Source: Halanaerobium sp. MA284_MarDTE_T2
GTDB taxonomy: Bacteria > Bacillota > Halanaerobiia > Halanaerobiales > Halanaerobiaceae
Assembly: GCF_003337245.1 (NCBI RefSeq)
Contig: NZ_QPJE01000001.1
Coordinates: forward strand, 186,001 to 250,000
DNA length: 64,000 bases
Reading direction: 5' to 3'
This document shows positions 1 through 64,000 of the stretch, in pieces; the first letter of the stretch is position 1; each line of letters begins with the position of its first letter. Made by a program: the position numbers and the translations under genes. The notes below the pieces were generated by a model. It did not search any database. It was not told the DNA's origin and worked only from the letters and a program-made list of their open reading frames with translations.

Positions 1-962
1 ATTCCAGGGATAAGGCCAACAGGATTGTTGGCTGGTCTTTTAAAGAATGTTCTTACACTTTCAGCAGATACTCCCTTAACTTTAATTTTATCAAGACACA
101 TTTCTCCTAAACCCTCTGAAAAAGCAATCTGAGTGGAAGGAACTTCATGTGGTTCATATCCCATTATATAAGAAGTTAAAGCATCAACTGCTACAGTATC
201 CTGTCCGGCTATAAGTAAATTCATTTCTTTTGGAGTGCCGGCATGGGGACCCTGCCCTTCCATAGCAATAATACCGTCTATTAAAGTTAGGTCAGCTTTT
301 CTTATTCTTAAAAGATCCGAAATCTTCTGGTCTAGATCAATTCTATGGGTATCCTGCTGTTGACCTGATGGATGAACATTGGGAATAATGCCCTGCCAGT
401 TTTTAAGTCCTAAAGTAACCGTTCCACCCAAATGAGTTTTCATTTTGGGAAGATTTATTAGTACATCAGCATCCAGAATAGGTCTAAACACAGAAGCTTT
501 TTTAAATACTTTAGCCATTGGAATATCAACTTCTATTGAAGATTCTTCATCAAAATATAGGACTTTGTCAGCACCACCTCTATAAGCAGCCTGTTCCATT
601 TCTGCTGCTTTAAATGCAGGTCTTGCTCTTCCGACATGTTTACCTAGTGATGGATTGTCTCCAACCCAGACTTCACCTGCTTTAGATTCCTCTTTTAGAA
701 AAGAAACCAGTGCTTCTATTACTCGTGGATCAACTACAGAAAAACTTTCTGGTGGAGCTAAAAAAGCAAGATTAGGCTTAATTAAAACTCTATCACCCTT
801 TTTAATAAGATTATCAATATCTCCAACAGCAAGGCTAATAACTTCTCGCAAAGAATCTTTAATCTCTTTAATATCCTGCTCATGTCTTTCAAAATGGCCG
901 TCTATAAATTCTTTATTACCTTTTAAATTATCAACTTTTACAATAGATACATCTGTACTCAT
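1..962 (-). CDS. DUF362 domain protein (C-terminus cut by window edge)
   Basis: The reading frame begins with ATG behind an AAGGGG ribosome-binding site and stays open to the window edge, giving about 320 residues. It has the look of the DUF362 family: an early LIKPNLAFL stretch, a NLPKMKTH segment near the middle, then GLKNWQG and a VAVDALTSYIMGYEP segment. Members are often iron-sulfur or corrinoid-associated proteins of unclear function, and no cysteine cluster is visible in the part present, so no reaction is assigned. No signal peptide is seen. It lies downstream of the mnmM terminator and probably has its own promoter in the 93 bp between. Family assignment is from recognition only. Confidence 0.75.
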   Translation of the reverse strand, partial: MSTDVSIVKVDNLKGNKEFIDGHFERHEQDIKEIKDSLREVISLAVGDIDNLIKKGDRVLIKPNLAFLAPPESFSVVDPRVIEALVSFLKEESKAGEVWVGDNPSLGKHVGRARPAFKAAEMEQAAYRGGADKVLYFDEESSIEVDIPMAKVFKKASVFRPILDADVLINLPKMKTHLGGTVTLGLKNWQGIIPNVHPSGQQQDTHRIDLDQKISDLLRIRKADLTLIDGIIAMEGQGPHAGTPKEMNLLIAGQDTVAVDALTSYIMGYEPHEVPSTQIAFSEGLGEMCLDKIKVKGVSAESVRTFFKRPANNPVGLIPG

Positions 963-1055
963 TTTAATCCCCTTTCTAGTTATGTTATTAGAATTTTTCG
1001 ACAACTAAATATAAAGCAGTATTTATTCCTATTTTCACCTCCCTCTTTAAGTGAA

Positions 1056-1094
1056 AGAATAAAAAGACATACAACCACACTCATCTTTGTATGT
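1056..1094 (-). terminator. Rho-independent terminator after mnmM
   Basis: On the minus strand an ACATACAA / TTGTATGT stem of 8 bp with a 12-nt loop is followed directly by CTTTTTATT. It lies 38 bp downstream of the mnmM stop codon and would end the surE-mnmM transcript. Confidence 0.7.
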
Positions 1095-1131
1095 GAAAAA
1101 CATCAGCAAAAAAGTTTATTCAGTAAAAATT

Positions 1132-1701
1132 TTACCTTTTTATTAAAGCAAGTAATTCCGGTGAAAAATCAGGTTGATTAAGATAAGAATACTTAATAAC
1201 ATTATATCTTTTGTAATTAAGATCTTTAAGAAAGTTTAAGACAGCTTCTTTTTCTTCTACTCCTCCTCTATGTCCACTGTAGACTACTAAAACTATTATA
1301 CCACCTTTTTTTAAAAAATTCATACTTTTCTTTACTGCAGTAACTGTAGAAGAAGCTTTAGTTTTAATAGTTTTATCTCCGCCCGGAAGGTATCCAAGAT
1401 TAAATATAACAGCCGATACATTGGTCTCTTCAAGATAATTATCTATATTTTCATGACTGTCATTAAATATCCTAACTCGATCTAAAAAAGAATAATCATT
1501 AAGTAGTTTAATAGTGTTTGCAACAGCTTCATCCTGAATATCAAAAGAGTAAACTGTACCTTTTTCTTTAACTAATTCTGCCAGAAATAGAGTATCATAA
1601 CCATTTCCAGCAGTTGCATCTACAGCAGTGTCTCCCGGCTGAACATGTTTATTTAAAAGAAAATGAGAAAATTCTACCGGTGTCAAAAAATCATTATTCA
1701 T
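1132..1701 (-). CDS. mnmM: tRNA (mnm5s2U34) methyltransferase MnmM / YtqB family
   Basis: This 189-residue class I SAM-dependent methyltransferase matches the YtqB family, whose Bacillus member is now known as MnmM and adds the terminal methyl group in mnm5s2U34 of tRNA. The SAM-binding DATAGNGYDT motif lies near residue 28, and the NLGYLPGGDK family motif near residue 105. A GTG three codons upstream sits on the ribosome-binding site AAGGGAA, so the ATG about 10 nt from it was chosen. It overlaps the 3' end of surE by 8 nt and is therefore probably translationally coupled. A terminator follows. Confidence 0.85.
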   Translation of the reverse strand: MNNDFLTPVEFSHFLLNKHVQPGDTAVDATAGNGYDTLFLAELVKEKGTVYSFDIQDEAVANTIKLLNDYSFLDRVRIFNDSHENIDNYLEETNVSAVIFNLGYLPGGDKTIKTKASSTVTAVKKSMNFLKKGGIIVLVVYSGHRGGVEEKEAVLNFLKDLNYKRYNVIKYSYLNQPDFSPELLALIKR

Positions 1702-2482
1702 GATTTTCACTTCCCTTTCTGTAGTTTTTCAGAAAGTTTTCTTGAAGGTAAATCAACTGCTTGCTGTCAGTTAAATCAATTTTCAGTGGGGTAATAGATA
1801 TATTTCCGGATAAATAGGCTGCAATATCAGTTCCATCATCTTTTATATCCTTATTACTTCCTGACAGCCAGTAATAAGTATTGCCCATTGGGTCAGTACG
1901 TTCATCGAATGTATCACTGTAAAGGGTTTTACCCAATTTTGTAATGCAAATTTTACTGTTATCATCAAGCTTTTCTGGGAAATTTATATTCATCAAAAAA
2001 CAGCTGTTTAATTTAAATACATCCTTTGATTTAATAAATTTTGCAATATATTCGGCAGCTTTTTTGAAATTATTTTCTTCATTATATGCCATAGATACTG
2101 CCATAGAAGGATAACCAAGCATCCATCCTTCTATGGCCGCTGAAACTGTTCCAGAATAGAAAATTTCAAAACCAAGATTTGGACCATGATTAATGCCGGA
2201 AATTACTAAATCAGGTTCAAAATTTATCAGTTTTTCTAAAGCAAGTTTTACACAATCAGCTGGAGTTCCACTCACTCTAAATAATGGCACATCAGGAAGA
2301 GCTGATCGCACAATTTTTCTGGCACGCAGGGGGTCGTTAATTGTTATTGCATGACCTGAAGCACTTCGTTCTCTGTCCGGTGCCACAAGCACAATAGTAT
2401 GTCCTTCATCTACCAGTTTTATTCCTAATTCTGTAATTCCATCAGCATAAATACCGTCATCATTAGTTAATAGTATTTTCAT
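1694..2482 (-). CDS. surE: 5'/3'-nucleotidase SurE
   Basis: At 262 residues it has typical SurE length. SurE removes phosphate from nucleoside 5'- and 3'-monophosphates and is a cytoplasmic, metal-dependent survival protein. The metal-binding NDDG motif is at residues 7-10. The family motifs SGTPADCVKLAL (about 87) and SGINHGPNLG (about 106) are intact. The ATG is preceded by GAGGTGG at 4-5 nt. It is the first gene of a two-gene unit with mnmM and is divergent from the tRNA pair. No convincing sigma-A promoter was picked out in the AT-rich spacer on this strand. Confidence 0.95.
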   Translation of the reverse strand: MKILLTNDDGIYADGITELGIKLVDEGHTIVLVAPDRERSASGHAITINDPLRARKIVRSALPDVPLFRVSGTPADCVKLALEKLINFEPDLVISGINHGPNLGFEIFYSGTVSAAIEGWMLGYPSMAVSMAYNEENNFKKAAEYIAKFIKSKDVFKLNSCFLMNINFPEKLDDNSKICITKLGKTLYSDTFDERTDPMGNTYYWLSGSNKDIKDDGTDIAAYLSGNISITPLKIDLTDSKQLIYLQENFLKNYRKGSENHE

Positions 2483-2619
2483 TTTACCACCTCACTCCAA
2501 ATATATCGTTAATTTATATTTTGAGATTAAAACATGAAATATTATGGTGAATATTTATTTAAAACGGAGTATAAAAGATTTTATTTTATATAAAGATTAA
2601 AAAAAGCAAATAAATACAA

Positions 2620-2648
2620 TTGACGAATTTATTTATTTAATATATACT
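2620..2648 (+). promoter_or_regulatory. Sigma-A promoter for the tRNA-Glu/tRNA-Tyr unit
   Basis: TTGACG is separated by exactly 17 bp from TATACT, and the -10 box ends 27 bp before the first base of tRNA-Glu. Spacing and position are those of a strong housekeeping promoter. Confidence 0.8.
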
Positions 2649-2675
2649 AATTCATGTGCTTACGAAAAAAAGATT

Positions 2676-2751
2676 GCCCTCATCGTCTAGGGGTCCAGGA
2701 CACCAGGTTTTCATCCTGGCGGCAGGGGTTCGAATCCCCTTGAGGGTGCCA
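2676..2751 (+). tRNA. tRNA-Glu (anticodon TTC), CCA encoded
   Basis: The 76-nt gene folds into a cloverleaf. The acceptor arm GCCCTCA pairs with TGAGGGT (one G-U pair). The anticodon stem CCAGG/CCTGG carries TTC in the loop, the T arm has GGTTCGAATCC, and a CCA end is encoded. The sequence resembles other bacterial tRNA-Glu genes. It is the first gene of a two-tRNA transcript. Confidence 0.96.
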
Positions 2752-2755
2752 ATAT

Positions 2756-2840
2756 GGAGGGGTGCCCGAGTGGTTAAAGGGAGCAGACTGTAAATCTGCC
2801 GGCGATGCCTACAAAGGTTCAAATCCTTTCCCCTCCACCA
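2756..2840 (+). tRNA. tRNA-Tyr (anticodon GTA), CCA encoded
   Basis: The 85-nt gene has acceptor arms GGAGGGG / CCCCTCC and the anticodon GTA in the loop CTGTAAA. Its long variable arm is expected of a class II tRNA, and a CCA end is encoded. It starts 4 nt after tRNA-Glu, so the two share a transcript. An open frame that begins inside it on the same strand is not a gene. Confidence 0.96.
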
Positions 2841-2850
2841 TTTTAAACAA

Positions 2851-2883
2851 AAAGAACACCTTTAAAAATGTGGTCTTTTTTTT
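2851..2883. terminator. Bidirectional terminator between tRNA-Tyr and rodZ
   Basis: A stem AAAGA(A)CAC / GTG(G)TCTTT with one mismatch is followed by a run of Ts on the plus strand. The mirror strand also gives a hairpin followed by CTTTTTG. It can end both the tRNA transcript and the convergent rodZ transcript. Confidence 0.75.
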
Positions 2884-2908
2884 AATGAACAATTTTAATG
2901 AACAATAT

Positions 2909-3976
2909 TTAATCACGAAGATTATCAACTGTTATTTCTCCATCTTTTATTTTTATTTCAGCTTCAGCAATTTCACCACTACCGCCCCAGGGACCGTAGT
3001 CTGTTCCTTCAACTTCAGCTGTTACAGCTGCACCATTACCAATTTTTATATATAGATTATCATTAGGAAAAAATTTTCTTTTATCTCCTTCTTTTAACAG
3101 ACCTCTAAAAATATTTTCTCCATCAACATCTACCCTAACCCATGCTAAATCTGATGCTTTAATTATAACTGGAAGTTCTAATGTTTTATCTGTTATTTCT
3201 GAATCAGTAGTTTGCTGTTCTTCTAAATTAAGCTGGTTTGTGTTATCAGTACTGCTGACAGCGGTTTCTTCATTTACGGCAGTCTCTTCAGTTTTTGAAA
3301 CTGTTTTTTGATCTGTAAGCAGTGTTTCATTTTCACTATTTTCTACACTATCTTCAGTATTTGTACTATTTTTACCATCGGAATCCGTACTTTCTTCACT
3401 TTCTTCCGGTATTTTCTGTGGATCAACTATATTTAGCTCATTTAAGCTGCTCTCTTCAGCAGCTGAGGGAGAAATGGTTTCTTCTTCCGATATGTTATTA
3501 GTACTGTCATTTGATTCAGAAACAGTATACTGACTGCTGTTTGACATATTATTAACAACATTATTAATACTATCCGAAAGAAAAAAATACTGATATATAA
3601 AAAAGGCGGTAGCTGCCGCAAAAAGTGAAATAAATATTATGATTATAATTTTTAAAAATTTTGATTTTTTCTTGTTGTGGAAGGGCTGATATTTAAATTT
3701 TCCATCTGGTAGAAGATCTTTGTTGAACGATGTATCAGCTTCACTGTTTTCCTTTAAAATTTCGTATTCTTCTATTAAAGAACTGTAGTCAAGACCTACC
3801 TGTCTTGCATAGCCTTTTATGAAAACCTTTACATAAACATTTCCAGGTATAATATCGAAATTATTATTTTCTATTGCTTCAAGATATTTTTTGCGGATCT
3901 TGGTCTGCTCCTTAATATCATCTAGAGTAAGGCCTTTTTCCATTCTAGCTTCTTTTAATAATGTCCCAAGCTCCAA
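2909..3976 (-). CDS. rodZ: RodZ-like cytoskeletal/cell-shape protein (HTH-TM-DUF4115)
   Basis: The 355-residue protein has the RodZ layout. A Cro/CI-type helix-turn-helix occupies about residues 1-70, one membrane helix lies near 113-133 (a run of I, F and A), a long acidic Ser/Thr/Glu linker covers about 140-265, and a C-terminal DUF4115 beta domain follows. RodZ links MreB filaments to the cell-wall machinery at the inner membrane. The start is TTG, 7 nt after AAGGAGG. It lies just downstream of the DUF3388 gene, as ymfM follows ymfK in Bacillus. The linker is unusually acidic and low in complexity. Confidence 0.88.
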   Translation of the reverse strand: MELGTLLKEARMEKGLTLDDIKEQTKIRKKYLEAIENNNFDIIPGNVYVKVFIKGYARQVGLDYSSLIEEYEILKENSEADTSFNKDLLPDGKFKYQPFHNKKKSKFLKIIIIIFISLFAAATAFFIYQYFFLSDSINNVVNNMSNSSQYTVSESNDSTNNISEEETISPSAAEESSLNELNIVDPQKIPEESEESTDSDGKNSTNTEDSVENSENETLLTDQKTVSKTEETAVNEETAVSSTDNTNQLNLEEQQTTDSEITDKTLELPVIIKASDLAWVRVDVDGENIFRGLLKEGDKRKFFPNDNLYIKIGNGAAVTAEVEGTDYGPWGGSGEIAEAEIKIKDGEITVDNLRD

Positions 3977-3998
3977 TTTTTAGCCTCCTTCAAAATTA

Positions 3999-4778
3999 TT
4001 AACCTATGTCAAAACTTGAATAATTGTGCAGATATCTGTTTTTGTCATTACTGCTGTGATCTGGATTAATAATTTCAATTAAAAAATCAAAATCCAACCA
4101 GGTATATTTGCTTTCTCTTACCAGAACATCCGGATGTTCTATAATAAGTAAAAGTTTTTTTTCCAGAATATTTTTTATAAATTTAATATGTTCTGCACGT
4201 GAGCGGTGAAAAGTTGTAAGAGCATCGATAATAAAAACAAAATTTTTATTAAGATAATCATCTGAGATTCTTGTTCGTGTTATTTTTCTTAAAAGAGTTG
4301 TAGATAAAAGCTGCCAGTATTTATTTGCGTGAACTGAAGCACTTATTGCTGTTTCTGTTTTTCCTACTCTTGGTTCACCTATTAAACCAATAAAACAGGA
4401 GTCTTTAGTTTTTAAATGAGCACTTAAAAAATCAATTAAAAGGTCGAGGTCTGTTTTTTGAAAACGGTAATAATTTTTGTTTTCATAAATATCTGTTTTT
4501 CTGGAAATGATTTTTTTGCCGTGTTTCATTGCCAAAAAATCATTGAGAGATGGTTTTCGAATTGAACATAAATCTATATTTTTTACGGTTTTTAGAGAAT
4601 TCATTATTATATTTTTTTGTTTTTCATTTTTAATTTCAATCAAAAATCCTCTTAGATTACCTTCTATACTGGCAATTTTCAGTATATTAATATCCATTAA
4701 TCCCAGCAGTGAAGCAACATCTCCCAGTAATCCAGTTCTGTTTTTTATAATCTTATATTCTAAAAAATATACTGACAT
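3999..4778 (-). CDS. DUF3388 protein (YmfK-like): ACT-type N-terminus plus P-loop domain
   Basis: The 259-residue protein begins with an ACT-like fold (YFLEYKIIKNRTGLLGDVASLLG). Its C-terminal part has a P-loop-like GEPRVGKTET near residue 146 and a FVFIIDA Walker B-like strand. This is the DUF3388 architecture of Bacillus YmfK, a neighbour of the RodZ-like YmfM. Its function is not established. An upstream in-frame ATG exists, but GGAGGAG lies 5-6 nt before the chosen ATG. It is followed 22 bp later by rodZ. Confidence 0.8.
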   Translation of the reverse strand: MSVYFLEYKIIKNRTGLLGDVASLLGLMDINILKIASIEGNLRGFLIEIKNEKQKNIIMNSLKTVKNIDLCSIRKPSLNDFLAMKHGKKIISRKTDIYENKNYYRFQKTDLDLLIDFLSAHLKTKDSCFIGLIGEPRVGKTETAISASVHANKYWQLLSTTLLRKITRTRISDDYLNKNFVFIIDALTTFHRSRAEHIKFIKNILEKKLLLIIEHPDVLVRESKYTWLDFDFLIEIINPDHSSNDKNRYLHNYSSFDIG

Positions 4779-4835
4779 AGAGACTCCTCCATTATTAAAT
4801 TCTATAAGAAAATACAAATACCTTTTTTAATAAAA

Positions 4836-4925
4836 AGTTTCCCCATTTTTTAGTTTTAGATGAATTTAAAAATCTTATTTATGACGAAACTTTTTTGTAA
4901 CTATAAAAATAATTTTCGGGGAACT
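4836..4925. repeat. Short element with TTTCCCC-type inverted ends
   Basis: AGTTTCCCC at one end and GGGGAACT at the other form imperfect inverted ends about 90 bp apart in the spacer upstream of the DUF3388 gene. The left end shares the 15-bp string TTTCCCCATTTTTTA with the end of the palindromic element at 56434-56697. The interior is AT-rich and non-coding. It may be a short relative of that element, but target duplication was not clear. Confidence 0.45.
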
Positions 4926-4972
4926 CTTTTTTGTTTAATATATTGAATTTAGTGTTTGGAAAATTAAAACCG

Positions 4973-5899
4973 CTATTCTTTTTCATATGATTCTCCATCT
5001 GCTGCAGGAGGATTGGCACTACCTATTACCCCTGCCAGGGCCAGTATTGTAAGAATATATGGAGCCATCAGTAAAAACTGCCTAGGAATAAATGATAATC
5101 CCATTGTTTGAGCCAGCATCTGTAATGCATCTGCAAATCCAAATAAAAGGGCAGCCAGCAGTGCTCCCTGAGGTGTCCACTTACCAAAAATCATTGCCGC
5201 TAGAGCAATAAATCCTCTACCTGATGTCATATTTTCTACAAAAAGATCAAGCAGTCCAATCGAAAGGCTTGCACCTGCCAGGCCGGCAAAAAGTCCACTC
5301 ATAATTACAGCAATATACCTAATTTTGTAGACATTTATACCAACACTGTCTGCTGCAGCAGGATGTTCTCCTACAGATCTAACCCTGAGGCCAAATGGTG
5401 TTTTAAACAGCAGCCAGTAAGAAAATACAACCAGAATTAAAGATATATATACAAATGGTGTATGTTTGCCCAGAATATCTCCTAAAATGGGGATATCATT
5501 AATTATCGGCAGAGTCCAGTCTTTAACTTTAGTAACACTTGGAGATTGGCCCGCACTTTCGAACATAACCCTCAGCATAAAGCTTGTAACTCCTGCTGCA
5601 AAAATATTGATAGCTGTACCGCTAACAACCTGATTAGCTTTTAAATGTATAGAAACAAAGGCGTGTACTGCTGCTACAAGACCACCAAAAAATACAGCGG
5701 CCAATACCCCAATCCATGGGTTTCCAGTTAGATAAGAGCCTACCATAGCCATAAATGCACTTATGAGCATAATACCTTCCAGGGCAATATTTATAACACC
5801 TGACCGTTCGGAAAAAACTCCTCCCAGAGCTGCTAGTATAAGTGGAGCTGCCATTCTTAAACTTGTATTCAATAAAGAAATAATATTATTAATTAACAT
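4973..5899 (-). CDS. ABC transporter permease, NupQ/BPL-type nucleoside or simple-sugar family
   Basis: The 308-residue integral membrane protein is rich in Gly/Ala and has about 8-10 hydrophobic helices. It belongs to the BPD_transp_2 family, with motifs such as GVINIALEG (residues 34-42) and the [15 protein letters not shown] segment near 93. With the preceding permease and ATPase it forms a NupOPQ-like importer, a class taking up nucleosides in Bacillus. ATG is preceded by AAAGGAG. It overlaps the previous permease by 11 nt. The substrate is inferred from family only. Confidence 0.85.
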
Positions 5900-6989
5900 C
5901 TGAAGTCTCCTTTCTGTATTTTTTAATTCTATTAGAAAGAAGTGTAAATAAATATTCTGCAGCTACAAAGAGTATAATAATTGCCTGTATTATTTCAATT
6001 ACTTCTTTTGGAACTCCTGCAATACTCTGCATCAGCATTGACCCCCGCTGCAGTATACCAAAGAGAAATGCTCCCAGGACCACACCAGCAGGATGATTTT
6101 TACCCAGCAGTGCAACTGCTATACCTGTAAAACCATAACCAATAAATCCAAAAGGCTGGTAGGCTCTAAATTCCAAACCAAGTGACTGGGTTACACCTGC
6201 CAGACCGGCAAGACATCCACTTATAAACATAGCCAGTATCATGTTTCTGGCAGCTTTAATTCCTCCATACTCAGCTGCATTAGGATTTAATCCAACAGCT
6301 CTAATTTCGTAACCTAAAGTTGTTCTCCACAAAATATAATAAACTATATAAGCAGCAACAAGAGCCACAATAAAACCTGCATTTAATCTTCCAAAAGGAA
6401 GCAGACGCATTAGTTTGGCTGTATCAGCTATTTTAGGAGTAGCCGGCATAAATCCACTTGCTTTTAGTGGACCACCGGTTAAATAAGAGACAAGATATAA
6501 AGCTATATAGTTCATCATAATAGTTGTTATAACTTCATGTACGCCCAGCTTTGCTTTAAGTAAACCTGCAAATCCTCCCCACAGTCCTGCTGCTACCATT
6601 CCACCAAGTAGAGCCAGAGGAAGATGTATAAATAAAGGCAGCTGAAAGAAAAAGCCCAACCAGGTAGATGCGATATATCCGATTAAAAACTGACCATCAC
6701 CACCAATATTAAAAAGTCCTGTGCGGAAGGCAAATGCTACCGCAAGGCCTGTAAAAATTAGTGGTGTAGTATTAACAAGTGTTTCTGCAAATCCGTTTAA
6801 ACTGCCAAACGCACTGTTAAAAAGAACAATATAAGCCTGGACAGGGTCTCTTCCAATTGCAAGCATAAATATAGCACCGACTAAAAGGCCTGTAATAACA
6901 GCCAGTACAGGAATAATCATACTGGCCAACCATTTATAATAGCGGTTTTCTTCTTTTTTTTCTGCCACTATTTTATCATTATCGGCCAT
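5889..6989 (-). CDS. ABC transporter permease, NupP-type
   Basis: This 366-residue polytopic permease is the first of two in the cassette. A short charged N-terminus is followed by a hydrophobic core with the family segment [15 protein letters not shown] near residue 88. The chosen ATG lies 10 nt after AAGGGAG; an upstream in-frame ATG lies before that site. Its 5' end overlaps the ATPase gene by 11 nt and its 3' end overlaps the second permease by 11 nt, so all three are coupled. It probably forms a heterodimeric channel with its neighbour. Confidence 0.85.
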
Positions 6990-8532
6990 CTGTATCATCT
7001 CCCTTAGCTTTATCATTTTCTGCTCCGGCCATCATTAGACCAAGTTTTTCTTCTGTGGCTTCTTCTTGCTCAAGGATATCAACAATTTCACCTTCATATA
7101 TAACTGCAATTCTATCACAAAGTGAAAGAATTTCATCAAGTTCCAGAGATATAAGAAGAACTGCCTTTCCTGCATCTCTCTGTTCTATTAATTTGCTGTG
7201 GATAAATTCTATTGCACCTACATCAACACCTCTTGTTGGCTGTGCAGCCAGTAGAAGATCAGGATCTCTGGCAAATTCTCTTGCCAGAATAACTTTCTGC
7301 TGATTTCCTCCAGAAAGAGATTTTGCCATTACATTTTCACTAGGAGTCCTAATATCAAAATCTTTAATTAATTTTCGGGCAGATGCCTTAATTTTATTGT
7401 AATTCATTTTTCCATTTTTTGCATAAGGGAATTTGTAATGATTACCAAGTATTAAATTTTCAAAAATAGTAAACTCCAGTACAAGTCCTCTTTTCTGACG
7501 GTCTTCAGGAATATGCCCCACACCATTTTCAATAATATCTCTAGTACTAAAACTGGAAATATTTTTTCCTTTTAATTTTACAGCACCTTTTTCTAGTTTT
7601 CTTAAACCTGTTAAAACTTCAGTGAGCTCACTCTGACCGTTTCCTTCAACACCAGCTATCCCCAGAATTTCCCCTTTATGTACATTAAAAGAACACCCAT
7701 TTAAAGCAGTAAGACCTCTATTGTTTTTGGCATACAGATCAGCAGCCTCAAGAATGACTTCCCCCGGTTCTGCTTTATCTTTATCAACTTCTAAAATTAC
7801 TTCTCTTCCAACCATCATTTTCGCAAGTTCATTAGTAGTAGTATCTTTAGTATAGACAGTATCTATTAATTTTCCGTTTCTAATTACTGTAACTCTATCA
7901 GCAATAGCTTTAACTTCTTTAAGCTTATGGGTAATAAAAATTATAGATTTTCCTTCATCTGTTAGGCTCTTCATTATATCTATTAGTTCATCTACCTCCT
8001 GGGGTGTTAAAACTGCTGTTGGTTCATCTAGTATTAGTATATTTGCTCCCCTGTAGAGGGCCTTCAAAATTTCAACTCTCTGCTGCATTCCAACCGAGAT
8101 ATCCTGTACAGCTGACTGAGAATCGACATTTAATCCGTACTGTTTTGAAAGAGAATTAACTTCTTCAACAGTTTTTTTTCGATCTATCATAAAATTTTTT
8201 GTAGGTTCACTACCCAGTACAATATTTTCAGCGACTGTAAATGGAGGTACAAGCATAAAATGTTGATGAACCATACCAATTCCATATTTAATTGCAATAT
8301 TGGGTGAACTTATCTCCACTTTTTTGCCGTTAATAAATATCTGACCTTCATCATGCTGATAAAGTCCATAAAGACATTTCATTAATGTTGATTTTCCTGC
8401 ACCATTTTCCCCGAGTAAAGCATGAATTTCTCCTTTTTTTAACTGAAAATTAATTTTATCATTTGCTGTGACACCCGGAAATCTTTTTGTGATATTTATC
8501 ATTTCAACTGCAAAATTAGCATCTTCATGCAC
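6979..8532 (-). CDS. ABC transporter ATP-binding protein, NupO-type (two ATPase domains)
   Basis: The 517-residue protein carries two fused nucleotide-binding domains, as in sugar and nucleoside importers. The N-domain has GENGAGKSTL (about 41-50), a VGMQQRVEIL signature and ILDEPTAVL. The C-domain has a degenerate P-loop (GVEGNGQSELTE), LSGGNQQKVI, and an LLLAAQPTRGVD segment where the usual Walker B acidic residue is replaced. That asymmetry is usual for this family. The start is GTG behind GAGGGGGG. It begins 23 bp after ftsK. Related operons have a BMP lipoprotein gene in front of the ATPase, and none is present here. Confidence 0.9.
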   Translation of the reverse strand: MHEDANFAVEMINITKRFPGVTANDKINFQLKKGEIHALLGENGAGKSTLMKCLYGLYQHDEGQIFINGKKVEISSPNIAIKYGIGMVHQHFMLVPPFTVAENIVLGSEPTKNFMIDRKKTVEEVNSLSKQYGLNVDSQSAVQDISVGMQQRVEILKALYRGANILILDEPTAVLTPQEVDELIDIMKSLTDEGKSIIFITHKLKEVKAIADRVTVIRNGKLIDTVYTKDTTTNELAKMMVGREVILEVDKDKAEPGEVILEAADLYAKNNRGLTALNGCSFNVHKGEILGIAGVEGNGQSELTEVLTGLRKLEKGAVKLKGKNISSFSTRDIIENGVGHIPEDRQKRGLVLEFTIFENLILGNHYKFPYAKNGKMNYNKIKASARKLIKDFDIRTPSENVMAKSLSGGNQQKVILAREFARDPDLLLAAQPTRGVDVGAIEFIHSKLIEQRDAGKAVLLISLELDEILSLCDRIAVIYEGEIVDILEQEEATEEKLGLMMAGAENDKAKGDDTDGR

Positions 8533-8555
8533 TAAAATCCCCCCTCAAAATTGAA

Positions 8556-10811
8556 TTAGATATTGTTAAAATTATCTTCTATTATTTGATCCAGATCATC
8601 TTCCTCTATTAGTACTTCACGTGGTTTACTGCCAGCATAAGGGCCGACAATACCGTCTTCTTCCATTTGATCTATTAATCTAGCTGCCCTGGAATGACCG
8701 ATATGTAATCTCCTCTGAAGCATGGAAATAGAAGCTCTATATTTTACCACTAATTTAACCGCTTCTTCATATAATGCATCCTGTTCATCATCTAAAGAAA
8801 GTTCAACATCCTTTATATCTTCAGTTTCTATTTTATAATCTGCTGAAGCCTGATTTTTTACAAAATTAGTGATTTTATTGATTTCTTCATTTGTTAAAAA
8901 AGCCCCCTGTATGCGGAGCGGTTTCTGTATTCCTACAGGGGCAAAAAGCATATCACCTTTACCCAGCAGTTTTTCTGCTCCCCCCATGTCCAGAATAGTT
9001 CGAGAATCAGTTTGAGAAGATACTGCAAAAGAAATTCTGCTCGGTATATTAGCTTTTATTAATCCAGTAATTACATCAACTGAAGGCCTCTGAGTTGCAA
9101 TAATCAAATGAATGCCGGCCGCTCTGGACATTTGGGCAAGCCGACAGATATTGTCTTCTACCTCACCGGGTGCAGCCATCATTAAGTCAGACAGTTCATC
9201 TATAATGACAACAATATAAGGGAGTTTTTCTTCTTCAATTTCACACTGTTTATTATATGATTCTATACCCCGACTGCCTGTTTCAGAAAACAGCTCATAG
9301 CGGCTTTCCATTTCATCGACCACCAGTTTTAGAACATTTGCTGCTTTTTTCGGATCGGTTACCACTGGTGTCAGCAGATGGGGCAGCCCTCTATATGTAT
9401 TTAATTCTACTTTTTTAGGATCAACCAGCAGCAGCTTAACTTCATCAGGATGCGATCTGTACAAAATACTGCTTATCATTGTATTGATACATACACTTTT
9501 TCCTGAACCCGTAGCACCAGCTACCAGCAGATGAGGCATTTTACTTAGATCAAAAACTATTGTTTCCCCATCTATACCCTTACCCAGAGCTAAAGTTAGC
9601 TGTGCATCTGCATTTTGAAATTCATTAGAAGCAATTACATCTCTAAAAGATACATTTACATTTTTACCGTGGGGTACCTCTATTCCAACAGCAGCTTTAC
9701 CAGGAATAGGTGCTTCAATACGTACATCACGAGCCGCTAAAGCAAGAGCTATATCATCTGATAGATTTACGATTTTGCTTACTTTGACTCCTGTAGCAGG
9801 CTGTATTTCGTATCTTGTAATTGTTGGACCGTGATTTACATTAATTACTTTTGCATTAACTCCAAAGCTTGCCAGAGTTTCTTCTAAAAGTTTGCTTTTA
9901 TTTTCAAGTTTAATTTTTTTCTTGCCACTGCTGTTTAATAGTGAAATCCCCGGAAAATTATAATTTCCTCTTTTTTCTCCCTTTTCTTTAATGTTTTTAG
10001 ACTGATCTTTTGTCAAATCAAAGTCTTCAATCAGTTTCTTTTTTGATAATGTTTTTTTAGGCTTAATTTTATTTTCTTCTTCCATTACATCAGAATTGTT
10101 ATAAGATTCCAAACTACTTTCAGAAGTATCTTCTGTAATATCTAAACTATCTCTGTTAATTTGATTTTTTTGTCTGTTATCTTCCTTTTTCTTCCTACTT
10201 TGAGATATATTTTTAATTTTATTCATTGTATTATAATAAAATATTTTTAAACTGTCGGCTTCATTTAAAAATTTATTTTTTATTTTTGCAGATAATTCTA
10301 ATGGAAATAAAAATGCTTTTTTAATTTTTGCAAATAAGCTGTCCAAAAATATATCAAACCAGAGAAGTATACCTGTAAAAAGAACTATTGAAAGAACTGT
10401 ATATGCTGCTGTTTTCCCAAATAATTTAAATAAAAACCAGCTTACAGATTGACCAATAATACCACCACTGCTGTCAGCAGCTTGTTCGATATTATTAAAA
10501 TTTCTGTCAGTTAAATTTATTATACTAATTACAGCTATTATAGTTATAAAAAAACCGGCAGAACGGAGAGAAAATTTAATTTTTTCCGATTTAATAAATT
10601 TAATTCCAAGATATACAAAAATAATGGGAACTGTATAGGCTCCATAGCCGAGCAAATAGTAATATAATCTGGAAATAAAACTTCCGAGCATTCCTGCTGA
10701 AGAGCTTAATAGAGAAATTCCGCTGATTATACCCAGGGTAATAAAAAAAATGCCCAGAATCTCGTTTTTTCTTTTTTCTATATGATTTTTGTTGTTGGTG
10801 TTTCGGCTCAC
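8556..10811 (-). CDS. ftsK: DNA translocase FtsK/SpoIIIE
   Basis: The 751-residue protein pumps chromosomal DNA at the division septum. N-terminal membrane helices occupy about residues 20-175, followed by a charged linker to about 280 and then the motor. The Walker A motif GATGSGKSV lies near 432 and the Walker B-like [11 protein letters not shown] near 535. The C-terminal winged-helix gamma domain ([26 protein letters not shown]) binds the orienting DNA motif. The start is GTG, 7-9 nt after AAGGGAGG. It lies 36 bp after uppP and 23 bp before the ABC ATPase, matching spoIIIE context in Bacillus. Confidence 0.95.
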
Positions 10812-10847
10812 CCTGAGTCCTCCCTTCTATCAATAATAATTCTTTAA

Positions 10848-11630
10848 TTACTTTAATAATCCTGCAGATATAATTACAAATATACCTATTATCCAGCAGT
10901 AATAACTAAAATAGACCAATTTTCCTTCTTTTAAAATTTTTAATAAAAATTTTATGGCAAAAAAGCCTGATAATGCAGCAGAAATAATACCTGCCAAAAT
11001 TGGGATAACATTTAAGCTGCCCAGTCCAGCTGTAGGAATATCCTTAAGCTGTAAAATTCCTGCACCGGCAATGACAGGTATAGAAATAAGAAATGAAAAT
11101 CTGGCTGCAGATGTTCTGTTTAATCCCTGTAGAAGTGAAGCAGCAATTGTAGAACCAGAACGAGAAATTCCAGGAATTATTGCACCTGATTGAGCCAGTC
11201 CAACAATAACAGGCTGCCAGAATTTAAGATTTTCTATCTCTTTATCACCACTACTGTATTTTTCAGTAATATATAAAATAATTCCAGTAATTATTAGCAT
11301 AAATCCTGTTACAATAGGATTGGAAAATAAGCTTTCAAAAAAATCTTCAAATAAAATGCCGATAATTCCTGTTGGTATTACTGCCAATAAAATAAAAATA
11401 GTTTCTCTGTGTCGATTTTTTTTTAATAATAATATTTCTTTTATTTCAGTCCAAAAAATAATAAAAATTGGTATGAGTGTACCTAAATGTAAAAAAACAT
11501 TAAAAAGCATCTGCTTTTCTTTTATTTGAAAAAAATACTGAAATAATACAAGGTGACCTGAACTGCTGATAGGCAAAAATTCTGTTAATCCCTGTATTAA
11601 TCCCAAAAAAACTGCCTGAAAAAATGACAT
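10848..11630 (-). CDS. uppP: Undecaprenyl-diphosphatase UppP/BacA
   Basis: This 260-residue membrane enzyme dephosphorylates undecaprenyl pyrophosphate and so recycles the lipid carrier for peptidoglycan. Hallmarks are the N-terminal GLIQGLTEFLPISSSGHL (about 10-27) and the second motif PGISRSGSTI near 158, both of which form the active site. Seven or eight hydrophobic helices are apparent. The ATG has a GAGGAGTTGGAG leader. A promoter at 11670-11698 precedes it, so it may head the uppP-ftsK-ABC-DUF3388-rodZ unit. Confidence 0.95.
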   Translation of the reverse strand: MSFFQAVFLGLIQGLTEFLPISSSGHLVLFQYFFQIKEKQMLFNVFLHLGTLIPIFIIFWTEIKEILLLKKNRHRETIFILLAVIPTGIIGILFEDFFESLFSNPIVTGFMLIITGIILYITEKYSSGDKEIENLKFWQPVIVGLAQSGAIIPGISRSGSTIAASLLQGLNRTSAARFSFLISIPVIAGAGILQLKDIPTAGLGSLNVIPILAGIISAALSGFFAIKFLLKILKEGKLVYFSYYCWIIGIFVIISAGLLK

Positions 11631-11669
11631 TTATTCTCCAACTCCTCAAAATTTATTTACTTATCTATT

Positions 11670-11698
11670 ATTCTATATTATGCAGTAAATATGTGCAA
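11670..11698 (-). promoter_or_regulatory. Putative sigma-A promoter for uppP
   Basis: On the minus strand TTGCAC and TAGAAT are separated by 17 bp, 39 bp upstream of the uppP start and just past the rnj terminator. Confidence 0.5.
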
Positions 11699-11700
11699 AC

Positions 11701-11735
11701 ATATAAAACCAGCTGTTTTTAAGCAGCTGGTTAAA
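11701..11735 (-). terminator. Terminator after rnj
   Basis: A perfect 9-bp stem AACCAGCTG / CAGCTGGTT with an 8-nt loop is followed by TTATAT on the minus strand. It lies 11 bp after the rnj stop codon. Confidence 0.75.
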
Positions 11736-11745
11736 ATCAAAATAA

Positions 11746-13422
11746 TTATACTTCCATTATTATTGGTAAAATCATTGGATTTCTCTTAATTTTCTTATAT
11801 ATATAATTATTTAATGAATTGCGGATAGTATTTTTAAGCACAGACCATTCTGTAATATTTTTTTCTTCACATTCTTTTAGAGAATCCTCAACACGCTGTG
11901 TTGCTGCTTCGATTAGTTCTTCAGATTCCCTAATATAAACAAATCCTCTTGTTATAATATCCGGTCCAGCAAGTATATTACCTTTTTTGTCGATTGTAAC
12001 AACAACAATGATAATACCGTCCTCAGATAAAAGTCTTCTGTCTCTCAGTACAATATTTCCGACATCTCCAATACCAAGACCATCTATTAGAACATCCCCG
12101 GACTGAACACTGCACTCTTTACTGACCGAACTGTCAGTAAATTTAATTTTATCACCAATTTCTGCAATATAGATATTCTCTTTAGGTATACCATTTTTCT
12201 CAGCTAGGTCTGCATGTTTGTAAAGATGTCTAAATTCTCCATGTGTTGGCACAAAAAACTTTGGTTTAACAAGATTTAACATTAACTTAAGTTCTTCCTG
12301 ACTGGCATGTCCGGAAACATGGACACCGGATACATTTTCATAAATAACATTTGCTCCGCGCTTAAATAATTTATTTATAGTTTCACCTACAAATTTTTCG
12401 TTGCCCGGTATTGCTGAAGCAGAGATCATAACTGTATCACCATCTTTAATATTTATATGGTAATGATCACCTCTTGCCATTCTAGTTAAAGCAGCCATAG
12501 GTTCTCCCTGACTCCCTGTTGTAAGCAGTGTAACTCTACTGTCAGGCAGATTTGAACATTCTCTAATATCTACAATCATGTCATCAGGAATCTGCAGATA
12601 TCCAAGTCGACGGGCAATATCAACATTGTTTATCATACTTCTGCCGGTAAAGGCAATTTTTCTATCATATTTAAAAGCCGCATCTACAACCTGCTGTACA
12701 CGGTGAATATTAGAAGCAAATGTTGCAACAATAATCCTTTCTCGCGCCCCTCTAAAAATTTCATCTACTGTTTTACCGACAACTCTTTCAGAAAGAGTAT
12801 ATCCTTCTCTTTCAACATTGGTGCTGTCAGAAAAGAGGGCCAGCACCCCCTGCTCACTATCACCAAGTTCTGCAAGTTTGTGATAATCAGCAACTTCACC
12901 ATCTATAGGAGTCTGATCAAATTTAAAATCACTTGCATAGATAATTGGACCTAAAGGAGTATGAAGAGCCAGTGCACATGTATCAGCAATACTGTGATTT
13001 ACCCGTACAAACTCTACAGTAAAACTGCCGACATTGATTTTTTTACCTGGATGCACAACTTTGAGCCTTCTATCCTTTAACAGCTGATGTTCTTTTAACT
13101 TCCCTTCCAGAAAACCGAGAGTTAATTTAGTTCCATAAACAGGGACATCCAGATCCTTAAGCAGATATGGGAGTCCTCCTATATGGTCTTCATGTCCATG
13201 TGTTAAAACAATTCCATTAACCCTGTCTTTATTATCCAGGACATAACTGAAATCAGGAATAACTAGATCAATCCCTAAAAGATCATTTTCCGGAAATTTA
13301 ACACCTGAATCTACAATTAACATTTCATCCCCGATTTCAAGTACCATCATATTCTTTCCAATCTCTCCCACTCCACCGAGAGGAGTCATCGTAACTTCAC
13401 TTATTTTATTTTTCTTACTCAT
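11746..13422 (-). CDS. rnj: Ribonuclease J
   Basis: The 558-residue metallo-beta-lactamase/beta-CASP nuclease matures and degrades RNA, with endonuclease and 5' exonuclease activity in the family. The zinc motif THGHEDHIGG lies near residue 74, further ligands lie in NHSIAD and YASDFKFD, the beta-CASP segment carries FSDSTNVEREGYT, and SGHAS and PTHGEFRH follow. Whether it corresponds to J1 or J2 is uncertain; the position downstream of asd resembles Bacillus rnjB. The ATG follows GGAGGTG at 13 nt, which is rather far. A promoter and a long AT-rich leader precede it. Confidence 0.93.
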   Translation of the reverse strand: MSKKNKISEVTMTPLGGVGEIGKNMMVLEIGDEMLIVDSGVKFPENDLLGIDLVIPDFSYVLDNKDRVNGIVLTHGHEDHIGGLPYLLKDLDVPVYGTKLTLGFLEGKLKEHQLLKDRRLKVVHPGKKINVGSFTVEFVRVNHSIADTCALALHTPLGPIIYASDFKFDQTPIDGEVADYHKLAELGDSEQGVLALFSDSTNVEREGYTLSERVVGKTVDEIFRGARERIIVATFASNIHRVQQVVDAAFKYDRKIAFTGRSMINNVDIARRLGYLQIPDDMIVDIRECSNLPDSRVTLLTTGSQGEPMAALTRMARGDHYHINIKDGDTVMISASAIPGNEKFVGETINKLFKRGANVIYENVSGVHVSGHASQEELKLMLNLVKPKFFVPTHGEFRHLYKHADLAEKNGIPKENIYIAEIGDKIKFTDSSVSKECSVQSGDVLIDGLGIGDVGNIVLRDRRLLSEDGIIIVVVTIDKKGNILAGPDIITRGFVYIRESEELIEAATQRVEDSLKECEEKNITEWSVLKNTIRNSLNNYIYKKIKRNPMILPIIMEV

Positions 13423-13555
13423 TTATAAAACAAAACACCTCCAAAATATTTAAAAAACAAACATTTTCATCAAATTAAAACAACAACTACCATACTTAAA
13501 ATAAAATATAATTAACGACAAAATAATACATATCCGTTCTCAAAGCGTTATTACT

Positions 13556-13584
13556 ATTATACATTGATGATGATAAAAAAACAA
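13556..13584 (-). promoter_or_regulatory. Putative sigma-A promoter for rnj
   Basis: On the minus strand TTGTTT and a perfect TATAAT are 17 bp apart. The predicted leader is about 125 nt and AT-rich. The -35 box overlaps the region just after the asd stop. Confidence 0.55.
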
Positions 13585-13601
13585 GTGGCCAAATAGTTTT
13601 C

Positions 13602-14618
13602 TTAACTTATTAAATTATTTTCAATTAAGTATTCAGCAATCTGAACAGTATTTAAAGCAGCACCTTTGCGGAGATTATTAGCAGCTATCCAGAGATTAAC
13701 AGAATTTTTTTGAGAATAATCTCTTCTAATACGTCCCACCAAAATTTTATCTGTTTTTTCAGTATCAGTCTGCAAAGGATAAAGTTCTTTTTCTGGATTA
13801 TCTACTACTTTAATATTTTTAAAATTATTTAATTCATTTTTTAATTCCTCAAGATCAAATTCGCGTTTAAGTTCCACATTAACTGATTCAGCATGTCCGA
13901 ATATTACAGGAGTTCTTACACAGGTTGCTGTAATGGACAGTTTGTTCTCATTTAAAATTTTTCTGGTTTCATTTACCATTTTTATCTCTTCTTTTGTATA
14001 ATTATTTTCCAAAAAATCATCAATTTGAGGAATAGAATTAAACGCTATCTGATGGTTAAAATTTTCTTTTTTAATTTCTTCATTATTTAAAAATGATCTA
14101 CTCTGAGAAAGCAGTTCATCTACTGCCTTTTTACCGGCTCCAGAAACAGCCTGGTATGTACTTATAACCAGTCTTTTAAGACCATATTTTTTTAATAGTG
14201 GCTGTAAAACAACTACCATCTGTATGGTAGAACAGTTTGGATTAGCAATTATTGACACCTTATCAGTAAGTATACTGCCGTTTACTTCAGGTACTACCAA
14301 TGGAACATCTTTATTCATCCTAAAAGCACTGCTGTTATCAATAACTACACCACCATTTTTTGTAACTAGAGGTGCAATTTCTTCAGCAGCACTGCTGCCT
14401 GCACTAAAAAGTGCTATGTCGATATTTTTAAAAGAATTTTCCTCTACCTCTTCTACTATTATATCTTTCCCTAAAAATTCTAATTTTTTTCCTGCAGAGC
14501 GGCTGGAAGCAAATAAGCGGAGAGTATTTATCGGGAAATTTCTTTCTTTAAAAATTTTAAGCATTTCTCTGCCAACAAGTCCAGTGGCACCAACTACAGC
14601 TATATTATAATTTTTCAA
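13602..14618 (-). CDS. asd: Aspartate-semialdehyde dehydrogenase
   Basis: The 338-residue enzyme reduces aspartyl phosphate to aspartate semialdehyde, the branch point to lysine, threonine and methionine. The NADP-binding motif GATGLVGREML lies at residues 10-20. The active-site cysteine is in NPNCSTIQ near 130, and the substrate-binding HAESV segment lies near 238. The start is TTG; AAGGAGG sits inside the last codons of the EamA gene, one base separates that stop from this start, and translation is likely coupled. The partner kinase gene lysC lies about 16 kb away with hom and thrB. Confidence 0.95.
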   Translation of the reverse strand: MKNYNIAVVGATGLVGREMLKIFKERNFPINTLRLFASSRSAGKKLEFLGKDIIVEEVEENSFKNIDIALFSAGSSAAEEIAPLVTKNGGVVIDNSSAFRMNKDVPLVVPEVNGSILTDKVSIIANPNCSTIQMVVVLQPLLKKYGLKRLVISTYQAVSGAGKKAVDELLSQSRSFLNNEEIKKENFNHQIAFNSIPQIDDFLENNYTKEEIKMVNETRKILNENKLSITATCVRTPVIFGHAESVNVELKREFDLEELKNELNNFKNIKVVDNPEKELYPLQTDTEKTDKILVGRIRRDYSQKNSVNLWIAANNLRKGAALNTVQIAEYLIENNLIS

Positions 14619-14619
14619 A

Positions 14620-15546
14620 TTATAATTCCTCCTTCTTTAATTTTACAGGTTTTGCAAAATAATTTGTTCCCCAAACTCCAAGTATAATCATAAAAGCACC
14701 AATACCCTGAAAGAAATAAAAACTTTCATCTCTAAAAAAAACACCGGCAATTATTGAGACAACTGTAGTTAAATTGGCAAATACAGCAGCCTGAGCTGCA
14801 TTGATTCTCGAAAGAGTGTAATTCATCATAAAAAATGCAATTACTGATGAAAATATACCAAGATATATAACAGCACTTAGCACCTTTATATTGGTTAATG
14901 GAGTAAAATAATTGCTTAAAGAAAAATTTTTATTAACTAAAGATATAAGATTAAATAATATGGCTCCAAACCACATCATAATATAAGTAATTTCTACCGG
15001 ACGAAAATGTAGTGATAATTTTCGCGAAAGGACATTGTATAAGGCACCTGCAGTAACAGCACCACATAATAAAGCCAGTCCTAAAAAATTACCTTCTATT
15101 TTACTGCTGCCTCTGTTTAATACTATAAATAACACACCGGCCACAGATAGTATGACAAATAATATCTGCTTGAAAGTGGGTTTTTCATCTAAAAAAATGG
15201 CACCTATTATAGTTACAATAACAGGAATTAGTGCGATCATCATTCCGGCTTCTGAAGAAGTAGTATACATTATTCCACTTGTTTCAAATATAAAATAAAG
15301 GCCGGGCTGAAACAGTGCCAGAACTAACAGCATTTTAATATTTTTTCCTTTAAAGCTGATATCAATAAATCCAGCTATTTTTAAAATAGTCAGGGAAACT
15401 GCTGCAAGTGCAAAACGAAAACCAAGCAGGTGAAAAGGAGATATTATCTCCAGTCCCTCCTTGGTGAACAAAAACGAAAATCCGAATATTATGCTGAAAA
15501 TAGAGCCTGAAATATAAGGTAAATATGATTTTATATTTTTAAACAA
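14620..15546 (-). CDS. EamA/DMT-family transporter
   Basis: The 308-residue protein has about ten hydrophobic helices arranged as two EamA repeats (SGSIFSIIFGFSFLF in the first, LLCGAVTAGALYNVLSRK in the second). Members export amino acids or metabolites, and the substrate cannot be told here. Longer starts would overlap the methylase gene by 46 bp, whereas a TTG 7 nt after GAAAGGAG gives a clean 17-bp spacer, so TTG was chosen. It is followed by asd with coupled translation, which suggests but does not prove an amino-acid role. Confidence 0.82.
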   Translation of the reverse strand: MFKNIKSYLPYISGSIFSIIFGFSFLFTKEGLEIISPFHLLGFRFALAAVSLTILKIAGFIDISFKGKNIKMLLVLALFQPGLYFIFETSGIMYTTSSEAGMMIALIPVIVTIIGAIFLDEKPTFKQILFVILSVAGVLFIVLNRGSSKIEGNFLGLALLCGAVTAGALYNVLSRKLSLHFRPVEITYIMMWFGAILFNLISLVNKNFSLSNYFTPLTNIKVLSAVIYLGIFSSVIAFFMMNYTLSRINAAQAAVFANLTTVVSIIAGVFFRDESFYFFQGIGAFMIILGVWGTNYFAKPVKLKKEEL

Positions 15547-15563
15547 AATTAAGCTCCTTTCAA

Positions 15564-16706
15564 CTAATTTCTCGGCGGCCAGGGGCCGTAATATTGATAA
15601 TACTGACATTCTATACCACCATTGTATAGTTTGCGTCGTTTGCTGGCTTTTTTTCCGAAAATATCTTCAAAATTAGAGTGTGATGATAGAATATAATAGG
15701 ACCAGGTTTCAAGAGGAAGAAGTTTTTCTCCCATCTGACGGTAAAGTTCTTCTACCTCTTTACGTTCTGACAGCCTTTCCCCATAAGGTGGATTACAGAT
15801 AATATAGCCGTACTTTCGACCTGTAGAAAAGTCTTTAAAATCTTTTTCCTGAAAGTGAATCAGATCAGATACTCCAGCATTCTCAGCATTATAACGCGCT
15901 GCACTTACAGAATCCGGGTCACTATCATATCCCATTATTAATCTAGCATCTGCAGAATGGTTTATTTTTTCTTCAGCCTCTTTTCTTACTTTCCCCCAGA
16001 GTCCATTTTCAAAGATGGACCACTTTTCTGCTGCAAAATCCCTATTTAAACCTGGTGCAATGTTTTTTGCCATCATGGCAGCTTCTATAGGTATGGTACC
16101 TGATCCAGCAAAAGGATCAATCAGTATGCGATCTCTGTCCCATCTGCTTAGATAAATCATACCTGCTGCAATAGTTTCCTGCAGGGGAGCTGCTACAGAA
16201 GCTTTTCTGTAGCCTCTTTTGTGGAGTCCTGTTCCAGAAGTGTCAATTGTAAGTACTGCTTTATCTTTATAAAGTGCCACTTCTATTGGAAATTCTGCTC
16301 CATCTTCTTCAAACCAGCTGATATTATATTTTTCTTTCATACTGTCTACGACAGCTTTTTTGGTGACAGACTGACAGGCAGGTACACTGTCAAGTTTTGA
16401 ATCAATAGATTTTCCACTGACAGGAAATTCAGCGTTTTTAGGAAGCCACTCACTCCAGGGAAGATTTTTTACTCCTTCATAAAGCTGATCAAAGTTCTCC
16501 GCTTTAAATTCTCCCATTTTAATTAATACTCTTTCTGCTGTTCTCAACCAGAGATTGGCTTCTGCTGCTGCCTTTAGATCTCCTTTAAAAGTTGTTCTAC
16601 CGTTTTTTACTTCAGTAATTTCATATCCTAATTTTTTTATTTCTTTTTTTACAAGTGCTTCCATTCCAAAAGTACTTGTAGCTGTGATTAATATATCATC
16701 CAACAA
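15564..16706 (-). CDS. THUMP-domain 23S rRNA/RNA methyltransferase (YpsC / RlmL-N type)
   Basis: This 380-residue SAM-dependent N2-guanine RNA methyltransferase is of the YpsC/RlmKL family. An N-terminal ferredoxin-like/THUMP part covers about 1-155. The catalytic Rossmann domain has the SAM-binding IDPFAGSGTIPIEAA near 190 and the catalytic NPPYGERL near 305. It acts on the large ribosomal RNA in homologues. The start is TTG; two TTG codons are adjacent and either could be used, behind GGGAGG. It starts 1 nt after pncA ends and is part of the acyP-pncA-methylase-EamA-asd run. Confidence 0.88.
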   Translation of the reverse strand: MLDDILITATSTFGMEALVKKEIKKLGYEITEVKNGRTTFKGDLKAAAEANLWLRTAERVLIKMGEFKAENFDQLYEGVKNLPWSEWLPKNAEFPVSGKSIDSKLDSVPACQSVTKKAVVDSMKEKYNISWFEEDGAEFPIEVALYKDKAVLTIDTSGTGLHKRGYRKASVAAPLQETIAAGMIYLSRWDRDRILIDPFAGSGTIPIEAAMMAKNIAPGLNRDFAAEKWSIFENGLWGKVRKEAEEKINHSADARLIMGYDSDPDSVSAARYNAENAGVSDLIHFQEKDFKDFSTGRKYGYIICNPPYGERLSERKEVEELYRQMGEKLLPLETWSYYILSSHSNFEDIFGKKASKRRKLYNGGIECQYYQYYGPWPPRN

Positions 16707-17312
16707 TTAAACCTCCCTCTTTAAATTAACACCATTTTCTTTTAAATCATCTGCATGCTGATTAAAATTTTTTTTATCTACAGCTTTTACAGCCGGTAGA
16801 AATATATTTGTTTTAAAATTATTATTTACTGCATCTAAAGCCGTATATTTTACACAGACATCAAATGCAAGGCCGCAGATATCTATTTCTTTAATATTTA
16901 ATCCCTTTAACAGTCCATTTAAGCCCAGGTCTGTACCATCATTATCCTGAAATGCAGAATAACTGTCAACATCATTTTCGGTACCTTTACGCAGTATATA
17001 ATCAAATTTATTGCTATCTATATCCGGGTGAAAATCAGCCCCATATGTGCCCTGAATACAGTGATCAGGCCATAGTACAGGACCAATTCCCTTTTCTTTT
17101 TCATAAGGTGTAAATGCTTCCATATTATGAGTGGAGGCAAAACTCCTGTGGCCGGCAGGATGCCAGTCCTGTGATGCTATAACAATATTATAACTATTAT
17201 TAGATAGCAGTTTATTTACAGCAGGATTAATTTTAGATGCTTCAGAAACTGCAAGATTACCATTTTCATAAAAATCATTCTGAAGGTCAACAAGTAATAA
17301 GGCTTTACGCAA
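16707..17312 (-). CDS. pncA: Nicotinamidase (isochorismatase-like)
   Basis: The 201-residue cysteine hydrolase converts nicotinamide to nicotinate for NAD salvage. The catalytic aspartate lies in LLVDLQNDF (residues 6-14). Metal-binding residues are in the SQDWHPAGHRSF segment near 46-57, the catalytic lysine in the YILRKGTE segment near 110, and the catalytic cysteine in CGLAFDVCVKYTALDA near 146-161. The start is TTG, 9 nt after GGGAGG. Other isochorismatase-like hydrolases remain possible, but the DWHP and FDVCV motifs favour PncA. Confidence 0.9.
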   Translation of the reverse strand: MRKALLLVDLQNDFYENGNLAVSEASKINPAVNKLLSNNSYNIVIASQDWHPAGHRSFASTHNMEAFTPYEKEKGIGPVLWPDHCIQGTYGADFHPDIDSNKFDYILRKGTENDVDSYSAFQDNDGTDLGLNGLLKGLNIKEIDICGLAFDVCVKYTALDAVNNNFKTNIFLPAVKAVDKKNFNQHADDLKENGVNLKREV

Positions 17313-17361
17313 AGTTTTTCCCTCCCTTTTAATCTGTATCTTGATATTTAAGATTTTGTTT

Positions 17362-17643
17362 TTAAAATCTTATTTCAAACTGTTCAAATTCACCGAGATT
17401 TTCATCCTGAATTTCAATATGCTTAACATCTGCAAATGAAGGTCCTTCTTTAATAAAAGAAATCATCTGTTTTATTTTTTCTTTTTCTCCCTGAATTACT
17501 ATTTCTACTCTGCCATCACGGAGGTTTTTAGCCCATCCTTTTATTTTAAGTCCGGCAGCCTGACTGCGCAAAAAGGCTCTAAAACCAACCCCCTGTACTC
17601 GTCCTGATACAAAAATGTGTTTCTGAACAATATTACTGCTCAA
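17362..17643 (-). CDS. acyP: Acylphosphatase
   Basis: The 93-residue enzyme hydrolyses acyl phosphates. The phosphate-binding loop GRVQGVGFRAF (residues 14-24) contains the catalytic arginine, and the catalytic asparagine is in GWAKNLRDGRVE near 36-47. The length is typical. The start is TTG, 8 nt after GGAGG. It heads a five-gene run ending in asd and has a promoter just upstream. Confidence 0.95.
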   Translation of the reverse strand: MSSNIVQKHIFVSGRVQGVGFRAFLRSQAAGLKIKGWAKNLRDGRVEIVIQGEKEKIKQMISFIKEGPSFADVKHIEIQDENLGEFEQFEIRF

Positions 17644-17675
17644 TTAATACACCTCCATCAGCTTTTCTTTAATCT

Positions 17676-17705
17676 ATTATAATCAAAAATTTATTATATA
17701 TGCAA
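17676..17705 (-). promoter_or_regulatory. Putative promoter for acyP
   Basis: A perfect TATAAT lies 18 bp after TTGCAT on the minus strand, with the -10 box 32 bp before the acyP start. A second TATAAT lies further upstream, around 17737, without a clear -35 box. Confidence 0.5.
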
Positions 17706-17766
17706 ATAAGATTTTAAGATATTTTTAGCTCTATTATACTCTATTTTTTTATCGAATACTGCTAAT

Positions 17767-17795
17767 TTGACATTGGCTTATGCAGATGTTAACAT
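17767..17795 (+). promoter_or_regulatory. Promoter of the ylbF-like gene (extended -10)
   Basis: A perfect TTGACA is followed after 17 bp by TAACAT, with TG in the extended -10 position (TGTTAACAT). The start codon is 38 bp further on. Confidence 0.75.
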
Positions 17796-17833
17796 AAGTA
17801 TTGGTTGATAAAACTAAAAAATGAGGTGAAATA

Positions 17834-18184
17834 ATGGCAACAGTAATGAATCATGCCGAAAAACTGGCAGATGCAATTGTAGAATCAAAAGAATTTCAGG
17901 ACCTGAAAGAAAAGGAATCTAACATGGTAGAAGATAGTGAGGCAAAAGAAATGTTAGATGAGTTAAATGCCAAATATCAGCAGGTACAGATGATGCAGCA
18001 GAATGGTAAGCAGATAACTCAGGATCAGCAGCAAGAATTAGCTGCAATGGAACAAAAAATGCAAAAAAACGAACTTATCTCTGATTTTAATGAAGCACAG
18101 AAACATTTTAATCAGTTGATGAATTCTGTAAATCAGGTTATTACTAACAAACTGCAGAATTATGACAAAGAAAATGCTGAATAA
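17834..18184 (+). CDS. YlbF/YmcA family (DUF964) regulator
   Basis: The 116-residue all-helical protein is rich in Gln, Glu and Lys with heptad-like spacing, typical of the Com_YlbF family. In Bacillus YlbF, YmcA and YaaT form an iron-sulfur complex that stimulates RNase Y-dependent mRNA cleavage and phosphorelay activation. Which of the paralogues this represents is not clear. The ATG follows GAGGTG. It is the only plus-strand protein gene in the window and forms a monocistronic unit with its own promoter and terminator. Confidence 0.85.
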   Translation: MATVMNHAEKLADAIVESKEFQDLKEKESNMVEDSEAKEMLDELNAKYQQVQMMQQNGKQITQDQQQELAAMEQKMQKNELISDFNEAQKHFNQLMNSVNQVITNKLQNYDKENAE

Positions 18185-18200
18185 CTCATGCTGAATATAA

Positions 18201-18232
18201 AGCCACAGCTTTTTAGCTGTGGCTATTCTTTT
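18201..18232. terminator. Bidirectional terminator between ylbF-like gene and the BaiN-type gene
   Basis: A perfect 10-bp stem AGCCACAGCT / AGCTGTGGCT with a TTTT loop is followed by ATTCTTTT on the plus strand. The minus-strand version runs through the stop codon of the flavoprotein gene. Confidence 0.8.
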
Positions 18233-19452
18233 GCGTTTCTGCCTGCTTTATAGCCTGTTGAAAAGGCAATCTGCAGATTAAAGCCACCGGTTAAAGCTGC
18301 ACAATCTATTATTTCTCCTGCAAAATAGAGATTTTTAATCAAATTTGATTCCATAGTCTGAGGATCGATTTCTGCAGTAGATACTCCTCCCCTTGTTATA
18401 ATAGCTCTGGAAAAACTAAATTTGTCCGTTATTGTTAAATTAAAATTCTTTAGCAGATGAACAATTTTTTCTCTTTCCAATACAGTTATCTGGCTGCACT
18501 TTTTATCATATGGAATTTTTGATAATTCTACAAAAGTTGGTATCAGTTTCTGTGGTAGTAGAGCATCAAGACCGTCTTTAAATTTTTTGCTGCCATATTT
18601 TTTAAAGTCCCTAATCAGTCTTTTATTCAACTGTTCAGTAGTTAGAGCAGGTTTTAAATCTGCTGAAAATGTGTATTTTGGAGATTTGCTGAAATCAATA
18701 TACATACTTGCTGACAGAACAATCGGGCCGGAAATTCCACCTTTTATAAATTCCATTTCCCCAAAATCTTCATATATTTTTTCTCCACTGTTGCCGTATA
18801 CATAAACAGCAGTATTTTTTAATTTTAAACCTTTTAAATATTTTATCCACTTTTCTTGTGTGCGCAGCGGTACTAAGGCAGGTTTTGGAGTAATAATTGT
18901 ATGGCCTAATTTCTCAGCAGACGCAAATCCGTTACCATCTGAACCTGTTAAAGGATAAGCAGCTCCACCAGCTGCGAGTATAATTTTATCTGCCTTTAAG
19001 TAACCTCTTTTTTTTAATTTAACTCCGGCAACTTTTTTGTTTTTTACAGTTATTTCTTCAGCAAAATCATTTATTACGGCAATATTGTTCTTTTTAAGTT
19101 CTTTTATTAATATATTTTGAACATCCCTGGCTCGATCAGAAGCTGGAAATATTCTGTTGCCTCGCTCTATTTTTAGTTCAAAACCAAGTTTGGAAAAAAA
19201 GGAAAATAAAGAATAAGCATCAAATTCAGCAAGAGAGCTGTATAAAAATCTGGCATTATCAACTATATTGTTTATATGTACATTAATATCCGAATAATTA
19301 CTAATATTGCAGCGGCCTTTTCCTGTATAGAGAATTTTCTGAGCAGGTTTTTTATTTCTCTCTATTATTTTTACATCACTGTTATTAGAAACAGCCTGCA
19401 GTGCAGCCATAATACCTGCTGGTCCACCGCCGATAATAATTATCTTTTTCAA
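18223..19452 (-). CDS. HI0933/BaiN-family NAD(P)/FAD-dependent oxidoreductase
   Basis: The 409-residue flavoprotein has the dinucleotide-binding GGGPAGIMAALQA motif at residues 8-20, the family GKGRCNISN motif near 44, and the C-terminal GGFNLQIAFSTGYKAG FAD-contact segment. Members include BaiN, which acts on bile-acid intermediates, but most are uncharacterised housekeeping flavoproteins, so no substrate is assigned. The start is TTG, 6 nt after GTAGGAGG. It is the last gene of the peptidase run and its stop codon lies inside the shared terminator. Confidence 0.85.
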   Translation of the reverse strand: MKKIIIIGGGPAGIMAALQAVSNNSDVKIIERNKKPAQKILYTGKGRCNISNYSDINVHINNIVDNARFLYSSLAEFDAYSLFSFFSKLGFELKIERGNRIFPASDRARDVQNILIKELKKNNIAVINDFAEEITVKNKKVAGVKLKKRGYLKADKIILAAGGAAYPLTGSDGNGFASAEKLGHTIITPKPALVPLRTQEKWIKYLKGLKLKNTAVYVYGNSGEKIYEDFGEMEFIKGGISGPIVLSASMYIDFSKSPKYTFSADLKPALTTEQLNKRLIRDFKKYGSKKFKDGLDALLPQKLIPTFVELSKIPYDKKCSQITVLEREKIVHLLKNFNLTITDKFSFSRAIITRGGVSTAEIDPQTMESNLIKNLYFAGEIIDCAALTGGFNLQIAFSTGYKAGRNAKE

Positions 19453-19500
19453 ATTAATCCTCCTACAAAATTGCTGTTATTCAGCATATTTTTAAATTAG

Positions 19501-20310
19501 TCAGCTGTTTATATTAATAACTGCTCTAAATAGTTTAAAGACATCTATATAATCTTCATCTTTTATTCTAATTGTTCTCGTATCTAGTTTTTCAATACCA
19601 GGTATTACAGCTGCTCTCTCTGCAAATATTGATTTGCTGAATTCAACATCAAAATTAATTTCTCCTTTTTCCATAGTTGGTTTAAATTCATCTATTTGGG
19701 ATATTGCTTTAGAAATTCCACTTTTTATTTTTTTAGCTACTGCGGAAAAGTCAGATACTATAGCACACTCTCTGCCCAAAGATTTTTTAACTATTATTCC
19801 AATATGATCATTTATTTCACTTTTTGCAGTTCTGATAGCAGATTGATCACCGGTCACAGCAATTACAGGCACAGAAAAATATCCTGCTATCCTGGCATTA
19901 ATTCCTATTTCGCCCATCAATTTTCCATTGACTTTAATATTATGTATTTTACCTGTATAAGTATGATCTAAAATTGCTTCAGATGTTCCAGCTCGCGCGT
20001 GATAACCCACAAAAATTGCACCATCAAAGCTTTCATCTATACCTTCCATCATACTCAGTGATTTTTCATTACCAGTAATTAATTCAGCTGCAGAAGAAAG
20101 TTCACTGCGTTTGATGTTTTTCATATCACCATGTGAGTCATTGACCAGGATTTCATTAACCCCTTCAGCCTGCAGATATTCTATTACTTTATTAACTTCT
20201 TTAACCATTTTCCTGCAGGCAGCAGGATATTTTTTATTTTCTCTGTATGTCTCATCGCCAGAATTTATACTGGAAATACCCTCCATATCAGCAGATATAT
20301 ATATTTTCAT
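19501..20310 (-). CDS. M55 family D-aminopeptidase (DppA-like)
   Basis: The 269-residue zinc peptidase is of the DppA family, which in Bacillus cleaves D-Ala-D-Ala and D-Ala-Gly-Gly. The metal site begins with ISADMEGISS (residues 4-13), with DSHGDM near 60, and VGYHARAGT with its histidine near 103. It is cytoplasmic, with no signal peptide. ATG follows AGGGG. It lies 4 bp after the PatB-type gene and belongs to a group of peptide-degrading genes, consistent with use of cell-wall or protein-derived peptides. Confidence 0.88.
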   Translation of the reverse strand: MKIYISADMEGISSINSGDETYRENKKYPAACRKMVKEVNKVIEYLQAEGVNEILVNDSHGDMKNIKRSELSSAAELITGNEKSLSMMEGIDESFDGAIFVGYHARAGTSEAILDHTYTGKIHNIKVNGKLMGEIGINARIAGYFSVPVIAVTGDQSAIRTAKSEINDHIGIIVKKSLGRECAIVSDFSAVAKKIKSGISKAISQIDEFKPTMEKGEINFDVEFSKSIFAERAAVIPGIEKLDTRTIRIKDEDYIDVFKLFRAVININS

Positions 20311-20314
20311 AAAA

Positions 20315-21520
20315 TCATCCCCTAATTTTTTTAACAGCCTTATTAATCCTATCCAGCCCTTTTTTTAAAATTGATCTTGGACAGGCTATATTCATTCTCA
20401 TAAATCCGCTGCCGCTTTCTCCAAACCAAATGCCTGGGTTGAGTCCAACCTCAGCTTTATTATTGAAAAAGTCAATTAAATTTTCATTGTTTTCAAACCC
20501 CAAATCTCTGCAGTCAAGCCAGAGCAGATAAGTTCCTTCTGGATAGATCAATTTTATTTCTGGAATCTCTTTTTTTAAATAATCAGCTGTATAATCCAGA
20601 TTTCCTTTTAAATAATGCTGCTGATTATTAAGCCAGTTATCCCCTTTATTATAGGCAGTTTTTAGTGCATCCAGGCCAAAAGGACTGTTTCCAGAAGAAA
20701 AACCGTGTTTAATATCAGTATATTTATCACGCAGCTTTTTATTAGTAATAATTGTATATGAAGTATGTAGTCCTGCAATATTAAAAGTTTTACTGGGAGC
20801 CATATAAGTAATAATTTTTTCTCTGTAATTTTCACCTATAAGTGCGGTAGGAAAGTGTTTGATACCTGGATATGTTAAATCACAGTGAATTTCATCTGAT
20901 AATATATAAATGTTTTCTTTTTCTGCAATTTTTATTAATTTATTTATTTCGTTCTTATTCCAGACTCTTCCTACTGGATTATGTGGGCTACATAAAATGA
21001 CCGCTTTGACAGTTTTATTATTATTTTTATAATCATCTATTATTTTCTGCAGATTATTAAAATTCATCTCATATTTTCCATTTTTGTAGATTAGGTTATT
21101 TTTTATCAGTTCACAGTGATTGTTATCTACTGCTTCAAAAAAGGGCCGGTATACAGGTGGCTGAATAATAACTCCGTCTGATGGATCTGTAATCATGTTT
21201 AGAGTAAAATTAAGTGCAGGCACAACCCCTGTATCAAATACAATCCACTCTTTTTTTATTTTCCAGTTATATTTTCTTTCTATCCAGTTTATAATACTTT
21301 CTTTTATTTTGTCATCTGCATAGCAGTAGCCAAAAACTCCGTGTTCAGCTCTGCTTTTCAATTTTTCAATAACCTCTGGAACGGTTTTCCAGTCAGAGTC
21401 AGCCACCCACATTGGTAAAATATCATCATTATTAAATATTGACTGGCAATTATCCCATTTGACCGATAAAGTATTTTTTCTTTCGACTATTTTATCAAAT
21501 TTATCAAAAGAATTCTGCAA
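20315..21520 (-). CDS. PatB/MalY-family PLP-dependent C-S lyase (cystathionine beta-lyase type)
   Basis: The 401-residue fold-type I aminotransferase-like enzyme has the family N-terminus (LPMWVADSDWKTVPEV). The PLP lysine lies in MAPSKTFNIAGL near 230, and ILCSPHNPVGRVW near 170 and SDEIHCDL near 200 also contact PLP. Members cleave cystathionine or cysteine conjugates. An in-frame ATG lies directly on the ribosome-binding site AGGGAG; the TTG 8 nt downstream was chosen. It is followed after 4 bp by the M55 peptidase. Confidence 0.85.
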   Translation of the reverse strand: MQNSFDKFDKIVERKNTLSVKWDNCQSIFNNDDILPMWVADSDWKTVPEVIEKLKSRAEHGVFGYCYADDKIKESIINWIERKYNWKIKKEWIVFDTGVVPALNFTLNMITDPSDGVIIQPPVYRPFFEAVDNNHCELIKNNLIYKNGKYEMNFNNLQKIIDDYKNNNKTVKAVILCSPHNPVGRVWNKNEINKLIKIAEKENIYILSDEIHCDLTYPGIKHFPTALIGENYREKIITYMAPSKTFNIAGLHTSYTIITNKKLRDKYTDIKHGFSSGNSPFGLDALKTAYNKGDNWLNNQQHYLKGNLDYTADYLKKEIPEIKLIYPEGTYLLWLDCRDLGFENNENLIDFFNNKAEVGLNPGIWFGESGSGFMRMNIACPRSILKKGLDRINKAVKKIRG

Positions 21521-21551
21521 ATATATCATCTCCCTAAATTATTCAAAAATA

Positions 21552-22841
21552 TTAAATATCATAAAAGTTCTGCATAGTTTTAATTATATAGTAATGATCA
21601 CTACTTCCACCCATTTCTCTAATAGAATGCATGGCCAGTAATGGGCTGCCTATATCTATGCTTTTTATGTTTACCTGAGTTGCTGCAAGTGGACCAATAG
21701 TTGAACCTCCTTTTTGATTAGATCTATTAGCAAATGTCTGAAATGGAATATTATTATTTTTCATAATATCTATTAAAACAGCAGCTGTTTCTGAATTGGT
21801 GGTATAATTCTGATTTGCATTATATTTTAATACAGATCCTCTATTTAAAAGTGGTTTATTTGTTTCATCATATTTTTTTTCAAAATTGGGATGAACAGCA
21901 TGAGCCATATCTGCTGATATCAAAAAAGATTTTTCCATAATTTTGTAAAAATCATCACTTTTATTAAGGCTTTTCAGAATTCTATTTATTGTATCAAGCA
22001 AAAAAGGAGAATCTGCTCCCTGACGGGTTCTGCTGCCAATCTCTTCATTATCATATAAAATGAGCATTTTAGAACACGACTGATTTTTACTTTCCAGCAG
22101 TGCGGTAAGTCCTGCATGTACCATGGACAGATTATCCTGTCTGCCAGCAGAAATATACTGATCATCTGTTCCACAAAAACTTCCCTTCAGCCTGCTGTAC
22201 AAAAATAATTCAAAATCCAGTATTTTATCTATTTTTTTATCAATTTTTTCTGCAATAATTTCTTTCAGATAATCAGGATTTTTTTTGCTTGCTAAATCAA
22301 TTACTGCTCTTAAATCTTTCTGCTTATCTATTTTTATACCATTATTAATATCTCTATTCAGATGAATAGCAAGATTGGGAATTACAGCTATGTTTTTTTC
22401 TAAATCAATAAGAGAAACTTCTGCTTCAAAAGTAGATTTCCCCTTTGTTACAACTTTGCCTGCAGCTGATAATGGTCTGTCAAACCAGGTATTAAGTATT
22501 GGACCACCATAAATTTCTGTATTAAGAAGAATATAATTGTCACTGCTCTGATATATTGGTTCTGGTTTTAGTTTTAAAGATGGACTGTCAGTATGAGCGG
22601 AAATCATTCTAATCCCCTCTTCCAACTCATCTTTACCTATGGTAAAGGCTATTAAAGCTGATTTGTTCCTGCTCAAAAAATAACTTTTTCCCGGCAGTAG
22701 ATCCCAGTCAGATTCTGGATTCAGCTCAAGAAATCCAGCAGCCTTAAGTTTTTCTTCAGTATTTGCAGCAGCATGATATGCAGTAGGTGATTGATTCAAA
22801 AAAGAAATTAATTTTTCTGCATATTCTTTTTTCAGGTTCAT
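21552..22841 (-). CDS. apeB: M18 family aminopeptidase
   Basis: The 429-residue dinuclear zinc aminopeptidase removes acidic or neutral N-terminal residues from peptides. The first metal ligand is in ISAHTDSPSLKLKP (about 79-92). Later motifs are LYDNEEIGSRTRQGADSPFL near 257 and ADMAHAVHPN near 310. The C-terminal histidine is in LLAMHSIREMGG. The length is usual for the family. ATG follows GGAGGG. It stands between pepV and the PatB-type gene. Confidence 0.92.
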   Translation of the reverse strand: MNLKKEYAEKLISFLNQSPTAYHAAANTEEKLKAAGFLELNPESDWDLLPGKSYFLSRNKSALIAFTIGKDELEEGIRMISAHTDSPSLKLKPEPIYQSSDNYILLNTEIYGGPILNTWFDRPLSAAGKVVTKGKSTFEAEVSLIDLEKNIAVIPNLAIHLNRDINNGIKIDKQKDLRAVIDLASKKNPDYLKEIIAEKIDKKIDKILDFELFLYSRLKGSFCGTDDQYISAGRQDNLSMVHAGLTALLESKNQSCSKMLILYDNEEIGSRTRQGADSPFLLDTINRILKSLNKSDDFYKIMEKSFLISADMAHAVHPNFEKKYDETNKPLLNRGSVLKYNANQNYTTNSETAAVLIDIMKNNNIPFQTFANRSNQKGGSTIGPLAATQVNIKSIDIGSPLLAMHSIREMGGSSDHYYIIKTMQNFYDI

Positions 22842-22897
22842 AATAATCCCTCCTCTGTTTTTAATAAACCTAAAAAAACATTGAATTTTAAAACCAA

Positions 22898-24292
22898 CTA
22901 TTTTGCACCAGCAATGTCAATTATTGACTTAGCATAAATTGCAGTACTTTTAATTAAATTATCAATGGAAATAAATTCGTCTTTTTGGTGGGCCAGCTCT
23001 TTTTCACCAGGAAATAGAGGTCCAAAGGCAACTCCTTTTTTCATTTTTCTAGCATATGTTCCTCCACCAATTGCAATAGGATCTCTATCATCACCTGTAA
23101 ATTCTCGATAGGCATTCATTAAAGTTACAATAAATGGATCATCTTTTTCTACAAATAGAGGTTTTGCTTCACTATATTTTTTGACAATTAATTTTTTCGG
23201 GATACTTTCTTTAATATCATTAATAACTTTATCTCCATCTGAACTTACAGGATATCTAATATTTACATAAAATTTAACTTTATCAGTATCAAGATCAATA
23301 ACTCCAACATTAAAAGTAAGATCACCGGAAACCTGATCATTATCAGCACAGCCGATTGACTTACCATCAGATTCTAATCCAATTTTTTTGTTGTAAAAAT
23401 TGATAAATTCAGCAGCAGGGTTGTCATCATTTACTAAAACAGGCAGTAGTCTTAGTAATCTAGAAATAGCATTAACTCCTTCTTGAGGAGTACTTCCATG
23501 GGCTGAAACACCTTTATAGCTGGCAGTTAAAATAGAATTGTTTTCTTCTAAATTTAAAGCACCTTTATCATAATCAAGATCTGATAAAAGATTTTCAGCT
23601 GTTTTTTTATCAATACCTTCCAATTTTACTTCACAGAAGTCAGGTACCATATTTCTGGCACTACCACCTTTTATAGATAAAATACTGACACTGGAATTAC
23701 TTTTTTTCAGGGGGTACGTAAATTCAAGATCAAGTATTCCTTTTTCAGCATATATAGCAGGAAAAGTTGCATCAGGACTAAAGGCAAGGTCAGGCATTTT
23801 TTCTTTTTTTAGATAATAATCAATTCCTTTCATTCCTGATTCTTCGTTTGTACCAAGTATAAGTCTTACTTTTTTATTTAATTTTATATCCAATTCATCT
23901 ACAATCTTTAGTGCATATAATGCTGCCACAGCAGGTCCTTTATCATCTATTGTTCCGCGACCGTATATTTTCCCATCATGTATTTCAGCTGCATATGGCG
24001 GATATGTCCAGCCACTTCCTTCTGGAACTACATCCAGGTGGCAGAGGACTGCAAGTATATCTTCTCCTTCACCAATTTCTATATGTCCAGCATAATTATC
24101 TACATTTTTCACTTTAAATCCCAGCTCTTCTCCTTTTTTTAAAGCAGCTGTAAGAGCTTTGTGTACTTTCTTACCAAACGGCATATTATCAGCTGGTTCA
24201 CCTTCAACACTTGGGATTTTAATCCATTCCTGAATAGTTGAAACAATATCTTCACGTAAATTTTCAGCTTTTTTTGTAATTATTTCTTTCAT
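22898..24292 (-). CDS. pepV: PepV-type M20 dipeptidase
   Basis: The 464-residue M20 metallopeptidase is PepV-like. The metal-binding CHLDVVPEG lies near residue 86 and GRGTIDDKGP near 112. The catalytic and metal acidic residues are in GTNEESGMKG near 150, and a dimerisation/lid domain spans about 180-390. It splits dipeptides with unblocked N-termini in the cytoplasm. A GTG three codons upstream lies on the ribosome-binding site; the ATG 8 nt after GAGGAG was chosen. Its leader carries the repeated motif at 24319-24345, exactly 29 nt before the start. Confidence 0.9.
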   Translation of the reverse strand: MKEIITKKAENLREDIVSTIQEWIKIPSVEGEPADNMPFGKKVHKALTAALKKGEELGFKVKNVDNYAGHIEIGEGEDILAVLCHLDVVPEGSGWTYPPYAAEIHDGKIYGRGTIDDKGPAVAALYALKIVDELDIKLNKKVRLILGTNEESGMKGIDYYLKKEKMPDLAFSPDATFPAIYAEKGILDLEFTYPLKKSNSSVSILSIKGGSARNMVPDFCEVKLEGIDKKTAENLLSDLDYDKGALNLEENNSILTASYKGVSAHGSTPQEGVNAISRLLRLLPVLVNDDNPAAEFINFYNKKIGLESDGKSIGCADNDQVSGDLTFNVGVIDLDTDKVKFYVNIRYPVSSDGDKVINDIKESIPKKLIVKKYSEAKPLFVEKDDPFIVTLMNAYREFTGDDRDPIAIGGGTYARKMKKGVAFGPLFPGEKELAHQKDEFISIDNLIKSTAIYAKSIIDIAGAK

Positions 24293-24318
24293 ATTAATCA
24301 CTCCTCTATAATTTTACG

Positions 24319-24345
24319 TTACGTCAAATCTAATAGTTTTTCTAA
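24319..24345 (-). promoter_or_regulatory. Conserved leader motif, copy A (pepV)
   Basis: On the minus strand AACTATTAGATTTGACGTAA lies so that exactly 29 nt separate the GACG from the pepV start codon. The same motif at the same distance precedes pnp and the ZIP gene. Its role is unknown. Confidence 0.6.
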
Positions 24346-24377
24346 ATCTTGCGAAAAATAATTTATAAGTCTATTTT

Positions 24378-24412
24378 GCAAAATGCCTGGCTGAATAATC
24401 ACAGGCCAGGCA
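24378..24412 (-). terminator. Hairpin terminator after pepF
   Basis: A perfect TGCCTGGC / GCCAGGCA stem is followed on the minus strand by TTTTGC. The short U run makes it moderate in strength. It lies 9 bp after the pepF stop. Confidence 0.65.
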
Positions 24413-24421
24413 CGACATGTT

Positions 24422-26218
24422 TTATATTAATTCCTTAAGCATTTTTAGATAGTGTTCAAATCGATTTACGGATTTTTTGATAGGATCAGGAACTGTCATA
24501 TCGACTCCTGCTTTTTTTAAAATATTGAGCGGATAATCACTTCCACCTGCTTTTAAAAATTTTATATATTTTTCAGATGCATTTTTACCTTCATTAGATA
24601 TCTTTTCTGCCAGCGCAGCTGCAGCTGAATATCCTGTAGCATATTTATAAACATAAAAGTTGTAGTAAAAATGAGGAATTCTGGCCCATTCTACATCGAG
24701 TTCTTTATCTGTGGTTAATACTTTTCCAAAATATTTTGTATTGAGGTTTTTATATAAATTTTTTAGACTCTGGGCAGTTAATGGTTCAGATGCTTCTACC
24801 ATCTCATGGATAATTTTTTCAAATTCTGCAAACATTGTCTGCCTGTAAACAGTACCTCTATATCCTTCTAAAAAGTGATTTAAAAGGTACAGTTTTTCTT
24901 CTTTTTTATCGGCATTATCAAGCAGATAATCAACAAGAAGATTTTCGTTTAAAGTTGAAGCCACTTCTGCAACAAATATTTTATAATTTGAATATATATA
25001 AGGCTGATTTTTGTTGGAATAATAGGTGTGTACTGCATGTCCCATTTCATGAGCAAGTGTAAATAAATTGCTTATATCTTCAGTATAATTTAGCAAAATA
25101 TAAGGGTGTACACCATAACAGCCACTTGAATATGCACCAGATCTTTTGCCTTCATTTTCATAAACATCAATCCATCTGCTGTTTAACCCATTTTTAACTA
25201 TATTTAAATAATCTTTTCCCAGTGGTGAAATACTTTTTTTAAAAATTTCTTTTGCCTCTTCATATTTGTACTGTAAATTGACACTGGAAATAAGAGGTGT
25301 ATAGGTATCATAAATATGAAGTTCATCCAGATTTAAAATTTCTTTTTTTAATGCCATATATTCATGTAGTGGGTCAAGATTTTTTTCTACTGTTTCCAGC
25401 AGATTATTATAAACTTTGACATCAATATTATCATTATCAAGTGATGCAGTTAAAGAATCACTATATTTCCGGGCCTTTGCATAAAAAATATCAGATTTCA
25501 CAGATGAATTAAGTACCGCCGCAAAGGTGTTTTCCAGTTTTTCATATTCCTGGTGCATTGCCTTAAATGCATTTTTGCGGACACTTCTATCCTGTGTCTT
25601 TAAAAAATCAATATATCGACCGTGTGTAAGTCTTTTTTCTTCACCTTTTTCATCTTTAATAATTGGAAATTCCAGGTCTGCATTATTCAGCATACTAAAG
25701 ATGCTTTCTGGAGCTTGAGTTAAATCACCTGTCAGTGCAATTATTTTTTCTTCTTCTTCAGAAAGGTAATGATCTTTTTGCCTTAAAATATTGTCAAAAA
25801 AATGCTGATATAGTTTTAGATCTTCTTCTTTATCTTGATAATTATTTAATTTTTTCTCTCCTAATTCCAGTATTTTGGGAACTAAAAAAGATACAAAGTT
25901 AGAAAATTGATTATAAAGCATCATGGCTCTGTTATTATAGTTTTGATATTTTTCTTTTTTAGTATTCTGATCATATTTCATATGTGCATATGTATAGAGT
26001 CTGGAAATTCTTTTTTCAATATTAAATATTGTTTCCAGACCATTTAAAAGATTTTTTTCATCAGATATAATGTTTGCTTTTATTTCTGTCGTATTTTTTA
26101 TATCCTGCTGTAGTGTAGTAAATTCTTTTTCCCACTGTTCATCATTTTTATAAATATCTTTCAGATTCCATTTATATTTTTCCGATAATTCACTTCTTTT
26201 GGGTAGTTCTTTAGACAA
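24422..26218 (-). CDS. pepF: Oligoendopeptidase F (M3 family)
   Basis: At 598 residues it has the normal PepF length. The zinc motif HEMGHAVH lies near residue 388, followed by the family FVAEVASTLNE ligand segment and a C-terminal helical bundle. It hydrolyses medium-sized peptides in the cytoplasm. The start appears to be TTG behind GAAAGGAAG, overlapping the ogt 3' end by 8 nt. A terminator follows, so pepV downstream probably has its own promoter. Confidence 0.94.
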   Translation of the reverse strand: MSKELPKRSELSEKYKWNLKDIYKNDEQWEKEFTTLQQDIKNTTEIKANIISDEKNLLNGLETIFNIEKRISRLYTYAHMKYDQNTKKEKYQNYNNRAMMLYNQFSNFVSFLVPKILELGEKKLNNYQDKEEDLKLYQHFFDNILRQKDHYLSEEEEKIIALTGDLTQAPESIFSMLNNADLEFPIIKDEKGEEKRLTHGRYIDFLKTQDRSVRKNAFKAMHQEYEKLENTFAAVLNSSVKSDIFYAKARKYSDSLTASLDNDNIDVKVYNNLLETVEKNLDPLHEYMALKKEILNLDELHIYDTYTPLISSVNLQYKYEEAKEIFKKSISPLGKDYLNIVKNGLNSRWIDVYENEGKRSGAYSSGCYGVHPYILLNYTEDISNLFTLAHEMGHAVHTYYSNKNQPYIYSNYKIFVAEVASTLNENLLVDYLLDNADKKEEKLYLLNHFLEGYRGTVYRQTMFAEFEKIIHEMVEASEPLTAQSLKNLYKNLNTKYFGKVLTTDKELDVEWARIPHFYYNFYVYKYATGYSAAAALAEKISNEGKNASEKYIKFLKAGGSDYPLNILKKAGVDMTVPDPIKKSVNRFEHYLKMLKELI

Positions 26219-26741
26219 GACAGTTCTTCCTTTCTAGTTTGATACTGTTTTTTAATTCATGTTTTAAAAGCCATTTTTTTCTCCATACACCGCTTGCATA
26301 ACCGTGCAGGCTTCCATCAGCTCCAATCACTCTATGGCATGGTATTACAATAGCTATAGGATTTTTTTTATTGGCATTACCAACTGCCCGAGCAGCTTTT
26401 GGATGGCCTATAGAACTGGCCACTTCACTGTATGCAGCTGTTTTCCCATACGGTATTTTCATTAAATAACTCCATACTTTCATTTCAAATTCTGAACCAT
26501 CTAAAATAAGTGGTAAATCAAAAATATGCCTTTTACCTGTAAAATATTCATTTAACTGATCAAAAATTAAATTATAATTACGGAGAAGTCTTTTATCCTG
26601 ATAAAAGTTCGCCTTACAGTTGCTTTTTATTTCTTTAAGTTTTTCCTCAAAATCAATACCAACCAGCCCATAAATATTAAATTTTATTTTCAGCAGTCCT
26701 AATGGTGAAGGGTAATATGTAATGTAATTTGAATCAGTCAA
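26211..26741 (-). CDS. ogt: Methylated-DNA-[protein]-cysteine S-methyltransferase
   Basis: The 176-residue suicide DNA-repair protein takes the alkyl group from O6-methylguanine onto a cysteine in the IPCHRVIGADGSLHGYASG motif near residue 133. The helix-turn-helix with the arginine finger (KAARAVGNANKKNP) precedes it. A GTG three codons upstream lies on the ribosome-binding site; TTG 7 nt after AGAGG was chosen. It overlaps the preceding flavoprotein gene and the following pepF gene by 8 nt each, so it is locked into the operon. Confidence 0.93.
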   Translation of the reverse strand: MTDSNYITYYPSPLGLLKIKFNIYGLVGIDFEEKLKEIKSNCKANFYQDKRLLRNYNLIFDQLNEYFTGKRHIFDLPLILDGSEFEMKVWSYLMKIPYGKTAAYSEVASSIGHPKAARAVGNANKKNPIAIVIPCHRVIGADGSLHGYASGVWRKKWLLKHELKNSIKLERKNCLV

Positions 26742-28581
26742 AATATTCACCTCTGATATACTTTAGTCTTTCCGGAGTTTCAAACTGATTTATAAAATGA
26801 CCTGCCAAAATTATTGCTTCCCGCCCTTGGAGCACAGAATTCTTTTTAAAAACATCTCTAATCTCTGCAGGAATAATGTTTAATTTGTCGGCAAGAGCAA
26901 AATAATCTTTTGGATTTATTTTCAGAACAGGTCTACTCATGGCGGCTAATAATAGTTTTAAGGCATTTTGAGATGTTAAATTTCTATTTTTACTCAAAGT
27001 TTCCAGACTTCCCGGAACCCATTCATATAATAATTCAGTTTCTTTTCTCTGCATCCCCTTAAGAATCATAGCAGTAAATGTTTTTTCATTAATTTTATCT
27101 TCTAATTTAAAATCATTACTATATCCTCCAATACTAATTCCCCAGGATAATAATTCGGTTAAATATGGGAGAACCTTTTCATCGCTGATAAGAGGTTTTT
27201 CTTGAGGATATTTTTTTAAATCAATATTTAAACTCTGTCTTATTTTTTCTAATATATTTTTGTCATATACAATATCAATTAGTTCCAAGTTATTTTTTAC
27301 AGCTTCAGCAGCAGCGATACCAGCCGCCTGTCCTGTATTCATTCCTACAGGGATTACACGAGCACTTGATGCTGCCAGTGAACTATAGCCACTGCTTCTT
27401 CCAACTATCATTAAATTATTTATGTTGATAGATAATAATGACCTGAGTGGGACAGCATAATATTCTGGATTAAAAAGCACAAATCCAGGATATTGTTTAC
27501 CAGAAGCCTGATAATCAAGTGGATAAGAAGCAATGGTAATTGTGTCTTTAAATATCCGCTGCATAAACTGATCTTTAACACTGAGCTGATACCTGGTCAA
27601 AAAATGACGACTTTCTCTTCTGTAAAGTTCTGATGGAAAATCAGCCAGAACAGCATTAGAAAACCCAGGCAAATTTTCATTTAAATATTTCAAAATATGG
27701 TCTGCTTCTCTGTGGGCTCCTATTTTAGCGTTTTCAACTGATTGAGGATCAAGTGGATTAACATTAAAAAGGAGTAAAGCATTAATATATGCTGTTTTTC
27801 TATTTTCAGTAAATACTATATTAAGACCTCTTAATTTCAGCATATCATCCACCGGCATATATTTTTTTCCAAAATCAGGAAAACCCCAGGCGTGATTTTC
27901 ATTAATATAGGTATCAGAAAATTCTTTATTTTTAATACTTTTATATAATTTATGATAATTTATATTTTTAAATTTTAATATCTGAGTAGAAGCCATTACT
28001 CTATTTGGTATATTAATATCTTCCTGACCATAAAAGTAGGGGTTTCCTGCTTCTGCTGCCAGTTTTCCATCTTGAGAAGCATCAATAATTATATCTGCTT
28101 TTAGCGTTTTTCGTATACCATTTTTAATTATTACTATATTTTCAATTTTATTTTCTTTTACTGTAACTTTTTTTAATCTGGCATTATTTAAAATTTCAAT
28201 ATTGTTTTCATTATTGAGCAACCTCCAAAAAGCTTTTTCTGCTTTTAGAGGATCAAAAGAAATTTTTCCACCTATCATTTTGTGCCATTCATTAAAAAAA
28301 CCTTTATTAATATTTTTACCATTTTTATTGTAGTTTAAGTCCAGAAAATTGAGCGCTCCATATGTCATTAAACCTCCAGGATTCTCTCTTTCCATAATAA
28401 TTATTGTATTCATGCCGGCACGGGCAGATGCACATGCAGCAGCAACTCCTTCAGGTTCTCCCCCAAAAACAATGACATTTGACTTAATAGAGTGATTATC
28501 TGCGGAAACTGCTGCTGCTATTAAAAAAATAAATATAAAAACTGCTGTAATAATTAGATTGTAGTTTAATTTATTATTCAT
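26734..28581 (-). CDS. Exported FAD-dependent oxidoreductase (FAD_oxidored family)
   Basis: The 615-residue protein starts with a signal peptide or anchor (positive NNKLNYN, then a 20-residue hydrophobic stretch ending AAAVSA). A FAD-binding Rossmann fold follows, with the slightly unusual GGEPEGVAAACASARAG instead of GxGxxG, then the ME(R)xxPGG segment. Further FAD contacts are DASQDGKLAAEAG near 188 and MNTGQAAGIAAAEA near 430. The family is called PF12831-like; substrates are unknown, sometimes sugars. An upstream ATG would overlap asnS; the ATG chosen is 9-12 nt after CAGGAGAAG. It sits between asnS and ogt. Confidence 0.8.
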   Translation of the reverse strand: MNNKLNYNLIITAVFIFIFLIAAAVSADNHSIKSNVIVFGGEPEGVAAACASARAGMNTIIIMERENPGGLMTYGALNFLDLNYNKNGKNINKGFFNEWHKMIGGKISFDPLKAEKAFWRLLNNENNIEILNNARLKKVTVKENKIENIVIIKNGIRKTLKADIIIDASQDGKLAAEAGNPYFYGQEDINIPNRVMASTQILKFKNINYHKLYKSIKNKEFSDTYINENHAWGFPDFGKKYMPVDDMLKLRGLNIVFTENRKTAYINALLLFNVNPLDPQSVENAKIGAHREADHILKYLNENLPGFSNAVLADFPSELYRRESRHFLTRYQLSVKDQFMQRIFKDTITIASYPLDYQASGKQYPGFVLFNPEYYAVPLRSLLSININNLMIVGRSSGYSSLAASSARVIPVGMNTGQAAGIAAAEAVKNNLELIDIVYDKNILEKIRQSLNIDLKKYPQEKPLISDEKVLPYLTELLSWGISIGGYSNDFKLEDKINEKTFTAMILKGMQRKETELLYEWVPGSLETLSKNRNLTSQNALKLLLAAMSRPVLKINPKDYFALADKLNIIPAEIRDVFKKNSVLQGREAIILAGHFINQFETPERLKYIRGEYFD

Positions 28582-28600
28582 TACTTTGGACTTCTCCTGA

Positions 28601-29992
28601 CTAAAATTTTGCATTACCGGGTGTACGGGGAAATGGTATAACATCTCTTATATTCTGCATTCCCGATAAATACATTAAAAGTCTTTCAAATCCCAGACCA
28701 AAACCTGAGTGTGGCACTGAACCATATTTTCTTATATCTAAAAACCACTGATATTTTTCCAGATCCATATTTAATTCTTTCATTCTATTTTCCAGAACAT
28801 CATAGCGCTCTTCACGCTGACTGCCGCCTATTATTTCACCTACACCTGGAACAAGACAATCAACAGCTGCAACAGTTTTATTATCATCATTCTGCCTCAT
28901 ATAAAAAGTTTTAATTTCTTTAGGGTAATCAGTAACCATAATTGGCTTTTTAAAATATTGTTCAGTTAAATATCTTTCATGTTCAGACTGCAGATCTACT
29001 CCCCAGTAAATAGGATATTCAAAATCTTTACCTGATTTTTCCAGTATATTTACTGCTTCAGTATAAGTTATATGGCCAAAATCTGAATCAATAATATCGG
29101 CAATTTTATTTCTTCTTCCTTTATCAATCCACTTATTAAAAAACTGCATTTCTTCATCTGTTTCTTCAAGTGCATATCTAAATAAATATTTAATGAAATT
29201 TTCTATAAGTACTTTCATTTCATCTAAATTGCAGAATGCCATTTCTGGTTCGATCATCCAGAATTCAGAAGCATGTCTTGATGTGTTCGAATTTTCCGCT
29301 CTAAATGTAGGACCGAAAGTGTAAACATCACCTAACGCAGATGCCATAAGTTCAGCTTCAAGCTGGCCACTTACTGTCAGACCAGTTTCTTCTCCAAAAA
29401 AATCTTCTTCAAAATTAACAAGGTTATTTTCTTTTTTGGGAATATTGTTCAGGTCAAGAGTAGTAACCCTAAAAATTTCCCCTGCTCCTTCAGCATCACC
29501 AGATGTTATAATAGGAGAATGAATATAATAAAAATCTCTTTCATTGAAAAATTTATGTACAGCAAACGACATTTTGCTTCTAAATCTATTTACAACACCA
29601 AAGGTATTTGTTCTAGCACGCAAATGTGCAATTTCCCGCAGAAATTCAAAGCTGTGTCTTTTTTTCTGGAGAATATAATCTGAAGGAGCTTCACCAATTA
29701 ATTCAATTTCTTCAGCTTTCATCTCTACATTCTGCTCTCTACCTTCAACTTTGTCAATATATCCATTGATTTTAAGACTGGCACCAGTGTTAATATCTTC
29801 TAAAGGGAATTTTTCGGGATCCAGAATTACAATCTGCAAATTTTCCAGACTGCTTCCATCATTAACTTCTAAAAATGCTATATTTTTTGAAACTCTTTTT
29901 GTTCTAACCCATCCCATAACAGTAACATCATTATAATTTTCAATATTTTCTTTGAGTATATTTTTTATCTTTTCTTTAGAATAATAATCCAC
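28601..29992 (-). CDS. asnS: Asparaginyl-tRNA synthetase
   Basis: The 463-residue class IIb synthetase has an N-terminal OB-fold anticodon-binding domain (VMGWVRTKRVSKNIAF, about 25-40). The catalytic core contains motif 2 (FRAENSNTSRHASEFWMIEPEM near 228) and motif 3 (GFGLGFERLLMY near 436). Size and motif 2 favour AsnS over AspS. Adjacent TTG and GTG codons could start it; GTG is 7 nt after AGGAGG and was chosen. No T-box was found in the leader, which instead carries a tandem 18-bp repeat. Confidence 0.93.
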   Translation of the reverse strand: MDYYSKEKIKNILKENIENYNDVTVMGWVRTKRVSKNIAFLEVNDGSSLENLQIVILDPEKFPLEDINTGASLKINGYIDKVEGREQNVEMKAEEIELIGEAPSDYILQKKRHSFEFLREIAHLRARTNTFGVVNRFRSKMSFAVHKFFNERDFYYIHSPIITSGDAEGAGEIFRVTTLDLNNIPKKENNLVNFEEDFFGEETGLTVSGQLEAELMASALGDVYTFGPTFRAENSNTSRHASEFWMIEPEMAFCNLDEMKVLIENFIKYLFRYALEETDEEMQFFNKWIDKGRRNKIADIIDSDFGHITYTEAVNILEKSGKDFEYPIYWGVDLQSEHERYLTEQYFKKPIMVTDYPKEIKTFYMRQNDDNKTVAAVDCLVPGVGEIIGGSQREERYDVLENRMKELNMDLEKYQWFLDIRKYGSVPHSGFGLGFERLLMYLSGMQNIRDVIPFPRTPGNAKF

Positions 29993-30019
29993 CAAAAACC
30001 CTCCTGTTTTTTCTTCGAA

Positions 30020-30055
30020 ATATTTTATTCTCGTAATATATTTTATTCTCGTAAG
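30020..30055. repeat. Tandem duplication of an 18-bp unit in the asnS leader
   Basis: Two adjacent copies of ATATTTTATTCTCGTAAx differ at one base. On the minus strand each reads TTACGAGAATAAAATAT, just upstream of the asnS ribosome-binding site. The spacer between asnS and the desulforedoxin terminator is otherwise AT-rich with no clear gene. Confidence 0.7.
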
Positions 30056-30156
30056 ATAAGATAATTCCTTTTTTATAAGAAAAATTTATCATATCAAATT
30101 TAATTTTTATTTTCTTAAAAAAAGATATTAGTTAAAAAAATTGTCTTATCAATACA

Positions 30157-30184
30157 AATAAAAACCCGGAGCTTTTCTCCGGGT
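30157..30184 (-). terminator. Terminator after the desulforedoxin gene
   Basis: A perfect 8-bp ACCCGGAG / CTCCGGGT stem with a 5-nt loop is followed by TTTTATTTG on the minus strand, 11 bp after the stop codon. Confidence 0.9.
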
Positions 30185-30195
30185 AAGTTTAGTTT

Positions 30196-30321
30196 TTAAT
30201 TTTCTTGCAGTTTCATTGGCTGACCACAGCAAACAAGTTCTCCTCCACCTACTTCTTTTACTTCAACTACATTACCACAGACTTCACAGCAATAAACTTC
30301 ACCAGCTTTTTTTACAGCCAT
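30196..30321 (-). CDS. Desulforedoxin (41 residues, free-standing)
   Basis: The 41-residue protein matches desulforedoxin, the N-terminal domain of desulfoferrodoxin. It has a single iron site made by CEVC near residues 12-15 and the adjacent pair CC at 31-32, with the GGGELVCCG signature between. C11 next to C12 is an extra cysteine. It is small enough to be missed by length cut-offs. ATG follows GAGGGGG. It has a near-perfect promoter and a strong terminator, so it is a monocistronic unit. A redox role in an anaerobe is likely but its partner is not known. Confidence 0.9.
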
Positions 30322-30352
30322 TAAAAATTACCCCCTCATATATTTTAATTTT

Positions 30353-30381
30353 ATTATAATCTAAAAAGTAAATTTTTGCAA
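30353..30381 (-). promoter_or_regulatory. Promoter of the desulforedoxin gene
   Basis: TTGCAA and a perfect TATAAT are separated by 17 bp on the minus strand, 32 bp before the start codon. Confidence 0.8.
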
Positions 30382-30408
30382 AATTTAATAATATTCATTT
30401 GTTAATTT

Positions 30409-31632
30409 TTAATCATTAATTTTATCTAATTCAAACTCTTCATGCAGTATGTTGAGTGCTCCATCAACCATATTCCTTTCAATTAAACATGATATCTTTA
30501 TTTCTGAGGTTGTTATCATTTCAATGTTAATATTATTTTTTCCAAGAGCTTTAAACATTCGGGCTGCAATTCCCGGTGTGGATTTCATACCGGCACCTAC
30601 AATAGATATTTTTGCAACTTCTGTATCAATTTCTAAATTGTTATAGTTAAGCTCATTTTTAATATCAGCCAAAACTTTTTTGACTTTATTTACATTATTT
30701 TTCTTAATAGTAAAAGTTATATCATTTAGATTATCACGCTGAAGGTTCTGAATAATCATATCAACATTTACACCTTTATCAGCAAGAGAAGAAAACAAAA
30801 ATCCTGCAATACCGGGTTTATCAGGAACTTTTTCAACTGTAATTTTAATATCTTCAAGATCACAGGTTACACCAACTACATTTTTTTTACCTTCCATATC
30901 TTCAACTCCTCTAACTACTGTTCCTCTTTTTTTATTAAAGCTGGAAGCAATATATAAATCTACATTATAGATTTTTGCTAGTTCTACAGCACGGGGATGG
31001 AGAATATTTGCACCAAGATTGGCCAGTTCCAGCATCTCTTCATAAGAAATATAATTAAGTTTACTGGCGGATTTTATAATTCTGGGGTCTCCAGTATATA
31101 TACCATCAACATCAGAATAAATTTCACATCTATCTGCTTCCATAGCTGCCGCTAAAGCAACTGTTGTGGTATCTGAACCTCCTCGACCTAAGGTGGTAAA
31201 ATCATGATTGTCATTTATTCCTTGAAATCCGGCGACAATAATAATTTTATCCTGATTTAATTCTTTTAAAATGCGGCGTGTGTCTATTTCTTTTATCATT
31301 GCTCTATTGTGTTTTTCGTCTGTTTTAATTTCAATCTGGCTTCCTGTTAATGAAATTGCAGGATAGCCTAGGGATTGGACAGCCATAGTAAGCAGTGCTA
31401 TCGAAACCTGTTCTCCAGTTGTAAGCAGCATATCAACTTCACGCGGGTCAGGATCACTGCTAATTTCATTCATCAGATCTATCAGATGATCTGTTGTATT
31501 ACCCATTGCAGAAACAACTACAATCATCTGATTACCCAATATGTAATTGCTTACAATTCTTTTTGCAACATTTTTAATTAAATCTGTATTTGCAACTGAA
31601 CTTCCTCCATATTTTTGTACTATAAGAGACAA
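30409..31632 (-). CDS. lysC: Aspartate kinase
   Basis: The 407-residue enzyme phosphorylates aspartate as the first step of the lysine/threonine/methionine family. KYGGSSVA (residues 7-14) is the amino-acid kinase motif, and TLGRGGSDTTTVALAAA near 153 binds substrate. Two C-terminal ACT domains (from about 265 and 345) probably sense lysine or threonine. The start is TTG after GGAAGGTG. Placement after thrB and hom suggests a threonine-directed isozyme, which is an inference. No leader peptide or riboswitch was seen in the 96-bp spacer. Confidence 0.95.
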   Translation of the reverse strand: MSLIVQKYGGSSVANTDLIKNVAKRIVSNYILGNQMIVVVSAMGNTTDHLIDLMNEISSDPDPREVDMLLTTGEQVSIALLTMAVQSLGYPAISLTGSQIEIKTDEKHNRAMIKEIDTRRILKELNQDKIIIVAGFQGINDNHDFTTLGRGGSDTTTVALAAAMEADRCEIYSDVDGIYTGDPRIIKSASKLNYISYEEMLELANLGANILHPRAVELAKIYNVDLYIASSFNKKRGTVVRGVEDMEGKKNVVGVTCDLEDIKITVEKVPDKPGIAGFLFSSLADKGVNVDMIIQNLQRDNLNDITFTIKKNNVNKVKKVLADIKNELNYNNLEIDTEVAKISIVGAGMKSTPGIAARMFKALGKNNINIEMITTSEIKISCLIERNMVDGALNILHEEFELDKIND

Positions 31633-31728
31633 TCAAAACACCTTCCTTAAAAACTTCATTTTCTATAAACTATTTTTTGAAACATCTAATAATATATTTT
31701 TTTATTCCGCTCTGTTAAATATAATTTA

Positions 31729-33003
31729 TTATTCTTTTAGTGGTATTATATTGTTTATAGTTAATACACCATTAATATTTTCAACATATTCCATAAATTT
31801 TTCGATTTTTTGAATGGAAATTTTTCTGGTTAAAATTATTAGAGGAAGTAGAGGTGTATCTGAACTTCCATCTTTAAGAATCATGTCAGCAAGATTGCTT
31901 TCGTCAAACATGCTTTTAATATTTTTTATTATACTATCATTTTTTTCAATTTGAAGTCTAATATAAAAAGACTGTTTAAAATCAGATTTTCGATTAATTT
32001 TTATGTTATTAAATTTTTTGCTTCGGCTTTTTTTATAATCACCAAGTAAAAAGCGTGAAGCTTTTATCAAATCAAAAATTACTGCATTTCCAGTTGGAAA
32101 TTTACCTGCACCGGGTCCTTTTAAAAATAGGTGATTGAGGTTTTCTGATTTAATTTCTAAAGAGTTATCTGCACCAACTGTAGAAGCAAAATCATCATCT
32201 TTTTTGATTAGAAATGGACTAACGAAAATTCTTAAGCCGCTGTCCTCTCTTTTAGCAGCTGCAATCAATTTAATTTTATATCCCAATTCTTCTGCATACA
32301 TAATGTCATAGCTTGTAATACCTTTAATACCCTTACAGTAAATATCTTCTGGATTAACAGCACAGGAAAAGGCAAGATTGGCCAGAATAACTATTTTGTA
32401 AAGAGCATCCAATCCTCCCAGATCAGAACTTGGGTCCTGTTCTGCATACCCTAATGCCTGAGCTTTTTTGATGGTTTCTGGCATACTTACAGTTTCTTTT
32501 TCCATAACAGATAATATGTAATTTGTAGTTCCATTTAAAATACCGTGCAGCTCATTTATTTTATCTCCTGCAAGATAGTCCTCTACCATATTGATGACAG
32601 GTATACCTCCACCAGTACTTGCCTCGAAAAAAATATGAGTTTTGTTTTTTTCAGCCAATTTTATTAATTCCTTAAAATAATTTGCTACTAACAGTTTATT
32701 AGCTGTTATAACAATTTTTTCTGCTGATAACGATCTTTTTATATAATCTAAAGCAGGTGTTTCTCCACCAATTAATTCAATAATTATATCTATATTTTCA
32801 TCAGCTATAATTTTTTCAAAACTGTCGGTTACTATTGTATCAGAAGAAATCTGCTCTCTATTTTTGCTCAGATCATTTACTAAAATATATTTTATAGATA
32901 CTTTATCATTAATTTTTTCTTCAATTTTTTCTTCTTCTCTTTTTAAAATTTCATAAAAACCGCTCCCAACTGTACCAAAACCGAGCAGAGCAATGCTAAT
33001 CAC
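31729..33003 (-). CDS. hom: Homoserine dehydrogenase with C-terminal ACT domain
   Basis: The 424-residue enzyme reduces aspartate semialdehyde to homoserine. GFGTVGSGFYEIL (residues 8-20) binds NAD(P). Active-site segments are EASTGGGIPVI near 126 and ALGYAEQDPSSDLGGLDALYK near 185. The last 75 residues form an ACT domain, implying feedback control, usually by threonine. The start is GTG; GGAGG lies in the last codons of thrB, and the genes are 2 bp apart, so translation is coupled. Confidence 0.95.
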   Translation of the reverse strand: MISIALLGFGTVGSGFYEILKREEEKIEEKINDKVSIKYILVNDLSKNREQISSDTIVTDSFEKIIADENIDIIIELIGGETPALDYIKRSLSAEKIVITANKLLVANYFKELIKLAEKNKTHIFFEASTGGGIPVINMVEDYLAGDKINELHGILNGTTNYILSVMEKETVSMPETIKKAQALGYAEQDPSSDLGGLDALYKIVILANLAFSCAVNPEDIYCKGIKGITSYDIMYAEELGYKIKLIAAAKREDSGLRIFVSPFLIKKDDDFASTVGADNSLEIKSENLNHLFLKGPGAGKFPTGNAVIFDLIKASRFLLGDYKKSRSKKFNNIKINRKSDFKQSFYIRLQIEKNDSIIKNIKSMFDESNLADMILKDGSSDTPLLPLIILTRKISIQKIEKFMEYVENINGVLTINNIIPLKE

Positions 33004-33005
33004 TA

Positions 33006-33941
33006 TTAATTACCTCCTTTTTTATTATCAGCTATAATATTTTCAATAATTTTGTACAGGCTAATATTATATCCTTTTAATATATATTTCTCTGCTGTAA
33101 CATTATGATCTAAAAATGCTGAAATCATACCATCTGCGATAAGATTTTCATTTGAAGTTGTAACAGCAATAACTGTAGGGCCTGCCCCACTTAAAGATGC
33201 TCCAAAAGCACCTTCCTTTTTTGCAGTTTTAATTACATGTTCAAAACCAGGAATTAATTTTGATCTAAATGGCTGATGCAGTTTATCTTCCATTGCTTCT
33301 GCCAGTAGAGAATAATTTTTTTCTAAAAATGCAGTAATTAGAAGGCTTATCCTGCCCAGATTAAAAACAGTAGAAGTATAATCCAATCTGTTAGGTAATA
33401 TTTTTCTTGTTTCTGAAGTTTTTAATTCAAAGTCCGGGATAATTACTATGAATTTCAATTCTTCAGGTATATTTATTTTATGATAAGAAAATCGGTCACC
33501 TTTTTTATAATTTATATCCAGACCGCCAAAAATAGCAGGAATTACATTATCAGGATGACCTTCAATATCCACAGCCAGGTCAATGAATTCTTTTGCTGAA
33601 ATCAAAGATTTTGCATTCCAGGCAGCAGAAAAAAGGCCTCCTACAATTGCAGAAGCACTGCTTCCCATTCCCCTTGCTAGTGGTGAGTTCATTTTTTCTG
33701 TAATATCGATTCCATCTATTTTTTTGTTTATGTATTCATAGTATTTTAAATAAGAATTTAAAATAAGATTGTCAGCATCATCAAAGTTTACTTTATTATT
33801 TTTAGAAATAACCGAAATATTTATTTTTTTATCGGGTCTGCTTCTTACTTCAAATTTATTGAATAAATTTAAAGCAAGACCTAAAGTGTCAAATCCAGGA
33901 CCTAAATTAGCTGAAGTTGAAGGAACATTAAAGTTAATCAT
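33006..33941 (-). CDS. thrB: Homoserine kinase
   Basis: The 311-residue GHMP kinase phosphorylates homoserine. The N-terminal PSTSANLGPGFDTLGLAL (residues 6-23), the ATP-binding SPLARGMGSSASAIVGG near 88, and the C-terminal GASLSGAGPTV near 247 are all intact. ATG follows GAAAGGAAA. It is the first gene of thrB-hom-lysC. No threonine synthase gene (thrC) occurs in the window, so the pathway is completed elsewhere. Confidence 0.95.
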   Translation of the reverse strand: MINFNVPSTSANLGPGFDTLGLALNLFNKFEVRSRPDKKINISVISKNNKVNFDDADNLILNSYLKYYEYINKKIDGIDITEKMNSPLARGMGSSASAIVGGLFSAAWNAKSLISAKEFIDLAVDIEGHPDNVIPAIFGGLDINYKKGDRFSYHKINIPEELKFIVIIPDFELKTSETRKILPNRLDYTSTVFNLGRISLLITAFLEKNYSLLAEAMEDKLHQPFRSKLIPGFEHVIKTAKKEGAFGASLSGAGPTVIAVTTSNENLIADGMISAFLDHNVTAEKYILKGYNISLYKIIENIIADNKKGGN

Positions 33942-34029
33942 AAGTATTTCCTTTCAAATAAAATTATTTTCAGAGAATCTGACTTAAAATCAAAAAAAGT
34001 CTAAAACATTAAAACTTAATCTTTATCAT

Positions 34030-34977
34030 TTAAAACTGCAGAATTATTTTTAGAGGTCCTTTTTCTTCAGCATATTGAAAAGCTTTTAGTGCATTATCAA
34101 AATTAAATATTTTTTCAACTAGTTTATGTAACTTTAAATCATGTAGGGAAAGAAGCCGAATAGCAGCTGCAAAAGGACCACATCTGGAACCTATAATTGA
34201 TAACTCATTAACTGCAATCTGACTGAGGTCAAGAAAAGTTTTATCAGCAACAGTTGTTTTTAAAACAGCTGTTCCTTCCGGTTTAACTGCTTTTAGAGCA
34301 TCCCGAATGCCGCTTTTACTACCGGTTGTGTCGATTGCAATATCATATTTTTCCGTATTTTCATTTAATAAAAATGCAGGAATATCATATTCAGCAGCTA
34401 TAGCGAGTTTTTGTTGATGTTTGCCGATAATACTAATATTATAGCCAAGATGATGTAAGGTAACAGCTGTAAGAAGACCAAGCTTGCCATCACCTAAAAC
34501 AATTATACTGTCTGTCAATTTAATATGAATTTTTTCTGGAATTTCCAAAACAGCTGCCAGTGGTTCAATAAAAACTGCTTCCAGATCACTCACTTTTTCA
34601 GGAATAACGTGTAAATTTTCGCGTTTTATTGTCATATATTCAGAAAATGCACCATCTTTATTTAGCATTCCCACAACTTTCCTGTTAACACAATGATTCT
34701 TTTTCCCTGATTTGCATAAATAACAGTCATTACAGGGGATATTAATTTCTGCTGTAACTCTTTTATCTGTAAATTTACAGGAGGGATCTTTTTCCACGAT
34801 TCCCACAAATTCGTGACCAGGTATCCCAACAAAATTTTTATATCCTGCCTGTATTTCTAAATCAGTTCCACAGATACCTGCCATTTTAACTTTTATTAGG
34901 ACTTCATCTTTATCAGGCTGTGGAATATTTCTGTTTATAAATTCAAGATTTTCTCCATTGTAAAATAGTGCCTTAAT
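34030..34977 (-). CDS. Zinc-dependent medium-chain dehydrogenase, apparent ATT start
   Basis: The protein is a medium-chain dehydrogenase of 315 residues. The catalytic zinc site has AGICGTDLE and GIPGHEFVG, and the structural zinc cysteines lie in CNDCYLCKSGKKNHC. The NAD-binding segment is VLGDGKLGLLTA. Homology clearly extends upstream of the first ATG (MAGIC...) through KALFYNGENLEF to ATT, which lies 6 nt after a perfect GGAGGAG. No ATG, GTG or TTG lies between that point and an in-frame stop, so ATT is the likely start. It is 18 bp from mtnA. The substrate is unknown. Confidence 0.8.
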   Translation of the reverse strand: MKALFYNGENLEFINRNIPQPDKDEVLIKVKMAGICGTDLEIQAGYKNFVGIPGHEFVGIVEKDPSCKFTDKRVTAEINIPCNDCYLCKSGKKNHCVNRKVVGMLNKDGAFSEYMTIKRENLHVIPEKVSDLEAVFIEPLAAVLEIPEKIHIKLTDSIIVLGDGKLGLLTAVTLHHLGYNISIIGKHQQKLAIAAEYDIPAFLLNENTEKYDIAIDTTGSKSGIRDALKAVKPEGTAVLKTTVADKTFLDLSQIAVNELSIIGSRCGPFAAAIRLLSLHDLKLHKLVEKIFNFDNALKAFQYAEEKGPLKIILQF

Positions 34978-34995
34978 TGTTATCTCCTCCTGTTG

Positions 34996-36036
34996 TTATT
35001 TTTTGAATAAAGAATTGATACTTTCTTTAAATGGTTTTCTGGCTATGCCTTTTTCTGTAATTATACCACTAATATTTTCTGCAGGGGTAACATCAAAAGC
35101 CGGATTATAAATATTAATTCCCGCTGGGGCAATTTGAACATCCTCAATATGGGTTACTTCTCTATCAGGTCTTTCTTCTATTTCTATTTCATCTCCACTG
35201 TTGATATCCCTGTCAATTGTGGAAAGTGGTGCAGCAATATAAAAAGGAACGTCAAATTTATTTGCAATCTCAGAAAGCATATAAGTTCCAATTTTATTTG
35301 CACTGTCTCCATTAGCAGCCACTCTATCTGCACCGGTTAAAATAACATCTATTTTTCCATCTCGAATTAGAGTAGCTGCAACGCTATCTGCTATTAATGT
35401 AGATGGAATTCCCTCTTCTACAAGTTCAAAAGCTGTTAATCTTGCTCCCTGAAGACGAGGTCTTGTCTCATCTGCAAAAACCTTAATGTTTTTGCCGCTG
35501 AAATGTGCCTCTCTGATAACCCCCAGAGCTGTACCATAATCAACAGTAGCCAGTGCACCAGTGTTGCAGTGAGTTAAAATAACAGCACCTTCTGGAATAA
35601 TTTTATTTCCAACTTCAGCCATTTGTTTATTTATTTTAATATCTTCTTCAGCAATTTGGCAGGCTTTTTTATAAAGAAGATCTACAATATCCTCAACATT
35701 CCTGTCATCATTTTCTTCTGTTAACTGATACATAATATTTACCGCCCAGCTTAAATTTACAGCAGTTGGCCTTGCATCAACAAGGAAGTCTGCCGCTTTT
35801 TTTAATTCTTTTTTGAAATTATTTTTATCTAAATTAGAAAATTCTTCAGCTGCAAGATAATATCCATAAGCAGCAGCCGCACCTATGGCAGGGGCTCCTC
35901 TTACTACCATATTAGAAATCGCAAATTCTACATCCTTATAATTACTGCATTCAAAAAATTTAACTTCTGTCGGCAGTTTTCTCTGATCTAATAAAATTAA
36001 TTTGTTTTCTTTAAATTCAATAGTTTTATATCTCAT
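34996..36036 (-). CDS. mtnA: S-methyl-5-thioribose-1-phosphate isomerase
   Basis: The 346-residue enzyme of methionine salvage turns methylthioribose-1-phosphate into methylthioribulose-1-phosphate. It belongs to the eIF2B-like family. RGAPAIGAAAAYG lies near residue 47, the catalytic cysteine is in ILTHCNTGALAT near 157, and the catalytic aspartate is in ILTGADRVAANGD near 237. ATG follows AAGAGGTGG. A promoter precedes it. It heads a two-gene unit with the zinc dehydrogenase; in some genomes mtnA-like enzymes act in other pentose salvage routes. Confidence 0.94.
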   Translation of the reverse strand: MRYKTIEFKENKLILLDQRKLPTEVKFFECSNYKDVEFAISNMVVRGAPAIGAAAAYGYYLAAEEFSNLDKNNFKKELKKAADFLVDARPTAVNLSWAVNIMYQLTEENDDRNVEDIVDLLYKKACQIAEEDIKINKQMAEVGNKIIPEGAVILTHCNTGALATVDYGTALGVIREAHFSGKNIKVFADETRPRLQGARLTAFELVEEGIPSTLIADSVAATLIRDGKIDVILTGADRVAANGDSANKIGTYMLSEIANKFDVPFYIAAPLSTIDRDINSGDEIEIEERPDREVTHIEDVQIAPAGINIYNPAFDVTPAENISGIITEKGIARKPFKESINSLFKK

Positions 36037-36072
36037 AATTCCACCTCTTATCCTATTTTTTATTATAATTCA

Positions 36073-36100
36073 ATTATATGTAATTTAAAAATTATATCAA
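36073..36100 (-). promoter_or_regulatory. Promoter of mtnA
   Basis: TTGATA and a perfect TATAAT are separated by 16 bp on the minus strand, 36 bp before the mtnA start. A second TATAAT lies closer to the gene without a good -35 box. Confidence 0.65.
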
Positions 36101-36130
36101 CTAAAGAAAAAAAGAGAAATAGAATCGAAT

Positions 36131-36166
36131 TACAGGCCATAAAAATTCTAATTTTTATGGCCTGTA
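36131..36166 (-). terminator. Perfect 17-bp palindrome centred on the dut stop codon
   Basis: TACAGGCCATAAAAATT and AATTTTTATGGCCTGTA pair perfectly around a 2-nt spacer that falls in the dut stop codon. It is probably the 3' hairpin of the dut transcript, although no U tract follows the GC part. Confidence 0.5.
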
Positions 36167-36585
36167 TGACCAAATCCACCTCTACCCCTATTTGTACTGG
36201 AGAGGTTATCAACTTCCTCCCAGTCAATGTCAAAAGTGTGGTGAATAATAAGTTGTGCTATCCGATCATTAAAATTAATTTTAAAATCTTTTTTTCCGTG
36301 ATTGATGAGTATAATACCAATTTCTCCCCTATAGCCAGGGTCAATAACTCCATCAGCATTTAAAACAGTAATTCCGTGTTTAAGAGCTAAACCACTCCTT
36401 GGATAAATAAAAGCTCCATATCCTGGCGGTACAGCAATTTTTATACCGGTTTTTACTATTTTATATTCACCTGGAGAAATAACTGTACTTTCTGCTGAAT
36501 GAAGATCCAATCCACAGTCTTCTCCTTTATGTTGGTATTTAGGGAGTTTAACATCTTTATTAACTTTTTGAACTTTTATTTTCAC
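36148..36585 (-). CDS. dut: dUTP diphosphatase
   Basis: The 145-residue trimeric dUTPase removes dUTP and supplies dUMP. All five motifs are present: DCGLDLHS (about 22), PRSGLALKHG (about 63), NADGVIDPGYRGEIG (about 76), RIAQLI (about 107) and the C-terminal glycine-rich RGRGGFGHTG. The start is GTG after GGAGGTG; its GTGA overlaps the stop of the small upstream ORF. It is the last gene of the pnp-dinG-sleB-dut run. Confidence 0.95.
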   Translation of the reverse strand: MKIKVQKVNKDVKLPKYQHKGEDCGLDLHSAESTVISPGEYKIVKTGIKIAVPPGYGAFIYPRSGLALKHGITVLNADGVIDPGYRGEIGIILINHGKKDFKINFNDRIAQLIIHHTFDIDWEEVDNLSSTNRGRGGFGHTGHKN

Positions 36586-36800
36586 TTATATTCACCTCCA
36601 GAAATTTGATACTGCAGTTCATCAAATGATTTAATTTTATAATCATTTTTAAAAATCAATTCAGACAGAGGAACAATCTGATATCCTGCTTGGCTGGCAA
36701 TATTTATCAATGTATTATTATATTCACCATATGGTGGACGAAAAAATACTGCTGTTTCCCCAGGTTCCGTTATAAATATAATGTTAATTTTTTTTGACAA
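36582..36800 (-). CDS. Small ORF resembling a fragment of a polysaccharide deacetylase
   Basis: The 72-residue product has the FFRPPYGEYNNTLINIASQAGY segment that is typical of motif 3 of NodB-type polysaccharide deacetylases. The catalytic Asp/His motifs that should precede it are missing. The start is TTG after GAGGTG, 10 bp after the LysM/SleB gene, and it ends in a GTGA overlap with dut. It is therefore either a decayed deacetylase with a rebuilt start or a small protein of unknown role. An active deacetylase is ruled out by the missing residues. Confidence 0.6.
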   Translation of the reverse strand: MSKKINIIFITEPGETAVFFRPPYGEYNNTLINIASQAGYQIVPLSELIFKNDYKIKSFDELQYQISGGEYK

Positions 36801-36810
36801 AAAATCACCT

Positions 36811-37722
36811 CTATTTTGTGAAAACATGTTCCCCTATATCAACTATAACTCTTCTGCTTTTAAACCAGGATTTATTTGCAGCTGTTTTAGGGTTATAGAA
36901 ATACAATGCTCCTTTTGTAGGATCTTTACCATTAATTGCTTCTCTGGCCGCTCTGAAGGCAGTGTTATTGGGCCTTAAATTAATCTGTCCATCTGATACA
37001 CAAGAAAACTGCCCATTTTGATAAATTACTTCTGCAAATGTATTAGGAAACTGACTGCTTAAAACTCTGTTAATAATTACAGCTCCAACTGCAATCTGAC
37101 CTATAAATGGTTCACCTCTTGCTTCACCATAAATAGCTCGTGCCAGCAGATTGAGCTCCTGTTTGCTGACAGTTTTTCCTAAAATTTGATGAGGAGTTAA
37201 ATTATGTACCGGTAATTTTATTTTTTGACCAATTCTTAAACTACTCTGCTGTAGATCATTTAAAGCCATAATAACTCCAATACTCGTATTAAAATCTCTG
37301 GCTAAATCATATAAAGTATCTCCACGACTGACATAATAATCAATTAATTTGTCAGCAGGAATATTTACATCAGGTAGTTTAAAACCTGGATCAACGCGTA
37401 CAGCAAAATGGCTGTTTGTCTGAAAAGATAATTTTTCTTCAGGTGATTTTATATCAGAAAAAATTTTATACTCCCAGTTTCCATTTTTTTCTTTTATCTC
37501 TGGAATTATAAGTTCATCTCCCACTTTTATAACAGTATCAGACTCAATATTATTAGATGTTTTAAGTTTTTTAACTGACATTGAAAAATCTTCTGCTATT
37601 TCAGAAAGTGTATCTCCATCCTGTACAACATATACAAGTTTAAATTCTAGAGCAGCAGTATAATTAGAGCTAAAAACTAATAAAAAAACAAAAAATACTG
37701 TACTAAAATATTTACCCTTCAT
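36811..37722 (-). CDS. LysM-containing cell-wall hydrolase (SleB/Hydrolase_2 family)
   Basis: The 303-residue protein begins with a signal peptide (about residues 1-25). A LysM repeat follows (YVVQDGDTLSEIAEDF near 31), then a spacer with a second LysM (YYVSRGDTLYDLARDF near 129). It ends in a SleB-type hydrolase domain with LARAIYGEARGEP near 193 holding the catalytic glutamate and INRVLSSQFPNTF near 218. It probably cuts peptidoglycan outside the membrane; SleB is a spore cortex lytic enzyme, but the family is also vegetative. Its ATG overlaps the end of the helicase gene by 11 nt. Confidence 0.88.
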   Translation of the reverse strand: MKGKYFSTVFFVFLLVFSSNYTAALEFKLVYVVQDGDTLSEIAEDFSMSVKKLKTSNNIESDTVIKVGDELIIPEIKEKNGNWEYKIFSDIKSPEEKLSFQTNSHFAVRVDPGFKLPDVNIPADKLIDYYVSRGDTLYDLARDFNTSIGVIMALNDLQQSSLRIGQKIKLPVHNLTPHQILGKTVSKQELNLLARAIYGEARGEPFIGQIAVGAVIINRVLSSQFPNTFAEVIYQNGQFSCVSDGQINLRPNNTAFRAAREAINGKDPTKGALYFYNPKTAANKSWFKSRRVIVDIGEHVFTK

Positions 37723-40183
37723 CTAACTTTACTCCATTTCTGTCTATTTTTTTGCAGATTTCATCAATAGATAGTTCGTTTATAGGACAACCAGCAGGAA
37801 GTGACTGCAGAAAAACTCTACCGTATTTTCTATTTATTATTCGCCTGTCAAATAAAATTATAAGCCCTTTATCGTTTTTAGTTCTGATCAACCTGCCAAA
37901 CCCCTGTTTAAATCTTATAACTGCTTTTGGTAAAGATAAATTATAAAAAGGATTTTGCCCTTTTTCCCTGAGGCGCTTTTCTTTAGCTTTATAAAGGGGT
38001 TCTCCCGGTACTGGAAATGGTAATTTGACCATTATTAGGTATTTTAAAAGAGAACCAGGAAGATCGACTCCTTCCCAAAAACTTGAAGTTCCAAAAATAA
38101 CAGTATTAAAAGAAGAACTAAATTCTTCAATTATAAATTTTCTGCTCAGTTCTGATTGGGAAAGAATTCTTATTCCATTTTCATTAAATTCTTCTTTTAA
38201 ATTTTGGAAGCAGTAATCCAGCATTTTATAAGATGTAAATAAAACTAAAGTAGAATCTCTGCTTTTTAAAATCAATCTGGATAAATTATCTTTGACAGTA
38301 TTAAGGAAATTTTTTTTACCGGGTTCGGGATGTTTTTTGGGAATTATTAATTCAGCCTGTTTGGAGTAATCAAAAGGTGAATCCACCTGCAGTTCAGCAC
38401 AATCATTAATACCTGTATTATTTTTTATATAATCAAATGAATCGGCAACTGTTAAAGTAGCGGATGTAAATATTATATTGTTCATTTTTTTCCACAGCAA
38501 ATCGGGCAGAAATTTGCCAACTTCTATCGGGGCTGATTGCTGTACAAGCTGACTTTTACCTCTAAAATATCCAGATTCAATCCAGAAAACATAATCACTA
38601 TCATCACTGTTTAAATTGAAATCTATTCTATTAACGAGATCCTGAGAACGGTCGATTACAGATGTAAGTTTCATTTCGTTTTCATCAAGATTGTCTTCAA
38701 GGTTTAAATAAAGTTTATTATATATGAGCTGAAGATATCCTGCAATATTTTTTATAAATCCTGATAATTTTCTTCCATTTGCAACTATTTCTAGCCACTC
38801 TTCACTTTTTTTAATCTTTTCATCAACAATTATTTTCATATTTTTATCCTTAATCAAATTTGAAAGAAAATTAAAGTACTGTGGATAAATATCTCGAACT
38901 TTTTGTGTTAAAGGAATAATTTTTTGATCAAGCATATTTCTTAATTTTTCTTTTTCCTGATCAGCTGCAAATAAATTAATGTCCTCACGTATGACTGACA
39001 GCAGAGAATTTTTTTCTCCACTTAATCTGTTCAGCCATTTTTCTATAACGGCTGAATAAACACTGTAGCTCAGATGATCTGTTGCAATTTCTTCAATATT
39101 GTGTGCCTCATCAATAATCAGGTTGTTATAATTTGGCAGTATTCCTCTATCTACTGAACCTGTTTCCTGCTTAAGTCTTGCATCTGAAAGAAGTAAATGA
39201 TGATTTACAATCAAAATATCTGCTGTAAAAACTTTTTTTCGTGCATTCATAAAAAAACATTTGCTGAAATAGGGACATTTGCTTTTTAAACACAGATCAC
39301 TTTCTGAAGCAATATCCATCCAGATATCTGACGGGAGTGGAAATTTAATTTCTGATCTTTCACCACTTTTTGTGGTATTTTTCCAGTCTACAAGCTGAAC
39401 AAATAATTTATCTTTAACGGAGTTTTCATTTTTATTTTTAAAGTCCTTCTTAAAATTTCTGAATTTTCTTAAACATAAATAGTTGCCTCTTCCCTTTACT
39501 AATACAGAATTAAAAGAAAAAGGAAGAACCCTGTTCAGCAAAACAAGGTCTTTATTTATCAGCTGTTCCTGCAGATTAATTGTATTTGTTGATACAACAA
39601 CTCTGGTGCTATTTATCTTATTCCAAAAAAGAGCAGGAATAAGATAGGCAAAAGATTTGCCTGTACCAGTACCTGCTTCTATAAAAGAATATTTGCTGCT
39701 ATTAAAAGAATCAATAACTTCAGCTGCTGTCTGCAGCTGCTGTTTCCTTTCTGAAAAATTAGTTAGATTATCAGATAGCTTACTGTTTTTTTTAAAAAAA
39801 GATAGAATTTCTTCCTCGTTTAGTTGGTTAATTTTTTTTGCTGTTCCAGCTTCTACAACTACATAAATGTTGTCTGCACTATTATTAATTATAGCAAATC
39901 CAACTTCTCGCTGAGCCATTCTTGAAGCAAGTCTGATATCTGCAGCTGAAGGTGTTAAATCTCCAGAGGGGTGATTATGAATAATCATTTCTCCAGCCAT
40001 AAGATTGTTAATTACTGCTGGAGCAGAATAACTATTACCACGTGCCAGCACTTCAAAATCCTCTATTATATCTTTTTTTTCAGATAATTTAGCTCGTATA
40101 AAGATTTCATTTCCAGATGCATTATCAATTTCATTTTTAATTTTACCTTTTACATTAATTAATAGTTCAGAGCTGGCCTGCAC
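37712..40183 (-). CDS. DinG/XPD-type helicase fused to an N-terminal RadC-like JAMM domain
   Basis: The 823-residue protein has two parts. Residues about 1-120 resemble a RadC/JAB1-type metalloprotease-like domain, with HNHPSGDLTPSAAD at 69-82 giving the two His, Ser and Asp of the JAMM signature. The rest is a superfamily 2 helicase of the DinG/XPD type: Walker A EAGTGTGKS at 169-177, iron-sulfur cysteines in NYLC, DLCLKSKC and FSKC, DEAH near 350, and the C-terminal motifs GTSSFWEGVDLPG and RFKQGFGRLIR. The start is GTG after CAGGAGG. DNA repair is likely; what the JAMM part does is not known. Confidence 0.85.
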   Translation of the reverse strand: MQASSELLINVKGKIKNEIDNASGNEIFIRAKLSEKKDIIEDFEVLARGNSYSAPAVINNLMAGEMIIHNHPSGDLTPSAADIRLASRMAQREVGFAIINNSADNIYVVVEAGTAKKINQLNEEEILSFFKKNSKLSDNLTNFSERKQQLQTAAEVIDSFNSSKYSFIEAGTGTGKSFAYLIPALFWNKINSTRVVVSTNTINLQEQLINKDLVLLNRVLPFSFNSVLVKGRGNYLCLRKFRNFKKDFKNKNENSVKDKLFVQLVDWKNTTKSGERSEIKFPLPSDIWMDIASESDLCLKSKCPYFSKCFFMNARKKVFTADILIVNHHLLLSDARLKQETGSVDRGILPNYNNLIIDEAHNIEEIATDHLSYSVYSAVIEKWLNRLSGEKNSLLSVIREDINLFAADQEKEKLRNMLDQKIIPLTQKVRDIYPQYFNFLSNLIKDKNMKIIVDEKIKKSEEWLEIVANGRKLSGFIKNIAGYLQLIYNKLYLNLEDNLDENEMKLTSVIDRSQDLVNRIDFNLNSDDSDYVFWIESGYFRGKSQLVQQSAPIEVGKFLPDLLWKKMNNIIFTSATLTVADSFDYIKNNTGINDCAELQVDSPFDYSKQAELIIPKKHPEPGKKNFLNTVKDNLSRLILKSRDSTLVLFTSYKMLDYCFQNLKEEFNENGIRILSQSELSRKFIIEEFSSSFNTVIFGTSSFWEGVDLPGSLLKYLIMVKLPFPVPGEPLYKAKEKRLREKGQNPFYNLSLPKAVIRFKQGFGRLIRTKNDKGLIILFDRRIINRKYGRVFLQSLPAGCPINELSIDEICKKIDRNGVKLDEG

Positions 40184-40185
40184 TT

Positions 40186-40407
40186 TTATTCCTCCTGACT
40201 TTTATTAAGATTTTTTAGAAGAATTCTATCTTCATCAGGTCTATCATTAAACCATGGGGTTTCTAGATTAAATGGAATATTCTTTAATTTAGGATGATTT
40301 ATAATATTTGCAGATCCATTTCTGCCTATTTTTCCCTCACCTATATGAGCATGTTCATCTTTGTTTTCTCCAATACTACTTCCTGCCCCGGATACATTTT
40401 CCAGCAT
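40186..40407 (-). CDS. Hypothetical 73-residue protein between pnp and the helicase
   Basis: I do not recognise this product. It is hydrophilic and starts with a Gly/Ser-rich stretch, has [13 protein letters not shown] near 19 and a [17 protein letters not shown] segment near 45, and shows no signal peptide or membrane helix. The ribosome-binding site is weak. In favour of a gene, the frame spans the whole spacer and its last codons hold the ribosome-binding site of the helicase gene 2 bp downstream. Against it are the poor start and low-complexity N-terminus. Confidence 0.5.
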
Positions 40408-40424
40408 TATTACAGTACTGCTGT

Positions 40425-42515
40425 TTATTCTTTGTTTTCTAACTCTTTTTTAGCATCTTTAAGTGATAAATTAATTCTATCCTGATTATCTATTTCAATA
40501 ACTTTCACAGGAATTTCATCTCCGACCGAAACAACATCTCCAACCTCTTTTACATGGTGGTCAGCTAATTTAGAAATGTGAACAAGTCCTTCTTTATTTG
40601 GCAGAATTTCTACAAAGGCGCCAAAGTTCATAATTCTTTTAACTTTACCCTGATAGATTTCACCAACTTCAACTTCTTTAGTCAGACGTTCAATCATTTC
40701 TTTTGCTTTTTCTCCACTTTCCTGGTTATCAGTCATAATTTTTACCAGGCCGTCATCTTCTATATCAATACTGGCTCCAGTTTCATCAATAATTTTATTA
40801 ATCATCTTTCCACCAGGACCTATAACAAATCTAATTTTTTCTGGATCAATGTTCATAGTAATAATTGCAGGAGCATTTTCTGATAATTCTGGACGAGGCT
40901 CTGGTATAACCTCTAGCATTTTACTCATAATATACATTCTACCTTCTTTGGCTTTTTCCAAAGCTTTTTTTAATATATCAAAGGATAATCCTTTGAGTTT
41001 CATATCCATCTGCAGTGCAGTTATTCCATCTTCAGTACCGGCTACTTTAAAATCCATATCTCCATAAAAATCTTCAAAACCCTGAATGTCAGAAAGTATT
41101 GCTACATTATCTCCTTCTTTCATAAGTCCCATTGCAATACCTGCTACAGGTGCTTTAATTGGAACACCAGCATCCATTAAAGATAGAGTACTCCCACATA
41201 TACTGGCCTGTGAAGAAGATCCATTTGATTCTAGCACTTCTGACACAATTCTTATTGTATAAGGAAATTCTTCTTCTGAAGGAATAACTGGAAGCAGTGC
41301 TTTTTCGCCAAGAGTACCATGACCAATTTCTCTTCTACCAGGTGATCTCATTGGACTGGTTTCTCCAACACAGAATGATGGGAAATTATAGTGGTGCATA
41401 TATCTTTTTGTTTCTTTTTCGCCCAAACCAAATAAAATCTGTTCATCACTTGAAGCTCCTAGAGTTAAAACACTTAATGCCTGTGTTTGTCCTCTTGTAA
41501 AGACACCGGAACCGTGAGCTCTTGGCACAAAACCAACTTCTGACCAAATAGGTCTAATTTCATCATATTTTCTTCCATCAGGTCTGATACCATCATCCAG
41601 AATAAGACTTTTTACTGATTTTTTAATCATTTTTTCGAATGCCAGATCAATCTGAGAATCAATATTTTCATCTTCTTCTGGATTTAATTTTTCTTTAAGT
41701 TCATTTTTTAATTTACTGATCATATCATTTCTTTCTATTTTTTCCTTTATTTGTACAGCTTCTTTTAAGCGTCCGTCAAGAATAGATTCTACTTTATCCT
41801 GCAGATCTGCTTCAACAGTTGGTTCTTCAAAAGGCATTTTTTCTTTTCCAGCTTCTTTTCTCATCTGATTTTGCAGTTCAATAACTTTTTTGATTTCTTC
41901 ATGTGCAAGTTCCATTGCCTTTAAAATAATTTCTTCATCTACCTCATTTGCACTTGCTTCTACCATCATAATTGCATTTTTGGTTCCAGCAACTGTTAAT
42001 TCGAGATCACTAATTTTGTTTTCTTCTTCATTTGGATTAACAATTAATTCTCCATCTACAAGACCAACTTTTACTCCACCAACTGCTTCTGCAAAGGGAA
42101 TGTCAGACAGCATAAGAGCTGCTGATGCTCCATTTAACGCCAGAATTTCAGGGTCATAATCATCATCTACAGAAAGAATTGTTGCAACTATCTGCACATC
42201 ATTTCTAAAACCTTTTGGAAATAATGGTCTTATAGAGCGGTCAATAACTCGAGCGGCAAGTGTCGCTTCATCACGGGGTCTTCCTTCTCTCCGGAGAACA
42301 CCCCCAGGTATTTTTCCAATTGCATAAACTCTCTCTTCATAATTAACTAACAGTGGGAAAAAATTCATTCCCGGTCTTGGTTCATCCATAGTTGCCGTGA
42401 CGAGAACCTGAGTGTCTCCACAGCGAACTACAACAGAACCATTGGCCTGTTTGGCCAGTTTGCCAGTCTGAATATTTAAATTATCACCGGCAAAGTCTAA
42501 ATTCCATTCTTTCAT
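40425..42515 (-). CDS. pnp: Polyribonucleotide nucleotidyltransferase (PNPase)
   Basis: The 696-residue enzyme degrades RNA phosphorolytically from the 3' end. It has two RNase PH domains ([22 protein letters not shown] near 75 and the catalytic [15 protein letters not shown] near 335), a KH domain ([14 protein letters not shown] near 557) and a C-terminal S1 domain ([20 protein letters not shown] near 620). ATG follows AAGGAGG. It lies after rpsO, as in most bacteria, but a terminator and a separate leader with an inverted repeat and the shared 20-bp motif lie between, so it probably has its own promoter. Confidence 0.97.
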
Positions 42516-42541
42516 ATTTTTGCCTCCTTATTTTGTAACCA

Positions 42542-42578
42542 TTACGTCAAATCTAATAGCTTTTTTAAAAATATTAAT
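42542..42578 (-). promoter_or_regulatory. Conserved leader motif, copy B (pnp)
   Basis: On the minus strand the motif GCTATTAGATTTGACGTAA is preceded by ATTAATATTTTTAAAAAA, which is shared with copy C. Exactly 29 nt separate its GACG from the pnp start. Confidence 0.6.
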
Positions 42579-42585
42579 GGCAACA

Positions 42586-42615
42586 ATTATATTTTATTTG
42601 ACGTTATCTTTGTAA
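42586..42615 (-). promoter_or_regulatory. Possible pnp promoter
   Basis: A perfect TATAAT lies 18 bp after a weak -35 box TTACAA on the minus strand, after the rpsO terminator. One arm of the ACGTCAAAT inverted repeat falls between the two boxes. Confidence 0.4.
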
Positions 42616-42631
42616 AATAAAGTTATATTTA

Positions 42632-42663
42632 TTAAATTAAAGAGCGGGAGTCCCCCGCTCTTT
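42632..42663 (-). terminator. Terminator after rpsO
   Basis: A perfect 10-bp stem AAAGAGCGGG / CCCGCTCTTT with a 5-nt loop is followed on the minus strand by AATTTAAT. The T residues are in the stem base, so some read-through into pnp is possible. Confidence 0.75.
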
Positions 42664-42675
42664 AAAAATTCGCCA

Positions 42676-42942
42676 TTATCTGCGAATACCAAGTTCTTTA
42701 ATTAAACTACGATATCTTTCTATATCATTGTTCTGAAGATATCTCAATAATTTTCTTCTTGTTCCAACCATTTTTAAAAGACCACGGCGAGAATGAAAAT
42801 CACTTTTATGTTCTTTTAAGTGGTCAGTTAACTGAGAAATTCTTTTTGTCAGCAGTGCAACCTGTACTTCAGGTGAACCAGTGTCACCTTCTTCTCTCTG
42901 ATATTTTTCAATAATACTTTGTTTTTCTTCTTTACTTAACAT
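42676..42942 (-). CDS. rpsO: 30S ribosomal protein S15
   Basis: The 88-residue protein is complete and of standard length. It binds the central domain of 16S rRNA early in 30S assembly. [16 protein letters not shown] and [25 protein letters not shown] are the family motifs. A longer in-frame extension upstream is not conserved, and AGGAGGTGA lies 7-8 nt before the chosen ATG. Two abutting hairpins lie in the leader and may serve autoregulation. Confidence 0.98.
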
Positions 42943-42979
42943 TAAAAAATCACCTCCTGGATTATTTATAAACCATAAG

Positions 42980-43009
42980 CCAAGAAATACGTTGGAGGTA
43001 CGCATACCT
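42980..43009 (-). promoter_or_regulatory. Two abutting hairpins in the rpsO leader
   Basis: In the minus-strand RNA an AGGTA / TACCT stem with a 4-nt loop is followed without a gap by a CCAA / TTGG stem with an 8-nt loop, 37 nt before the start codon. Bacterial S15 often represses itself through structured leaders, but no exact match to a known leader class is claimed. Confidence 0.35.
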
Positions 43010-43042
43010 AGCAAATGGTAAATTAAAACTTTCTTTATTATT

Positions 43043-43966
43043 TTAACACAAAAGATTTCTTGTGTAAAGAATATCCTCTTTCATCTGCTCAATTAAATCA
43101 TTTCTAGAATCAAACTTAATTTCTGGTCTAATAAATTCAACAAAATCAGCACAAATTCTTTTATTATAAATAGTTTTATTAAAATCAAGAATATTTATTT
43201 CAAAATTTATATTTTTTTCTTTAAAAGTTGGATTAAATCCAAGATTTGCTGCCCCTGCATAAGTTTTATCGTTTATATAAACTTTTACTGCATATACACC
43301 TGCAGGAGGTAGAGAATAATTTGTTTCAAGAGAAATATTGGCTGTAGGAACTCCCATTTTCCTGCCTCTTTTTTTTCCATGATGTACTTTTCCACAAATT
43401 TGATAAGGACGACCGAGTAAATTTTCAGCTTTTGTTAAATGTCCTTTTTGAATCAATTTTCTAATTTTTGTACTGGATATTCTGTCATTATTTGCGTTAA
43501 GTTGAGATATTATTTTTGTATCAAAACTATAAATTTCTCCCATTTTTTTTAAGACTTCTACATTTCCTCTGTTCAGATGACCAAAACGAAAATCCTCACC
43601 AACAACAACACAGGAAACATTGAGATTTTTTACAAGTACTTTTTTTACAAATTCTTCAGCTTCAAGCTGAGCAAATCTTGGTGTAAATTCCTGCTCGAAA
43701 TAATAGTCTACATTTAGTTTTTCCAGAATATTTATTTTCTGCTGTCTGGAAATAATAGCAGATGGTATATTTTGACCCGATATAATTTTGAGTGGATGTG
43801 GGTAAAAAGAAAAAACACCAGAAACACCCCTGTTTATTTTTGCATTTTCAACAGTTTTATTAATTATTAATTTATGTCCTTTATGCAAACCATCAAATAC
43901 ACCTATTGCTAGATAGGTATTTTTTTTATTATAATTTTTAAAATTGTGGTTGGTAATTACTTTCAT
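43043..43966 (-). CDS. ribF: Bifunctional riboflavin kinase / FAD synthetase
   Basis: The 307-residue enzyme makes FMN and then FAD. The N-terminal nucleotidyltransferase has [11 protein letters not shown] (residues 22-32), FSFYPHP near 51 and the [10 protein letters not shown] segment near 163. The C-terminal flavokinase has [20 protein letters not shown] near 192. ATG follows GGAGG. It stands between truB and rpsO, its usual place. Confidence 0.96.
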
Positions 43967-44007
43967 TACATATCCTCCATAGCTAAATATCGTTACACTA
44001 ATATTTG

Positions 44008-44904
44008 TTATATAAATACTTTTTCTGGTTGATAGACTAATAGATCGTCTTTGTATATTTTTCTGTTAATAGATATAAATTCATCTGTATCAGAAAAGAC
44101 CAGCAAATTATCATTGATTTTTAAAGATTTGGGAAGTTTTTTAAAATCATTTTTGACAAGAAAATTACCATTAACTGCTTTATTGTGTGCAGTCTGTTTT
44201 ATTACTGCTTTGGGAAAATCAAGTGGTAAATAAATTGGTTTTAAAACTTTATCCTTTTTATTTAAATCAGAAATTATATGTGAGTCTGCAATATGAAATT
44301 TACCTGATTGTGTTCTGAGCAGAAAGGTCATTGTTGCTGAGGAATTTAGAGCTATTCCTATATCTCTTACAAGTGATCTTATATAACAGCCTCTGGATAC
44401 TACCACTTTAAAGCGTATGACAGGTAATGATATATTTATTAATTTAATATTATAAATTTCAATTTCTCTTTTTTCTCTTTTAACATATATTCCTCTGCGT
44501 GCCAAATGATACAGCCGCTGGCCATTGTGATGTAAGGCAGAAAACATTGGTGGAATCTGTTTATGTTTACCTTTTAAACTGCAGAAAAGACTTTCTATCC
44601 TATCAACAGTCAGATTACTCCAGTTTAAGTCCTCTTTTATTACATTTCCTTCCAGATCAAGAGAATCAGTTTGAAACCCAAGCTCCATTTCACAGATATA
44701 AGTCTTTATACTGTCATCAAGATATGGAATAATCTTTGTTGCTTTTCCCAGACAGATACCGAGTACACCGGCTGCTGCAGGATCTAATGTTCCAGTATGT
44801 CCAACTTTTTTTTGATAAAAAATTTTTTTTATAATTCTTATCACAGAAAAAGAAGTTATACCTGGTGGTTTTAAAATATTTAAGATTCCACTGCTGTTAG
44901 ACAT
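44008..44904 (-). CDS. truB: tRNA pseudouridine-55 synthase
   Basis: The 298-residue enzyme isomerises U55 in the T loop of tRNA. The catalytic aspartate is in VGHTGTLDPAAAGVLGICLG (about 35-54), with KKIFYQKK before it and SRGCYIRSLVRDIG near 169. The C-terminal PUA-like part is poorly conserved. ATG overlaps the end of nrnA by 8 nt. Confidence 0.96.
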   Translation of the reverse strand: MSNSSGILNILKPPGITSFSVIRIIKKIFYQKKVGHTGTLDPAAAGVLGICLGKATKIIPYLDDSIKTYICEMELGFQTDSLDLEGNVIKEDLNWSNLTVDRIESLFCSLKGKHKQIPPMFSALHHNGQRLYHLARRGIYVKREKREIEIYNIKLINISLPVIRFKVVVSRGCYIRSLVRDIGIALNSSATMTFLLRTQSGKFHIADSHIISDLNKKDKVLKPIYLPLDFPKAVIKQTAHNKAVNGNFLVKNDFKKLPKSLKINDNLLVFSDTDEFISINRKIYKDDLLVYQPEKVFI

Positions 44905-45859
44905 ATTTTCCAGCTGCCTTTATTACTTCATATATTGCTATTTCAAGAGGACGATTTATTTCTGCACCAGCAGCACGTGCATGGCCACCACCATTAAATT
45001 CTGCTGCCAGTTTATTAACTTCAGCATAATAATTTGAGCGAAAACTAACTCTGGTACTTTTAGGTTTTTCTTCACTAAAGAAAATTCCTATCTCCACACC
45101 TTTAATGTCTCTTGCATAATTAACAAGGCCTTCTGTATAATCTGAACCAGCCTCAGATATCATGGATTGATCTACATAAAGCCAGGCAATTTTTCCATTT
45201 TTAGTGAGGGTCAGTGTTGACAATGCAAGCCCTTTTAACAGAAGTGATTCATAGGAATAGGAACCAAAAAGCTCTTTGTTTATTCTGTAAATATCTACTC
45301 CATTGTCCATCAGTTCAGCCAGTATTCTCAGCACATCTGAACTAGTATTTTCATACCTTAAAGCTCCTGTATCAGAAATAATTGCAACAGCTAGAGCATC
45401 TCCAATTTTTTCATCTTTTAAATCTGCATTAATAAATTTTGCCAGATCATATATTATTTCACCAACTGCTGCTTTGTCCGAATTAACCAGATTAATATCT
45501 GCAAAATGTGTATTATCTGCATGATGGTCTAAATTAATTGTTAATTTAGCTGTTTTAAATATTTGTTCTTTTAATGCAGCCCTATCAAGTGTACCAGAAT
45601 CCAGTGCAATTACAACAAGATTATTTGTATTGAGAAAATCATCATCAAATATTTCATCTTTTTCTGCTTTCAAAAAAGAAAAAGAAGCCAGAGATCTGTC
45701 ATCAAGATAAGCTCTGACATTTTTATTTTGCTTTTTTAAAATTCTTGTTAAAGCAAGCACAGAACCAACACTATCACCATCAGGATCTATATGCCCGGTA
45801 ATAATAAAGTTCTGATTATCATGCAATTTTTCTGCAATTTTCTTCAAATTATCCTTCAT
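44897..45859 (-). CDS. nrnA: DHH/DHHA1 phosphoesterase, NrnA-type
   Basis: The 320-residue protein belongs to the NrnA family, which degrades nanoRNA and pAp, and in some species cyclic dinucleotide products. The metal-binding motifs are ITGHIDPDGDSVGS (about 19-32), the aspartate in VIALDSGTLDR near 83, and the DHH motif INLDHHADN near 109. The C-terminal DHHA1 GGGHARAAG lies near 299. It lies between rbfA and truB, its usual Bacillota place, and overlaps both. Confidence 0.93.
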   Translation of the reverse strand: MKDNLKKIAEKLHDNQNFIITGHIDPDGDSVGSVLALTRILKKQNKNVRAYLDDRSLASFSFLKAEKDEIFDDDFLNTNNLVVIALDSGTLDRAALKEQIFKTAKLTINLDHHADNTHFADINLVNSDKAAVGEIIYDLAKFINADLKDEKIGDALAVAIISDTGALRYENTSSDVLRILAELMDNGVDIYRINKELFGSYSYESLLLKGLALSTLTLTKNGKIAWLYVDQSMISEAGSDYTEGLVNYARDIKGVEIGIFFSEEKPKSTRVSFRSNYYAEVNKLAAEFNGGGHARAAGAEINRPLEIAIYEVIKAAGKYV

Positions 45860-46223
45860 TATTAGACTCCTTGATTTCTCCCTTTTCTTTTAAATCATCA
45901 ATTATTTTTGATATATGCACACCGTGTTCTATAGAATTATCATATCTAAAAAACAGTTCTGGAGTGTGATAAATTTTAATTCTTTCTCCAACCAGTTTTC
46001 TAATAAATCCGGTTGCTTTATCCAGCCCTTCCATTGTTTCTTCTTTTTCCTTATCAGAACCGTAAACACTAACAAATACTTTTGCCTGCCTCAAATCACC
46101 TGTGACTTCAACATCTGTGACAGAAACAAATCCAATTCTGGGATCCTTCATCTCCCGCAGAATTATATGGCTTATTTCTTTTTTTAACAATTCTCCAACT
46201 CGAGCAGTTCTATTTTTTGCCAT
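45849..46223 (-). CDS. rbfA: Ribosome-binding factor A
   Basis: The 124-residue KH-like assembly factor binds the 30S subunit during 16S maturation. RVGELLKKEISHIILREMKDPRIGFVSVT covers the first third, and the RIKIYHTPELFFRYDNS segment lies near 80-96. ATG follows GAGGTG. It lies 12 bp after infB and overlaps nrnA by 11 nt. Confidence 0.96.
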   Translation of the reverse strand: MAKNRTARVGELLKKEISHIILREMKDPRIGFVSVTDVEVTGDLRQAKVFVSVYGSDKEKEETMEGLDKATGFIRKLVGERIKIYHTPELFFRYDNSIEHGVHISKIIDDLKEKGEIKESNNEG

Positions 46224-46235
46224 AATTTTTCACCT

Positions 46236-48248
46236 CTATAAGGACCTTTTTATTTCCTTATAAGTATAGAATTCTAATATATCTCCTTCTTTTATATCAT
46301 TGTAGTTTTCAATTCCAACACCACATTCATATCCGGATTTAACTTCTCTAACATCGTTTTCGAACCTTTTGAGAGAAGAAATTGTCCCTTCATGAATTAC
46401 AACACCATCACGAATAAGTCTTACTTCATAATTTCTGTTTACAAGTCCATCAGTAATATAAACTCCAGCTATTATACCAGCTCCAGGTACTTTGAATGTT
46501 GCTCGAACTTCTGCACGGCCCTTAACAACTTCTTTTAATTCTGGATCCAACAGACCAGCCATAGCATCTTTTATATCTTCTAACGCTTTGTAGATTACTC
46601 TGTATAATCTAATGTCAACCTGTTCCTTATCTGCCATAGCCAATGCATTGCTGTCAGGTCTTACATTAAAACCAATAATTATCGCATTAGAAGCACTGGC
46701 CAGATTAACATCTGTTTCATTTATTCCTCCAACACCAGTGTGTATTATGTTGAGTGTTACTTCATCTGTTTCCAGACGGAGTAGGGACTGTTTTACAGCC
46801 TCAATTGATCCCTGCACATCAGCCTTCAGGATAATGTTGAGTTCTTTTACGTCACCTTCCTGAATTTGCTTATATAGATCTTCTAAGGATACCTTTGCAT
46901 CCTGCTGAATTTCTTTCTGACGTTTATCGTTCTGCCGCTGATCAGCTATACTGCGTGCCTGTTTTTCATCTTCAAGAACCTGCACAAAATCTCCTGCTTG
47001 AGGAACATCATTATATCCCAAAACTTCAACTGCCTCTGCAGGACCGGCTTCTTCTATATTTTCTCCTCTTTCATTAAACATGGCTCTAACCCGGCCATAA
47101 GTTGATCCAGTTAAGAGGGCATCTCCAATGTGGAGAGTTCCATTTTTAATCAGCACAGTTGCAACTGCTCCTCGTCCTTTGTCAAGCTCAGCTTCTATAA
47201 CAACACCTTCTGCCGGTCTATGGGGGTTTGCTTTCAACTCTTCCATTTCTGCAACAAGCAGCACCATTTCCAGCAGTTCATCTATATTTTCTTCCTGCAG
47301 GGCTGATACTTCCACACATATAGTATCTCCACCCCATTCTTCAACTACAAGACCGTATTCTGTTAATTCCTGTTTTACTCTTTCCGGTTGTGCATTTGGT
47401 TTATCTATTTTGTTTACAGCAATGATAATTGGTATTCCAGCAGCTTTTGCATGATTTATTGCTTCTACAGTTTGCGGCATAACTCCATCATCTGCTGCAA
47501 CAACAAGTATTGCAATATCAGTAATTTGAGCTCCTCTGGCCCTCATAGCTGTAAAAGCTTCATGGCCTGGAGTATCTATAAAAGTTATTTTTTTGTCATT
47601 TACTACTGCTTGATATGCACCAATATGCTGAGTAATGCCACCTGCTTCTCCTGCAGCAACTTTTGTTTTTCTTATAACATCAAGCAGTGTTGTTTTACCG
47701 TGGTCAACATGACCCATAACAGTTACTATTGGCGGCCTCATCTGTAGATCTTCAGGCCTATCTTCTATCTGTGGTCCAACTCTTTCTTCTGTAAAATCTT
47801 CTTTATCAGTTTTATAGATAAAATAAATTCCAAGTTCATCAGCCAGCAGGTCAAGCACTTCTTCATCAAGTGGGTGATTTACATTGGCCATTATACCCAA
47901 ATTCATAAGTTCAACAATTATATTATTAGCATTTTTATCAATTTTTTCGGCAAGTTCTCTAACGGTTATTGGTGTTTCTATTTCTATAGCTTTTTCTTCC
48001 TCTCCATCTTCTGTTTTATCATTATTTTCTGCTGTATTTTTTTCATTACTTTCTTCATCAGACAGATCTTCTTTGTCACTGTTTTCTTTTTTATCCTTAT
48101 ACATTCCTAATACAAGTTGGGCTGTTTCTTCAGTAATTGTACTCATATGGCTGGATACATCTATATCTAAATCTTTTAGCAGTTCCACCAAATCCTTACT
48201 GTCCATATCTAATTCTTTTGCTAAATTATATACTCTTATTTTTCCCAT
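46236..48248 (-). CDS. infB: Translation initiation factor IF-2
   Basis: The 670-residue GTPase brings initiator tRNA to the 30S subunit. An IF2_N domain at the start ([14 protein letters not shown]) is followed by an acidic Glu/Asp-rich linker (about 60-95) and a second IF2_N domain. The G domain has [11 protein letters not shown] near 178, DTPGH near 228 and NKID near 281. Domains II-IV follow. The upstream in-frame ATG was rejected because GGAGGTG lies 5-6 nt before this ATG. Confidence 0.97.
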
Positions 48249-48278
48249 ACTTACACCTCCATAATATTCTGCTGTCAA

Positions 48279-48539
48279 TTAATCATGTTTGATCTCCTCC
48301 GAAATTTTTTCGTAAATTTCATCTGAAATCTCAAATTTTAATGCATCTGATAGTTTGTTTTTAGACACAGCTTTTTCTAAACAATCCATGTTTGGACAAA
48401 GATATGCTCCACGACCGGGCAGTTTTCCGCCTGGATCAATAATAATTTCTCCTTTATTATTAACAATTCTCAATAATTCAATTTTGTCTCTGCGGTCACC
48501 ACAGCCTACACATTTACGAATAGGTGATCTTCTCTGCAA
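48279..48539 (-). CDS. ylxR: YlxR-family (DUF448) RNA-binding protein
   Basis: The 86-residue basic protein has the YlxR signature KCVGCGDRRDK (residues 9-19) and GGKLPGRGAYLCP near 37. It is thought to bind nucleic acid and to influence gene expression or tRNA processing, with limited proof. The start is TTG, 7 nt after AAGGAGG. The L7Ae-like gene ylxQ that often follows it in Bacillota is absent; infB begins 30 bp later. Confidence 0.92.
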   Translation of the reverse strand: MQRRSPIRKCVGCGDRRDKIELLRIVNNKGEIIIDPGGKLPGRGAYLCPNMDCLEKAVSKNKLSDALKFEISDEIYEKISEEIKHD

Positions 48540-48541
48540 TC

Positions 48542-49711
48542 TTAATCCTCCTTAAGATTTTTTTCTTCTTCAGCAGTATTTTCTAATTCTTTAACATTTA
48601 ATTCTAATTCTTCAGAACTGACTTCAGCTGTCTCTGCTTCCAGATTAGCTGCTGTTTCAGATACAGAATCTTCTTTATCATCAAATTCAGATTCTTTTTT
48701 AATATCAACTTTCCAGCCAGTTAATTTTGCAGCAAGTCTGGCATTTTGTCCTTCTTTTCCAATAGCAAGAGAAAGTTGGAAATCCGGAACAACCACTTCT
48801 GCAATTTTATCCTTTTTATTTATTGTAACATCAACTACTTTAGCAGGATTTAAAGCATTTGCAACAAAAACAGCTGGTGAATCATCCCATTTTACAATAT
48901 CAATTTTTTCATTGTTTAGCTGATCAACAACAGCCTGTACCCGCATACCTTTAGGACCGACACATGCTCCAACCGGATCAACTTTTTTATCATTAGTAGA
49001 AACAGCCATTTTTGATCTATGTCCTGCTTCCCTTGCAACAGCTTTTATTTCAACTATTCCCTGAAAAATTTCCGGTACTTCAATTTCAAATAATCTTTTC
49101 AGCAGACCTGGATGAGTTCTAGAAACAAGAATACGTGGACCTTTAGTTGTGGAACTAACTTCAACAACATATAATTTTATTCTTTTCCCAATCTCATATT
49201 CCTCACCTTCTATCTGTTCAGAAGGTGGCAGCAAAGCTTCAGTTTTTCCCATGTCTATCAATATATTATTGTTGTGAAAACGCTGAATAGTACCTGTAAT
49301 TAATTCATCTTCTTTTTGTTTGTATTCTTCATATATTACATCTCTTTCTGCTTCTCTAATTCTCTGCATTACAACCTGTTTTGCCGTTTGAGCAGCTATT
49401 CTGCCAAAATTAGCTGGGGTAACTTCGATTTCAACAATATCACCAAGCTCATAATTTGGATTTATTTTTTCTGCTTTTTCTAAAGCGATTTCTGAATGTT
49501 CACTGCTGACATCTTCTACCACTTCTTTTCTGGAATAAACTCTTACATCTCCAGTTTTGGCAGAAATATCAACTCTTACATTATCTTTTGAACCAAAATC
49601 TTTTTTATAAGCTGAAACAAGTGCTGTTTCAATTGCCTCTATTAAAATATCCTTACTAATTCCTTTATCCTTTTCGATATCATCAAGGGCCTGAATAAAA
49701 TCTACATTCAT
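48542..49711 (-). CDS. nusA: Transcription termination/antitermination factor NusA
   Basis: The 389-residue protein binds RNA polymerase and modulates pausing and termination. The N-terminal domain runs to about residue 125, followed by S1 (ITGTIQRFHNNNILIDMGK near 139) and the KH pair (GACVGPKGMRVQAVVDQLN near 248 and LAIGKEGQNARLAAKLTG near 316). The tail is acidic and lacks the extra repeats of proteobacterial NusA. ATG follows AAAGGGGGG. It is 17 bp after rimP. Confidence 0.97.
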   Translation of the reverse strand: MNVDFIQALDDIEKDKGISKDILIEAIETALVSAYKKDFGSKDNVRVDISAKTGDVRVYSRKEVVEDVSSEHSEIALEKAEKINPNYELGDIVEIEVTPANFGRIAAQTAKQVVMQRIREAERDVIYEEYKQKEDELITGTIQRFHNNNILIDMGKTEALLPPSEQIEGEEYEIGKRIKLYVVEVSSTTKGPRILVSRTHPGLLKRLFEIEVPEIFQGIVEIKAVAREAGHRSKMAVSTNDKKVDPVGACVGPKGMRVQAVVDQLNNEKIDIVKWDDSPAVFVANALNPAKVVDVTINKKDKIAEVVVPDFQLSLAIGKEGQNARLAAKLTGWKVDIKKESEFDDKEDSVSETAANLEAETAEVSSEELELNVKELENTAEEEKNLKED

Positions 49712-49728
49712 TATAACCCCCCCTTTAT

Positions 49729-50190
49729 TTAAATTTCAACAGTCAAATTTGCTTTTGCAATCAGTGAATAATCTATATCTAATGTTTTACCATTTTTTAA
49801 TTTTAGCTGTATTTTTTCGTCATCTGATTTCTTAAGTATACCTGTAAATTCTTTTTTGCTGTTAATATTTTTATATGTTTTAACATAGATATATTCTCCA
49901 TTAAATCTCTCATAATCTTTTTTATTTTTAAGTGGTCTCTCCAATCCTGGAGAAGAAACTTCCAGTATATAACTATCTGGAATTGGATCTTCCTCATCTA
50001 GAATATTTCCCAGGGCCCTGCTTACTTTTTCACACTGTTCTATAGTTAGATCTCCATCACTGTTTTCGAGAAAAACTCTCAAAATCCAGCTGTTTCCTTC
50101 TTTTAAATATTCAACATCAATAAGGTCTAATTTTTCACTGTGAGCAATTGGGAGCACAAATTTACTAACTTTATCAGCTATTTTACCCAA
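49729..50190 (-). CDS. rimP: Ribosome maturation factor RimP
   Basis: The 153-residue protein assists 30S assembly. DLIDVEYLKEGNSWILRVFLEN (about 21-42) and SYILEVSSPGLERPLK near 78 are the family motifs. A GTG three codons upstream lies on the ribosome-binding site, so TTG 8 nt after GAGGAG was chosen. It opens the rimP-nusA-ylxR-infB run behind its own promoter. Confidence 0.95.
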   Translation of the reverse strand: MGKIADKVSKFVLPIAHSEKLDLIDVEYLKEGNSWILRVFLENSDGDLTIEQCEKVSRALGNILDEEDPIPDSYILEVSSPGLERPLKNKKDYERFNGEYIYVKTYKNINSKKEFTGILKKSDDEKIQLKLKNGKTLDIDYSLIAKANLTVEI

Positions 50191-50243
50191 AAAAATCACT
50201 CCTCTCTAAATATTAAGTTTTTATTTATATTACTGCTATAATT

Positions 50244-50267
50244 AAGGAGTGGGAAGCCCCACTCCTT
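50244..50267 (-). promoter_or_regulatory. GC-rich hairpin in the rimP-nusA leader
   Basis: A perfect 10-bp AAGGAGTGGG / CCCACTCCTT stem with a 4-nt loop stands alone in AT-rich DNA, 54 bp before the rimP start and downstream of the putative promoter. No U tract follows on the minus strand, though TTTTT follows on the plus strand. It could be an attenuator, an RNA stability hairpin or a weak terminator for the ZIP gene. Confidence 0.55.
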
Positions 50268-50313
50268 TTTCATCATTATAAACAAATTTTCATTACTTAT
50301 ATAATTTTATCAC

Positions 50314-50342
50314 AGCTTTTTTTTTCTTGCAAGTTAATAATT
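50314..50342 (-). promoter_or_regulatory. Putative promoter of the rimP-nusA-infB operon (extended -10)
   Basis: On the minus strand TTGCAA and TAAAAT are separated by 17 bp that include an A9 run, and TGA precedes the -10 box as an extended -10. A perfect TATAAT at 50275-50280, without a good -35 box, could serve as a second promoter. Confidence 0.6.
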
Positions 50343-50366
50343 TTTAAAAGGAGTTTCCCCATTTTG
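50343..50366. repeat. Solo copy of the GGAGTTTCCCCATTTT end sequence
   Basis: This stretch repeats the end of the palindromic element at 56434-56697 and of the short element at 4836-4925. ACTCC about 20 bp beyond gives a small inverted pair with GGAGT. The remaining spacer up to the ZIP gene shows nothing else recognisable. Confidence 0.45.
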
Positions 50367-50426
50367 CAACTCTAAAAATAATCTTACTCCAGATATCTTA
50401 AACTTATTAATAAAACAGTATTTAAA

Positions 50427-51242
50427 TTAACCAAGAGAAATATCTAAAAACATCATGACTGCAAAACCCAACATTAAACCTGTCGTAGCTAAATCACTGT
50501 TGCCTTCTGAGTTAGCTTCGGGTATTAACTCTTCTCCTACTACAAAAATCATTGCACCGGCAGCAAAAGCTAAAGCATAAGGAAGTATAGGTCTAATATA
50601 ATAAACTGCTGCTGCACCTAAAATTCCTGCTATAGGTTCAACAGCTCCCGAAAGCTGACCATACATAAAACTTTTCTTTGCAGAAAGGCCTTCTCTTTTT
50701 AAAGGAATAGATACAGCTGCTCCTTCAGGAAAATTCTGAAGTCCAATCCCCCCTGCCAGTACAACAGCACCAGCAATTGTAGCAGACGGAATACCCGCTG
50801 CAGCTGCCCCAAAAGCTACTCCAACCGCAAGTCCTTCTGGAAAATTATGTAAAGTAACTGCTAGAACCAACAAAACACTTCTCTGCCAGTTAGTTTTAAT
50901 TCCCTCAGGTTCACTTTTAGCTAAAGCTGGATGCAGATGAGGCAAAACCATATCAACCAGACGTAAAAATATTCCTCCCATTAAAAAACCAATTACAGCA
51001 GGAATCCAACCTGCTACTCCCTGACTTTCGGAAATTTCTATTGCAGGAGCAAGTAAAGACCAAAAACTTGCTGCTATCATTATTCCAGCAGCAAACCCAA
51101 GCATGCTGTCAAGAAGTCTGCGATTAACATTTTTAAAAAAGAAAACTACTGCTGCCCCCAAAGCTGTAACAAACCAGGTAAATAATGTTGCCAGTAAAGC
51201 CTGCATTAGGGGTGATAGATCAATTAAAAAATCAATAATCAT
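50427..51242 (-). CDS. ZIP-family metal transporter (ZupT/GufA type)
   Basis: The 271-residue membrane protein has eight predicted helices. The metal site of ZIP proteins is visible as [14 protein letters not shown] near residue 137 and [15 protein letters not shown] near 166, and a cytoplasmic loop between helices carries HLHPAL. It probably takes up zinc, though iron or manganese are possible. ATG follows GGAGGAG. It is monocistronic between polC and rimP and its leader carries the shared 20-bp motif plus alternative hairpins. Confidence 0.9.
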
Positions 51243-51268
51243 TATCTCTCCTCCAATATTCTATTGCG

Positions 51269-51305
51269 TTACGCCAAATCTAATAGTTTTTTAAAAAATA
51301 TTAAT
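51269..51305 (-). promoter_or_regulatory. Conserved leader motif, copy C (ZIP gene)
   Basis: On the minus strand ACTATTAGATTTGGCGTAA is preceded by ATTAATATTTTTTAAAAA as in copy B. Exactly 29 nt lie between GGCG and the start codon. Against copy A, two bases change together (ACGTAACGT here GCGTAACGC), keeping a small inverted pair. Confidence 0.6.
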
Positions 51306-51320
51306 AGTTATCATACTTGT

Positions 51321-51349
51321 CAGGTTAGTGTACCTGCATAAAATGCAGG
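51321..51349 (-). promoter_or_regulatory. Mutually exclusive hairpins upstream of the ZIP gene
   Basis: In the minus-strand RNA CCTGCAT pairs with ATGCAGG over a 3-nt loop, while CAGGT of that stem can instead pair with ACCTG downstream. No U tract follows either hairpin. They may be part of a leader or simply the polC 3' end. Confidence 0.35.
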
Positions 51350-51446
51350 AATCCCTCCTCTGGTCTTGTGAATAATAATTGAGTAAGAAATTTTAATATT
51401 CCTTTATCTAATTTTGTACAGCATAATTTAAAAATAGGTAACTATT

Positions 51447-54400
51447 TTAAAAGAGTGAGAGCTGATTTTTTTCGGGTAATCCATCCAGAGAACCATGTTC
51501 TCTGAGCTTTTCTATTACAGTTTTAGTAACAGAAGTTCTATTTGAAAGGTCTTCAATAGAAGTGAAATCTGATTTTAACCTTTCTTCCACAATACTTTCG
51601 GCAGCACTACGCCCAAGACCCTGCAGACTGATTAGAGGTGGAAGTAGTTTATTATCTATTTTTTTAAATTTAGATGCATCTGATTTATAAATATCAACAG
51701 ACATAAACTCTATTCCCCTCAGCATAGCTTCTAACACAATTTTTAGTACTGTAAGAGTTCCACTTTCTTTGGCAGTCATATCATTTCCCTTGTCTTTCAA
51801 ATCTCTAATAGTTTTTTCAACTTTTTGGCGCCCATTACAGGCGAGCTGTGCATCAAAATCATCAGCTTTAGTGCTGAAATAAGTAGTATAAAATGCTGCT
51901 GGATAATGTACTTTAAAATATGCAATTCTAAATGCCATTGTGACATAAGCAGCTGCATGTGCTTTAGGAAACATATATTTTATTTTTTTGCAGGAATCAA
52001 TATACCAGCTGGGAATGTTATTATTTTTCATTATACTTTCTTCTTCTTTGGTCAGTCCTTTTCCCTTTCGAACATGTTCCATAATCCAGAAAGAATCCTG
52101 GGGATCAACACCTTTCTGAAGTAAATAGTTCATAATATCATCACGCACAGATATTACCTCTGAAAGTTTAGCTTTTCCTGATTTTATTAAATTTTGAGCA
52201 TTATTTAACCATACATCTGTACCGTGAGAAAGTCCACTTATTCTAACCAGTTCTGCAAAAGTGGTCGGCCTTGTATCTTCAAGCATCTGTCTTACAAATC
52301 CTGTACCAAATTCAGGTATACCAAGAGTACCAACTTCTGTTTTTAAGATATCTGAATTAAGATTGAGAGCTTTCTGATTAGAAAAAATGCTCATAGTTTT
52401 TTTATCATCAAGTGGAATAGATTTGGGGTCTATACCAGTTAAATCCTGCAGCATTCTAATTGATGTAGGATCATCATGTCCAAGTAGATCTAGTTTTAAA
52501 ATTCTGCCGCTGATTGAATGATAATCAAAATGAGTTGTCCTGACATCTATTGACTGGTCATTGGCAGGATGCTGAATGGGAGAAAAATCAAATATATCTT
52601 TAGATTTTGGTACAATCATTAGTCCGCCCGGATGCTGTCCGGTCGTTTTTCGCACTCCCGTACATCCATCTACCAATCGATTAATTTCAGTCTGATTAAC
52701 TTCTATTCCCCTATCATCTAAATAATTTTTAACAAAACCAAAAGCTGTTCTTTCAGCAATTGTAGATATTGTACCTGCTCTAAAAACATAATCACGGCCA
52801 AAAAACTCTTCTGTATAATGATGTATTTCACTTTGATATTCACCGGAAAAATTGAGGTCAATATCAGGAACTTTATCACCTTTAAAACCCATAAAAACCT
52901 CAAAAGGAATGTCAAAACCGTCTTTTTCATATTGAGAGCCACATTCCGGACATGTTTTTGGAGGCAGATCTACACCTGTACCTATTGATCCATCTTCAAT
53001 AAATTCATTTTTAAAACATTTAGGGCATCTATAGTGTGGTGGCAGAGGATTTACTTCAGTAATTTCACACATAGTGGCAACAAATGAAGAGCCAACTGAA
53101 CCTCTGGAACCAACTAAATATCCATCTTCAAGTGATTTTTTAACAAGTTTATGTGATATTAGATATATCACAGCAAACCCATTATCTATTATAGATTTCA
53201 GCTCTTTTTCCAGCCTGCTGACAACAAGTTGGGGCAAATTTTCTCCATAAAGTTTGCGGGCCTTTCTGTAAGACATTTTTCTTATCTCCTCTTCTGCACC
53301 TTTTATTTCTGGAGTGAACAGCCCATCCGGAATAGGCTGCAAATTATCAATCTGTGCAGATATTTTCTGAGTATTAGTAATAACAACTTCTTCAGCAGCC
53401 TCTTTCCCAAGATAGGAAAATTCATCCAGCATTTCTTCTGTTGTTCTATAGTATAATGGTGGCTGCTGATCAGCATCAGGAAATTTTTGTCCTACCTGCA
53501 GAATTTTTCTAAATATACTGTCGTGTGGATCAAGAAAATGAACATCAGAAGTTGCTGCAACAGGTTTATCCAATTTTTTGCCAAGGTTATATATTTTTTT
53601 ATTTATATTTTTCAGATCCTGACTAGAATTAACTTTATCAGGAATTAAAAATTCATTATTTCCTAAAGGCTGTATTTCAAAAAAATCATAGAGAGTAGAT
53701 ATTTTTTCTATTTCATTGATAGGTCTGTTATTAACAAGTGCTTTAAATAGCTGACCTGATTCGCAGGCAGATCCCACCAAAAGTCCTTCCCGATACTGAA
53801 GAAGCTTGCTTTTTAAAATTCTTGGTTTTTTATAAAAATTATTTAGATGTGAAATAGAAACCAGTTTATATAAATTTTTAAGTCCTTTTTTATTTTTAGC
53901 AAGTAAAACTGTATGAAACGGTCTTAAGTCTTTCCAATCTATTTTGCTGATATAATTATTTATATCCATTAAACTATCATTTTTATCTTCTTTTAAAAGC
54001 TTCAGCAGATTGGCCAGTATTTCTGCTGTAGCCAGTGCATCATCAAGAGCACGGTGATGATTTTTTAAGTCAACAGCAAAATAGTCTGAAAGAGTATTTA
54101 ATTTGTAATTTTTAATATCTTTAACCAGTGCTCGCGAAAGTGATAAAGTATCTAAAACAGTAAACTCATCTTTTTTAATATTCAAATTCTGCAGTGCAGA
54201 TCTTATAAAACCATAATCAAAATCAGCATTATGGGCTACCAGAACAGAATTATCCGCAAATTCAAGAAATTTATTAACCGCTTCTTTTAAAGAGGGTGCG
54301 GCTTTAAGCATCTCTTCTTTAATACCTGTAATTTCAGTTATTTTGGATGGTATTTTATTTTTGGCGTTTACAAATGTATTAAATTTGTCTATAATTTCAC

Positions 54401-55676
54401 CATTTTTAAATTTCACTGCCCCAATTTCAATTATTTCATGCTGAGAAGGATTAAGACCAGTTGTTTCTAAATCAAAAACTATAAATTCCACTTCATCAAT
54501 TTTTTCAGGGAAAGGTTTGGTAATTATTGGTTCACCATCATCAACTAAATATGCCTCTAAACCATAGATGATTTTAACACCATATTTTTTACCGGCTTTA
54601 TAGGCATCTGGAAAAGATTGAACCACACCATGATCAGTTACAGCAACAGCATTATGACCCCAATCTGCTGCTCTTTTAACAGCATCATTAATATTAAGTA
54701 CTGAATCCATAGCACTCATCTGTGTATGGAGATGTAATTCAACTCTTTTTTTTGGATTATTATCCTGTCTAGTTTTTTTATTTATTTTCATCATATCATT
54801 AAAGAGAATATTCCAGTCTCTGCTGTATGGATCAAAAGTAACTTTCCCTCTAAGTTTTATCCAGTCACCTTTATTGAGTGATTCAATTTTTTCAATTTCA
54901 TCATCAGAAAAAACTTTGGCAGAGATAGAGCTTTTGTAATCTGTGATCTGTAATATGTAGAGCAGTTTGCCTTTGCGTGTTTCCTTTTTTTCAACTGAAA
55001 AGACTGAAGCTTCTACCACAGCAGATGATATTTCTCTATTGAGCTGATCCAGTGTGTGAGTAGTTTTTTGCTTTATCTTACGGCCGCATATTATATTGGT
55101 TTTATTTCTATTTTGTTTATTTTTCTTTTTGTAAGATTTTTTATTGTTGATTTCAGCACTAACACTGCTGCTGTCATCAGTATTATTTTTGTTCATTTCT
55201 TCGACAATAAGAGTTTTTTCTTTAATGTCGTCCAGAAAATCGCCATTATGAACAGTAACTTTTTTTATCTGTGGAAGATATTTATTTATGTTTTTTTCCA
55301 AGAAAACAATTACTTTTTTCTGAGCGAGAGCTTTTTTTGCTACTTCTGTTTCCATTTTTAGCATCAATTGATTATCTTCCACAAAAATATGGGCTCTTTT
55401 AAGCCAGTTAGTAGTAAAACAAAATTCATCTTTAAAATTCCGAATTATATGTGGCCATATCAGTGTTATTTCTTCTTTAAGGCTTAAATTATCTATCACT
55501 TCTATTTGATATTTTCTGGTTAAAAAATCTAGTTTTTTTTCTATCAAACTTTTAATTTCTTCTGAAGATACTTTTTTTGTTGATAAAAGCATAATTTTAC
55601 TATTTTTTTCATCACATAAAATATATTTAAAAGGAGTATTGTTATTGTCTATATTGCAGCATACTGCCTTGTTCAT
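51447..55676 (-). CDS. polC: DNA polymerase III PolC-type alpha subunit
   Basis: The 1409-residue replicative polymerase is of the Gram-positive type. An OB-fold lies around 220-310 and PHP domain strands around 315-420 (ELHLHTQMSAMDS, VTDHGVVQSFPDA). The proofreading exonuclease is inserted around 405-580 (VFDLETTGLNPSQHEIIEIGAVKF, HNADFDYGFIRSAL, HHRALDDALAT). A zinc finger near 910 (CPKCFKNEF, CPECGSQYEKDGFD) and the palm aspartates in GDKVPDIDLNFSGEYQ follow. An earlier in-frame ATG lies before the AGGAGG site, so this ATG was chosen. Confidence 0.97.
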   Translation of the reverse strand: MNKAVCCNIDNNNTPFKYILCDEKNSKIMLLSTKKVSSEEIKSLIEKKLDFLTRKYQIEVIDNLSLKEEITLIWPHIIRNFKDEFCFTTNWLKRAHIFVEDNQLMLKMETEVAKKALAQKKVIVFLEKNINKYLPQIKKVTVHNGDFLDDIKEKTLIVEEMNKNNTDDSSSVSAEINNKKSYKKKNKQNRNKTNIICGRKIKQKTTHTLDQLNREISSAVVEASVFSVEKKETRKGKLLYILQITDYKSSISAKVFSDDEIEKIESLNKGDWIKLRGKVTFDPYSRDWNILFNDMMKINKKTRQDNNPKKRVELHLHTQMSAMDSVLNINDAVKRAADWGHNAVAVTDHGVVQSFPDAYKAGKKYGVKIIYGLEAYLVDDGEPIITKPFPEKIDEVEFIVFDLETTGLNPSQHEIIEIGAVKFKNGEIIDKFNTFVNAKNKIPSKITEITGIKEEMLKAAPSLKEAVNKFLEFADNSVLVAHNADFDYGFIRSALQNLNIKKDEFTVLDTLSLSRALVKDIKNYKLNTLSDYFAVDLKNHHRALDDALATAEILANLLKLLKEDKNDSLMDINNYISKIDWKDLRPFHTVLLAKNKKGLKNLYKLVSISHLNNFYKKPRILKSKLLQYREGLLVGSACESGQLFKALVNNRPINEIEKISTLYDFFEIQPLGNNEFLIPDKVNSSQDLKNINKKIYNLGKKLDKPVAATSDVHFLDPHDSIFRKILQVGQKFPDADQQPPLYYRTTEEMLDEFSYLGKEAAEEVVITNTQKISAQIDNLQPIPDGLFTPEIKGAEEEIRKMSYRKARKLYGENLPQLVVSRLEKELKSIIDNGFAVIYLISHKLVKKSLEDGYLVGSRGSVGSSFVATMCEITEVNPLPPHYRCPKCFKNEFIEDGSIGTGVDLPPKTCPECGSQYEKDGFDIPFEVFMGFKGDKVPDIDLNFSGEYQSEIHHYTEEFFGRDYVFRAGTISTIAERTAFGFVKNYLDDRGIEVNQTEINRLVDGCTGVRKTTGQHPGGLMIVPKSKDIFDFSPIQHPANDQSIDVRTTHFDYHSISGRILKLDLLGHDDPTSIRMLQDLTGIDPKSIPLDDKKTMSIFSNQKALNLNSDILKTEVGTLGIPEFGTGFVRQMLEDTRPTTFAELVRISGLSHGTDVWLNNAQNLIKSGKAKLSEVISVRDDIMNYLLQKGVDPQDSFWIMEHVRKGKGLTKEEESIMKNNNIPSWYIDSCKKIKYMFPKAHAAAYVTMAFRIAYFKVHYPAAFYTTYFSTKADDFDAQLACNGRQKVEKTIRDLKDKGNDMTAKESGTLTVLKIVLEAMLRGIEFMSVDIYKSDASKFKKIDNKLLPPLISLQGLGRSAAESIVEERLKSDFTSIEDLSNRTSVTKTVIEKLREHGSLDGLPEKNQLSLF

Positions 55677-55700
55677 TAAAATACCTCCTAAATTCATAAC

Positions 55701-56336
55701 TCAATTAAATAAATTAAGAAAAAAAGTTCTTATTATATCTAAATACATTTTTAATCTTTTTACAAATCCCTTTAAAAAGCCGAATTTCTTTTCTTTTTTT
55801 ACATGGCTTACATTATTTAGTTTAACCTGAAAAGATCTACCGTAGTTCTTTACATATTTATTTAAAGCTAATTCAATTCCAAATCCTGATTCTTCTAAAT
55901 TTTCAATCTGATAAAAGATATGTTTTTTTACTGCTCTTTGCCCAGATAAAGTAGGTGTAATCTGCTGTGCAATTTCTGCAATACTGCTGCTGTTTTCTAA
56001 AATACCCACACACATATCTAAATCATCATTTAACATAGGTTCTACCAGTTGATCAATATGTTCTTTTTTTAAGCCGATCAGATCAGCATCCAGCAGAACA
56101 ACAATTTCACAACTTAAGTGTTTAATTCCTTCCATTACAGCAGCTGCTTTACCTCTATTTTCCTGAAGGGTAATAACTTTTACTCCAAAAGAGGATGCTA
56201 TTTCGGCAGTTTTATCTTTTGAGCCATCATTTACTACTACAATTTCTTTGAGATAATCAACTTTAATTAATGTAGTTAAAACACCAGATATTTGTTTTTC
56301 TTCATTGTAGGCGGGTATTAACGCTGAAATGTCCAC
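55701..56336 (-). CDS. Family 2 glycosyltransferase
   Basis: The 211-residue GT-A fold protein has the N-terminal ALIPAYNEEKQI (residues 5-16), the nucleotide-sugar segment VVNDGSKDKT near 34 and the DXD motif LLDADLIGL near 82. No membrane helix is obvious, although the C-terminus is basic and hydrophobic. It resembles dolichol-phosphate-mannose-synthase-like or glucosyl-3-phosphoglycerate-type enzymes; the acceptor is unknown. The start is GTG 8-9 nt after AAGGTG. It lies 24 bp before polC, in the place where proS stands in relatives. Confidence 0.85.
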   Translation of the reverse strand: MDISALIPAYNEEKQISGVLTTLIKVDYLKEIVVVNDGSKDKTAEIASSFGVKVITLQENRGKAAAVMEGIKHLSCEIVVLLDADLIGLKKEHIDQLVEPMLNDDLDMCVGILENSSSIAEIAQQITPTLSGQRAVKKHIFYQIENLEESGFGIELALNKYVKNYGRSFQVKLNNVSHVKKEKKFGFLKGFVKRLKMYLDIIRTFFLNLFN

Positions 56337-56433
56337 AAAAATCACACCTTATACCTAATTATAATTGTCAATTTTGTTATATAATTCTTTAATTTCTTTT
56401 AATAATTGTCCAGATTTATCACACAATCTTTAT

Positions 56434-56697
56434 AAGGAGTTTCCCCAAAATTTATTTTCAAGCTGCAAAAAGGGGGCTTTAGTCATCAACGAAATTTTTA
56501 GATTTATCTAAAACTCAATTCGGATGTGAAATAGGGCACACTAATCAATGAGTCCTCCTGACTCATGATTAGCTCACTCCATCCTGCAGTTCAACCCTAT
56601 TTCTTCCTTCATTTCGTTAAGATTCATTGACTAAAAATTTCAATATTCCTGCATCTCCCCTTTTTGCAGCAGTATATAAAAAATGGGGAAAGTCTAT
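56434..56697. mobile_element. 264-bp palindromic MITE-like element with 9-bp target duplication
   Basis: The whole stretch is one long imperfect palindrome centred on ATGAGTC-CTCCT-GACTCAT at 56548-56566. Matching arm blocks include TTTCCCC, a perfect 14-bp GCTGCAAAAAGGGG / CCCCTTTTTGCAGC, an 11-bp GAAATTTTTAG / CTAAAAATTTC, and GAAATAGGG / CCCTATTTC. The terminal 13 bp match at 10 positions, and AATCTTTAT flanks both sides (56425-56433 and 56698-56706). No frame codes for a transposase. It fills most of the only gene-free stretch over 300 bp (56337-56810). A structured RNA is the alternative reading. Confidence 0.7.
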
Positions 56698-56791
56698 AAT
56701 CTTTATTACTTGACCTTAATTTTGCTTCAATTATTTCTGCTTCAGAAGGCTCTTCTTTTAGGGTTGGTAGATATAATTTTAACATTCGCAT
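56698..56791 (-). pseudogene. proS: Remnant of the 5' end of proS (prolyl-tRNA synthetase)
   Basis: A frame starting with ATG 20 bp after ispG reads MRMLKLYLPTLKEEPSEAEI and then IEAKL before similarity stops. This is the conserved N-terminus of bacterial ProS, whose gene normally lies between ispG/rseP and polC. The remaining more than 500 residues, including all class II synthetase motifs, are gone; the palindromic element follows. The ribosome-binding site is weak. An intact proS must be elsewhere in the genome, which is an inference. Confidence 0.75.
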
Positions 56792-56810
56792 ATAAACCGT
56801 TTTAATTCAG

Positions 56811-57863
56811 TTAAATATTTTCAATTTCTTTTAAAAGCTCTTCTGAAAGTTTTTCTTCTGGAACTTTCTTTATAACTTTTCCTTTTTTAAAGATAAGTCC
56901 CTCCTGTTTCCCTCCCGCTATACCTATATCTGCTTCCTTTGCTTCTCCAGGACCATTGACTGCACATCCCATTACTGCTATTGTTATATTTTTATCAATA
57001 TGAGAAGTCAATTTTTCCACCCGTTCAGCCAGAGGAATTAAATCAATTTCTGTTCTTCCACAGCTTGGACAGGATACAATCTCCACTCCTTTTTCCCGCA
57101 GCTTGAGAGATTTTAATATTTGCCAGCCAACACGAACTTCTTCTTCTGGTTCAGCAGTCAGCGAAACACGGATAGTGTCACCCAATCCACAGCTCAGCAG
57201 TGATCCTATACCTATAGAAGATTTAATAGTACCCCCCCAGGAAGTACCAGCTTCAGTAATACCAATATGGAAGGGGTAATCTACCTTTTCAGCCATAAGA
57301 GAATAGGCCTCTATTGTTGTAAAAATATCGGTTGATTTAAGTGATATAACAATATCAAAAAAATTATTATCTTCCAGAATACGGATATTCTGCAGAGCAC
57401 TTTCTACCATAGCCTCTGCTGTAGGACCACCATATTTTTCCAAAATTGATTTTTCTATTGAACCAGAATTACTGCCAACCCTTATCGGTATTTTAGCTTT
57501 TTGACAAGCTTCTGCCACTTTTTTTATATTTCTTTCTTTCCCAATATTTCCTGGATTTATACGCAGTGCATCTACACCTGAATTAACTGATTCAAGTGCA
57601 AGTTTATAGTCAAAATGAATATCAGCCACGATAGGAATATTAATTTCTTTTTTTAGCTCTTTTATAGCTCGTGCACTTTCTATATCAGGTACTGCTGTTC
57701 TAATTATTTCACAGCCTAAATTTTCTAATATTTTTATCTGTTCAGCAGTTGATTTAATATCAGAAGTTTTAGTATTTGTCATTGACTGAACAGATATAGG
57801 GGCATCACCACCTACCGGAACATCCCCAAAATAAACTTTTTTGGTTTTTCTTCTCCTATACAT
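56811..57863 (-). CDS. ispG: 4-hydroxy-3-methylbut-2-enyl diphosphate synthase (IspG/GcpE)
   Basis: The 350-residue [4Fe-4S] enzyme of the MEP isoprenoid pathway makes HMBPP. The N-terminal TIM-barrel part begins with PISVQSMTNTKTSDI near 22. The cluster cysteines lie in VSCPSCGRTEIDL near 262 and in AVMGCAVNGPGEAKEADIGIAGG near 296. The ATG follows GAGGTG. It is 27 bp after rseP. Confidence 0.96.
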   Translation of the reverse strand: MYRRRKTKKVYFGDVPVGGDAPISVQSMTNTKTSDIKSTAEQIKILENLGCEIIRTAVPDIESARAIKELKKEINIPIVADIHFDYKLALESVNSGVDALRINPGNIGKERNIKKVAEACQKAKIPIRVGSNSGSIEKSILEKYGGPTAEAMVESALQNIRILEDNNFFDIVISLKSTDIFTTIEAYSLMAEKVDYPFHIGITEAGTSWGGTIKSSIGIGSLLSCGLGDTIRVSLTAEPEEEVRVGWQILKSLKLREKGVEIVSCPSCGRTEIDLIPLAERVEKLTSHIDKNITIAVMGCAVNGPGEAKEADIGIAGGKQEGLIFKKGKVIKKVPEEKLSEELLKEIENI

Positions 57864-57890
57864 CGATTAACACCTCTTCTGACTTTCTTA

Positions 57891-58967
57891 CTAAAATAAA
57901 CTCCTCATAATATCTTTATAAATAATAAATATCATAAACATAATTAAAATTGCAAAACCTATTAAATGTACAAAATTCTCTTTTTTGGCATCAACAGCTT
58001 TTCCTCTTAACATTTCAATTATTATAAATAATATTCTACCTCCATCAAGTGCAGGAAAAGGAAGCAAATTAATTATGCCGAGATTAATACTTATTATGGC
58101 TGTCCAGTTTAAAACATTTAATATTCCAACACGAGCCGCTTGACCGACTATCGATGCAATCATGATTGGCCCACCAATGTCTGATGCAGAAGGCTCTGAA
58201 ACCATCTGAATAAAACCAATAATAGTAAACTGTATTATTCTAAAAGTCTGCAAAATACCAAGTTTTATTGATTCGAAAAATGATATTTTTTCTCTGATTA
58301 GCTGTGGATATATTCCGATTATCCCTCCATTAGAATCTTTGCTGTATTCAGGTATTAAAGTTACCTGCTTAATTTTTCCGTTTCTTTCAAATTCAATTTT
58401 TATTACTTTAGAAGGATTTTCTCTAATTAATGATGCCATTTCCTCCCAGCTTTTTACCTGTATTCCATTTATAGATATTATTTTATCATTTGGCTGCAGA
58501 CCTGCTTCAGCAGCTGGTTTTTCTGGAATAATTTCTCCCAGTACAGCTTCATTTGAGCTTGATACAGGAATACCGAAAACAGAAAAAATTAAGATAAATA
58601 TAAAGCCGGCCAGCAGAAAGTTCATTACAGGGCCCATAAATATTACAGCAAAACGCTTAAAAGCTGATTTTTGATGAAACAGCCTGCCATTTTCTTCTGC
58701 TTTTTTGTAAGTTGTTCGTTCCTTTTCTTCCATATCTTCATCATCAGCAGGAAACTCACCAGCCATATTGCAAAATCCACCCAGGGGGATGCTCCTTATG
58801 GAATAAACTGTTTCTCCAACTTTTTTAGAAATTAATTTTGGGCCAAAACCTAATGCAAATTCTTCTACTAGTATATCAGATTTTTTTGCTGTTATATAGT
58901 GCCCAAATTCATGAATAAAAATTAGAACTCCCAGTACAACAATAAATGTAAATATCGTTAAAACCAT
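57891..58967 (-). CDS. rseP: Site-2 intramembrane metalloprotease RseP/RasP
   Basis: The 358-residue membrane protease cuts anti-sigma factors and signal peptide remnants. The zinc motif HEFGH lies at residues 19-23 in the first helix. A PDZ domain around 140-220 carries AAEAGLQPNDKIISINGIQV, and the second metal segment NLLPFPALDGG lies near 302. A highly acidic loop follows the first helix. ATG overlaps the end of dxr by 10 nt. Confidence 0.95.
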   Translation of the reverse strand: MVLTIFTFIVVLGVLIFIHEFGHYITAKKSDILVEEFALGFGPKLISKKVGETVYSIRSIPLGGFCNMAGEFPADDEDMEEKERTTYKKAEENGRLFHQKSAFKRFAVIFMGPVMNFLLAGFIFILIFSVFGIPVSSSNEAVLGEIIPEKPAAEAGLQPNDKIISINGIQVKSWEEMASLIRENPSKVIKIEFERNGKIKQVTLIPEYSKDSNGGIIGIYPQLIREKISFFESIKLGILQTFRIIQFTIIGFIQMVSEPSASDIGGPIMIASIVGQAARVGILNVLNWTAIISINLGIINLLPFPALDGGRILFIIIEMLRGKAVDAKKENFVHLIGFAILIMFMIFIIYKDIMRSLF

Positions 58968-60103
58968 TTATTAATAACCTCCAGAGCTGTTTTTCTGGCC
59001 CATCTGTCAGCAGCAATAATTTCATCTAAATTTGGATTGGAAATATTTTCGTGCATATCCAGTACAGACGCAGTAACTCTATTTAAAGCTAAAAAAGGAA
59101 TATTCCCCTGCAGAAAATGTTTTACAGCAACTTCATTGCTGGCATTTAGCGCAGCTGGAAAAGTTCCACCTGCTCTACCGGCAGTATATGCATAATCAAG
59201 AGCAGGAAACTTTTCTGTATCAGGTTTATAAAAATCAAGTATTCCTACTTCTTCTAGCTGCAGATCGTCAGTCATAACTTTCTGCCTGTCAGGATATGTT
59301 AAGCAGTATTGAATGGGTATTCGCATATCTGCGGCACCCATTTCTGCCATTATAGTGCCGTCAGTGAGGCGAATCATAGAGTGGACTATACTCTGTGGAT
59401 GAATAAGCACTTTTATTTGATCGTAATTTACATCAAAAAGCCAGTGAACTTCTATCACTTCCAGCCCTTTGTTCATAAGTGATGCCGAATCGATTGTTAT
59501 TTTATTACCCATTTCCCATGTGGGGTGATTTAATGCATCTTTTACTGAAACATCTTTTAACTGTTCCTGTGTAAAAGAAAAGAATGGCCCACCAGATGCA
59601 GTTAAAATAATCTCTTTAAGATCTTTTTGATGATTTTCCATAAGCTGGAAAATAGCATTATGTTCACTATCGACCGGCAGAAGATTAACATCATTTTGTT
59701 TCACAGCTTCAGTTAAAATATTACCACCAATAACAAGACTTTCTTTATTAGCCAGTGCAAGATCATTACCTGCCTTTACAGCAGCTATAGAGGGTTTAAG
59801 CCCAGCTGCTCCAACAACGGCATTTAAAACCAAATCTGCATTTTCAGAAGCAGCATCAATTAAAGCATTTTCACCTGCTAAAATTTTCGTTTTTACGGTT
59901 ATTGTCTTTTTTAATTCTACAGCTGCTTCTTTATCGACTACAACAGCATATTCAGGTCTGTATTTTTTGATCTGTTTTTTTAACAGTTCAGTATTTTCAT
60001 ATACAGCAAGTATTTTAACTCTCCAGTTATCCAAATGATCTATTACTTCTAATGTCTGAGTTCCCACAGAACCGGTAGAACCCAAAATAATAATTTCTTT
60101 CAT
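58958..60103 (-). CDS. dxr: 1-deoxy-D-xylulose 5-phosphate reductoisomerase
   Basis: The 381-residue enzyme makes MEP from DXP. The NADPH motif GSTGSVGTQTLEVI is at residues 8-21. The metal site lies in LLPVDSEHNAIFQL near 146, the flexible loop is ASGGPFF near 173, and HPTWEMGNKITIDSASLMNKGLEVIE near 193 is intact. ATG follows AAAGGAGTG. It sits between the AI-2E-type permease gene and rseP. Confidence 0.97.
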   Translation of the reverse strand: MKEIIILGSTGSVGTQTLEVIDHLDNWRVKILAVYENTELLKKQIKKYRPEYAVVVDKEAAVELKKTITVKTKILAGENALIDAASENADLVLNAVVGAAGLKPSIAAVKAGNDLALANKESLVIGGNILTEAVKQNDVNLLPVDSEHNAIFQLMENHQKDLKEIILTASGGPFFSFTQEQLKDVSVKDALNHPTWEMGNKITIDSASLMNKGLEVIEVHWLFDVNYDQIKVLIHPQSIVHSMIRLTDGTIMAEMGAADMRIPIQYCLTYPDRQKVMTDDLQLEEVGILDFYKPDTEKFPALDYAYTAGRAGGTFPAALNASNEVAVKHFLQGNIPFLALNRVTASVLDMHENISNPNLDEIIAADRWARKTALEVINKWF

Positions 60104-60107
60104 CTTT

Positions 60108-61169
60108 TCACTCCTTTATATCTATAAGTTCAGAGTCAATAATTGCTTTAATAAGTACTAGAAAGGATGGCCCAACAACAACTCCAATTACACCTAGAAT
60201 TCTAAATCCCGAATATATAGCAGTCATAGTAGCTAAAGGGTGTAGACCAAGATTTGTTCCCATTATTTTTCCCTCTGAAGCTGATCTAATGCCGGCAATA
60301 AATGCATGTAAAATAACAAGACTTACAGCAAAAGAAATGTTCTGCATCAAAAAAGAAATAATAATCCAGGGATAAAACAGCATAGCAGGACCAATAATCG
60401 GAATAAGATCCAGAACTGCAGCAGCTACAGCAAAAATTACTGCATATTGATTTCCAAGTAAAGTCAGGCCCAAACCTGTAATAATACCGGTGATTGAAAT
60501 TAATATCAGCATTGCCCTAATATACCCAATAGCAGAAATATTAAGCTGTGAAAAGACATCGGCAATTTTGGGCTGTACTTCCTGAGGAAATAACTTCACA
60601 AGAAAAGTTTTGATTTTATCTCTATCTTTACTTATAAAAAAAGTAGCAATAAAACTAATAAACAGAATCATCATCATATTTGGAAATCTGCTCAAAAAAT
60701 CAAGTAAATTATTTATAAAAGATATAATGGTATTCCTTATTCCATCATAAATCATCTGAAAATTGCTGTTTATAGCATCTTTTACAGGTTCTGATATATC
60801 CAGATTTTCCAGAAAAATTTCAAACTGTTTATTCTGATTTACTATCCACTGAAATCTGGTGCCGATACTTTTATAATCAGGCAAATTTTTTAAAAGACGA
60901 GTTAATTCTAAATATATTTGAGCACCACCAATTATAAGCATAGAAATAACTAAAATAAGTACTAAAGCAAGAACTAAAATAACAATAAATCCCCTATTAA
61001 TTGGAATCAAGCTATCAAAGTAATCTACCACTGGATTTATAAGACTGGATAAAACAGCAGCTATGATAAAAGGTGTAAAATAGATAAAAATATACTTAAT
61101 AATAAACAGAGAAATAAATAAAAATACAAACATCAAAAAATATCTGATATACCATTTTTTTACAGCCAT
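60108..61169 (-). CDS. AI-2E/PerM family membrane protein
   Basis: The 353-residue protein has about eight membrane helices and the AI-2E exporter family pattern, with two N-terminal helices, an amphipathic loop around 90-160 and a C-terminal group with LDLIPIIGPAMLFYPW near 253. Members range from autoinducer exporters to Na+/H+ antiporters; in a presumably salt-loving host the latter is attractive but unproven. ATG is preceded by GGTGG. It is inserted between cdsA and dxr, which are adjacent in many relatives. Confidence 0.85.
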   Translation of the reverse strand: MAVKKWYIRYFLMFVFLFISLFIIKYIFIYFTPFIIAAVLSSLINPVVDYFDSLIPINRGFIVILVLALVLILVISMLIIGGAQIYLELTRLLKNLPDYKSIGTRFQWIVNQNKQFEIFLENLDISEPVKDAINSNFQMIYDGIRNTIISFINNLLDFLSRFPNMMMILFISFIATFFISKDRDKIKTFLVKLFPQEVQPKIADVFSQLNISAIGYIRAMLILISITGIITGLGLTLLGNQYAVIFAVAAAVLDLIPIIGPAMLFYPWIIISFLMQNISFAVSLVILHAFIAGIRSASEGKIMGTNLGLHPLATMTAIYSGFRILGVIGVVVGPSFLVLIKAIIDSELIDIKE

Positions 61170-61172
61170 AAA

Positions 61173-61988
61173 TTACACCACCAAAAGAAAATAAAGAAAA
61201 TAATAAGTAGCCGGTGCCGTAAATATAAAACTATCAAATCTGTCAAGAATTCCGCCGTGACCGGGAATTATGTTTCCGGTATCTTTAACTCCTAAGTTTC
61301 GTTTTAAACATGATTCAAAAAGGTCACCAATAATTGCAGCTGCCGGCATTAAAAATGAATAAATAACCCAATAAAAAGAATTTATATTTAAAAAATAACC
61401 CACCAAAAGAATAAAAATGGCAGTAAATAATACTCCACCAATCCCACCTGCCAGAGTTTTATTAGGGCTTATTTTAGGAGCAAGCTGCTTCTTTCCAAAG
61501 TTTTTTCCTATAAAATAAGCACTTGAATCCGTAATCCAGGTTGCTATTAATACAAACCACAGTGCAAAAGTGTTCTGAAAAGGTGCAAAAGGAAAATCTC
61601 TTAAAAAAACAGCAAAAGACATTCCACCTGCAATATATATTATTCCAAAAAATTCACAGCTTAAATTTTTAAGAAAACTTTTGTCATCATAATTAAACAG
61701 CAAATCTAAATAAAGTAAAATTGCAATTACAAATAAAATAATTCCATAGGGTAAATTAAAAAAATTATTGACTGCAAAATAACTGTTAATAACCAGCAAA
61801 AATCCAGAAAAATACATAACTATCCTGCTGGATTTAATATTAAAAGGTATCATTTTACAGTATTCTTTTAGACCAATAAATACTAATACTGAAACTGTAA
61901 TTGTAAAAATTAATGAACCATAAAATATAAGCAAAATTAATAGTAGTATACCAATTACAGCACTTACTACTCTTTTCTTCAGCATCAT
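61173..61988 (-). CDS. cdsA: Phosphatidate cytidylyltransferase
   Basis: The 271-residue membrane enzyme makes CDP-diacylglycerol. About seven hydrophobic helices precede the C-terminal signature, of which SPNKTLAGGIGG near 174, GDLFESCLKRNLGVKDTGNIIPGHGGILDRFDS near 222-254 are clear. It starts with ATGATG overlapping the uppS stop by 4 nt, so the two are coupled. Confidence 0.96.
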   Translation of the reverse strand: MMLKKRVVSAVIGILLLILLIFYGSLIFTITVSVLVFIGLKEYCKMIPFNIKSSRIVMYFSGFLLVINSYFAVNNFFNLPYGIILFVIAILLYLDLLFNYDDKSFLKNLSCEFFGIIYIAGGMSFAVFLRDFPFAPFQNTFALWFVLIATWITDSSAYFIGKNFGKKQLAPKISPNKTLAGGIGGVLFTAIFILLVGYFLNINSFYWVIYSFLMPAAAIIGDLFESCLKRNLGVKDTGNIIPGHGGILDRFDSFIFTAPATYYFLYFLLVV

Positions 61989-62701
61989 ATATCACCATCA
62001 TTTTTTAGACCACCAAAACGACGCTCTCTAGTTTTAAATTCTTCAACAGCAGCCTCAAGGTCTTTTTCTGAAAAATCTGGCCAGTACTGATCAGTAAAGT
62101 ATAATTCTGCATAAGCAATCTGCCAGAGCAAAAAATTACTGATTCTTTTATTTCCACCAGTTCTTATTAAAAGATCAACATCCGGCAGATTAGGCACGTA
62201 CAGATTATCAGCAAAAATATTTTCATCAATTTTATTAAGCATTTCTGTATTTTTAGAAAATTTATTAATAATATTTTTTGCAGCATCAATAATTTCTGCT
62301 CTTCCACCATAATTAAAAGCAATATTTAAAGTTAATTTTTTATTTTTTGCAGACTTTTGCTCAATTAATTTTATTTCTTTAATTAATTGAGCAGGAAGAT
62401 CATGTTTTCTTCCCAAAAAATTAACTTTAACACCATTATCAATCAGTTCCTGCTTTTCCTCCCGCAGTGTTTTTTTTATTAACTGCATAAGAAAATTGAC
62501 CTCTGTTTTTGGCCGCTTCCAATTTTCTGTAGAAAAGGCATAAACGGTCAGATAGTTGATTTCCGCTTCAGCAGTATATTTTACAATATTTTTCAGAGTT
62601 TGAACTCCTTTTTTGTGGCCTTCACGTCTGGGAATACCATTGTATTTAGCCCAGCGTCCGTTTCCATCCATAATAATTGCTATATGATTAGGATTACTCA
62701 A
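61985..62701 (-). CDS. uppS: Undecaprenyl diphosphate synthase
   Basis: The 238-residue cis-prenyltransferase makes the C55 carrier precursor. The catalytic aspartate is in IIMDGNGRWAK (residues 9-19), with FSTENWKRP near 65 and the C-terminal DLLIRTGGNKRISNFLLWQIAYAELYF near 183. The start is TTG, 8 nt after GAAGGG. A GC-rich hairpin lies just upstream. Confidence 0.96.
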   Translation of the reverse strand: MSNPNHIAIIMDGNGRWAKYNGIPRREGHKKGVQTLKNIVKYTAEAEINYLTVYAFSTENWKRPKTEVNFLMQLIKKTLREEKQELIDNGVKVNFLGRKHDLPAQLIKEIKLIEQKSAKNKKLTLNIAFNYGGRAEIIDAAKNIINKFSKNTEMLNKIDENIFADNLYVPNLPDVDLLIRTGGNKRISNFLLWQIAYAELYFTDQYWPDFSEKDLEAAVEEFKTRERRFGGLKNDGDI

Positions 62702-62732
62702 TGAAAATCATCCCTTCACAATTAATTAATTA

Positions 62733-62750
62733 CCCCCTCATGAGAGGGGG
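62733..62750 (-). terminator. GC hairpin between the small ORF and uppS
   Basis: A perfect 7-bp CCCCCTC / GAGGGGG stem with a 4-nt loop is followed by TAATTAATTAATT on the minus strand. It could partly terminate frr transcripts or protect the uppS mRNA end. Confidence 0.55.
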
Positions 62751-62782
62751 ATACTAAAATTTGATAAAAATTATTTAAGTTA

Positions 62783-62977
62783 TTAATAATACTGATATGA
62801 CCAGATAATTAAATAATGATCTTCCCTTTTTTTTATATTTATTACTCTTTTAATCCCTTTTTCTTCCCTTTTTCTGACCTTGGTCTGCACTAATTTATAT
62901 TCTATATTATTTGTTTTTAAAAAATTAATTATTTCTGATAGAGAACCGCCCAAAAAATCATCGAAATTAAATTCCAT
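62783..62977 (-). CDS. Hypothetical 64-residue protein between frr and uppS
   Basis: I do not recognise this product. It begins MEFNFDDFLGG, has a predicted helical SLSEIINFLKTNNIEY part and a very basic middle (VRKREEKGIKRVINIKKRE), and ends in aromatic residues (IIWSYQYY). There is no signal peptide. Its ATG lies 1 nt after the frr stop with GGAAG in the frr tail, suggesting coupled translation. The basic charge could suit nucleic-acid or ribosome binding, which is only a guess. Confidence 0.6.
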   Translation of the reverse strand: MEFNFDDFLGGSLSEIINFLKTNNIEYKLVQTKVRKREEKGIKRVINIKKREDHYLIIWSYQYY

Positions 62978-62978
62978 T

Positions 62979-63536
62979 TTAAACTTCCATGATTTCTTCT
63001 TCTTTTTTATTTGTAATAGAATCTATTTTATCTATATATTTATCGGTCAGTTCCTGAACGTTATCAAGACCTCTGTGCATGTTATCTTCAGAAATTTCCC
63101 CATCTTTTTCATATTTTTTTAACATATCATTTGCATCACGTCGTATATTTCTAATAGTTATTCTTCCCTTTTCCGCCTTTTCGTGCAGAATCTTTACCAG
63201 TTCTTTTCTTCTCTCTTCTGTCAGTTTCGGAATATTAATTCTAATAACATTTCCATCATTATTTGGGTTTAAACCGAGGTTTTCCTGCATGATTGCTTTC
63301 TCTATTGCTTCAATATTGTTTTTATCCCAGGGTTCTATTACTATTAATCTAGGTTCTGGAGCAACAATTTTTGCCATCTGCTGAATGGGAGTAGCTACAC
63401 CATAATTGTTAGCTTTAATATTCTCAACTAATGAAGGGCGGGCACGGCCTGTACGAATTGTGTTTAAATCTTCTTTAGTGGCTTCTAAAGCTTTCTGCAT
63501 CTTATCTTCTGTATCTTTCATAACTTTATTTAACAT
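62979..63536 (-). CDS. frr: Ribosome recycling factor
   Basis: The 185-residue protein splits post-termination ribosomes together with EF-G. TIRTGRARPSLVENI (about 27-41), the PWDKNNIEAIEKAI segment near 74, and the RRDANDMLKKYEKDGEISED hinge region near 132 match the family. A TTG two codons upstream is too close to AAGGAGG; this ATG is 8 nt from it. It follows pyrH by about 23 bp. Confidence 0.97.
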   Translation of the reverse strand: MLNKVMKDTEDKMQKALEATKEDLNTIRTGRARPSLVENIKANNYGVATPIQQMAKIVAPEPRLIVIEPWDKNNIEAIEKAIMQENLGLNPNNDGNVIRINIPKLTEERRKELVKILHEKAEKGRITIRNIRRDANDMLKKYEKDGEISEDNMHRGLDNVQELTDKYIDKIDSITNKKEEEIMEV

Positions 63537-63559
63537 ACTCAAATCCTCCTTAAGTAAGA

Positions 63560-64000
63560 TTAACTGACAGATGTACCGATTTTTTCACCCAGTACTACTT
63601 TTTTAATATTACCTTCTTTTTTAACTCCAAAAACAATCAGTGGAATTTTGTTATCCATACATAGTGATACAGCAGTAAAATCCATTACCCGAAGAGATTT
63701 ATTTAATAAATCAATATAGCTTAACTGCTCATGTTTTTCTGCATCTGCATTTACAGCAGGATCTGAATCATATATTCCATCAACATTTTTTGCCATTAAA
63801 ATCGCATCAGCCGAAATTTCTGCAGCTCTCAAAGCAGCAGTTGTATCTGTGGAAAAAAATGGATTTCCAGTACCGGCGGCAAATATTACCACTCTGCCTT
63901 TTTCCAGATGGCGAATTGCTCTTCTTCTAATATAAGGTTCAGCAATTTGCCTCATTTCAATAGCAGACTGGACACGAGTTTCAATACCAAACTTTTCTAT
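63560..64000 (-). CDS. pyrH: UMP kinase (N-terminus beyond window edge)
   Basis: The frame is open to the right edge and gives the last 146 residues or so of UMP kinase, which phosphorylates UMP to [52 protein letters not shown] is a pyrH hallmark spread over the first third of what is visible, and [12 protein letters not shown] and [19 protein letters not shown] follow. Position directly upstream of frr is universal in Bacillota. Confidence 0.96.

Follow-up and report, generated by a model that had tools for sequence, protein, structure and literature searches.

Across the class to which this Halanaerobium strain belongs, the gene order runs ispG, proS, often a glycosyltransferase gene, and then polC. 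The window, by which we mean the whole stretch of 64,000 nucleotides analysed here, retains these neighbors but carries no intact prolyl-tRNA synthetase gene among them, which raises the question of what became of an essential gene at its usual place and which enzyme now does its work. We argue that this is very likely a case of xenologous displacement, in which a foreign bacterial-type ProS encoded beside D-proline reductase (prd) genes has taken over and the native gene survives as a relic with two recognizable ends. In this explanation the native proS would have shrunk to its ends because the cell has come to rely on a copy from another, related bacterial order.

The ancestral position of the gene is well marked. 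The adjacency of ispG and proS is kept in nearly all relatives within the class whose locus is contiguous, which agrees with the first-pass annotation of the window, where proS was taken to belong before polC. In the same family proS follows ispG in 12 of 14 genomes, the two exceptions being the window's genome and that of Halanaerobium salsuginis (ATCC 51327). In H. salsuginis the native proS is gone: polC starts 31 bp past ispG, and no proS remnant was recognized in the gap (L089:7808-7838). In two genomes of a more distant genus (G041 and G048) the examined stretch around proS contained neither ispG nor polC, and the position of this proS in the tree is as expected. A second proS fragment in another relative (G014) was dismissed as merely a contig break beside ispG.

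Both ends of the native gene can still be read between ispG and polC on the minus strand of the window (Table 1). The N-terminal relic begins 19 nt past the ispG stop codon, and its similarity to ProS ends at codon 25. Scored against the native ProS N termini of 12 relatives from the same family, it reaches 93.3, and the runner-up among the 39,304 stop-free 25-mers from all six frames of the window reaches 25.9, bearing out the initial reading of a ProS N terminus whose similarity is then lost. The relic matches native family ProS at 17 to 21 of 25 residues and the genome's own functional ProS at 13 to 14 of 25; being closer to the native enzyme than to the replacement, it derives from the native gene and was not copied from the replacement. 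The AGGAGTGAT-like ribosome-binding site that precedes native proS in relatives is absent before it. The C-terminal relic is short, but with a score of 20.5 against native C termini it is the best of the 1452 stop-terminated tails in the window (next, 13.4), and its DNA aligns with the proS tail of a relative (G001) in which the glycosyltransferase gene lies a few bases after native proS. In the window the corresponding stop codon (56355-56357) is 9 nt upstream of the glycosyltransferase gene. With the mobile element that separates them left out, the two relics stand in different frames, and ∼525 of roughly 570 codons are missing. The locus thus holds a truncated and frameshifted copy at the orthologous place with its start signals gone, a pseudogene that makes no ProS, and the proposal that the native gene had decayed in its ancestral spot is upheld by these relics. 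The description of a 25-codon remnant proved incomplete, because both proS ends survive: codons 1 to 25 are present, but the C-terminal tail and the 264-bp element had been overlooked, and the left limit assigned to the remnant (56698) is in fact the first base of the element's target duplication.

Table 1. Features of the ispG-polC interval, in window coordinates
Feature	Position	Strand	Remarks
polC	51447..55697	-	Downstream neighbor, intact
Glycosyltransferase family 2 gene	55701..56345	-	Follows proS in many relatives as well
C-terminal native-proS relic	56355..56405	-	LLKEIKELYNKIDNYN, then stop; identified by tail scoring and DNA alignment
Target-site duplication, other copy	56425..56433		AATCTTTAT, 9 bp
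MITE-like element	56434..56697		264 bp, ends GGAGTTTCCCC ... GGGGAAAGTC; imperfect terminal inverted repeats of ~35 bp
Target-site duplication, one copy	56698..56706		AATCTTTAT, 9 bp
N-terminal native-proS relic	56717..56791	-	25 codons, MRMLKLYLPTLKEEPSEAEIIEAKL; 17-21/25 identical to 12 native family ProS
ispG	56811..57863	-	Intact neighbor upstream of relic; native proS comes directly after it in relatives

The element lying in the scar belongs to a repeat with at least 40 copies in the window's genome, at 95 to 100% identity (loci L011-L039 in addition to the copy in the window). At least 9 bases are repeated on both flanks in most of the 31 copies read, and at the proS scar the 9-bp duplication is intact on either side. 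Like the miniature elements known as MITEs, which are short non-autonomous DNA transposons, it combines a length of 264 bp with terminal inverted repeats, 9-bp target duplications and many near-identical copies, and it has no transposase frame. A search of Rfam returned nothing above threshold, and a known RNA was rejected as the identity of the repeat. Diverged repeats that share a common core of ∼150 bp at 70 to 75% identity occur in other genera (G039, with 18 copies listed, as well as G015, G019 and G025). MITEs seldom show such a spread, which may point to a family of some age or to structure in the core. Elsewhere in the window, at 4849-4929 and 51378-51434, are two further pieces of this repeat family that have diverged to ∼74 to 76% identity; the second of them lies just after polC.

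A matched duplication is the mark of one simple insertion. Most likely, therefore, the body of ∼525 codons had already been lost from the gene when the element landed, although a deletion later than the insertion, beside the duplication and leaving it intact, may also have produced this arrangement. We considered whether the element itself broke or removed proS, either as the inactivating hit or through recombination between two copies that deleted the middle of the gene. Its location exactly between the two relics would fit such a role, but recombination between two copies would give unmatched flanks, and the perfect duplication indicates a single insertion. Moreover, no more than a few tens of bases lie between either relic and the insertion point, which means that the body had gone beforehand or was deleted afterwards without touching the duplication. 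On this evidence we regard the element as an improbable cause of the loss.

Still less probable is that the 25-codon frame has been kept as a small gene or as a leader peptide. An open stretch of 55 codons with a well-preserved N terminus would fit this reading, but half of the frame lies within a mobile element found at 40 or more other places, the ribosome-binding site of native proS is missing, and the C-terminal counterpart of the relic stands in another frame. The first-pass annotation had named a short conserved gene in relatives as evidence that would speak against a remnant, and none was found at this position among the relatives examined, which have a full-length proS or, in one case, nothing. 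We give just as little credence to an assembly artefact, in which two contigs were misjoined across the 40-copy repeat and an intact native proS exists. A draft assembly (69 contigs, 99.8% complete) with identical copies of the repeat at many sites would allow such an error, but a misjoin would not place the same 9-bp duplication on both flanks of the element together with both ends of one gene in the correct order and orientation, and no proS of native type is present elsewhere in the assembly.

The single full-length proS of this genome is encoded on a contig other than that of the window (C13:44305-46026, minus strand) and specifies a protein of 574 aa. This protein scores 747 bits against the bacterial model TIGR00409 (cut-off, 306.7), aligns over its full length with a solved bacterial enzyme (2j3l), and contains the class II core, an inserted editing domain (PF04073) and an anticodon-binding domain, so that the catalytic, editing and anticodon-binding domains are all present. 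Against the archaeal/eukaryal model TIGR00408 the whole protein reaches 147.5 bits and the best genomic stretch reaches 82 bits, scores far under the cut-off of 437 that rule out an archaeal-type ProS as the replacement. The suggestion that the newcomer might be of a different ProS type is therefore not sustained, as it is of the same bacterial long type II with an editing domain. It differs from other bacterial type II enzymes only in its phylogenetic place, which is with two other families of the class (f8 and f11) and not with its own. Judged from its sequence, this copy beside the prd genes probably does the work of ProS in the cell.

We performed a phylogenetic analysis of 55 ProS sequences in which the proteins of the window's genome and H. 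salsuginis are sisters (100), placed beside f11 (97) within a group of f8 and f11 (99) and well separated from the other 12 family members. We take f11 to be the Halobacteroidaceae, and one f8 genome matches Candidatus Frackibacter. Forcing all ProS of the family (f1) into one clade is 164 log-likelihood units worse (AU p = 1.1e-34). In the PolC tree, by contrast, both genomes fall inside their own family (100), with H. salsuginis deep within a genus whose other members retain native proS. Relatives that still have native proS branch between the two genomes, and the native gene has therefore been lost on at least two occasions. The two ProS proteins share 88% of their residues, and their genes agree at 59% of fourfold sites, compared to 63 to 70% and 30 to 39%, respectively, for IspG, PolC, RseP and Dxr, which indicates that the split of the two lineages came first and that the foreign ProS afterwards passed from one to the other or reached each from a single source. 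The replacement type is sister to f11 on a long stem (0.38), and its closest sequences from outside the family are just 65 to 69% identical. No near-identical donor was found, and a scan of named genomes with this protein, in which the patterns were poor, returned mostly Nitrospira at 53 to 57%. The only full-length copy therefore branches apart from the clade that the recipient's relatives form, and the native copy at the syntenic place is decayed in one genome and lost in the other, which is what displacement entails and supports the idea, raised at the outset, of replacement by a transferred copy.

On the minus strand around the new gene the order is prdR, prdC, prdA, prdB, prdD, prdE, prdF, prdG, a sodium/solute symporter gene, a copy of the MITE-like element, a PepQ-like peptidase gene and proS. 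The order from PrdR to PrdG is that of the D-proline reductase clusters of Clostridium sticklandii and C. difficile (PMC3091704); the present cluster differs from these in having proS and the peptidase and symporter genes at one end. In H. salsuginis proS lies at the opposite end of the cluster, before prdR. PrdA, PrdC, PrdD and PrdR of the window's genome all score above their curated cut-offs, and of 59 genomes from the class just 4, these two included, have a PrdA that does so. In the window's genome PrdA has 700 aa, which makes it longer than the others seen, and the PrdB frame is split in two, as would happen if an in-frame stop codon specified selenocysteine. Between the two genomes PrdF and PrdG show a low divergence like that of ProS (fourfold identity, 59 to 64%), and PrdA, PrdC, PrdD and PrdR do not. 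The nearest relatives of PrdA also differ between them. Transfer of the whole cluster as a unit between these lineages was rejected, as PrdA, PrdC and PrdR are at least as diverged as vertically inherited genes. By sequence affinity the cluster is a mosaic: in the prd locus of the window's genome (L196:3225-16771) PrdF and PrdG are close to H. salsuginis, and PrdA and PrdC have other affinities. ProS may have traveled together with prdF and prdG, a suggestion drawn from their equal divergence between two genomes that differ in gene order.

A general linkage of proS to prd genes was not found. In 7 other prd-bearing genomes with a type II proS, this gene is on a different contig or far off, and it does not occur within the stretch around prdA in the other prd-bearing genomes examined. 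Searches of the stretches around prd with both ProS queries gave only weak partial matches in L210 (23 to 32% identity). Control of proS by PrdR and sigma-54 was rejected for want of a convincing promoter before the gene, the count of matches being about that expected by chance in L197 and moderately higher in L196. A literature search of partial coverage returned no published link between proS and the prd cluster. In the more distant G041, whose prd genes are on another contig, proS lies away from ispG and beside peptidase and sodium/solute symporter genes (L226:10489-14784) that are only 39 to 40% identical to those of the window's genome, possibly a convergent grouping of proline genes. Because proS is unlinked in other prd-bearing Firmicutes and no convincing sigma-54 site precedes it, a functional link is a matter of conjecture: a proline-fermenting cell that both racemizes and drains its proline pool could favor a suited ProS, and a prdF-prdG-proS module could move among halophiles and displace the resident enzyme. 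We think this unlikely.

Displacement by the foreign enzyme accounts for what can be read directly in these genomes, namely, the relic, its synteny, the tree, the anatomy of the insertion and the single full-length proS. In the order of events that we infer, a donor close to f8 and f11 in the same class, one not represented in the sampling, would have supplied an ancestor of this member of the Halanaerobiaceae with a second bacterial-type proS, either along with D-proline reductase genes or at a position beside them. While both enzymes were present, the native copy between ispG and polC would have become dispensable and then suffered an internal deletion of ∼525 codons, a frameshift and the loss of its ribosome-binding site. 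The MITE-like element would have inserted into the resulting scar, duplicating 9 bp, and the same foreign ProS would separately have displaced the native one in H. salsuginis.

Xenologous displacement of aminoacyl-tRNA synthetases is well documented (reviewed in PMC2651853, citing Wolf 1999 and Woese 2000), and the kind of event is therefore already known. The present case shares with those the replacement of an essential gene by an orthologue from another lineage and loss of the native gene. It differs in that the native gene is recognizable in place by both ends and that one donor type appears in two members of a family, with the newcomer beside prd genes; the relic and the prd linkage are its unusual details. 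Replacement of tRNA synthetases is usually inferred from trees alone, whereas here the displaced gene is visible in place and the newcomer is identified. H. salsuginis provides a second, independent case with the same newcomer and illustrates the end state, in which no recognizable relic is left. Together they offer a system for asking whether a synthetase displaced the native one by virtue of having traveled with a cluster of metabolic genes that use up its substrate.
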